Positions 1 to 39,353 of a stretch of DNA of 39,353 bases are shown here, one piece after another. The stretch covers positions 1 through 39,353 of the forward strand of contig CANPWR010000002.1 of assembly GCA_947584825.1 (NCBI GenBank). Direction: 5' to 3'. The notes under the pieces were generated by a model. The model was not told where the DNA came from. It saw only the letters and a program-made list of their open reading frames with translations, and ran no database searches. Position 1 is the first letter of the stretch; each line of letters begins with the position of its first letter. The stretch comes from an uncultured Clostridia bacterium. GTDB taxonomy: Bacteria > Bacillota > Clostridia > Oscillospirales > Ruminococcaceae. Position numbers and translations under genes: made by a program.

Positions 1-1398
1 ATAGTTTACTCCGCAAACATCAAACACACTTCCTGCACCGTTGTTTTCCAAAATTCCTCCGTGCATAGCGCCAGTAACGTATCTTGTGCTGTCCAGTTTT
101 CGTATCTCAGTCTTCATATGTTCTGTCATTTTTCTGCCTTCAAGTGAAGACTGAAGAAACTCCTCATTGCAAACCGAATACATTATCACCGACGGATGAT
201 TTCTATCCCTACGTACCATTGTTCTTAAATTCTCCAAGTTTTCTTCACTTGTCTCAAAAACTCGGTTTTCGTCCATAACCAACATTCCCAGCCTGTCACA
301 GACATCTAAAAGCTCGCTCGACGGCATTCCGTGTGCGCATCTGTATGCGTTAGAACCCATTTCCTTCAGTCTCTTGATTCGGTACTCGTTTATGCTGTCG
401 GGAACTGCAACCCCTATCCCGCCATGATCCTGATGATTGCAGGTTCCGAACAGCTTTAATGGTCTGCCGTTAAGGAAAAATCCCTTATTTGCATCAAACT
501 TAATCGTTCTGAATCCGAACACTGTTTCACATTCATCAACCTGTTCGCCGTTTATGTACACCAATGACACAGCCATATACAGATTAGGAGAATCTATATC
601 CCAAAGCTTCGGCTTTTTAACAGAAATATTCTGTAAAAATTCCCTCTTTGAATACTCATATACAGTCATCTCAGTATTTCCGTTCGCAACAACGTCTCCA
701 ACTGTTTTCAACTCGCTGTCAAGCTCGTAAATTCTGGTTTCAAGTGAGACGACCTCATTTTGGTAATAACCGTTGTTGATAACTGTTTCAATCTCTAAGT
801 TCCAGTTTTCATCGGACAATTTCTTCGGATTTACAAATACACCGTACTTTTCAATATTGACTTTATTTTTCACATTTAGCCAAGCATGGCGGTAAATTCC
901 TGCACCCTCATACCACCAGCCTTCCCACTCGTCTGCGTCTACAAATACAGCCAAAGTGTTCGGTTCACCACCTAAAATCGCTCTGTCGGTAATGTCCACG
1001 CTGAAAGGTACATATCCTGTAAAGCTCCTTTTCAGAATAGAACCGTTGAAATATACTACAGCATTCTTTTCAATACCGTCAAAATCAATGGTGATCTGCT
1101 TTCCCTCGTAATCAGCATCAAGTGCAAAAGATTTTCTGTACCACGCTTTACCCTTTGGCTTATATCCCCACGACGGCGAACCCGACTTGTCAAACTCACG
1201 CTTTATTGACCAGTCATGCGGAAGATCGACTACATCCCAGCTTCTGGTGTCAAAATCACTCTGTGGAACACCCTTAGCTGAGCCTGCCTTTGAAGTGTTA
1301 TAGATACTTCCGTGATCAACACCGATTTCAGGTTTTATATCTCCTAAATGAAAAGACCAGCCTTTGTCAAGCGACTTAACAATTCTTTTTTTAACCAT
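1..1398 (-). CDS. Glycoside hydrolase family 2 (beta-galactosidase/beta-glucuronidase-like), 3' end cut by window edge
   Basis: Not in the ORF track because it runs off the window. Own translation from ATG at 1398: MVKKRIVKSLDKGWSFHLGDIKPEIG..., then ...FFLNGRPLKLFGTCNHQDHG... and ...NHPSVIMYSVCNEEFLQSSLEGRKMTE..., open to base 1. The NHQDHG and CNEE motifs are typical of GH2. Confidence 0.9.
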   Translation of the reverse strand, partial: MVKKRIVKSLDKGWSFHLGDIKPEIGVDHGSIYNTSKAGSAKGVPQSDFDTRSWDVVDLPHDWSIKREFDKSGSPSWGYKPKGKAWYRKSFALDADYEGKQITIDFDGIEKNAVVYFNGSILKRSFTGYVPFSVDITDRAILGGEPNTLAVFVDADEWEGWWYEGAGIYRHAWLNVKNKVNIEKYGVFVNPKKLSDENWNLEIETVINNGYYQNEVVSLETRIYELDSELKTVGDVVANGNTEMTVYEYSKREFLQNISVKKPKLWDIDSPNLYMAVSLVYINGEQVDECETVFGFRTIKFDANKGFFLNGRPLKLFGTCNHQDHGGIGVAVPDSINEYRIKRLKEMGSNAYRCAHGMPSSELLDVCDRLGMLVMDENRVFETSEENLENLRTMVRRDRNHPSVIMYSVCNEEFLQSSLEGRKMTEHMKTEIRKLDSTRYVTGAMHGGILENNGAGSVFDVCGVNY

Positions 1399-1505
1399 AT
1401 TACCGCCCTCAATTTCACAATAAATATATACTATATTTATATAAACATAATACGACAATAAAGTCAAGTAAATAACAATAAATAATGGTTATGTAATAAT
1501 TAAGC

Positions 1506-1534
1506 AAAGCGTTCAGGTTACCCCGAACGCTCTG
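1506..1534 (-). terminator. Probable intrinsic terminator downstream of the GH5 gene
   Basis: Imperfect inverted repeat gcgttcagg-ttac-cccgaacgc directly after the stop at 1539; only a weak U tract. Confidence 0.5.
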
Positions 1535-1538
1535 CTGT

Positions 1539-3737
1539 TTACCTAACTTTAACTTTCCATGTCTTCTTTATCCAACTGCTGTATACCTTTTGAGTAACAC
1601 CGTTTGCATCTTGATAGGTTGTGTATGCCCTTACTCTTATGTAGTATGTCTTTCTGCGTTTGATTTTATTGCTCTTTATCGTTACTTTCTTACCTTTTAC
1701 ATTCTTTGTAACAATAATCTTATTCTTCTTGAACTTCTTGTTTATCGCTACCTGTACTTTGTATCCCTTTGCGTTCTTGACTTTTTTCCAGCTTACAACT
1801 ATCTTTTTATTGCCCTTTACCTTCGCTGTCAGCTTTTTAATCTTTGCCTGCTTCATTACTTTTTCAGCGTTTGCTTTATCCTTTGCTGCCTTAACTGCTT
1901 TGGCATTTGTGGTTGCCTTTGGTGCTGTGGTAGCTGCAGCAGGCTTTGCTGTTGTAGGTGCGGTAGTTGGGTCTGTTTTATTGTCTGACGGCAAGTTTGA
2001 CGAATTATCCGAAGAATTGTCAGAGTTATCAGACGACTCTTTAGAAGAAGTTTCAGATGGCGAACTTAAGTTTGGATTAGATGATGGATTTGAAGACGGT
2101 TCTGTCGGTCTATTTGAATTTCCAATTGTCTTAATAATATTTCCGCTTGCATCAAGAAATTCAATACATCTAATTAAATAAACATAGTCTTTAGCATCAC
2201 CCCATGAATATGTTGAAGCATAAACACTATAACTGTCACCATTCTTAATTTGATTAGAAAGGTCTAAAATTACTTCTATTGCAGTTTCTCCTTTAATATC
2301 GTTTTCACCCGTTACAGTTATCTTTGATTCTTTTCCGGCAACATTCGCAGACAAATTAATTCCTGCCCAAAGATTGAACGAAACATCTGCAGCACAATCA
2401 AATACATATCTTATTTTTACTGCTCCTTCCATTGAAGCGTCAGCCGTTCCGCTAGCCAAATTAAGAGGAATATCGCCATAACTAATCACACCAAGAGCAT
2501 CTTCTACTGCCATTGGTTCAAAATAACTGGTATCAATAGGAACAAAAGTTCCATCTGTTATTTCTTTAAATAGCCTTTCTATAACCTCAGCATCAGCTTT
2601 CGATTTTATTTTACACTGTGTTCTTGAATAAAAATTGTCATTTACATCCCATAATACAGGAACAAACCCATAGCTCTTAATAAGTCTCATTAAATAATCC
2701 AAAGCTTCGCTTGTTGATTTTACTGAAGCATTTTCAGAAAAACGATCATTATCATATATAGATGTTGTTTCACCAATAAATACAGGTATTCCTTTTTCTG
2801 TAAAAGATTTTTTTAAAAGATTTAACTGGCTTATACTAAATAACTTCCAAAATTTACTCCCTATTTGTTTAGACCAATATGCGTTTCCGTCAACATAATG
2901 AACTGATACCATCATTCTGTCTTTAGCCGTGTCAACAGGCATCTTAAAAGCTGAATTAGTGGTTTTTTCTACATTAGTAAAATATCCGGAAACTATAAGC
3001 ATTCTTTTCTCATTATTTCCGCCGGTAGCCCTTACCGCATCTACAAATGCCTGATTCATTTTGTTCGTCCAATCAAATCCTTCACTTTCAGGCAAATCGT
3101 TTATTTCATTATTAGAGTCAATTTGACCTCCTCCAAGATATTCATTAAAGCCTTCAAAAATTAGATAATCTGAATAGTCTTTAAAATAACTAGCAATCTG
3201 AGTCCAGATCCTCTTGAAAATTTCAGCAGATTTTTCTTTTGTATTACGTCTAATTATGAACTCATCAAAGTGATGAATATTGATTACCGCATAAACTCCT
3301 GCATTACGACAATAATCGACAATCTCCTTAACACGGTTCATGTATGCGTCAGAAATAGTATATGTACCATCATTTACCATCATATTGCCCCAAAACACAG
3401 GAATTCTTATGGTATTAAATCCAGCATTTTTCATCCCGTTAATAATCTCCTGATTAGTTACAACAGCACCCCAAGTGGTTTCATAATCTCTAGGTGTATT
3501 ACTGCCTATTATAGGAGGCCATTGGTATGACAAACTTGTACAATTAGCTGCATTATAAGATTCCATTGTATTACCCAGATTTATTCCAAGACCCATGTCA
3601 TCAGCGTAGTCCTGAGCAGTCATATTGTCACGCATAACGCCATCATCAGCCATACCCGTTACTGTTGATATTCCCTGAAATGATAAAGAACCCAACATTG
3701 TGCAAGCTGCTAATAAAATTGTGATCAGTTTTTTCAT
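1539..3737 (-). CDS. Secreted glycoside hydrolase family 5 (cellulase-like) with uncharacterised beta-rich domain, Ser/Asn/Thr linker and Lys-rich C-terminal FN3-like domain
   Basis: Signal peptide; GLGINLGNTMESYN, NTIRIPVFWG, FEGFNEY (acid/base Glu) and VFIGETT (nucleophile Glu) are GH5 hallmarks; C-terminal KKIVVSWKKVKNAKGYKVQVAINKKFKKNK...YYIRVRAYTTY. Confidence 0.88.
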   Translation of the reverse strand: MKKLITILLAACTMLGSLSFQGISTVTGMADDGVMRDNMTAQDYADDMGLGINLGNTMESYNAANCTSLSYQWPPIIGSNTPRDYETTWGAVVTNQEIINGMKNAGFNTIRIPVFWGNMMVNDGTYTISDAYMNRVKEIVDYCRNAGVYAVINIHHFDEFIIRRNTKEKSAEIFKRIWTQIASYFKDYSDYLIFEGFNEYLGGGQIDSNNEINDLPESEGFDWTNKMNQAFVDAVRATGGNNEKRMLIVSGYFTNVEKTTNSAFKMPVDTAKDRMMVSVHYVDGNAYWSKQIGSKFWKLFSISQLNLLKKSFTEKGIPVFIGETTSIYDNDRFSENASVKSTSEALDYLMRLIKSYGFVPVLWDVNDNFYSRTQCKIKSKADAEVIERLFKEITDGTFVPIDTSYFEPMAVEDALGVISYGDIPLNLASGTADASMEGAVKIRYVFDCAADVSFNLWAGINLSANVAGKESKITVTGENDIKGETAIEVILDLSNQIKNGDSYSVYASTYSWGDAKDYVYLIRCIEFLDASGNIIKTIGNSNRPTEPSSNPSSNPNLSSPSETSSKESSDNSDNSSDNSSNLPSDNKTDPTTAPTTAKPAAATTAPKATTNAKAVKAAKDKANAEKVMKQAKIKKLTAKVKGNKKIVVSWKKVKNAKGYKVQVAINKKFKKNKIIVTKNVKGKKVTIKSNKIKRRKTYYIRVRAYTTYQDANGVTQKVYSSWIKKTWKVKVR

Positions 3738-3857
3738 TTGAAAACATCCCCTTAAGTTTTACATGTATATTCTAAAGTAATTCTATGGTTTTCTTTCACA
3801 TTTGATAATATCACACAAAAAAATAAATGTCAAGTTGTTTTAAAAGTTTAATACGAA

Positions 3858-3932
3858 ACAATTAACAACTGACTGCCAATAGGGTAAGATCACCAGTATA
3901 ACTGGTGGGTTTCTTTCGCTAAAGCTACAAGA
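3858..3932. repeat. Intergenic palindrome-containing element (atcaccagtataactggtg plus short stem gctaaagc); possible IS200/IS605-type end remnant or REP-like element
   Basis: Inverted repeat caccagt-ata-actggtg next to ttctttcgctaaagctacaag; no transposase nearby. Confidence 0.25.
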
Positions 3933-3933
3933 A

Positions 3934-3966
3934 AAAGACCTGTCTGGTTATTACCAACAGGTCTTT
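3934..3966 (-). terminator. Intrinsic terminator of the 3983-5653 lipoprotein gene
   Basis: aaagacctgt...acaggtcttt inverted repeat followed on the minus strand by TTTTTC. Confidence 0.75.
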
Positions 3967-3982
3967 AATATTCCCTTGCCAA

Positions 3983-5653
3983 TTAAAACTCAATATCGTC
4001 AGCATCGACTTCAAAGTCTTCTATATTAATCTGCGACATAAACGCCTTATATTCCTCTTTACCTAAATCCTCTTTCAGCTTGTCATAGTTAAATGAACCG
4101 TCATCATTATAATAATTCTCAAGCATAATCGAATCTTTATCTTCATCTGAAGAAGCATCAGGTGCACTAGCTGATTTACTCTCAGCATTTGACATAATGC
4201 CTTCGCTTAATTTAGACAATGCTGATGTTAAATCCTTGCCCAATGCTTTCTTAAGTTCAGACATAAAATTCTTCATTGACGACTGATATTCCTCTATCTG
4301 ATCCAATGTGTATACGGTTCCGCTCGGAATAGTTATGTCAGATGCATTTATAATCTCATTTGTAGCAGTAATGGTCGCATACTCAACATCATTAACTGAA
4401 ATCTTCAGCTCAGAGTTCACCTTATTTTCCTCTGCCTTATCTGCTCCTGCAAATTTAACGGTTTTGCCGTCTATAACCGCTTTAAACTCATAATCACCGT
4501 TTGATAATCCTTTTTTCTTATCGACAACCTCAAAGTCGTCAACGCTAATTGTTGCGGAAAAATCTTTTAAATTATCATCGGTTGCTTTTATATCCATTGA
4601 AGAGTATAAGTCCAGCTTTTTGCCGTCTTTGATCGCAGTAAACGAACAACTGAGCCCTTCTCCATCGACACTCAACGCATATGCGTCATTCCTGTCAACG
4701 CATACAAAAGTAATCTTATCACTCTTAATCCCTACAATATTATTGCCATCGAAAATCAAGCCTATTTCAATATTTTTATTAAGTGAGCTAAGCTCCTCAA
4801 CAAGTGATTTTTTTGCCTCATCAACTTTAGAAGCGTAGTTATCATCTGATAATTCATATGCAGAACCTAAAACGCTAACTGCAATATCCCTTACTTTATC
4901 ATCGCTTTTCAGCTTTTCAAATACACTTTCTACTATCTTATTAATATCATCTTTAGTTAACTCATAGGTCTTTAGCTTATAATTGTACTCAACTGCATCT
5001 ATTTTACCGCTTAAATCCTCTTCCTTAGACGTTTTAGGAAGTGAATCGGAAACTACCTTTACATAATCTTTAAAAATTCCCTTATATTCATCTATCTTTA
5101 GCTTTGAAAGTGCCTTAATTGACGAAAACAAAGAAAAGGAGTTCCCTGTTAAAGAACTAAAATTTTCTGAGTTAATAAGCAAATCCTTAAACTTGTCAAA
5201 ATCCTTTGAAGAAGCACTCAAATATGCATCAGAAAGCTCCGGAACCCTTAAGTAAATAGTTTTTGAGTCATTATCATACACACCGTTTAACGAAACGAGA
5301 TCCTTATCATCATATGTAACAACAATATCAGTTCCTGCTTTGCTGCCCTTCAGCTTTGTTTCAGAACTCAATGATAATGGCTTGACCTCTGTTCCTAAAG
5401 CGTCTGTAACACCCTTTCCAAACTCAATTTTGGCATCTGATTTAGATGCAGCATTTGCCTTACCTGAAAATATTCCGGCAAATGAATTGGAGTTTGTCGC
5501 CGTTTCAAAAACATCTAAAAGCATTTCCTTAGCAGATAAATTCTCAGCTGGCTTTTTATCCTCATTCTCTCCGCAGGCTGTGAAAACAGCTAAAGACATT
5601 GCGCCTGCCAGCACAATAGTAAATGCTCTTTTCAATATATTTTTGACTTTCAT
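3983..5653 (-). CDS. Hypothetical lipoprotein
   Basis: Lipoprotein signal MKVKNILKRAFTIVLAGAMSLAVFTACGENEDKK; long open frame; no recognised family. Confidence 0.75.
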   Translation of the reverse strand: MKVKNILKRAFTIVLAGAMSLAVFTACGENEDKKPAENLSAKEMLLDVFETATNSNSFAGIFSGKANAASKSDAKIEFGKGVTDALGTEVKPLSLSSETKLKGSKAGTDIVVTYDDKDLVSLNGVYDNDSKTIYLRVPELSDAYLSASSKDFDKFKDLLINSENFSSLTGNSFSLFSSIKALSKLKIDEYKGIFKDYVKVVSDSLPKTSKEEDLSGKIDAVEYNYKLKTYELTKDDINKIVESVFEKLKSDDKVRDIAVSVLGSAYELSDDNYASKVDEAKKSLVEELSSLNKNIEIGLIFDGNNIVGIKSDKITFVCVDRNDAYALSVDGEGLSCSFTAIKDGKKLDLYSSMDIKATDDNLKDFSATISVDDFEVVDKKKGLSNGDYEFKAVIDGKTVKFAGADKAEENKVNSELKISVNDVEYATITATNEIINASDITIPSGTVYTLDQIEEYQSSMKNFMSELKKALGKDLTSALSKLSEGIMSNAESKSASAPDASSDEDKDSIMLENYYNDDGSFNYDKLKEDLGKEEYKAFMSQINIEDFEVDADDIEF

Positions 5654-5841
5654 CTAATGACCTCCACTTTTGATTTAATTTACAATTTATTATATCAATT
5701 GGCAAATAACTTGTCAACGGAAATTATATGTAAACAAAAATCATATTTAATCAAAAATACACGACTGTCGGTTATTTGTATACTGATATTAGTCAAAATC
5801 AATAGACGGTATCAAAATGACATCTACTCAATTCCTTAAAC

Positions 5842-6255
5842 AGCCAAAATCGCCCGGGTATCCCACACCCGAGCGGTTTTTATATAGAAACATATTAAGG
5901 AAGCTTATTTAGCCTTTACTTTCCTTATCTTCTTTATCCAACTGCTGTATACCTTCTGTGTAACACCATTTGCATCTTGATAAGTTGTGTATGCTCTTAC
6001 TCTTATGTAGTATGTCTTTTTGCGTTTGATTTTGCTGCTCTTTATCGTTACCTTCTTGCCCTTTACATTCTTTGTAACGATAATCTTGTTCTTCTTGAAC
6101 TTCTTGTTTGCAGCTACCTGTACTTCGTATCCCTTTGCATTTTTTACTTTTTTCCAGCTTACAACTATCTTTTTCTTGCCCTTTGCTTTCGCTGTAAGCT
6201 TTGTTATCTTTGCCTGCTTCATTATCTTTTCAGCATTTGCCTTGTCCTTTGCTGC
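5842..6255 (-). repeat. Copy A of a ~414 bp direct repeat (terminator + stop + Lys-rich FN3-like domain coding sequence); copy B at 38841-39254
   Basis: By-eye alignment: about two dozen mismatches in total, no gaps noticed; begins at agccaaaa and ends at tttgctgc in both copies. Confidence 0.85.
5846..5881 (-). terminator. Intrinsic terminator of the C1A peptidase gene
   Basis: Minus strand AAAACCGCTCGGGTGTGGGATACCCGGGCGATTTT hairpin; near-identical to the one at 38845-38880. Confidence 0.75.
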
Positions 6256-9132
6256 TAGAATTATTTTGTTATTTGCTTTTTCTACAGGTATTGCCAATGT
6301 TGGTGAAGTATTTGAAATCTGTGCTGAAGTGTTATTTGATGAATCCAACGTATTATTTGAATTTTCCGATGAATCCGTTGTAGGTTCTGACGGCTTATCA
6401 CCACTGTCTGCTGCAATTACAGTTAATTTACAAGACGCAGTAACCTCACTTCCATCAAGACTTTTTACAGTTATAACTGTACTTCCTGCTTTTAATGCGG
6501 TGATAACTCCGTTATCAACAGTTGCAACATCTGTATCCTCTGATGTCCAAGAAAGAGATTTATTTTCAGCCTGTTCAGGCTTTACTTCAGCTGTCAGCGT
6601 ATAATTATCTCCTTCTTTTAATGTGACTTCACTATCGCTCAACTCTATACTTTCGACTTTGACAATATCTTTCTTAAAAGTTACTTCAATTGTATGTGAA
6701 CCTTTTACAGACGTAAATGTGTATTCTGACACAGCACCTATGCTCTCTCCATCAACCATTACATCTTCAATCGAATATCCGTCGTCGGCACTTATGTTGA
6801 AAGTTTGGTCTTTACCCTCCTCTACACTGATTTCACCTGACGGCGTTATACTTCCGCCAGGTTGAGCGTTAGCTGTAATTGTGAAGTAATTATGAGGTGC
6901 TTCTACAATTTGGAACTCCTTTGTAACGCTTCCCGTGTAATTTCCTATTCCAGTAATCTGTACTGTTCCCGTTCCCGGGTTTACGTTCTCTCCATAAGAA
7001 ACAGTATAATCGATTCCGCTCACCAAAGTCTTTTTGTCCAGCATTAAAGTTACATTTGGTTTTATGACATTTCCAGTATACTCCTGAGAATCTATATCGC
7101 TTACCATAGACTCATCAAGTGTATGAGGAACAATTTTAAATGTTGACTGAGCAGAACCTGTATAATTTTTTCTTCCGTATACTATAACATTTGCAGTACC
7201 TACGTTTAAATTTTGCTGGTATGCAATAGTGTAATCTGTATTCTTAACTAAAGTTTTTTGTCCAAATTTAACCACAACATCAGGTTTTAAATACTCTCCC
7301 ATAAATACCTGATTTTCAATTTGCTCAATCATATTATCTGCAAAATCAACAGCATTGATTTTGAAAGGTATTTCAAATTCGCCACGATAAGCATTAAGTG
7401 CAGAAATTTTTGCAGTTGCTGTTCCCACATTCACATTTTCATTGTATTTAATCTCATAATCCACAGATTCTGTAAGCTTTTTTCCGTCAACAACAATTGA
7501 CGCCTCAGGCTTACATTCACTTCCGCTATAATCATATTCTAGCTTTTCTAGGGTTATATCTTCTTTATTAATAGGTGTTCGAGTATCATCTATTACCGTC
7601 AAAGCTTTTACACACGCACAGCGGTATTCCCCTTTATAACCATGCAAATCATTCCAGCCATCATTTTCATATACGAAACTCTGATTCGGTTCTGTATGTT
7701 CTTCTGTTTTCAGCCAAGTATAATTAGAAGACTTAGAAACAAAAAGACAAGAACTTCCGTTGTTACTATGATTCGTCAATGTTACAACAACACTAAACTT
7801 AGTTCCCTTTTCTATCTTAAAAAGTTCACCAAGAGGAATTGTATAAACACCCGGTAATTCAGCATATAATTTTGCCGATGTTTTAAGCATAGGTGTTCCA
7901 CTGGTAGGATCAGAATCGTTCTTGATATTGGTATAGACCTGAACCTCACAGTCTGTATTATTGCTTTCTATGTTTACTGATACGCCTTTTATGTATTCAT
8001 TAATATATTTTGTTCCGTTTTTTGCCTCATAAATATTTCCTGCTCTTAATGTATTTGCAGAAAGATAATTCCAAGGATAAGATCCATCATAAAAATAGTT
8101 GTAATCATAATCTTCACTTTTCATATAATCAAAGGCAACTGCATCTGTTATAGTCTCTGCCTGAGACATATTAAAATAACCGTCATGTGCATTTATCCCT
8201 CTCCCTGTTCCCCAGCTATTCTTAACTATCCATACTCCGTCGATCCACGGTTTATTTTCACCGGTAAACTTATCCTTACTTACTGTATCATCCCAACCCA
8301 CTACAGTAACAGCATGATTAACTTTTGAATAAGATTGGTTATCTGAGTAATAAGGAGCGGAGCTTTTAAACTCAGAACCATTTGAATAATAGCTGATTAC
8401 TACTGATCCATATTCCATAATATATTGTTTAATATCATTTATTGATTTTGGAACAAACATAGCATTTTCAAGCTTAAACGCCGGAGGACCGTATTCATTA
8501 TCTTTGTTGGGAATTTTCGAGTAAGGAGCTTCATCTTCCAACAATGGATCAGACCACTGTGCTAAATGCATTGCTGTAAAGAGCAAATTGCCTCCAATAT
8601 CTAACCAATTTTTTTCTAACACAATATTTTTATCCTCACCTGTATTGCCTAAAGGATCGTTTTCACGGTTATAAGAAGAATAAGCAAGATGCATCTCAGA
8701 TAGATCCAACTCCCCTTTACCGTCATAGAGTCCCTCTTTCAAAATACTTGTCTCTGCTGCAGACATAACAGCATGTGCCCAACAGGTTCCGTAACCACCC
8801 TGATTTTTTACGCTTGTTATATAACCATTTTTTCTTGAGTCATATTTATCAGGCAGATTTAAACCTACTGCTACGACCTGATTATTTGGTTTTGGATTAG
8901 AAAATAAATTAGAATTGTCAATTGGCTTATAAGAATTGATAAATTCGGGAATATCAGTTATCTCCGATTCTGATTTAGATTCTTGTCCTGCCAACTTAAC
9001 TTCAGCACCAGCATAAATCGGCATCTGAATAAGTAGGCTAAGTATCAGCGTAATACTAAGCAATATTCTCAATAACATTGAACTTGCTGCTATATATGTA
9101 GACAAGATCTTATTTGTCTTTCTTCTAAACAT
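5905..9132 (-). CDS. Secreted papain-like C1A cysteine peptidase with lectin-like region, three YTG/GNYxG-type repeats, divergent InlB-type repeat, BIG2-like domain and Lys-rich C-terminal FN3-like domain
   Basis: KNQGGYGTCWAHAVMSAAE (Cys), NHAVTVVGWDD (His), VKNSWGTGRG (Asn); repeats such as YTGNVIKPNVTLML...DYTVSYGENVNPGTGTVQITGIGNYTGS; GGSITPSGEISVEEGKDQTFNISADDGYSI; VESIELSDSEVTLKEGDNYTLTAEVKP. Confidence 0.9.
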   Translation of the reverse strand: MFRRKTNKILSTYIAASSMLLRILLSITLILSLLIQMPIYAGAEVKLAGQESKSESEITDIPEFINSYKPIDNSNLFSNPKPNNQVVAVGLNLPDKYDSRKNGYITSVKNQGGYGTCWAHAVMSAAETSILKEGLYDGKGELDLSEMHLAYSSYNRENDPLGNTGEDKNIVLEKNWLDIGGNLLFTAMHLAQWSDPLLEDEAPYSKIPNKDNEYGPPAFKLENAMFVPKSINDIKQYIMEYGSVVISYYSNGSEFKSSAPYYSDNQSYSKVNHAVTVVGWDDTVSKDKFTGENKPWIDGVWIVKNSWGTGRGINAHDGYFNMSQAETITDAVAFDYMKSEDYDYNYFYDGSYPWNYLSANTLRAGNIYEAKNGTKYINEYIKGVSVNIESNNTDCEVQVYTNIKNDSDPTSGTPMLKTSAKLYAELPGVYTIPLGELFKIEKGTKFSVVVTLTNHSNNGSSCLFVSKSSNYTWLKTEEHTEPNQSFVYENDGWNDLHGYKGEYRCACVKALTVIDDTRTPINKEDITLEKLEYDYSGSECKPEASIVVDGKKLTESVDYEIKYNENVNVGTATAKISALNAYRGEFEIPFKINAVDFADNMIEQIENQVFMGEYLKPDVVVKFGQKTLVKNTDYTIAYQQNLNVGTANVIVYGRKNYTGSAQSTFKIVPHTLDESMVSDIDSQEYTGNVIKPNVTLMLDKKTLVSGIDYTVSYGENVNPGTGTVQITGIGNYTGSVTKEFQIVEAPHNYFTITANAQPGGSITPSGEISVEEGKDQTFNISADDGYSIEDVMVDGESIGAVSEYTFTSVKGSHTIEVTFKKDIVKVESIELSDSEVTLKEGDNYTLTAEVKPEQAENKSLSWTSEDTDVATVDNGVITALKAGSTVITVKSLDGSEVTASCKLTVIAADSGDKPSEPTTDSSENSNNTLDSSNNTSAQISNTSPTLAIPVEKANNKIILAAKDKANAEKIMKQAKITKLTAKAKGKKKIVVSWKKVKNAKGYEVQVAANKKFKKNKIIVTKNVKGKKVTIKSSKIKRKKTYYIRVRAYTTYQDANGVTQKVYSSWIKKIRKVKAK

Positions 9133-9178
9133 TTTTAATCCTCCTAAATATTTTTCCTAACTTCAAAAATTTCTATTT

Positions 9179-9224
9179 GCAGACTTAGGATGAATACAGC
9201 AAAGTCGCCTGCTTTTCTTTGCTG
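9179..9224 (-). promoter_or_regulatory. Candidate 5' leader pseudoknot upstream of the C1A peptidase
   Basis: RNA hairpin CAGCAAAG-AAAAGCAGGCGA-CUUUGCUG; loop GCAGGC can pair with downstream GUCUGC (one G-U pair). Confidence 0.3.
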
Positions 9225-9261
9225 AATAAAAATTCCCCACACCTCCAAAATACAAAAAGAC

Positions 9262-9291
9262 GCAGCTATTTTTTGTAATAACTACGTCGTA
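9262..9291 (-). terminator. Terminator-like hairpin between the Gx-transporter gene and the C1A peptidase gene
   Basis: Minus strand GACGTAGTTATTACAAAAAATAGCTGCGTC followed by TTTTTG. Confidence 0.55.
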
Positions 9292-9471
9292 AATCCAATG
9301 CTAAATTGTAAAAATAATCTGTTAATCATTTTGTGCATGACAAATATAGGTTAGGCTTTTAGATTCCCTTATATATTCTGAAATTAGGCACACATATTTA
9401 ACGCATACTTAAATATTGTATAATTATATTAACATATTTCGACAGAGGTGTCAATAGTTTTTGTAAAAATA

Positions 9472-10008
9472 TTATCTTCTTACTGCCAATAGAGCAGTTG
9501 TCACAACACCTATGACTGTACCCGTAACAATTGCAGACAAAAGCAAAATCGGTGCATAGATAGAAATTGCGGGAGTTCCCGTTGCAATAACCGCAACCGC
9601 AAGCTGACCGGCATTGTGAAAAATAGCCCCTAGAACAGAGGTTATCCAAATTTTCTTTTCACCAAAAACATCCATAGTAAAAGCCATTATTATAAATGCC
9701 ATTATTCCTCCAACAATACTGAAACCAAAGCTTAAAATACTTCCCGCAAAAATGCTGGCAAGAATAATTCTCATGACAAGAATAATAAAAGCTTCTCTTT
9801 TTCCCAAAACCACCATTGCAATAAGCGTTACTATGTTTGAAAAACCGACTTTAACTCCCTGGATCGGTATTGGTGGAAAAGCAGCCTCGACTGTAAAAAG
9901 TATAAGTGAAACGGCGGTAAGTATTGCCATAATTGTAATACTTTTTAGTCCAATACGCCATTGATTTTTAGGCGGTTTAAAAGAGCTTTTATTTTTCAAA
10001 TTAATCAC
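9472..10008 (-). CDS. Gx transporter / heptaprenyl diphosphate synthase component I-like membrane protein (EetB-like)
   Basis: Hydrophobic ECF-S-like protein with EAAFPPIPIQGVKVGFSNIVTLIAMVVLGKREAFIILVMRIILASIFAGS and GAIFHNAGQLAVA. Confidence 0.8.
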   Translation of the reverse strand: MINLKNKSSFKPPKNQWRIGLKSITIMAILTAVSLILFTVEAAFPPIPIQGVKVGFSNIVTLIAMVVLGKREAFIILVMRIILASIFAGSILSFGFSIVGGIMAFIIMAFTMDVFGEKKIWITSVLGAIFHNAGQLAVAVIATGTPAISIYAPILLLSAIVTGTVIGVVTTALLAVRR

Positions 10009-10093
10009 TATACCTTTCGTCGATTTTTGAATATATCCATTATCAGTATTCTGCGATAATTTTATATATAAGTTAAAAACCTAAATCATATCA

Positions 10094-10477
10094 TTATGTT
10101 ACAGCATCAATATCTTGTTCTCCGTCTCTAACTCTTATAACCAGACCGTTCGGAACACATACTATCGGAAGAAGACTGCTGTCGATTTCCCCCTGATGAA
10201 CACAAATCTGGTTTTTACAGTCAGATTCCACAACTGAAATTTTACCGTCTTTGATGCGTATAATGTTGTAACTATCTCCGTTTTTAATTGTAAACTTATC
10301 ATCGTTATCCAAACTTACAGTTCTTACAAGCCTGTTTTTTGAATAAATGCTAGCGGTTTTACCAACTGTCTTCGCCGATCTAATTATAAAAATAATAAGA
10401 ACGGATAAAATAGATAATACCAAAAACAGAATTATCCAAAAAGCATTAGATGTTAAAATCTTTTTAGCATTTTTCAT
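10094..10477 (-). CDS. NusG domain II-containing membrane-anchored protein (EetA-like)
   Basis: ORF-track frame 10094-10618 trimmed to ATG at 10477 (MKNAKKILTSNAFWIILFLVL...); SDCKNQICVHQGEI...IVCVPNGLVIRV is characteristic of NusG_II. Confidence 0.8.
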   Translation of the reverse strand: MKNAKKILTSNAFWIILFLVLSILSVLIIFIIRSAKTVGKTASIYSKNRLVRTVSLDNDDKFTIKNGDSYNIIRIKDGKISVVESDCKNQICVHQGEIDSSLLPIVCVPNGLVIRVRDGEQDIDAVT

Positions 10478-10780
10478 TTCAATCACCACTTTAAATAGTA
10501 AAACAAAATTACCATATCTGAAAATATAATACACTTTTATTTTACATAGGTCAATAAAGCATAGAAAAATATCTAATAAAATATACAAATTTATTTCAAA
10601 TATACTTGATTTTCTCATAGAAATATGCTAAAATATTGTAGGTATTATTAATTATACTACTACATATTGTGAAATACTGTTAATATAGTAACAAAAAGTG
10701 GCATTTCACTTAATTTTCACTAAAAAACCTAACTTTTTACTTAGCATTTTTGACACTTAGTAGAAATTACAATATTTTCA

Positions 10781-10809
10781 TTGATTTTTATTTTTATAAC
10801 TGATATAAT
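10781..10809 (+). promoter_or_regulatory. Sigma-A-type promoter for murA
   Basis: TTGATT - 17 bp - TATAAT. Confidence 0.6.
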
Positions 10810-10882
10810 TGATAAGATGTGTTATGGCAAAGAATAGATAGATAGAGAATCTTTGCAAATAGAACTTAAGGAGCGAATAAAT

Positions 10883-12163
10883 TTGGATAAGTATGTAATA
10901 AAGGGCGGCACACCGCTTAGAGGCGAAGTTGTCGTAAGCGGAGCAAAGAATGCTGCAGTGGCACTTGTTGCTGCAACTATTCTATGTGACGAACCTTGTA
11001 TACTGGAAAACGTCCCTGAAATAAGTGATATATCGATCTGCATAAAGATTTTAAAGGAAATGGGTGCAGACGTTAAAATATTAGGTAAAAACACAGTTAA
11101 ATTTGACACAACACGAATGACGAGTCCTGTTGTTCCGTACGAGTTAGCACGTTCTATGAGAGCGTCGAGTTATTTTCTCGGAACACTTCTCGGAAGATTT
11201 CACGAAGCATATGTGCCTCTTCCAGGAGGATGTGATTTGGGCGACAGACCTATCGATCAGCACTTGAAAGCATTTGCCTGTTTAGGAGCTGATTACGCAA
11301 TTGAAAGCGGAACAGTACATTTAAAAACCAATGCTCTTATCGGAAATCAGATTTACTTTGATTTCATAACAGTTGGTGCAACAATTAATGCGATATTTGC
11401 CGCTGTAAAGACAAGAGGTCTAACAATCATAGAGAATGCAGCTAAAGAACCTCATATTGTTGACCTTGCAAACTTCTTAAACTCAATGGGTGCTGACATA
11501 CGCGGTGCCGGCACTGACGTAATAAAAATTCGCGGCGTTGATTATTTAAAGGGAATAACCTACGCTATAATCCCCGACCAGATTGAAGCAGGAACATATA
11601 TGGTCGCAGCCGCCGCAACAAAAGGTAATGTTCTTATCAAAAATGTTATCCCTAAGCATTTGGAATCAATAACAGCTAAACTACGCAAAGTTGGAGTTAC
11701 CGTTGAAGAATTTGACGAAAGCATTCGTGTATCGGTTGACGGACCTATCATGAAAACCAGCTTAAAAACAATGCCTCATCCGGGATTTCCTACAGATATG
11801 CAGCCGCAGTTTTCAACATTACTTACGCTTGCATACGGAACTAGTATTGTAACGGATGATATTTTTGATAATCGCTTCAGATATGTTGCCGAACTCAGAA
11901 GAATGGGTGCAGATATTTCGGTTGACGGAACTGTAGCAGTCATTCAGGGTGTCGGAAAGCTGACAGGCGCTCCGGTTAAGGCAACTGACCTCAGAGCAGG
12001 TGCTGCACTAGTTATTGCCGGACTTGCCGCTGAGGGTGTCACAGAGATTGACGACATTTATCATATTGAAAGAGGATATGAAGCTATTGATGAAAAGTTC
12101 AGAGCGTTAGGTGCTGACATCAAACGAGTTTATTATCCTGAGCCTATAGTAATGACTAGCTGA
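10883..12163 (+). CDS. murA: UDP-N-acetylglucosamine 1-carboxyvinyltransferase
   Basis: LDKYVIKGGTPLRGEVVVSGAKNAAVALVAATIL, PGGCDLGDRPIDQHLKAFACLGA, HPGFPTDMQPQ; start moved to TTG 10883 because AAGGAG lies at 10868-10873 (track start is TTG 10853). Confidence 0.95.
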   Translation: MDKYVIKGGTPLRGEVVVSGAKNAAVALVAATILCDEPCILENVPEISDISICIKILKEMGADVKILGKNTVKFDTTRMTSPVVPYELARSMRASSYFLGTLLGRFHEAYVPLPGGCDLGDRPIDQHLKAFACLGADYAIESGTVHLKTNALIGNQIYFDFITVGATINAIFAAVKTRGLTIIENAAKEPHIVDLANFLNSMGADIRGAGTDVIKIRGVDYLKGITYAIIPDQIEAGTYMVAAAATKGNVLIKNVIPKHLESITAKLRKVGVTVEEFDESIRVSVDGPIMKTSLKTMPHPGFPTDMQPQFSTLLTLAYGTSIVTDDIFDNRFRYVAELRRMGADISVDGTVAVIQGVGKLTGAPVKATDLRAGAALVIAGLAAEGVTEIDDIYHIERGYEAIDEKFRALGADIKRVYYPEPIVMTS

Positions 12164-12176
12164 CTTAACAAAATCC

Positions 12177-12204
12177 AAGGCGACAGTAAAAGTCGCCTTT
12201 TATT
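12177..12204 (+). terminator. Intrinsic terminator after murA
   Basis: aaggcgac-agtaaaa-gtcgcctttt. Confidence 0.75.
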
Positions 12205-12236
12205 TATGTTTATTAAAAACCGAAAGGAGCTTTTTA

Positions 12237-13031
12237 ATGGCAAGAATTTATCCCCTATTTTCTTCCAGCAAAGGTAACGCAACCTTTATCGGAAATAAAA
12301 AGAGCGGAATATTAATAGATTCAGGCGTAAGCTGCAAAATGCTTACTCAGGCACTTCTTGATAACGGACTTAGTCCTACTGCAGTTCAGGGGATTTTTAT
12401 AACTCATGAACACTCCGATCACATAAAGGGACTGAAAATTTTCACTAAAAATTATCACACACCAGTTTATGCAGGAGATAAAAATCTTGATTTTTTAATA
12501 TCAGCCGACTATATTTCTCCTAACTCAAGAGTTGAAGAGATAGGCGTGGATGACGATAAACCCGTTGAATGCGGAGGGTATCAGATTTATGCTTTTTCCA
12601 CTCCTCACGACACAAGGCAAAGCAACGGATACAGAATAAACACCCCAGACAATAAAACAATTACGATCTGTACTGATTTAGGCGAGGTCACTGAAAATGT
12701 ACATAAAAATGTCTGCGGCTCCGATCTTGTTCTTTTTGAAGCTAACTATGATGAGCTTATGCTTAAAAACGGAAGTTATCCGTATATGCTAAAAAAGAGA
12801 ATTGCATCAAATCACGGACACTTGTCAAACGACGCAAGCGGAGCAGAAATTGAAAACCTGCTAAACACCGGAACAACACGAATAATTTTAGGACATCTCA
12901 GTCAACAGAACAACACTCCTGTTAAAGCCAGAGAAACTATAGAAAATCGGCTATCCGGGTTCAAATCCGGAGTAGACTACATACTTAAAGTAGCACCAGT
13001 TTTCAATGAAGGCGAGGTTGTTACGCTATGA
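12237..13031 (+). CDS. walJ: MBL-fold metallo-hydrolase, WalJ/YycJ family
   Basis: MARIYPLFSSSKGNATFIG...ILIDSGVSCK...GIFITHEHSDHIKGL; metallo-beta-lactamase HxHxDH motif. Confidence 0.85.
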   Translation: MARIYPLFSSSKGNATFIGNKKSGILIDSGVSCKMLTQALLDNGLSPTAVQGIFITHEHSDHIKGLKIFTKNYHTPVYAGDKNLDFLISADYISPNSRVEEIGVDDDKPVECGGYQIYAFSTPHDTRQSNGYRINTPDNKTITICTDLGEVTENVHKNVCGSDLVLFEANYDELMLKNGSYPYMLKKRIASNHGHLSNDASGAEIENLLNTGTTRIILGHLSQQNNTPVKARETIENRLSGFKSGVDYILKVAPVFNEGEVVTL

Positions 13032-13513
13032 TGAGCATTAATATTATTGCCGTAGGAAAGCTTAAAGAAGAATATCTGCGAAATGCGTCATCTGAATATT
13101 CAAAAAGGCTGTCAGGCTTTTGTAGACTTAATATTACAGAACTTCCGGAGAGCCGGCTCTCTGACAATCCGAGTGAAAAGGAAATTCAAATTGCCCTTTC
13201 AAACGAAGCAAGACTAATAGAGGAACAAATTAATAAAAAACCGGCACTGAACATAGCTATGTGTATAGAGGGAAAACAGCTTTCAAGCGAGGAATTATCA
13301 CGAAAAATAGTTGACGCAGGTATAAACGGAAAAAGTACAATAAATTTCATTATAGGCTCAAGCTTTGGCATATCCCCGAAGATAAAGTCAAAAGCAGATT
13401 TTAAGCTGTCGATGTCTAGAATGACTTTTCCCCATCAGCTTGCAAGAATACTTCTGCTTGAACAAATTTATAGGTCATTTCAGATTTCCGGCGGAGGTAA
13501 ATATCACAAATAG
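13028..13513 (+). CDS. rlmH: 23S rRNA (pseudouridine1915-N3)-methyltransferase
   Basis: INIIAVGKLKEEYLRNASSEYSKRL...FIIGSSFGISPKIKSKADFKLSMSRMTFPHQLARILLLEQIYRSFQISGGGKYHK; 4-bp ATGA overlap with walJ. Confidence 0.95.
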   Translation: MMSINIIAVGKLKEEYLRNASSEYSKRLSGFCRLNITELPESRLSDNPSEKEIQIALSNEARLIEEQINKKPALNIAMCIEGKQLSSEELSRKIVDAGINGKSTINFIIGSSFGISPKIKSKADFKLSMSRMTFPHQLARILLLEQIYRSFQISGGGKYHK

Positions 13514-13515
13514 AA

Positions 13516-13550
13516 AGACTATCCGAATTAATTTTCAGATAGTCTTTTTA
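13516..13550 (+). terminator. Intrinsic terminator after rlmH
   Basis: agactatc...gatagtctttttatttg. Confidence 0.75.
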
Positions 13551-13571
13551 TTTGTTTATAATTATTAATCG

Positions 13572-15044
13572 TTACTGTGAATTTTGACCTGCTGTATACT
13601 CGTTATGAATTTCTTCAATTTTTGATGGAGTGTACTTCTTAAATGCTTTATCATTCTTTTTTATTTTGAAGTTTTTCTGCCAACTCTTTATAAGCTCATC
13701 ATACTCATCGTACTTCATCTCTGTAAGAATATTCTCATAATTGTCGCCATCGACTAAATAGTCGCTTCTCTCTGTAGGATCGTACTTAACTATTACATAG
13801 TAGTTATTATCGTCCTTATAAAGAACAGGCTTGTTGAACTTTTTAATGCTATTTTTTATATACTTTGACAGATCGCTGGCAGATTCTTCTTCAATCATAC
13901 TCAGCATATTTTCATTTGTATTGAATTTAGCAAATAAAGATGTTTCAGCAGTAATTGCCTGCTCAAAATCAAATACACTTGTTAAGCTTGAATCAGAATA
14001 CCAATTATCAAATGTATAGAAATCTCTTACCGGATCCTCAGGTCTTACTGCCTTTTCACCGCTGTTGATTATCTGTGGCTTTTGAGGCGTATCCTCTCCG
14101 TATTCTTCACCGTTCTGATTGTAAAAATGAACGTGAATTTCCTTTGGCTCGTCTACAGCACTCGTTGTTGTTTGCTGAGCTTCGCTTGAATCCATACTGC
14201 CCTCTGCAACAGTTGTTGTTTCGGTTGTTGCAGTGGTAGCAGTGGTAGCAGCGGTTGTAGGCTCCTGAGTTTCAGCGTTGTATTGAGAAATAACCTGATC
14301 GAAATTATCGTTTTTCTCAGCCAATTTTAAATATTTATCGGCAATTGACTTAGCTTGCTTGTCGGCTTTCTTTGAAGCTTTTGTCTGCTCCTCTGGAGAC
14401 TGAGTTGTAGTAGCTTCATTTGAAGTCGAAGTGCTTGCAGCAGTTGTAGCCTCAGTTGTTCTCGGAATAGAAATCATCTTATATCTTACATAATTGTCTT
14501 TAAGATAATTTTTAATGTCGTCATTAGAAACTGCCTTTTCTCCGCCTAATCCATAATAATGATAGAATATAAGCTGCTTTTGCTTTTCAGCCGTGAAATA
14601 CTTAGTTACAGAATCCTTAGATATACCCTGCTCTGACAAATATTCCTCTGTCATACTCTCCATATAATTTTTTACGGCAGAGTTAATTTCTTCGTTATCT
14701 TTTGCCGAGAACTCAAGTCCTAGTTTTTCAAACTGCTTGTCCACAGCAACTAGATCAAGAGTCTGCTCATAAGCATAATCAGGTAAATAATCCCCTAGCT
14801 TAACCTTTTTTCCCTCATCATTTTCAATTTCCTGACCCAAATAGTTTGCTGAAGTAGCTGCTCCTGAACCGCTAAGTGAATATGTTTGCTCAGTATATTC
14901 AGAAAGCATATAATTAATATAAATTCCTGCATTGACTTCAACACCGTCAACAGTCATAATTTTGCTCATATCTGAACATCCAGCCATTGAAACAGCCATT
15001 ATTGATGCAACTGAAAAAGCTGCAATTTTCCTTAATTTAGACAT
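13572..15044 (-). CDS. SurA_N/PrsA-like foldase-type lipoprotein with Thr-rich linkers and an embedded Listeria-Bacteroides (Flg_new/InlB B) type repeat
   Basis: Lipobox MAVSMAGCSD; TVDGVEVNAGIYINYMLSEY; IHVHFYNQNGEEYGEDTPQKPQIINSGEKAVRPEDPVRDFYTFDNWYSDSSLTSVFDFEQAITAETSLFAKF. Confidence 0.7.
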   Translation of the reverse strand: MSKLRKIAAFSVASIMAVSMAGCSDMSKIMTVDGVEVNAGIYINYMLSEYTEQTYSLSGSGAATSANYLGQEIENDEGKKVKLGDYLPDYAYEQTLDLVAVDKQFEKLGLEFSAKDNEEINSAVKNYMESMTEEYLSEQGISKDSVTKYFTAEKQKQLIFYHYYGLGGEKAVSNDDIKNYLKDNYVRYKMISIPRTTEATTAASTSTSNEATTTQSPEEQTKASKKADKQAKSIADKYLKLAEKNDNFDQVISQYNAETQEPTTAATTATTATTETTTVAEGSMDSSEAQQTTTSAVDEPKEIHVHFYNQNGEEYGEDTPQKPQIINSGEKAVRPEDPVRDFYTFDNWYSDSSLTSVFDFEQAITAETSLFAKFNTNENMLSMIEEESASDLSKYIKNSIKKFNKPVLYKDDNNYYVIVKYDPTERSDYLVDGDNYENILTEMKYDEYDELIKSWQKNFKIKKNDKAFKKYTPSKIEEIHNEYTAGQNSQ

Positions 15045-15282
15045 TACTTTGCCCCCTGTTTATAAATAATTATGTAAATAATAAACCGTTCAAAAAGGGT
15101 TTTCCGCCGATGAAAACGACCTATACCCCCAGTTTAACTTGAATGGAATCCGCTTAAAATACAAACGGTAAATTTAACAACGATAGTATTATAAACGATT
15201 TTTCAAATAAAGTCAAGTGTTTGCATTTACATATTATGTAGAATGTTTATATTAAGCAAATACTATCATTGTTTTGATAACT

Positions 15283-16203
15283 TCAAACCAGTATATCATT
15301 TTCAGAAGTATTCTCCTTCACCTCTTTTGCTTCAGAAACACTTTTGTCAACAGGCCCTTCGGCGTTTGACTTTATTTCACCCCATGTAGTAAGATAAACC
15401 TTTGTGAACTTTATATCGTCAAGCGGCTGATAATCGTCGTCGTCAATGTCCTTTACCTCTGCGCTTAGAATTTTATTATATGTTTCCCAGCCATCGCAGA
15501 CTTGTCCGAAAATCGTATACTGCTGTGACGCTTCAGGAACTCCGCCATAGCTGCAAAGCTTATCAGAGAGCTCATTATATACACTCTCCAATGAAGAGTC
15601 AACATTTTCACTGTTCTTCACTTCATCCTTCTTTTTATCGCTTGTTATAGAATTTCCAAAGAACATCACACTGCTGCCTGCAACATTTTTCTTCCAAAAC
15701 AACAAGCCGTCAGTGCCGACAAACGAACCAAGCGCACCCTTGAATGTCCACATATTCGGACTTATTTCCGCATCAATAGTTTCGGTATTCGTATTATCAG
15801 TCGTCTCGCCGTTAGCAGTTTTAGCTCCTCCTGTAAAATACAGATGGTCTCCTTTGTTATCCTTTTCATTACCTGAAACTACCCCGAACACATAAGTATC
15901 GTTATAGTATCCGTTCTCAACTAACTTTTTATAATACTTAACATAATTCGGTGCCTCATCCTCAAACAGCACGGCCTTGAAAGTACCCAGAGTTGTCTCA
16001 TAAACTACGACGTCTAGGTCATCTGAATAATCCTCATACTGCACAAACCTTACATTTTCATACTTATTATCGTCGCTTTTGTTAAAAGTAAGAAATATCA
16101 ATAAAGCCACTAAAAAAACTATGGCAATTAAAGAAAACTTAAAGTATTTTACAAATGCAGGACTATGCATAGGATTTGCTTTTTTACCGCCATGATCTGA
16201 CAT
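15283..16203 (-). CDS. Membrane-anchored cyclophilin-type peptidylprolyl isomerase
   Basis: N-terminal TM segment; VVVYETTLGTFKAVLFEDEAPNYVKYYKKLVENGYYNDTYVFGVV...; QQYTIFGQVCDGWETYNKI. Confidence 0.8.
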   Translation of the reverse strand: MSDHGGKKANPMHSPAFVKYFKFSLIAIVFLVALLIFLTFNKSDDNKYENVRFVQYEDYSDDLDVVVYETTLGTFKAVLFEDEAPNYVKYYKKLVENGYYNDTYVFGVVSGNEKDNKGDHLYFTGGAKTANGETTDNTNTETIDAEISPNMWTFKGALGSFVGTDGLLFWKKNVAGSSVMFFGNSITSDKKKDEVKNSENVDSSLESVYNELSDKLCSYGGVPEASQQYTIFGQVCDGWETYNKILSAEVKDIDDDDYQPLDDIKFTKVYLTTWGEIKSNAEGPVDKSVSEAKEVKENTSENDILV

Positions 16204-16250
16204 TTTACACCATTCCTTCTTTTGAAAAATCTATCAACGTCACCGTTAAT

Positions 16251-17645
16251 TTACTTTTTCTTAATAGTTGTTCCCTGTCTGGTTTCTTCAATAATATATC
16301 CTAGCTCGGATATTCTATCTCTTAACGCGTCTGCCTTGGCAAAATCCTTAACTTTTCTTGCCTCCTGCCTTTCCGAAGCAAGCTTTTGAATCTCCTCCGG
16401 TATTTTATTCTCTTTATCTCTGTTGTAGCAAATACCCAAAACGCCGGTAAGCTCGTCAAAAATATCAGCGCAGGCTTTAAGCTCTTCTTTCGACGCCTTA
16501 CCACTTACAATGAGTGTATTGATTTCACGAACAAGCTCAAACACTGCGGAAAGCGCATCAGCAGTATTCAGATCGTCTGAAAGAGCGTCAATAAACTGTA
16601 TCTTTCTGTTGTCCAAAAAGGCTTTGACTTCTTCGCTCAGAACACCGTCAGGTGCTGAATCAACTGCCCTGTCAATACTGCTTCTGCAGTTATATAATCG
16701 CTCTAAAGATGCCTTGCAAGCTTCAAGTAAATCTACAGAGTAGTTGATAGGCGATCTGTAATGTGCCTGAATCATCAAATATCTTATAGCCTCATAACCG
16801 TACTTTTCTGCTACATCTCTTGTAGTAAAAAAGTTTCCTGCTGACTTTGACATTTTTTTGTTATCAATATTAATATGACCATTGTGCATCCAATAATGAG
16901 CAAGAGGTTCACCGGTTGCAGCCTCCGACTGGGCTATTTCATTCTCGTGGTGAGGGAAAATAAGATCAACTCCTCCGCCATGAATATCTATTGTTTCACC
17001 GATATAATACTTACTCATTGCTGAACACTCAATGTGCCAGCCCGGTCTGCCCTTTCCCCAAGGAGATTCCCAGAAGGGTTCTCCCTCCTTTGCCGCTTTC
17101 CACAAAGCAAAGTCAAGAGGATCCTCCTTAATATCGTTCACGTCAATTCTCGCCCCCGACATAAGGTCGTCAATCGACTGATTAATAAGCTTTCCGTAGC
17201 CCTTGAATTTTCTTGTTCTGAAATAAACATCTCCCTCAGCCTGATAAGCATATCCCTTGTCCACAAGAGTTTTTATAAGGTCGATTATAATATCCATACT
17301 TTCAGTAACCTTAGGCGATATATCTGCCTCAAGAGCATTAAGACCGCGAAGGTCGGTGAGATATTCCTTGATATACTTTTCGGAAATCTCACTTGCCTCG
17401 ACGCCCTCTTCGTTTGCTCTTTTAATGATTTTATCATCAACATCAGTAAAGTTCTGAACGAATTTAACTTCATATCCGATATATTTCAAAAATCTCCTCA
17501 AGACGTCAAAAACACAAATCGGACGTGCGTTTCCTATATGAATATAGTTATATACAGTCGGTCCGCAAACATAAATGCCTACCTTGCCCTCATTAATGGG
17601 TTTAAACTCTTCCTTTTTTTTCGTTAGAGTATTATATATTTTCAT
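16251..17645 (-). CDS. cysS: Cysteinyl-tRNA synthetase
   Basis: YVCGPTVYNYIHIGNARP, GWHIECSAMSKYYIGETIDIHGGGVDLIFPHHENEIAQSEA, KMSKSAGNFFT. Confidence 0.97.
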   Translation of the reverse strand: MKIYNTLTKKKEEFKPINEGKVGIYVCGPTVYNYIHIGNARPICVFDVLRRFLKYIGYEVKFVQNFTDVDDKIIKRANEEGVEASEISEKYIKEYLTDLRGLNALEADISPKVTESMDIIIDLIKTLVDKGYAYQAEGDVYFRTRKFKGYGKLINQSIDDLMSGARIDVNDIKEDPLDFALWKAAKEGEPFWESPWGKGRPGWHIECSAMSKYYIGETIDIHGGGVDLIFPHHENEIAQSEAATGEPLAHYWMHNGHINIDNKKMSKSAGNFFTTRDVAEKYGYEAIRYLMIQAHYRSPINYSVDLLEACKASLERLYNCRSSIDRAVDSAPDGVLSEEVKAFLDNRKIQFIDALSDDLNTADALSAVFELVREINTLIVSGKASKEELKACADIFDELTGVLGICYNRDKENKIPEEIQKLASERQEARKVKDFAKADALRDRISELGYIIEETRQGTTIKKK

Positions 17646-17672
17646 AAGTATTTACCTCTTAAAATTATATAA

Positions 17673-18338
17673 TTATTTTCCGTTGCTGATTCTCTCTTTT
17701 TCTGATTTAAGACTTTCAATTTCACGTCTTAGTTCTTCTATTTTAACAAGCTGTCTGCAAAGCTCCTGAGATACAGGGTCTGGTATATGAACCTGATCCA
17801 AATCCTGATTGCTTACCCTCTGACCTTCTCGCTTTACTATTCTTGCAGGAACGCCCACTGCAGTCGAATTTTCGGGAACTTCCTCTAAAACAACTGCATT
17901 AGCGGCAATCTTTGCATTATCTCCAACCTTAAACGGTCCTAAAACTCTTGCACCCGAACCGACCATAACATTGTTGCCCAAAGTAGGATGACGCTTCCCG
18001 TGTTCCTTTCCCGTTCCGCCGAGCGTAACGCCCTGATATATCAAACAGTTATCTCCTATCTCTGCAGTTTCTCCTATAACAACTCCGCTTCCGTGGTCAA
18101 TAAGAAGTCCTTTTCCTATTTTTGCACCAGGATGTATCTCTATTCCCGTCAAAAATCTTGAAAACTGCGAGATCAATCTTGCAATGAGATATAATTTCTT
18201 TTGATAAAACCAATGCGCAACTCTGTGTAAAATAACCGCATGAAGTCCTGAGTAAGCCAATAATATCTCAAGAGTTGTTCTGGCAGCAGGGTCTTTTTCC
18301 TTTACCATTTTAATATCCTCTTTGATTTTCTCAAACAT
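17673..18338 (-). CDS. cysE: Serine O-acetyltransferase
   Basis: Hexapeptide repeats; HPGAKIGKGLLIDHGSGVVIGETAEIGDNCLIYQGVTLGGTGKEHGKRHPTLGNNVMVGSGA; start MFEKIKED at 18338. Confidence 0.95.
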   Translation of the reverse strand: MFEKIKEDIKMVKEKDPAARTTLEILLAYSGLHAVILHRVAHWFYQKKLYLIARLISQFSRFLTGIEIHPGAKIGKGLLIDHGSGVVIGETAEIGDNCLIYQGVTLGGTGKEHGKRHPTLGNNVMVGSGARVLGPFKVGDNAKIAANAVVLEEVPENSTAVGVPARIVKREGQRVSNQDLDQVHIPDPVSQELCRQLVKIEELRREIESLKSEKERISNGK

Positions 18339-18389
18339 AACATACACCTTTCAATAGTTTTTCTGATTTAACTCTTATGTCCAAAAAAT

Positions 18390-18636
18390 AAAACCTCCAA
18401 AGCAAATAATTGCTAAGGAGGCAGTTTTAATCAAACTACGGTTCCACTCCGATTTATACTCTAGCCTTTAACGCAGGATACGCAGACAGATACTCCTAAA
18501 GCAAAGAATATTGCTTAAATTTCCCCGTCCGAGCTGGCAGCCGCACTTCACCATAAACCGCTTATGTGCCTTTCACCTTACGCACACTCTCTGAAAAGCT
18601 TTATCACAGCTACTCTGACTGTTACGCCTTTTAAGT
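18390..18636 (-). promoter_or_regulatory. T-box leader, probably tRNA-Cys responsive, upstream of cysE-cysS
   Basis: Minus strand has AGAGAG near the 5' end, a GUGGAACCG T-box core (UGGA pairs with UCCA, matching the U discriminator of tRNA-Cys), a UGC specifier candidate, and terminator CCTCC...GGAGG (18394-18421) followed by a T-rich run. Confidence 0.88.
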
Positions 18637-18637
18637 T

Positions 18638-18666
18638 ATTATATTCCAAAGTTAATTATTTGTCAA
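18638..18666 (-). promoter_or_regulatory. Consensus sigma-A promoter of the T-box/cysE-cysS transcript
   Basis: Minus strand TTGACA - 17 bp - TATAAT. Confidence 0.85.
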
Positions 18667-18719
18667 CCGAAATTTAGCAGTTTTTAAAATTTATATATTG
18701 ACAGTCTCAACGGTCAACT

Positions 18720-19286
18720 CTATTTACTCAAATCTATATACTTCCAATAAGCAGACAGATATTGAATCCCCGATGCAACTGTTAAAAGCGCTGCTATCCA
18801 AATCAAGATTTCATTTATCCAAATATTATGAATTCCAAAACCCTCTAAAAGCATAATGACCACAATCGCAATCATAGTAAAAGCAGTTTTGAGCTTTCCC
18901 CAAATTCCTGCCGGTACAACAACACCTTCATTAGCTACAACAAGCCTAACTCCGGAAACCATAAACTCACGAGCAAGAATAAGTATTACTGCTACTGCAT
19001 CTATCCACATCGGACTTCTTGCAAGAAAGCATACAAGTGCCGTTACCACTAAAATCTTATCTGCCAGCGGATCTAAAAATTTTCCGAAGGTTGTAACAAG
19101 ACCGCGTTTTCTGGCGATTTTACCGTCAAACCAGTCGGTTATTGATGCCGCGGCAAAGATGACAAGTCCTATTATAATAAATATATCGATCCCAGCAGCA
19201 TAGACTTTTCCTGAAAGGAGCATAGCCGCAACGAAAAACGGTATCAGTATCACCCTTAAAACGGTCAATTTATTAGGAAGATTCAT
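18720..19286 (-). CDS. pgsA: CDP-diacylglycerol--glycerol-3-phosphate 3-phosphatidyltransferase
   Basis: MNLPNKLTVLRVILIPFFV; SITDWFDGKIARKRGLVTTFGKFLDPLADKILV (CDP-alcohol phosphatidyltransferase motif). Confidence 0.93.
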   Translation of the reverse strand: MNLPNKLTVLRVILIPFFVAAMLLSGKVYAAGIDIFIIIGLVIFAAASITDWFDGKIARKRGLVTTFGKFLDPLADKILVVTALVCFLARSPMWIDAVAVILILAREFMVSGVRLVVANEGVVVPAGIWGKLKTAFTMIAIVVIMLLEGFGIHNIWINEILIWIAALLTVASGIQYLSAYWKYIDLSK

Positions 19287-19344
19287 AACTTTTAAATTCC
19301 TTTCTTTATCTAAGGTCAAGGGCATCACACTTATTATGCTTTAT

Positions 19345-21216
19345 CTAAACTATCTTAAACTTCTTTTTAACTGTAGAGTTATAAAAACCCTTGCCCTTAA
19401 TTATAATAGTTGCCGTACCACGATTTACATTATTCAAATATCTGATTGTATAGTCTGTTCCTTTAACGAGTTTTTTCTTTCCGAGCTTTACAACAACAGA
19501 CTTCTGTTTTCTAGGTTTACCATTGTATTTAAGCTTTTTGATTTTGCTTATCTTACATTTACTGATACTCGTCTTATGCTTAAAACCTACGATAGCACCA
19601 TCGTCAGAATAAACCTTTTTTCCGTCAACTACTTTGTAAGTACGAACATAGAAATAATATTTAATTCCCGGCTGAAGTTTTTTAGTGCAGGAAGTAACAT
19701 CTCCGCCCTTGACGTTTTTTAACTTTTTAAATTGACTTTTATTATTTGCAGAATATAGAATCTGATACCCGTCAGCATAGCTTATTTTCTGCCATTGAAG
19801 CATAACTTTTCCATTAGTCAGCGACTTTTTAGAAATAATACTCGTCTTCTTAGGCTTGATTTTGAAATAAACCTTTTGCGAGCCGGAATAATTTCCTTTT
19901 CCTTTTACAGTTACAATTCCCTCACCTACAAAAGTAGTCTTTGTATATGAAACTGTGTAATCGGTATTAAGCTTAAGCTTTCTGCTTCCGTCTTTTACAA
20001 CAACGCTTGGAGAAAGCTTAGAACCTGTATAAACCTTATCTGCAACGTAGAAATATGTAGCGTTTGATATTTGCTTTTTAACTATTTTAAACTTTTTTTC
20101 TCTTGAACCGTAATAATTACCCTTGCCTATACAAGTCAAAGTAGCAGTCCCTACATTGACGTTATCTTTATATGTTAAAATATAGTCAATACCCTCTTTA
20201 AGTTCAATACCTCCGATTTTAATTACAATTTTAGGGGTTATTGCACTTCCGGTATATGTATATTCCTCCTGTGAAAAGGTTACCTGCCCAGATGGTAGGT
20301 AAATATCTGCCTGAGGAGTTTTATTCATCCAAAAACTGTTGCCATCAGATGTAGAAACAATCGCTCCGAGCAGATCTGTTCGGTAAATATCAGCTCCGGC
20401 TTTATTAAGCCTTGTAAGTATTGTCTCAGCAGGAAGCCCAGTGGAATTAACAGATGTATCTGCGGTTATTACTGCAGCTTTTGGACTTACAGCATCTATA
20501 AATGCCTGAGTTGAACTTGTATTAGCACCGTGATGTCCTACCTTATAAACATCGCACTTTATATTCTCACCGCTTGACAATATCTCCTGTTCTTCCTCAG
20601 CCTCAGCGTCAGCCATAAACAAATATGAAATGCTTCCGTATTCAAGCTTTAGAACTATGGAATTATTGTTAGTATTATCATTAACAAGTTTAAACGGAGC
20701 AATACACTTTACTGTAAGCTTTTTACCATCAACAGTATCGTTAACCAAAAACTGTCCTGCCATAAGCTCTTCAGGTTCAATTCTTCTTGAATCCAAAAGC
20801 TCGGTAAACTCAACAAATCTAGGAACAGCGTCTATAGCCTTAGTCATGTATATTTTATCTACTGTAAAAGCATCGCTTTCCATAACCTTAATAAGTCCTC
20901 CAACATGATCGTTATGAGGATGTGTATTCACCATATAATCTATATTTGTTACACCTTGATTTTTCAAATAGTCTACAACAGTGTCACCCGTTCCATAGTT
21001 TCCTCCGTCTATAAGCATAACCTCATTGTTCGGCAGGTCAACTAAAATTGAATCCGCCTGACCTACATCAAGATAGTGAACATTTAATTTCCCGTCAGCA
21101 GCATATGCACTGTTATGCGAAAGGATTATCGCAAGTAATGTGAAAAATAAAATAGAAAATATTGATACACCAAGTTTTTTGCTTCTTATAATATTCATAT
21201 GTAGTCTTCCTTTCAT
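19345..21216 (-). CDS. Secreted ComEC/Rec2-like MBL-fold hydrolase with C-terminal YTG/GNYxG-type repeats and an FN3-like domain
   Basis: Signal peptide; LNVHYLDVGQADSILVDLPNNEVMLIDGG...VNTHPHNDHVGGLIKV...VYKVGHHGANTSS; repeats YTGSAITPKIVIKIGG...DYILTYKDNVNVGTATLTCIGKGNYYGS. Confidence 0.85.
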   Translation of the reverse strand: MKGRLHMNIIRSKKLGVSIFSILFFTLLAIILSHNSAYAADGKLNVHYLDVGQADSILVDLPNNEVMLIDGGNYGTGDTVVDYLKNQGVTNIDYMVNTHPHNDHVGGLIKVMESDAFTVDKIYMTKAIDAVPRFVEFTELLDSRRIEPEELMAGQFLVNDTVDGKKLTVKCIAPFKLVNDNTNNNSIVLKLEYGSISYLFMADAEAEEEQEILSSGENIKCDVYKVGHHGANTSSTQAFIDAVSPKAAVITADTSVNSTGLPAETILTRLNKAGADIYRTDLLGAIVSTSDGNSFWMNKTPQADIYLPSGQVTFSQEEYTYTGSAITPKIVIKIGGIELKEGIDYILTYKDNVNVGTATLTCIGKGNYYGSREKKFKIVKKQISNATYFYVADKVYTGSKLSPSVVVKDGSRKLKLNTDYTVSYTKTTFVGEGIVTVKGKGNYSGSQKVYFKIKPKKTSIISKKSLTNGKVMLQWQKISYADGYQILYSANNKSQFKKLKNVKGGDVTSCTKKLQPGIKYYFYVRTYKVVDGKKVYSDDGAIVGFKHKTSISKCKISKIKKLKYNGKPRKQKSVVVKLGKKKLVKGTDYTIRYLNNVNRGTATIIIKGKGFYNSTVKKKFKIV

Positions 21217-22538
21217 TAAATCTGTTCTCCAAGTAAATCATAGTCCAATATGTCGTTAACCTTCACCCTAACATATTCACCAAGTGAAAGCTTATTTCCG
21301 CTGGTAAAGAATATTTTTCCGTCAATATCGGGCGCGTCCATGTAACTTCTTCCGAAAAAGCATTCGGCATATCTGTCAAAGCCCTCTACAACCACCTCAA
21401 GTTCGCTTCCTAACAAACCCTGATTGAACTCATCAGAGATTCTCATCTGCATATCATAAATAATTTCGCATCTTCGTTTCTTTATATCCTCATCAATCTG
21501 ATCCGGGAAATCAGCCGCTGCTGTTCCCTCTTCCTGAGAGTATGCAAAGCAACCCAGTCTTTCAAAACGAACATCTTTAACAAACTCACAAAGCTCCTCA
21601 AACTGTTCATCAGTTTCTCCCGGAAAACCAGTGAGAAGTGTGGTTCTAAGCACAACGCCCGGTATTTTTTTCCTAATTTTATCAATTAAATAAAAAAGAC
21701 TCTGCTTATCACCTATTCTGTTCATTCGCTTTAAAACCTGACTGTTACAGTGCTGAATAGGAATGTCCAAATATTTGACCAGTTTTTCCTCGTTGGCAAT
21801 CACATCAATGAGTTCATCTGTTATACGTTCAGGATACATATAAAGCGTTCTTATCCATTTAAGACCGCTTATTTTGCAAAGCCTGCGAAGTAGTTCTGCA
21901 AGCTTAGGTTCTCCGTAAATATCCTCACCGTAACGTGTTGTATCCTGTGCAACAACAACAAGCTCGGTAAAACCCTGAGCGGCAACCCATTCTGCCTCTT
22001 TAACTATGTCTTCAATTTTTCTGCTTCTGAATCTTCCCCTTATAGACGGTATTGCACAATATGTACAGCAGTTGTCACAACCTTCGGCAATTTTTATAAA
22101 AGCAAAACTGCCCGGTGTTGAAATAATCCTCTTGTCGTCAAAGCAAAGACTTTCCTTGCTGCCATATGACGTTACACTACTGCCTTTGCAAACATCTTTA
22201 ATTATATCGCATATCTTTTCATTTGAACCTATCCCGACAACGGCATCTGCCTCCGGAATTTCCTTTAAAACCTCGTCCTTATACCTCTCTGCAAGACAGC
22301 CTGTAACAATAACAGCCTTTATCCTTCCCTCTTTCTTTAGGGTGCAGAACTCCAATATTGTTTCTATAGCCTCACTCTTTGCGGATTCAATAAAACCGCA
22401 AGTATTTATAATGACAACGTCTGCAAGCGCGGCGTCGGGAACAAGTTCATATCCGTCTTTTCTTAAAAGGTAAAGCATTCTCTCAGCGTCCACCTGATTT
22501 TTAGGACATCCAAGAGATACCATTCCCACTCTAACCAA
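21216..22538 (-). CDS. rimO: Ribosomal protein S12 methylthiotransferase
   Basis: VSLGCPKNQVDAERML, IINTCGFIESAKSEAI, KIAEGCDNCCTYCAIPSIRGRFRSR (radical SAM CxxxCxxC). Confidence 0.95.
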   Translation of the reverse strand: MVRVGMVSLGCPKNQVDAERMLYLLRKDGYELVPDAALADVVIINTCGFIESAKSEAIETILEFCTLKKEGRIKAVIVTGCLAERYKDEVLKEIPEADAVVGIGSNEKICDIIKDVCKGSSVTSYGSKESLCFDDKRIISTPGSFAFIKIAEGCDNCCTYCAIPSIRGRFRSRKIEDIVKEAEWVAAQGFTELVVVAQDTTRYGEDIYGEPKLAELLRRLCKISGLKWIRTLYMYPERITDELIDVIANEEKLVKYLDIPIQHCNSQVLKRMNRIGDKQSLFYLIDKIRKKIPGVVLRTTLLTGFPGETDEQFEELCEFVKDVRFERLGCFAYSQEEGTAAADFPDQIDEDIKKRRCEIIYDMQMRISDEFNQGLLGSELEVVVEGFDRYAECFFGRSYMDAPDIDGKIFFTSGNKLSLGEYVRVKVNDILDYDLLGEQI

Positions 22539-22581
22539 TCAAATCACCTTTTCTTAATGGATTTTGTGCTTTAACATACAG

Positions 22582-23196
22582 TCAATCATCAGATTCGCTT
22601 AAAACCTCATCTAATACAGCGTTTATATCGTCATATGAATACCCGTATCTTACCAATGTGTTTTTGACCTTTTTTATTCCTTTTTCATCATCAAGATAAC
22701 GGTAATACTTTTTATTTATAAGCTCAAAAAGTCTGTCAAAAACCGTGTCCTCATACTCGCTAAGAGTTTCCTCAATAATTTCTTTAGGTATTCCCTTATT
22801 TCTCATTTCAGCGGAGGCTCTGTAATAGCCGAACTTCTTAACATCACTGTAATGCCTTGCCAATCGCTCTGCATATCTTCTATCATCAATAGTTCCCAAC
22901 TCGACCATACGCTCCATGACCTTGTAACATATGTCCTCACTGTAGTTTTTCTCCAGCTTTTCAAAAAGCTCGGTATACGAATAATCCCTGTAATCAAGAA
23001 GATACAAAGCACGTTCCTTTGCCTTTCTGAAATCATTGGAGAAAACTATTTCATCAACAGCACTCTGTGGTATTTCCATACCATCTTTAAGATGATACTC
23101 GCAGATAATATCGAAATGCCAGAAGTATGTTTCATCGTTGTCAAAATCGACTTGATAAGTTTTCCCCTTATATTTTTCAAGGCTTACGATCTTCAT
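22582..23196 (-). CDS. recX: RecX family regulatory protein
   Basis: ALYLLDYRDYSYTELFEKLEKNYSEDICYKVMERMVELGTIDDRRYAERLARHYSDVKKFGYYRASAEMRNKGI; directly downstream of recA. Confidence 0.92.
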   Translation of the reverse strand: MKIVSLEKYKGKTYQVDFDNDETYFWHFDIICEYHLKDGMEIPQSAVDEIVFSNDFRKAKERALYLLDYRDYSYTELFEKLEKNYSEDICYKVMERMVELGTIDDRRYAERLARHYSDVKKFGYYRASAEMRNKGIPKEIIEETLSEYEDTVFDRLFELINKKYYRYLDDEKGIKKVKNTLVRYGYSYDDINAVLDEVLSESDD

Positions 23197-23220
23197 AGGT
23201 ATGTACCTTTCACTAAAGCA

Positions 23221-24411
23221 TTACTCAACGTCAACAGGTGCAAATTCCTCAAAATCATCGTCCGGGTCAACGACTATACTGCTTTCCGCCGACTTTGCAT
23301 TTTCAACAGCTTCAGCCGCCTTTTCAGCAGCCTCCTTGACTTTTGCAGACTTCTTGCTCTTTTTGGAAACCATAAGAACAGCGTCCTCATTCTCCTTGAT
23401 TTTACCCTCGATCTCATTCATGATTTCAGGATTAGACAGCAAGAAATCCTTTGAATTATCACGTCCCTGTCCAAGCTTAACGTCATTATAGCTGAACCAT
23501 GCGCCACCCTTCTTGACAATTCCAAGTTCAACAGCAAGGTCTAAAATCTCGCCGACACGTGAAATTCCCTGACCGTACATAATATCAAATTCGCACTCCT
23601 TAAACGGAGGAGCAACCTTATTCTTAACGACTTTGCACTTTGTCCTGTTTCCTATAACCTCTGCGCCGTTTTTGATTTGCTCAGCACGGCGAACCTCTAT
23701 TCTTACAGATGAGTAGAATTTAAGTGCCCTTCCACCCGGAGTTGTTTCAGGATTTCCGTAAATAACGCCTATCTTTTCACGAACCTGATTGATGAAAATA
23801 GCTACACAGTTTGACTTAGCAATAACAGAAGTCAGCTTTCTCATAGCCTGAGACATAAGACGTGCCAGCTGTCCGACATGGGTATCTCCCATCTCGCCGT
23901 CGATTTCAGCCTTTGTGACCATAGCCGCAACCGAGTCAAGAACTATGCAATCAATAGCTCCCGAACGTACCAAAGCCTCAGCAATTTCCAAAGCCTGTTC
24001 TCCGCTGTCTGGCTGTGAAACAAGCATATTATCAATATCAACACCTAGCTTTTCTGCATATATAGGGTCAAGAGCGTGTTCAACGTCAATAAATGCAACT
24101 TCTCCGCCCAGCTTCTGAGCCTCAGCTGCTATGTGAAGCGCAACAGTAGTCTTTCCTGAGCTTTCAGGACCGTAAACCTCTACTATCCTTCCTCTGGGAA
24201 CTCCGCCTATGCCTAGAGCCATATCAAGCGTCATCGAGCCTGTCGGAATTGCCTCAACATTCAATGTGGAATGTTGACCCAGTTTCATAACAGCTCCCGC
24301 ACCGTATTGCTTTTCTATCTGTGCAATAGCTGTTTCAAGCGCTTTCTTTTTTTCTTCACTGTTTTTAGGTACTGTTACACTCTTTTTTACATCATTCTTC
24401 TTGCTTGCCAT
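23221..24411 (-). CDS. recA: Recombinase A
   Basis: [73 protein letters not shown]. Confidence 0.98.
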
Positions 24412-24464
24412 TTAAATGCCTCCCAAAAAATATTTGATATGCTTATTTTAACAACATAACTGTC

Positions 24465-25313
24465 CTAAAGTTTGGACTTATCTCCTGTCACGACTCTATC
24501 TGCACCACATAAATCCTTAATAATTCTCACATTATCATATCCGGCTTCATTAAGAATTTGTGAAACCTCGATCCCCTGATTTATACCAACTTCAAACATC
24601 ATACGTCCGCCTGAATTTAACTTATCCTTATAAAGACTAGATATTTTGTGGTAAAAATCAAGTCCGTCCTCACCGCCAAAAAGCGCATCTTTAGGTTCAA
24701 ACTCAACCTCTCTTTGAAGATTTTTCATATCATTTGAACTTAGATACGGTGGATTTGATACTATTAAATCAGCGGTGGGAAGTCTGTCAATAACTGTATT
24801 GTCAAGCACACTGCCTTCAACAATCGCCGCTTTTGAATCATTAATGTTGACATTCTCTTTTAGATATTTAACTGCATCTTTAGAATTTTCAACCAAAACT
24901 AATTCTTTTACATCAAGATTTTTCTCAATAGCAAGACCGATGCATCCGCTTCCCGAACAAAGATCCAATACGGTTATCCCACACTTATTCTTAAACAGCT
25001 CTATCGCTGTATCGACCAGTGTTTCGGTGTCCTGACGAGGAATTAAAACACCCTTACCGACCCTTATCGGCAGAGAATAAAACTCCCATTCACCTAAAAT
25101 ATACTGAAGCGGCTCGCCGTAAACTCTGCGTTTTATGAGTGACTCAAAATCCTTGCTCTTTTCCTCATCGGCATAGGAGTTCATATCAAAGTACACAGGC
25201 TCTTTTCCGAATACTTTACAGAAAAGCTCTTTTGTCTCAAAATAAGCATTTTCTATGCCCTTTTCAGAAAGGCTTGCTTTTGCCTTCTGAAAAAGCTCAT
25301 TTAAAGTTACCAT
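24465..25313 (-). CDS. prmC: Peptide chain release factor N(5)-glutamine methyltransferase
   Basis: YILGEWEFYSLPIRVGKGVLIPRQDTETLVD, VLDLCSGSGCIGLAI, LIVSNPPYLS (NPPY). Confidence 0.95.
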   Translation of the reverse strand: MVTLNELFQKAKASLSEKGIENAYFETKELFCKVFGKEPVYFDMNSYADEEKSKDFESLIKRRVYGEPLQYILGEWEFYSLPIRVGKGVLIPRQDTETLVDTAIELFKNKCGITVLDLCSGSGCIGLAIEKNLDVKELVLVENSKDAVKYLKENVNINDSKAAIVEGSVLDNTVIDRLPTADLIVSNPPYLSSNDMKNLQREVEFEPKDALFGGEDGLDFYHKISSLYKDKLNSGGRMMFEVGINQGIEVSQILNEAGYDNVRIIKDLCGADRVVTGDKSKL

Positions 25314-26347
25314 CTGTCGTCTTCAGAATCCTTCGGGATACAAGGCTTTAAAGCGGCAATCGCAACCTCAATAACATCAAGATCAGGCTCTCTGGTAGTA
25401 AGTCTCTGAAGCCAAAGTCCCGGTGCTGATATGATTCTTGTGAATGTATTGTTGTATTTTCCTGCAAGTCTGATTATCTCATAGCCTATTCCCACAATTA
25501 CAGGAAGAAGCGGAAGTTTAAAAAGAAGTCTTAAAAATATATTACTCCAAGGAAGTCTAAAAACTGAAAATACAATAATGCTTATAAACAAAACTATAAA
25601 TATAAAGCTTGTTCCGCATCTCGGATGAAAGCGTGTATACTTCTTGACGCTTTCAGGAGTAAGCTCGTCTCCTGCCTCATAGCAGGCTATAGTCTTGTGC
25701 TCTGCGCCGTGGTATTCATATGTGCGTTTTATGTCCTTCATAAGACCTGTAAGCGCCATATATCCTACAAAAATTAAAATCTTTATAATACCCTCTATAA
25801 GAGTTTTTACAAAAGAATTCATAGGAATTACTTTTCCTATTCCATTTACAATTAACGACGGAACCCACATAAATAAAAACAGTGCGACTATAACACCGAA
25901 AACTGTGCCTATAGTCGTGATAATAGGAACCAGCTTGTCGCCTATCTTATCCTCGAGCCAAATCTCAAATTTCGACTGAGGCTCTTCATCTTCGTCCTCA
26001 AAATCCATAGCTCTGTCGGCAGACTTTGAAAGACATTTATAACCCTCAGAAAGACTGCTGACCATATTGAATATACCTCTGATAAACGGAGCCTTTTTAT
26101 ACCACGGAGCGTTCTTTCCGTTATTGGCGTCCCATTCTTCTACTTCTATTTCACCGGTAGGAAGTCTCAGCGCCATTGCGGATTTATCAATGCCTCTCAT
26201 CATAATTCCCTCAATAAGCGCCTGACCGCCGATTTTTGATTTAAATTTCTCCTCTTTCACATCTCCCTTTGCAGAAGATGTTCCCGCATTATTTTCCTTT
26301 GTAATATCATTTTCCGGATTTTCATTGTTGTTAAATTGATTTGTCAT
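25307..26347 (-). CDS. DUF1385 family membrane protein (YqhQ-like)
   Basis: IGGQALIEGIMMRG; YEYHGAEHKTIACYEAGDELTPESVKKYTRFHPRCGTSFIFIV. Confidence 0.92.
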   Translation of the reverse strand: MTNQFNNNENPENDITKENNAGTSSAKGDVKEEKFKSKIGGQALIEGIMMRGIDKSAMALRLPTGEIEVEEWDANNGKNAPWYKKAPFIRGIFNMVSSLSEGYKCLSKSADRAMDFEDEDEEPQSKFEIWLEDKIGDKLVPIITTIGTVFGVIVALFLFMWVPSLIVNGIGKVIPMNSFVKTLIEGIIKILIFVGYMALTGLMKDIKRTYEYHGAEHKTIACYEAGDELTPESVKKYTRFHPRCGTSFIFIVLFISIIVFSVFRLPWSNIFLRLLFKLPLLPVIVGIGYEIIRLAGKYNNTFTRIISAPGLWLQRLTTREPDLDVIEVAIAALKPCIPKDSEDDRW

Positions 26348-27836
26348 TGTGTATTTCGTTCCTTTCGTCTTCTGATGAAAAAATATTTACGTTTACGCTT
26401 GAATCCTTAGCTTCCTTTGAAGGTGACTGACCGGCAACGGGAAGTACAATTACAACTGTTGTACCTACACCCTCTTCGCTGTTGATGTCAAGACTTCCGC
26501 CGTGTAGCGATATAATTTCATTTGCAACAGCAAGTCCGATACCTGAACCTCGCCTTGTATGATTAGACTTAAAGAATTTTGTCTTAACCTTCGGAAGATC
26601 CTCTTTGTTTATACCAATTCCCGTATCGGAAATTGAAATGACAACGCCTCGCTCGTCCTCAAAAGCCTCAACCGAAACGGTATCTCCTGCGTCGGAATAC
26701 TTTATAGCGTTATCTACAATATTTATAAATACTTGTCTTAATCTGTTTTTGTCTCCATAAATAAACGGAAGCATCTCCGGCTCATAGTAATTTAGTGTAA
26801 TATTAAGAGCTTTCGCCCTTTCCTTGTATATCAAAACTGTTTCGCCGAGTTCCGCTAAAATATCTATTATATCCTTGCTTAGCTGAAGCCTTCCGTCTTG
26901 GATCCTTGAGAAGTCCAGAAGCTCCTCAACCATCTGCGAAAGCCTTTCAGTTTCACTTGAAATGACTCTCATTCCTTTTACGAAGGTCTCCCTATCGTCA
27001 ATAGTTTCCATAGTTTCGCTCCAGCCCTTTATAGCCGTCAACGGAGTTCTCAGCTCATGGGAAACCTGCGAGATAAACTCATTTTTTATCTTCTCTGCAT
27101 TTGAAAGCTCGTCAGCCATGTAGTTTACACTTCTGCAAAGCTCAGCCAACTCGTCATCGCCTTTAAACTTAATTCTTTTTGTAAAGTCACCTGTTGCGAA
27201 CTGCTTTGCAGTCTCTGTAATTTCGCTTATCGGAGATACAATACTCCTAACAAACGAAATACCTGATAGGAAAATAAGAATTACAATTCCCAAAACTACA
27301 ACAGTAATCACCGCAAAGATAAAGTACATTTGGAGATTGACATTGCTTAAAGAAGTCACCATTCGCATGGCGGAATATTCGCTTCCTCTTTTTCCTATCA
27401 TTACAGTATATGACATAACCTTTTCGCCCGTTGTTTCAAGCTTGAAGGTCTTGTAAAGAGAATCTGCATTTGTATTTTTGGCTTCCTCATAATCAGAAAG
27501 ATTTCCATCCGATTCTGAAGAAAACCCTGATGAACTCACTATAACACGCCCGGCATTGTTTATTGCCATAAGCTCAATTCTATCCTTGTCATCAAAGGTT
27601 TCAACAAGATTCCTGACCTCTGAGTTGTAGTTTATGTCATTGTTTTCCGAATACCTCGTAACAGCGGAGGTAATAATGTTCATCTTGCTTGCAAGATACT
27701 GCCTGATTGATGAGTGATAATAGTTTCTGACTATCAGAAGTGCTCCGACTTCAACAAGCAGAAGTATAATAACCATAAGACCAAAGCTGTTGATAAGCCA
27801 GCGTCTGGTTATGCCTTTTTTAAACTTCATTTTCAA
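26331..27836 (-). CDS. Sensor histidine kinase (HAMP, HisKA, HATPase)
   Basis: FISQVSHELRTPLTAIKGWSETM; NIVDNAIKYSDAGD; ISDTGIGINKEDLPKVKTKFFKSNHTRRGSGIGLA. Confidence 0.95.
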   Translation of the reverse strand: MKMKFKKGITRRWLINSFGLMVIILLLVEVGALLIVRNYYHSSIRQYLASKMNIITSAVTRYSENNDINYNSEVRNLVETFDDKDRIELMAINNAGRVIVSSSGFSSESDGNLSDYEEAKNTNADSLYKTFKLETTGEKVMSYTVMIGKRGSEYSAMRMVTSLSNVNLQMYFIFAVITVVVLGIVILIFLSGISFVRSIVSPISEITETAKQFATGDFTKRIKFKGDDELAELCRSVNYMADELSNAEKIKNEFISQVSHELRTPLTAIKGWSETMETIDDRETFVKGMRVISSETERLSQMVEELLDFSRIQDGRLQLSKDIIDILAELGETVLIYKERAKALNITLNYYEPEMLPFIYGDKNRLRQVFINIVDNAIKYSDAGDTVSVEAFEDERGVVISISDTGIGINKEDLPKVKTKFFKSNHTRRGSGIGLAVANEIISLHGGSLDINSEEGVGTTVVIVLPVAGQSPSKEAKDSSVNVNIFSSEDERNEIHNDKSI

Positions 27837-27907
27837 CTATTATCGCTCCCTTCTTTTAATATTCAGAAATCATCACCATACATCTTAATCGATTTTCAGT
27901 CTATAAA

Positions 27908-28606
27908 TCAATTTGAAACCCACTTATAACCAAATCCCCATATTGTCTGAATATACTTAGGGTTTGAAGGTTCTTCTTCGATTTTCATTCTGATTCTTCT
28001 GATATTAACATCGACTATCTTATCGTCTCCGTAATAGCTGTCACCCCAAATATGATTGAGAATGCTTGTCCTGTCAAGAGCAGTATTCTGATTGTTGAAA
28101 AAATACTCCATTATCTGATATTCAACCTGAGTCAAATCAACAGGCTTGCCGTTTTTATAAACTGTCCTGCTTTTTGGGTTAATTGTAAACGGTCCCGACT
28201 TGATTGCCGGTGAGCTGTCTGTTTTCAAATGACTGTTATCGACCCTTCTGCAAACAGCGTCAACTCTTGCTATCAACTCAGAAATGGAAAACGGCTTTGT
28301 GATGTAATCATCAGCTCCCATCATAAGCGATGATACCTTATCCATCTCCTGACTTTTTGCAGAAAGCATTATAATTCCCATCGTACTCGACCTTGCCCGA
28401 AGCTTTTTGCAAACCTCAAAACCGTCGATACCGGGCATCATAATGTCTAATAATGCAACATCAAAATATCCTCCGTTTTCATCAAATGCCTTTAGAGCAT
28501 TTTCACCGTTGGCAACGTCAGTAACATCATACCCTACTCTTGCAAGGTTCAGAACTATTACCTCTCTGATTGAATCCTCATCTTCGCAAACCAAAATTTT
28601 TCTCAT
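27908..28606 (-). CDS. OmpR/PhoB-family response regulator
   Basis: KILVCEDEDSIREVI, VALLDIMMPGIDGFEVCKKL, C-terminal winged helix ...IWGFGYKWVSN. Confidence 0.95.
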   Translation of the reverse strand: MRKILVCEDEDSIREVIVLNLARVGYDVTDVANGENALKAFDENGGYFDVALLDIMMPGIDGFEVCKKLRARSSTMGIIMLSAKSQEMDKVSSLMMGADDYITKPFSISELIARVDAVCRRVDNSHLKTDSSPAIKSGPFTINPKSRTVYKNGKPVDLTQVEYQIMEYFFNNQNTALDRTSILNHIWGDSYYGDDKIVDVNIRRIRMKIEEEPSNPKYIQTIWGFGYKWVSN

Positions 28607-28667
28607 ATTGATCCTCCATTTATGTGCATTGATTTATTTGCACTGCTTTATTAAATATCAGCATATA

Positions 28668-29996
28668 TTAATCTGTCAAATACAGATTGCTTTTAATAAT
28701 GTCAAAATCAATTCCAAACTTATCATCAGAATTACTTATTTTAGCAATATATGCAATCTGGTCGTTATATCTCATAACCTTATATCCCTGATCAGTGTAT
28801 CTTTTTATTTCACTGCTGTCAACAACATTTAGCCTTAAAAGTTCGGTATCACTTTCATACAGGTTCTTTTTAAACTTATAAAACACTGCCTCTCCCGACG
28901 CTTCATCAATTTTAACAGTAATATTGTTTTTCCAGCCGTCAGGGAACATAAAAGCATACCCGTCTGAAATCTTATAATATCCTGTGTATTTGTCCTCAAG
29001 CGAATAGCTGTCTTTATAAACCTTCCATGTGGTTAAATACTGCTTGTCCTTATCTGAATCGCTATACTCATCATATCCGGGAGCGGCGTCCGTTTCAGGT
29101 ATCTCAATAACAGAATCCCCGTCAATATCTGAGCTTAGATATTGAGAAGGTCTTGAAGTTTGTTTCATAAGTTTATTTGAAAAAGTAACCATAGGATTCT
29201 GCAGTTTTTCATAACTGTATGAAACTACCTCTGTCTGAATTACTCCCGTAGATTTAGTCGAATCCACAAACAGAGCCGAGCTTCCATCAGCAGTTTTACC
29301 TATAGCAGATGAAACATAGGCGCTAGTTCCGCTTGTCATTGCAATACTGTCAACCGATACGATTTCACCTTTAACCGAACGCAATAATGACGCAGTTGAT
29401 TTACCTGTTTCAGTGTCAGTTGATATTGTAATAATATCGTTATGACCTTCTCCGTTCAAATCTATAATGTGCATTATGGAATATTCATCTGTGTATATAC
29501 TGCTCATTTGACCTTCGTTATAGCTGTATATCTGAAACTGCTTATCCTCAAGGTTCAATGTGGAATATCCGATTATAATGCTCGGCTTAGTGTCATAACC
29601 CAAATTTTTTATTCCTATCTGGTCTACAACAGGACCTGCTCCGGGAAACTCATAAACAGCCTTCCAGTCACCGTTTGAGTTCTGATCCAAAATCTCTACC
29701 ATGACTGTACCTGTATCATTTCCGGGATCCTTATACTGAAAAAACACTATAGCTTCCTCAGTAGGCTCGTTATCAATGTTTTCTATAACAAATGCCGAAC
29801 GATTGTCTCCGCTCTTAGGATACTTCAGCGAAATATCATTTCCGACATTCTGAATCAGCGCCTGATGAATTTCAGACTCTTCCTCTGTAAGCTTCGGAGC
29901 AGAAAGCAGACCGTCAATTCCGCTCTGCCCTATTGAACATCCGCACAAGCTGGAAATCATAAGAAAAGAAATAATCATAACAGAAAGTCTTTTCAT
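28668..29996 (-). CDS. Hypothetical lipoprotein
   Basis: MKRLSVMIISFLMISSLCGCSIGQSG lipobox; adjacent to and codirectional with the two-component system. Confidence 0.8.
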   Translation of the reverse strand: MKRLSVMIISFLMISSLCGCSIGQSGIDGLLSAPKLTEEESEIHQALIQNVGNDISLKYPKSGDNRSAFVIENIDNEPTEEAIVFFQYKDPGNDTGTVMVEILDQNSNGDWKAVYEFPGAGPVVDQIGIKNLGYDTKPSIIIGYSTLNLEDKQFQIYSYNEGQMSSIYTDEYSIMHIIDLNGEGHNDIITISTDTETGKSTASLLRSVKGEIVSVDSIAMTSGTSAYVSSAIGKTADGSSALFVDSTKSTGVIQTEVVSYSYEKLQNPMVTFSNKLMKQTSRPSQYLSSDIDGDSVIEIPETDAAPGYDEYSDSDKDKQYLTTWKVYKDSYSLEDKYTGYYKISDGYAFMFPDGWKNNITVKIDEASGEAVFYKFKKNLYESDTELLRLNVVDSSEIKRYTDQGYKVMRYNDQIAYIAKISNSDDKFGIDFDIIKSNLYLTD

Positions 29997-30075
29997 CGGT
30001 CATACCTCCCTTACCGAAATATAGATTTTACATAACTGCAGCTAAAACTCATATTAAAATTGAAAATATGTATAA

Positions 30076-31479
30076 TTAATTTGCTTTATTTGCCGATTTT
30101 TCAATGCTTCTTTCACTGATAGGAACATACTCCTTAGATTTCAAAACAGACTTATAAGCCGGTCTCATGATACGTCTTCCCGTAACGAGTTCCTCAAATC
30201 TGTGTGCGCACCAACCTGCCATTCTTGAAACAGCAAACAGAGGAGTAAACAGATCCTGAGGAATACCCAGCATCTGATATACAAGTCCTGAATACATATC
30301 TACATTTGCACAAATATCCTTACTGCGTCCTGTCTCACGCAGTATTTCAGGAGCAAGTCGTTCCACTGTTTCCAATAACTTAAACTTGCTTTCAAATTCC
30401 GTACCCTGAGCCAGCTTCTTTGCATTTGCTTTAAGAATTACAGCTCTCGGATCGCTCTTTGTGTAAACAGCATGACCCATGCCGTAAATAAGTCCCGAAT
30501 TATCATTAGCCTCTTTTCTTACTATCTTTCTCAAAAAGTCAGCGACTTCCCCATCATTGTTCCAGTTAGACACATTCTCCTCAATGCATTTCTGCATCTC
30601 AAGCACCTTAGCGTTGGCGCCTCCGTGTTTAGGACCCTTCAAAGAACCAATAGCCGCAGCATACGCCGAATAAGGATCGGTTCCCGAAGATGTCAATACC
30701 CTGCAGCTAAAGGTAGAGTTGTTACCTCCTCCATGCTCTGCGTGAATCATAAGCATAAGGTCTAAAAGCATTGCCTCCTCGTGAGTGTACTTCCTGTCAG
30801 GACGCAGAGTTGAAAGAATAGTCTCTGACGTTGAAAGTCCATGAATCAACGGATGCATTATCATTGTTTCGCCAAAAAAGCTTCTCTGCTGAACCTGATA
30901 CGCTGAAACCATTATGCTGGGCAGCTTTGAAATTATTGAAATTGCTGTTGAAAGTTCGTGATTCGGCGACATATCCTCCGGGTCATCATCGTAAGAATAA
31001 AGTGCAAGAATGGATCTTGCCATTTTATTCATAATATTTTTAGACGGAGCTTTCAAAATCATATCCTCAAAGAACGCATTAGGAAGCTCTTTGTTAGCGT
31101 CAAGCAGCTTTAAAAAAGCATTTAACTCACCATTTGTGGGAAGTGAACCAAATAATAGTAAAAATACCACTTCCTCATATCCGAATCTATTCTCTTTTAC
31201 TGCATTATCTACTATATCATTAATGCTGTAGCCTCTGAAAAACAGCTTTCCTTCAACCGGCTCTTTCTCACCCTCATTGACTACATAACCGTGTACATTA
31301 CATATATTTGTTACTCCTGCCATTACTCCCGTTCCGTCAGGATTTCTAAGACCTCTTTTTACTCCGTACTGATCATAATATTTAGGATCAATTGCATTAT
31401 TTTTTATAAACTGTTTTTTTAACGCTTCTTTAGGTGTTTTTACATTTCTTTCTGACACTGTGCTCACTCCTTTTTGCAC
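30076..31479 (-). CDS. Citrate synthase
   Basis: VEGKLFFRGYSINDIVDNA, MLMIHAEHGGGNNSTFSCRVLTSSGTDPYSAYAAAIGSLKGPKHGGANAKV, AVSRMAGWCAHRFEE. Confidence 0.95.
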   Translation of the reverse strand: MQKGVSTVSERNVKTPKEALKKQFIKNNAIDPKYYDQYGVKRGLRNPDGTGVMAGVTNICNVHGYVVNEGEKEPVEGKLFFRGYSINDIVDNAVKENRFGYEEVVFLLLFGSLPTNGELNAFLKLLDANKELPNAFFEDMILKAPSKNIMNKMARSILALYSYDDDPEDMSPNHELSTAISIISKLPSIMVSAYQVQQRSFFGETMIMHPLIHGLSTSETILSTLRPDRKYTHEEAMLLDLMLMIHAEHGGGNNSTFSCRVLTSSGTDPYSAYAAAIGSLKGPKHGGANAKVLEMQKCIEENVSNWNNDGEVADFLRKIVRKEANDNSGLIYGMGHAVYTKSDPRAVILKANAKKLAQGTEFESKFKLLETVERLAPEILRETGRSKDICANVDMYSGLVYQMLGIPQDLFTPLFAVSRMAGWCAHRFEELVTGRRIMRPAYKSVLKSKEYVPISERSIEKSANKAN

Positions 31480-31597
31480 CCTTAATTATTATCTTATGTA
31501 TTTTAATATATTGAATTTTATTATACTATATTTTCAAGAAATAGTCAAGTCGAAGAACACTTGACTATGCCAATTTGCAAATAATATACATAGATTA

Positions 31598-31628
31598 AAA
31601 CCGCCGAAGTTTTTACTCCTCGACGGTT
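31598..31628 (-). terminator. Terminator of the 31648-32970 gene
   Basis: Minus strand AACCGTCGAGGAGTAAAAACTTCGGCGGTTTT. Confidence 0.65.
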
Positions 31629-31647
31629 CTTTTCTGCAATCATTATA

Positions 31648-32970
31648 CTATTTTACCTTGATCTCTTTTATCGTACTTAATTTGCTGTAGATCTTTATTT
31701 CCTTACCCTTTTTATTTCTGTAGGAGGCATATGACCTTACTTTTACATAATAAGTTTTGTTCTTTTTCATCTTCTTGCTATTGATGTTCAGGCTGTTTGT
31801 CTTAACATTTTTCTTAAAAATGGTCTTCTTAAAGTTCTTGTCCTTAGACACCTCCACCTTATAGCCCCATGCCTTTTTTAGATTTTTCCAAGAAGCTTTA
31901 ATATTCTTTGATTTGCTCTTCACAGTAAGCTTTTTTATTTTAGAATTTTGCATAGCCTTACTTGCTGACTTTTTATCCTTTGCAACTGCTTTTGCAGTAC
32001 GAATTGAGGAAATAGACTTAATTGTTTTTTTACTTCCTGCTTTTGCATATTTCGCCTTTGCCCAAAATTTATTGTCGCCTTTAGCTTTTGTCATGTTACC
32101 ATGCGAATCATAAGAAGCCTTAGTCCAAAAGATTGAATCTTGTTCTTTAGTGACGTTGTATGTTGCATATCCCTTTGAGTTGTAAGAAAACTTCCTCCAG
32201 TTACCTATACAGTCTTCAAAATAAGTCATATTGCCTTTATCATCATAAAAATATTTTTCCCAAAGATCGTTCAATTCAACTTGATATGTAATATTTCCCT
32301 TTTCATTATAATATGACTTGCACCGGTAATCATAATTATCTTTTGTAAATGCTGTTTTCATATTCCCATTGTCATAATAAGTATAATCTGTGGTGGATAT
32401 ATAACCGCTTTCATATTCACAATATATCATATTGCCATGTGAATCATATCTGTACTTTTTCCATCCATTCTCATCTGACTCTGCAGAATATCCATTTGAA
32501 TAAATCTCATTTTCGTTTTCATCATAGATACTTTCTGACCATTCATTATAGTTATTTTTGTAATACAGCGTCTTTATTTTCCCATTGGTATAATATGTAT
32601 ACTTCCAAGTTTTCAAAGAACCATCGCTGTTTTTTTCCAATATAATATTACCATGTGTATCATATTTTGTCTTTATCCAAAAGCCTTCGCTTGTCTCATA
32701 ATACTCAGTCTTCTTTTCGCCGTTGCTGTAATAAGTATATTTATGGTATTCTGAATTACCTTTATCATCCTCTTTGTATATCTCGTTTCCCTTTGAGTCA
32801 TAAGTATACTTTACCCAACCGCTTATATCCTCGTAGTATGTACAAACATATCCTTCTACAGGAATTCCGACATCTCCCATGATATACCCCGAATATGCTG
32901 ACGAAGGTAAAACGCCAACTAAATTTAAAGCTATAATTGATGCCATAAGCATTGAAAAAATCTTTTTCAT
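31648..32970 (-). CDS. Secreted YD/RHS-like repeat protein with divergent Lys-rich C-terminal FN3-like domain
   Basis: Signal peptide; repeated YDSKGNEIY, YDTHGNIIL, YDSHGNMIY, YDDKGNMTY, YNSKGYATY, YDSHGNMTK; C-terminus SKAMQNSKIKKLTVKSKSKNIKASWKNLKKAWGYKVEVS...YYVKVRSYASY. Confidence 0.8.
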   Translation of the reverse strand: MKKIFSMLMASIIALNLVGVLPSSAYSGYIMGDVGIPVEGYVCTYYEDISGWVKYTYDSKGNEIYKEDDKGNSEYHKYTYYSNGEKKTEYYETSEGFWIKTKYDTHGNIILEKNSDGSLKTWKYTYYTNGKIKTLYYKNNYNEWSESIYDENENEIYSNGYSAESDENGWKKYRYDSHGNMIYCEYESGYISTTDYTYYDNGNMKTAFTKDNYDYRCKSYYNEKGNITYQVELNDLWEKYFYDDKGNMTYFEDCIGNWRKFSYNSKGYATYNVTKEQDSIFWTKASYDSHGNMTKAKGDNKFWAKAKYAKAGSKKTIKSISSIRTAKAVAKDKKSASKAMQNSKIKKLTVKSKSKNIKASWKNLKKAWGYKVEVSKDKNFKKTIFKKNVKTNSLNINSKKMKKNKTYYVKVRSYASYRNKKGKEIKIYSKLSTIKEIKVK

Positions 32971-33122
32971 TATAACACCCCTAATTTATAAATTAATTAT
33001 AATACTCTTATCAATGCCTGTCAATAAAACGGCATATAAAATTAAAAATCATATGTTGGTAATTGACGGCATATTATATAAAAACGGACAAGACATTTTC
33101 AAAGAATTTCAGGTGATAAACA

Positions 33123-34106
33123 ATGAACAAAACTTTTCAAACTCTATTTATTTTCGCAGTATGTTTAATGCTTATACCATCGTTCATATTGCTTGACGAA
33201 GGAGTGTCAAAGCTGTTTAAAAACAGTGAAAAGGAAACAATTCTATCAAGTGACTGCAAAGAGGTTTCAATACTCAACAACGAAACAAAGGACATAGCGG
33301 TAATGGATATAAAAGATTACCTAATTTGGAATGTTATAGCCCAGATGCCCGGAACCTTTGAAAAGGAAGCGTTAAAGGCACAAGTTATACTGTCCCACAC
33401 ATTTATAATGAACCGTTACATAAGCGAAAATGAAAATCCTACAGAATCACTTCTCGGAGCAATCATAAGCACAGATGACACTAACTATCCAAAGAGCTTT
33501 ACAAGCGACGAGGCTAAAGAGTATTACGGAAATAAATATGAAACCGCTCTAAAAAATGTTACTGCCGCAGTTGATGAAGTACTAAACAAAATATGTGTTT
33601 ACGACAACAAGCCCATAGTCGTTGCCTATCACACAATTTCCTGCGGAAGAACTGAAAGCTCAAAGGATATTTGGAATGAGGACATTCCGTATCTTATATC
33701 GGTAGACAGTTCTTCTGATGAAAAGGCACAGGGATTCTCAAAAACCACAACAGTTTCTGCAGAGGACTTCAAAAAAAACGCTGAGAAAACTTTTTCTGTA
33801 ACACTATCTGACAACAGTGAAGAATGGATAAAAGTATTAAGTGAAACTAAGAACGGTACTCCCCTTACTATTTCACTTGGAGGAAAAGAAATTCATGCAA
33901 GTGAGCTTTGCACAGCGCTTGACCTCCCCTCACAGCATTTTGAAACAGAGGTCAAGAACGGAAATATAAATTTCAAAACCAAAGGTCTCGGCCATTTGGT
34001 GGGAATGAGTCAATACGGTGCTAATTCTATGGCAAAAAACGGTAAAAACTACAGGGAAATCCTCGAATACTTTTTTCCGAAAACAGAGATTTTTACCCTT
34101 AAATAA
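33123..34106 (+). CDS. spoIID: SpoIID/LytB domain protein (stage II sporulation protein D-like)
   Basis: GTFEKEALKAQVILSHTFIMNRY; VVAYHTISCGRTESSKDIW; GLGHLVGMSQYGANSMAKNGKNYREILEYFFP. Confidence 0.88.
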   Translation: MNKTFQTLFIFAVCLMLIPSFILLDEGVSKLFKNSEKETILSSDCKEVSILNNETKDIAVMDIKDYLIWNVIAQMPGTFEKEALKAQVILSHTFIMNRYISENENPTESLLGAIISTDDTNYPKSFTSDEAKEYYGNKYETALKNVTAAVDEVLNKICVYDNKPIVVAYHTISCGRTESSKDIWNEDIPYLISVDSSSDEKAQGFSKTTTVSAEDFKKNAEKTFSVTLSDNSEEWIKVLSETKNGTPLTISLGGKEIHASELCTALDLPSQHFETEVKNGNINFKTKGLGHLVGMSQYGANSMAKNGKNYREILEYFFPKTEIFTLK

Positions 34107-34109
34107 AAA

Positions 34110-34143
34110 GCTGAACCGCTAAATAAAAACTAACGATTCAGCA
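34110..34143 (-). terminator. Intrinsic terminator of the LRR gene, in the convergent gap with spoIID
   Basis: gctgaaccg...cgattcagc; U tract only on the minus strand. Confidence 0.55.
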
Positions 34144-34230
34144 AAAAAACATTCAATTTTATGGTCTCCAGTAAATTTAATAATTAAAAGTATTGTAATT
34201 TAAAATTATATAATACAGTGAATTATATAA

Positions 34231-35130
34231 CTACATCATATTAACCGTTACTTTAGACGATACATTAGCTTTCACAAGCTTTCTTACCGGATCATTCATT
34301 ACATTAACAACTGCTCCGGACTTTATATTATTAAATGCATTTGATTTAATTTCCTTTAAAACAGTCGAAGCTATATTTATAGTCTTTAATTTTGAACAGT
34401 ATCTAAATGCTCCCTTACGGATTATTGTAACATTCGGCTTTATTCTTACCTTAGTTAGGTTTTTACACTGCCAGAATGAATGTTTACCAACATCTGTTAC
34501 GCTTTTTGAGATAATTACCTTCTTGATGCCGTTTTCTCCCTTAAATGCTGAAGTTCCTATCTTTGTTACATTATAGACGCCGCCGTTATATGTTACAGTG
34601 TTCTTAACTTGTACTGTTGATAACGAAACATTGTTGGCAAAGCCCTTTAGTGATACAGTATTAGCACCTGTAACCATATACATATAATTTCCTACTGTGA
34701 ATTTAGTTCCAACAGCCAGCGAGTTGTTAGTCTGAGGGTTAGTAGGTGTTGTGGGTGTTGTAGGTGTTGTAGGTGCAGTAGTTGGCTGTGTAGTATTGCT
34801 CGTATTCTGTGAAGAGTTATCCGATGAGTTTGATGAATTAGATGTGTTGTCCGATGATTGTGAAGAGTCTGATGAATTATCTGATGGGTCTGATGATTCG
34901 TCTGATGGATCAGAAGATTCATCTGATGGATCAGAAGATTCGTCCGATGGATCTGATGAACTATCATCCCCAACTACTGATGAGCTTGTGGTTGAATCAG
35001 ATTCAGAATCACTGTCACTATCACCATTTACTGCAAATACTGCAGTGGAAACAGCAGTCGCAAAAAATACCGCTGACAAAACAATAGCTAAAATCTTTTT
35101 TGTTAGTTTTCTTTCTTTTGTTTCTTTCAT
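34231..35130 (-). CDS. Secreted BspA-type (LRR_5-like) protein with Ser/Asp-rich repeat and Thr/Pro linker
   Basis: Signal peptide; SDPSDESSDPSDESSDPSDESSDPSDNSSD; VTKIGTSAFKGENGIKKVIISKSVTDVGKHSFWQCKNLTKVRIKPNVTIIRKGAFRYCSKLKTINI. Confidence 0.85.
   Translation of the reverse strand: MKETKERKLTKKILAIVLSAVFFATAVSTAVFAVNGDSDSDSESDSTTSSSVVGDDSSSDPSDESSDPSDESSDPSDESSDPSDNSSDSSQSSDNTSNSSNSSDNSSQNTSNTTQPTTAPTTPTTPTTPTNPQTNNSLAVGTKFTVGNYMYMVTGANTVSLKGFANNVSLSTVQVKNTVTYNGGVYNVTKIGTSAFKGENGIKKVIISKSVTDVGKHSFWQCKNLTKVRIKPNVTIIRKGAFRYCSKLKTINIASTVLKEIKSNAFNNIKSGAVVNVMNDPVRKLVKANVSSKVTVNMM
34883..34966 (-). repeat. Imperfect 21-bp tandem repeat (4 units) encoding DPSDESS-type heptads
   Basis: gatgggtctgatgattcgtct / gatggatcagaagattcatct / gatggatcagaagattcgtcc / gatggatctgatgaactatca. 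Confidence 0.85.
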
Positions 35131-35283
35131 AATAATCCTCCATTCTGCGATTATATGTACATATTATGTGTTTTTTTTATAATATATACAATTATTTTGG
35201 TCATTTTAATATTTTACTGTAAAACCATTTTTTATTATAAAAGCCAATAGTGTTCAAATTGTGAAAATAATGTGAAAACAGAA

Positions 35284-36426
35284 TTAATCAATATTCTCAT
35301 CAATATTCGCTTTTAATAGAAATATATCAATAGGCGAATATGTTCCCTTGAAATAATCGGTGTTAGGTAGATTAACTTCATTTACGTCAATATCATCCGC
35401 ACATGGTAGCTTTAAGATAAAGCTTGTACCGCTTGTATCTGTCTTATACGTAATTCCCCCGCCGAACTTGTCGACAAATTTCTTCACAATAGAAAGTCCG
35501 AGCGACTCACGCAGTCCGGACTTTTTCACATTTGAAAAAGGTTCGAAAATTTTGTATGCCCTGTCATTGGAAATCCCTATACCATTATCTGTAACAATAA
35601 AATATGCGTAATCGTCTAATTCATAGAATTCAACAATAATTTTCTTTTTATCGGACAGATTGTATTTTATTCCGTTTGAAATAAGATTCATTATAGCTAC
35701 CATGAATCTCGAATAGTCAAGCTTTAAATATATATCTTCGTTTATTTTATATGAAACTTGTACGCCAATCTTCCTTGCCGCATGCTCAACAAAATGCATA
35801 AGGTCGGTTATAAACTCTGAAGCGTTTGCAAGTACTATGTTGAAATCATTCGCTCCGTAAATAAACACCTCTTCAAAATTCGCACAAGATGAAAGTACAT
35901 TGTTCAGTACCTTATTAATATTAGCATTCTTGTCTATTAAGTCATATTCCTCCAAGTCCTCTAAACGCTGGTCTATCAGTCCTGTATTGAAAACGACCTC
36001 GCTTGCAGTATTTCTGAATGTTCTAAAATACTTTTTAAGTATAACTGCAAACGGAGAATTTATATGCTTTTTCATTTCCTCAAAGAAACTATGAAACGTC
36101 ATTACATAGCCTTCAAGTTTTTCCCTCTTCTCGTCTTGAAAAACAGGCAGCACATTAACTGAACAAACAAATTGCTCAGATTCATATTTCAACACCTTTT
36201 CAGATTTTATCGGAAATTCAGCAATTAAACTATAATCATCATCTACATATTCTACACAGTCTATACCCTCATCAACCGAAAATTCAATGAATTCTGTTCT
36301 ATTAAGCGTTTCTGACATGTCTTTGTCATTTGACCATAGAACTTTTAAGTTCTCATCAACAATTGCTACCTTATCTGAAGATGCTGAAAAAAGGTTTAAT
36401 AATATTTCTAACTTATTCTTTTCCAT
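35284..36426 (-). CDS. Orphan PAS/HATPase sensor kinase-like protein
   Basis: PAS-like N-terminus (DKVAIVDENLKVLWSN); NLISNGIKYNLSDKKKI, VTDNGIGISNDRAYKIFEPFSNVKKSGLRESLGLSIVKKFVDKFGG. Confidence 0.85.
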   Translation of the reverse strand: MEKNKLEILLNLFSASSDKVAIVDENLKVLWSNDKDMSETLNRTEFIEFSVDEGIDCVEYVDDDYSLIAEFPIKSEKVLKYESEQFVCSVNVLPVFQDEKREKLEGYVMTFHSFFEEMKKHINSPFAVILKKYFRTFRNTASEVVFNTGLIDQRLEDLEEYDLIDKNANINKVLNNVLSSCANFEEVFIYGANDFNIVLANASEFITDLMHFVEHAARKIGVQVSYKINEDIYLKLDYSRFMVAIMNLISNGIKYNLSDKKKIIVEFYELDDYAYFIVTDNGIGISNDRAYKIFEPFSNVKKSGLRESLGLSIVKKFVDKFGGGITYKTDTSGTSFILKLPCADDIDVNEVNLPNTDYFKGTYSPIDIFLLKANIDENID

Positions 36427-36740
36427 ATGTTTATACCCTTACTAAATGTTTTACAAATTTTAAATTATACATTTTGTCAAATTACAATATATTATATCAC
36501 ATATACTCGAAAAATGCTATAGAAAAAATAAAAAATTTTATTTATATTTTTTACGCTTTTTTGCAAGTAATTTTAATGTATTTCAATTAAAAATGAACCT
36601 AACATATTTCTGCACAGGTTCTTCGTTGATTTAACATTTTAAAAAATTATCTGTTTATTGACTTTCCAATACCTATTAAACTTTTGTATCAGTATTAACA
36701 AAAATTAAAAAGTAAAAGTACCTCCTTCCTACATAAAAAA

Positions 36741-36870
36741 GAAACCCTCAAATGAGAGTAGCTCAAATGAGGGTTTCTTCTTGCGCAAGGAGGTTAAATG
36801 AGCCGCCGTTGACCCATTCCCCTTAAAGGTCAAGCTGAAAAAGATTTTAACGGCGTTCATGAGCGATTAA
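36741..36870 (-). ncRNA. Candidate structured small RNA ending in an intrinsic terminator
   Basis: Minus strand: CGCCGUU...AACGGCG stem enclosing GACC...GGUC, then CCUCCUU and CUUGCGCAAG, then GAAACCCUCA...UGAGGGUUUC-UUUUUU. 5' end not defined. Confidence 0.4.
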
Positions 36871-36930
36871 TATAATTGTATGTTAAATATACAACCTGCG
36901 TAATTATTATTAAATTAATTCAGCTCTAAT

Positions 36931-37137
36931 TCATTTTTTCTTCTCTTTTATTCTGAAATTCAATAGACTTATTACACCATTATATAACTCATAATCATAA
37001 ACAAATTTCTCAATAATGTATTCAAGCTGTTCTTCTAAACTTTTTTCATTACGATTGCATATAACCTTTAGCTTGTGAAACATTTTAGAGTTGACATTAA
37101 TTGTTATTTGCTCTGTCTTATCATCTTTGCTAATCAT
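36931..37137 (-). CDS. Small ribbon-helix-helix-like protein (68 aa)
   Basis: EQITINVNSKMFHKLKVICNRNEKSLEEQLEYIIEKFVYDYE: beta strand plus two helices, Arc/MetJ-like pattern. Confidence 0.5.
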   Translation of the reverse strand: MISKDDKTEQITINVNSKMFHKLKVICNRNEKSLEEQLEYIIEKFVYDYELYNGVISLLNFRIKEKKK

Positions 37138-37289
37138 AATTTACCTTTCATATTTTGTTGAATTTTCAAAAATCCGTTCTTTTTATATTTTCTTTTTTGC
37201 CCTGTACTATATATATTCTTTTTTGGTATCTTTTCCTACATAATAACACAAAATGTATTATAATGCAATTGAAAAATATCACAAATATA

Positions 37290-37315
37290 GTACAAAGTAA
37301 TTGTATATTTTGTAC
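37290..37315. promoter_or_regulatory. Operator-like inverted repeat in the divergent intergenic region
   Basis: GTACAAA - 12 bp - TTTGTAC; right arm overlaps a possible -35 (TTGTAC - 16 bp - TATAAG) of the 37358 ORF. Confidence 0.35.
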
Positions 37316-37357
37316 AAATTTTATTGCATAATATAAGCATAAGGAGGATAAAAGTTT

Positions 37358-37537
37358 ATGTGGAAAATAAGAAAAGGATATAATACAGTAAATAAATCAT
37401 TTCGTTTACCTGAGGAACTTACGGAAAAACTTGAAAAACTAGCAGCTTTGAATAATTTATCTCTTAATCAGCTAGTTATACAATGTTTAGATTATGCCAT
37501 AAATAATTTAGATAACGATACGGAAAATGATAAATAA
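37358..37537 (+). CDS. Small ribbon-helix-helix-like protein (59 aa), below the ORF-track cutoff
   Basis: RBS aaggagg then ATG; MWKIRKGYNTVNKSFRLPEELTEKLEKLAALNNLSLNQLVIQCLDYAINNLDNDTENDK*. Confidence 0.65.
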   Translation: MWKIRKGYNTVNKSFRLPEELTEKLEKLAALNNLSLNQLVIQCLDYAINNLDNDTENDK

Positions 37538-37612
37538 CAGTATTAACATCAGCTTAGCTCAGAAATCCAGGTAAAATTTATTTTAAATCCTAGTAATTTT
37601 TTTCTAAAACGC

Positions 37613-37641
37613 TTGCAAAATCTATAATAATGGTGTAAGAT
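37613..37641 (+). promoter_or_regulatory. Promoter of the GAPDH gene
   Basis: TTGCAA - 17 bp - TAAGAT, then RBS aggagg before ATG 37676. Confidence 0.6.
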
Positions 37642-37675
37642 ATATATATGAAATTTTTTAGGAGGTATATTAATT

Positions 37676-38713
37676 ATGGCAGTAAAAGTCGCAATTAATG
37701 GTTTTGGCCGTATAGGCCGTTTGGCATTCAGACAGATGTTTGGTGCAGAAGGTTATGAGGTCGTTGCAATCAACGATTTGACAAAGCCTTCAATGCTCGC
37801 TAATTTATTAAAGTATGATACCGCTCAGGGCGGATATTGCGGAACAATCGGCGAGGGACTTCACACAGTTGAGGCTGATGATGAAGCAAATACAATTACT
37901 GTTGACGGTAAGACACTTACAATCTATAAAGAAGCAAACGCTGCTGATCTTCCATGGGGAGAATTAGGCGTCGACGTTGTTCTTGAGTGTACAGGTTTCT
38001 ACTGCTCAAAGGATAAGAGCCAAGCACACCTTGATGCAGGTGCTAAGAAGGTTGTTATTTCTGCTCCTGCAGGAAACGACCTCAAAACAATCGTTTTCTC
38101 AGTAAACGAAAATACTCTTACTAAAGATGACAAAATCATTTCTGCTGCATCTTGCACAACTAACTGTTTAGCTCCTATGGCTGACACTCTTAACAAGTAC
38201 GCAGAGATCCAGAGCGGTATTATGTCAACTATCCACGCTTACACAGGCGACCAGATGATCCTTGACGGTCCACACAGAAAGGGCGATCTGAGAAGAGCAA
38301 GAGCAGGTGCTGCTAACATTGTTCCTAACTCAACAGGTGCTGCAAAGGCTATCGGTCTTGTAATTCCTGAGCTAAACGGAAAGCTTATCGGTTCTGCACA
38401 GAGAGTTCCTGTTCCAACAGGCTCAACAACGATTCTTACAGCTGTTGTTAAGGGCGACAATGTTACTAAGGAAGGCATCAACGCTGCTATGAAAGCTGCA
38501 GCAAGCGAGTCATTCGGTTACAACGAAGACCCGATCGTATCTTCAGACGTTATCGGAATGAGATACGGTTCACTCTTTGACGCAACACAGACAATGGTTG
38601 CACCTATCGGCGACGGACTGTATGAGGTACAGGTTGTTTCATGGTATGACAATGAGAACTCATACACAAGCCAGATGGTAAGAACAATCAAGTATTTCGC
38701 TGAACTTGACTAA
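37676..38713 (+). CDS. gap: Glyceraldehyde-3-phosphate dehydrogenase, type I
   Basis: [60 protein letters not shown]. Confidence 0.97.
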
Positions 38714-38737
38714 TATTTGATTTATGATAATAATGAA

Positions 38738-38770
38738 AAGGAGCTTACTCTTAAAGAGTAGGCTCTTTTT
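38738..38770 (+). terminator. Intrinsic terminator after gap
   Basis: gagcttactcttaaagagtaggctcttttt. Confidence 0.8.
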
Positions 38771-38840
38771 AGAATAAAGAAACAAGAGGCAAGAAATTAA
38801 AGAACAGAGATTTGATGTTAGAAGTTTAAATAGAATAAAT

Positions 38841-39254
38841 AGCCAAAACCGCCCGGGTATCCCACGCCCGAGCGGTTTTTATATAGAAACATATTAAGGA
38901 AGCTTACTTAGCTTTTACTTTCCTTATCTTCTTTATCCAACTGCTGTATACTTTCTGAGTAATGCCATTTGCGTCTTGGTAAGTTGTGTATGCTCTTACT
39001 CTTATGTAGTATGTCTTTTTGCGTTTGATTTTATTGCTCTTTATCGTTACTTTCTTACCCTTTACATTCTTTGTAACGATAATCTTGTTCTTCTTGAACT
39101 TCTTGTTTGTCGCTACCTGTACTTCATATCCCTTTGCATTTTTTACTTTCTTCCAACTTACAACTATCTTTTTCTTGCCCTTTGCTTTTGCAGTAAGCTT
39201 TGTTATCTTTGCCTGCTTCATTACCTTTTCAGCGTTTGCCTTGTCCTTTGCTGC
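38841..39254 (-). repeat. Copy B of the ~414 bp direct repeat (see 5842-6255)
   Basis: Shares the terminator, the spacer tttttatatagaaacatattaaggaagctta and the FN3-like domain coding sequence. Confidence 0.85.
38845..38880 (-). terminator. Intrinsic terminator of the truncated right-edge gene
   Basis: Minus strand AAAACCGCTCGGGCGTGGGATACCCGGGCGGTTTT. Confidence 0.75.
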
Positions 39255-39353
39255 CTTAACTGCTTTGGCATTTGTAGTTGCTATTGGCGTAGTAGGTGCT
39301 TTTGTTGCAGGCTTTGCTGTTGTAGGTGCAGAAGCTGGCGGATTTGTTTGATT
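38904..39353 (-). CDS. C-terminal fragment of a secreted protein with Thr/Pro/Ala linker and Lys-rich FN3-like domain; 5' end beyond window
   Basis: Frame stays open past the track's Met (39221): NQTNPPASAPTTAKPATKAPTTPIATTNAKAVKAAKDKANAEKVMKQAKITKLTAKAKGKKKIVVSWKKVKNAKGYEVQV... Confidence 0.85.
   Translation of the reverse strand, partial: NQTNPPASAPTTAKPATKAPTTPIATTNAKAVKAAKDKANAEKVMKQAKITKLTAKAKGKKKIVVSWKKVKNAKGYEVQVATNKKFKKNKIIVTKNVKGKKVTIKSNKIKRKKTYYIRVRAYTTYQDANGITQKVYSSWIKKIRKVKAK

Follow-up and report, generated by a model that had tools for sequence, protein, structure and literature searches.

A single conserved C-terminal tag is carried by many unrelated secreted proteins in the LPXTG, PEP-CTERM and T9SS CTD systems. 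Ruminococcus albus genomes encode tens of copies of the lineage-specific module CBM37; the enzymes that carry it have dockerin-bearing orthologues in R. flavefaciens, and CBM37 reportedly attaches enzymes to the cell surface or cell wall (PMC4081043). The same species keeps 58–90 dockerin-containing proteins, and its CBM37 modules are often in tandem (PMC4081043). In simple cellulosomes, X2 modules of the scaffoldins have been implicated in cell-wall attachment (PMC11557425).

Here we describe a C-terminal domain, hereafter CTD, of uncultured Clostridia. The window, that is the whole stretch of 39,353 nt that was analysed, is the complete contig C2 of bin G000 (1.30 Mb, 130 contigs, 79% complete), whose sister genomes are rabbit-gut MAGs. 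The CTD is probably an interchangeable retention tag that replaces dockerins, and its copies are probably kept alike by gene conversion together with purifying selection.

Copies of the cassette in the window

Local alignment of positions 5837–6255 with positions 38836–39254, both read on the minus strand, gave 395 identical bases out of 419 (94.3%), with 24 mismatches and no gaps, and a chance match is excluded (E = 5e-187). The original prediction had counted some two dozen differences in a stretch of ~414 bp, which agrees with this alignment except that one edge lies 5 bases further out. The abrupt limits of similarity that it had placed around the terminator and spacer as well as the domain were also borne out. 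Each cassette begins with the last 115–116 codons of a gene and its stop codon; a spacer of ~30 nt then leads to a G+C-rich hairpin with a T-run, and a few extra bases complete it.

Copy 1 of the domain, which is fn3-like and lysine-rich, lies with its stop codon at 5905–6255 (minus strand) and ends exactly at the stop. It terminates a gene (5905–9132, minus strand) for a secreted papain-family (C1) peptidase with lectin-like and Big_2 domains. The 3' flank of this copy (5837–5904, minus strand) holds the spacer and the hairpin of an intrinsic terminator (ACCGCTCGGG...CCCGGGCGATTTT), with a fold z-score of −2.8. A motif count placed the hairpin at 7 sites in the genome, each beside a CTD copy, and no Rfam RNA family was found within the window. 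Copy 2 and its stop codon (38904–39254), followed by its own spacer and terminator (38836–38903), are likewise on the minus strand, in a gene that is convergent with the GAPDH gene region (37676–38713) and truncated by the contig end. Only the CTD, 99 nt from that end, and a Pro/Thr/Ala-rich linker (39255–39353, minus strand) are known of this protein; the same linker is present in several other copies of the genome. Copy 3 (1539–1889, minus strand) ends the gene of a secreted GH5 enzyme (1539–3737, minus strand), whose relatives in the dockerin clade described below mostly end in a dockerin. As predicted, it has the same domain with a different terminator: positions 1549–1889 are 90% identical to the 5837–6255 copy, and the match breaks ~13 nt short of the last base of the stop codon. 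The 5' edge at 6255 holds for the C1-peptidase copy alone: other copies in the genome are alike for a further 75 to ~600 nt upstream.

Sharp edges and a common noncoding 3' flank would suit a mobile element or cassette, inserted at the ends of genes and supplying them with a complete tail and terminator. However, the edges vary by pair, from 3 to ~600 nt upstream and from −14 to +69 nt downstream, and for this reason the reading was rejected as extremely improbable. In addition, a repeat scan gave no inverted-repeat pair of at least 60 nt, no transposase was identified among the window genes examined, and the 3' flank was left unexchanged at the G012/G005 locus described below.

It is very unlikely that copy 2 is an assembler chimera formed at a repeat. 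Its closeness to the contig end would fit such an artefact, and so would the fact that 9 of 25 CTD copies of the genome lie less than 400 nt from a contig end, versus ~8% expected. However, the copies differ at 4–10% of bases, which indicates distinct loci, and genome G004 has a CTD gene at the same GAPDH-adjacent position, where the same terminator type is kept. Short-read bins break at the CTD repeats, so that all copy numbers given here are minimum values; the repeats explain the assembly breaks at such genes in these bacteria.

A lysine-rich fn3 tail and its hosts

The CTD is one domain of ~115 aa. Its AF2 model (pLDDT 95.3, pTM 0.85) has an fn3 fold of eight strands, preceded by an N-terminal helix, and the top Foldseek matches of the model were fn3 domains, with TM scores mostly of 0.5–0.7; both thus give a beta-sandwich of fn3 topology. 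The score for Pfam fn3 (PF00041) is borderline, with 26.3 bits for copy 2 and 20.9 bits for copy 1, for a cut-off of 25. The CTD has its fold in common with the fn3 domains of bacterial secreted enzymes, with a weak score for that family. In relatives outside the clade, most fn3 domains are internal or in tandem and have far fewer lysines, whereas the CTD stands alone as a C-terminal tail and has an extra helix at its N-terminal side. Lysine makes up 32% of the CTD, for a median net charge of ~+37. The median pI is 4.7 for the host bodies and 10.7 for the CTDs, which carry +32 charges per 100 aa, and a pI above 9.5 was found in all 119 CTDs tested. No NCBIfam model names the domain, and searches of the open-access literature returned no description of this tail.

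In the window's bin, the cassette has 25 matches at the DNA level, nine or ten of them at 90–100% identity (counting the query and one partial copy at a contig end), and 35 at the protein level. Every complete copy of this genome is the C-terminus of a longer secreted protein. The hosts include the C1 peptidase with its lectin-like domain, several GH5 enzymes, BspA-type LRR, CotH and CAP proteins and a FIVAR-domain protein, among others. Across 15 members of the genus, 10 genomes have 31–54 copies and the other 5 have 0–4, while other genera of the family have zero or one. In the ten CTD genomes, where copies outside the window's genome were sampled as best matches to its domain, the CTD reaches the last residue in 137 of 139 complete copies (distance 0) and is always single, with no tandem among the 139. 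A signal-peptide-like start, judged by a crude rule, was present in 65 of 66 hosts.

The many GH5 hosts raise the question of whether the CTD targets a substrate rather than the cell, as a cationic, CBM-like domain for an acidic plant polysaccharide or mucin. Its charge would fit any polyanion, and the CBM37 of R. albus binds polysaccharides as well as the cell surface (PMC4081043). However, the peptidase, LRR, CotH and CAP hosts have no substrate in common with one another, and the CTD sits in the position of dockerins, which attach rather than target. Substrate targeting seems to us a rather doubtful account of the domain.

Rabbit-gut Lachnospiraceae MAGs (loci L261 and L280) have one secreted protein that ends in a similar lysine-rich fn3 tail, of 45–51% identity. 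This tail possibly reflects transfer within the rabbit gut.

Homogenisation of the tails within genomes

Best-reciprocal pairs of host proteins were compared among the CTD genomes. In 80 of 118 pairs, one genome or both had an unrelated host whose CTD was closer than that of the orthologue. A copy therefore resembles others of its species more than it resembles its orthologous counterparts elsewhere, which is the pattern of concerted evolution. The GH5 protein of the window is an example: its body is 87–88% identical to those of G007, G009, G011 and G012, but its CTD only 52–56%, whereas an unrelated host in the same genome has a CTD up to 90% identical to it. Two other genomes, G002 and G004, are each near-uniform, with CTDs 97–99% alike between unrelated hosts, and in both several copies share a genome-specific 3' flank. 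On host genes, CTD replacement is independent of the body.

An exchange tract between unexchanged orthologous flanks was seen at one locus, a GH5 paralogue compared between G012 and G005. Its body is mostly 83–92% identical and its 3' flank 97%, versus 67–74% for the CTD. Orthologous flanks thus enclose a CTD that alone is different, the outcome expected of gene conversion acting on the domain. No conserved neighbours of the window's GH5 gene were found in other species.

Could the tails descend from an old, ordinary domain duplication, and owe their likeness to purifying selection on the protein only, without gene conversion? In the window's genome, close copies have a dS of ~0.25–0.45 and a dN/dS of ~0.05; they are thus not very young, and the protein is under strong purifying selection. 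Both values agree with selection only, as do the PHI tests within the CTD, which were not significant in G000 (p = 0.32) and G004 (p = 0.70); the value for G002 was 0.04, uncorrected. However, selection on the protein does not account for tails that differ far more between orthologous hosts than between unrelated hosts of one genome, nor for the interior CTD replaced between orthologous flanks at the G012/G005 locus. It also leaves aside the spacer and terminator, which are common to unrelated hosts and less diverged than third codon positions (0–5% versus 13–17% different), so that the flank must be either constrained or exchanged later. Selection without conversion is therefore an unlikely explanation. 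In this genome the hairpin motif is found only at CTD copies, and a diverged form of the cassette 3' flank follows CTD copies in other species, which makes the flank an old part of the cassette.

Two parts of the original prediction bear on these results. Cassette duplication or gene conversion gained support from a family that is genome- and genus-wide, from its species-specific homogenisation, and from a noncoding flank that travels with the domain; a simple recent duplication is nevertheless too simple an account of the copies. The proposal of a recent event, rather than protein-level selection alone, was half right, given the divergence at synonymous sites and the strong selection reported above. 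The dockerins in whose place the domain stands had no part in the original prediction.

A further repeat was observed in G004. At loci L056–L067 this repeat, which begins CAACGGCGAGCCGCCG...GCTCTGCCGCCTTTGG, is found after the stop in several CTD genes, and next to GAPDH (L320) it separates the CTD from the older cassette terminator, much as a MITE- or REP-like element inserted at the stop would. Sequences like this repeat also follow CTD genes in G003, G007, G012 and G000.

Tails and dockerins in sister clades

The five genomes without the CTD family (G001, G006, G008, G010 and G013, with the 0–4 copies mentioned above) have 12–26 dockerins, as compared to 0–1 in the ten CTD genomes. In the window's genome, dockerin type I (PF00404) had no match, and the Ca-binding DxNxDG repeats are absent from the CTD. 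Cohesin matches numbered up to three in the five dockerin genomes, and no cohesin match was found in any of the ten CTD genomes. A RimO tree placed CTD genomes and dockerin genomes in two separate clades. Dockerins are common in the family but patchy, so that an ancestral dockerin state is likely, though unproven. The exclusion of dockerins and CTDs corresponds to a single phylogenetic split (n = 1 as an event), and alone it does not prove equal function.

The position of the two modules was compared on related enzymes. For GH5 and other enzymes whose bodies are 48–62% identical, the protein has a dockerin end in G006 and a CTD end in the other clade. Within the genus, dockerin type I is, like the CTD, a single C-terminal module of related secreted proteins, GH5 enzymes among them. 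In contrast, there is no sequence relation between the two, and dockerin segments are acidic (median pI 4.6), the CTD basic. The CTD holds the dockerin position of the sister clade, and this common position is a stronger point than the exclusion itself.

The gene convergent with GAPDH was considered as an orthologous CTD/dockerin swap, as it encodes a CTD protein in G000 and G004, a dockerin protein in G001 and G013, and other genes are found there elsewhere in the genus. This candidate was rejected: the host body in G004 had no BLAST match to the G001 and G013 proteins. The GAPDH of G002 (L327, contig C87) is only 90% identical and falls outside the genus in the GAPDH tree, while RimO places G002 inside the CTD clade; a stray contig or a transfer is possible. 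The RimO tree was used for this reason.

Two observations concern the dockerins themselves. With 12–26 dockerins, the five genomes have yet only 0–3 cohesin matches, so that either they have no classical cellulosomes or their cohesins are too diverged for the model. In G006, the dockerins (L300, L303–L306, L308) look homogenised, with near-same ...YGDVNGDGKVTTADVGLANSHAKGV... tails on different proteins, and uniform tails may therefore be general.

By analogy with the CBM37 of R. albus as a precedent, we infer an anchoring role for the CTD. As a retention tag it would hold secreted enzymes on polyanionic material or at the cell envelope, and electrostatic binding to wall polymers would be the simplest way to do so. 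It would have taken over the job of the dockerin when dockerins and cohesins were lost from the clade. Gene conversion, by ectopic homologous recombination among the copies, would keep the tails of one genome alike, and purifying selection for one common binding surface would act in the same direction.

The uniformity of the tails could also be imposed by a single receptor surface, if the CTD docked onto a dedicated protein, a new cohesin-like partner. Tails that are extremely uniform within species and divergent between species fit such a partner, and the module replaced is a protein–protein docking module. However, a non-exhaustive search found no receptor, and the extreme overall basicity of the CTD suggests nonspecific charge binding, which makes a dedicated receptor improbable. 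A broader scenario, which we put forward only tentatively, is that the rabbit-gut clade swapped dockerin display for an interchangeable, hypercationic fn3 tail, kept uniform by conversion, with tail and partner co-evolving. The tails would then be uniform because one receptor or wall polymer must recognise all of them, and with one partner common to all tails, the two would co-evolve species by species.

The CTD as a retention tag touches the open question of how fibre-degrading enzymes are retained by gut bacteria that have no cellulosome. The related enzymes of the sister clades, with their two kinds of C-terminal plug, are a natural swap experiment, and the CTD shows how fast a protein tag turns over and becomes uniform across the unrelated genes of one genome.

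Judged from sequence, the CTD resembles CBM37 in being multi-copy and lineage-specific and in apparently replacing dockerins on related enzymes. It differs from CBM37 in that it is an fn3 domain, strictly single, C-terminal, hypercationic and nearly exclusive with dockerins. The likeness to X2 modules is one of description; these sit in scaffoldins, whereas the CTD is at the C-terminus of each enzyme. Finally, in contrast to the LPXTG, PEP-CTERM and T9SS CTD tags, the tail described here is a folded domain up to the last residue, with neither an LPXTG-like motif nor a transmembrane tail.
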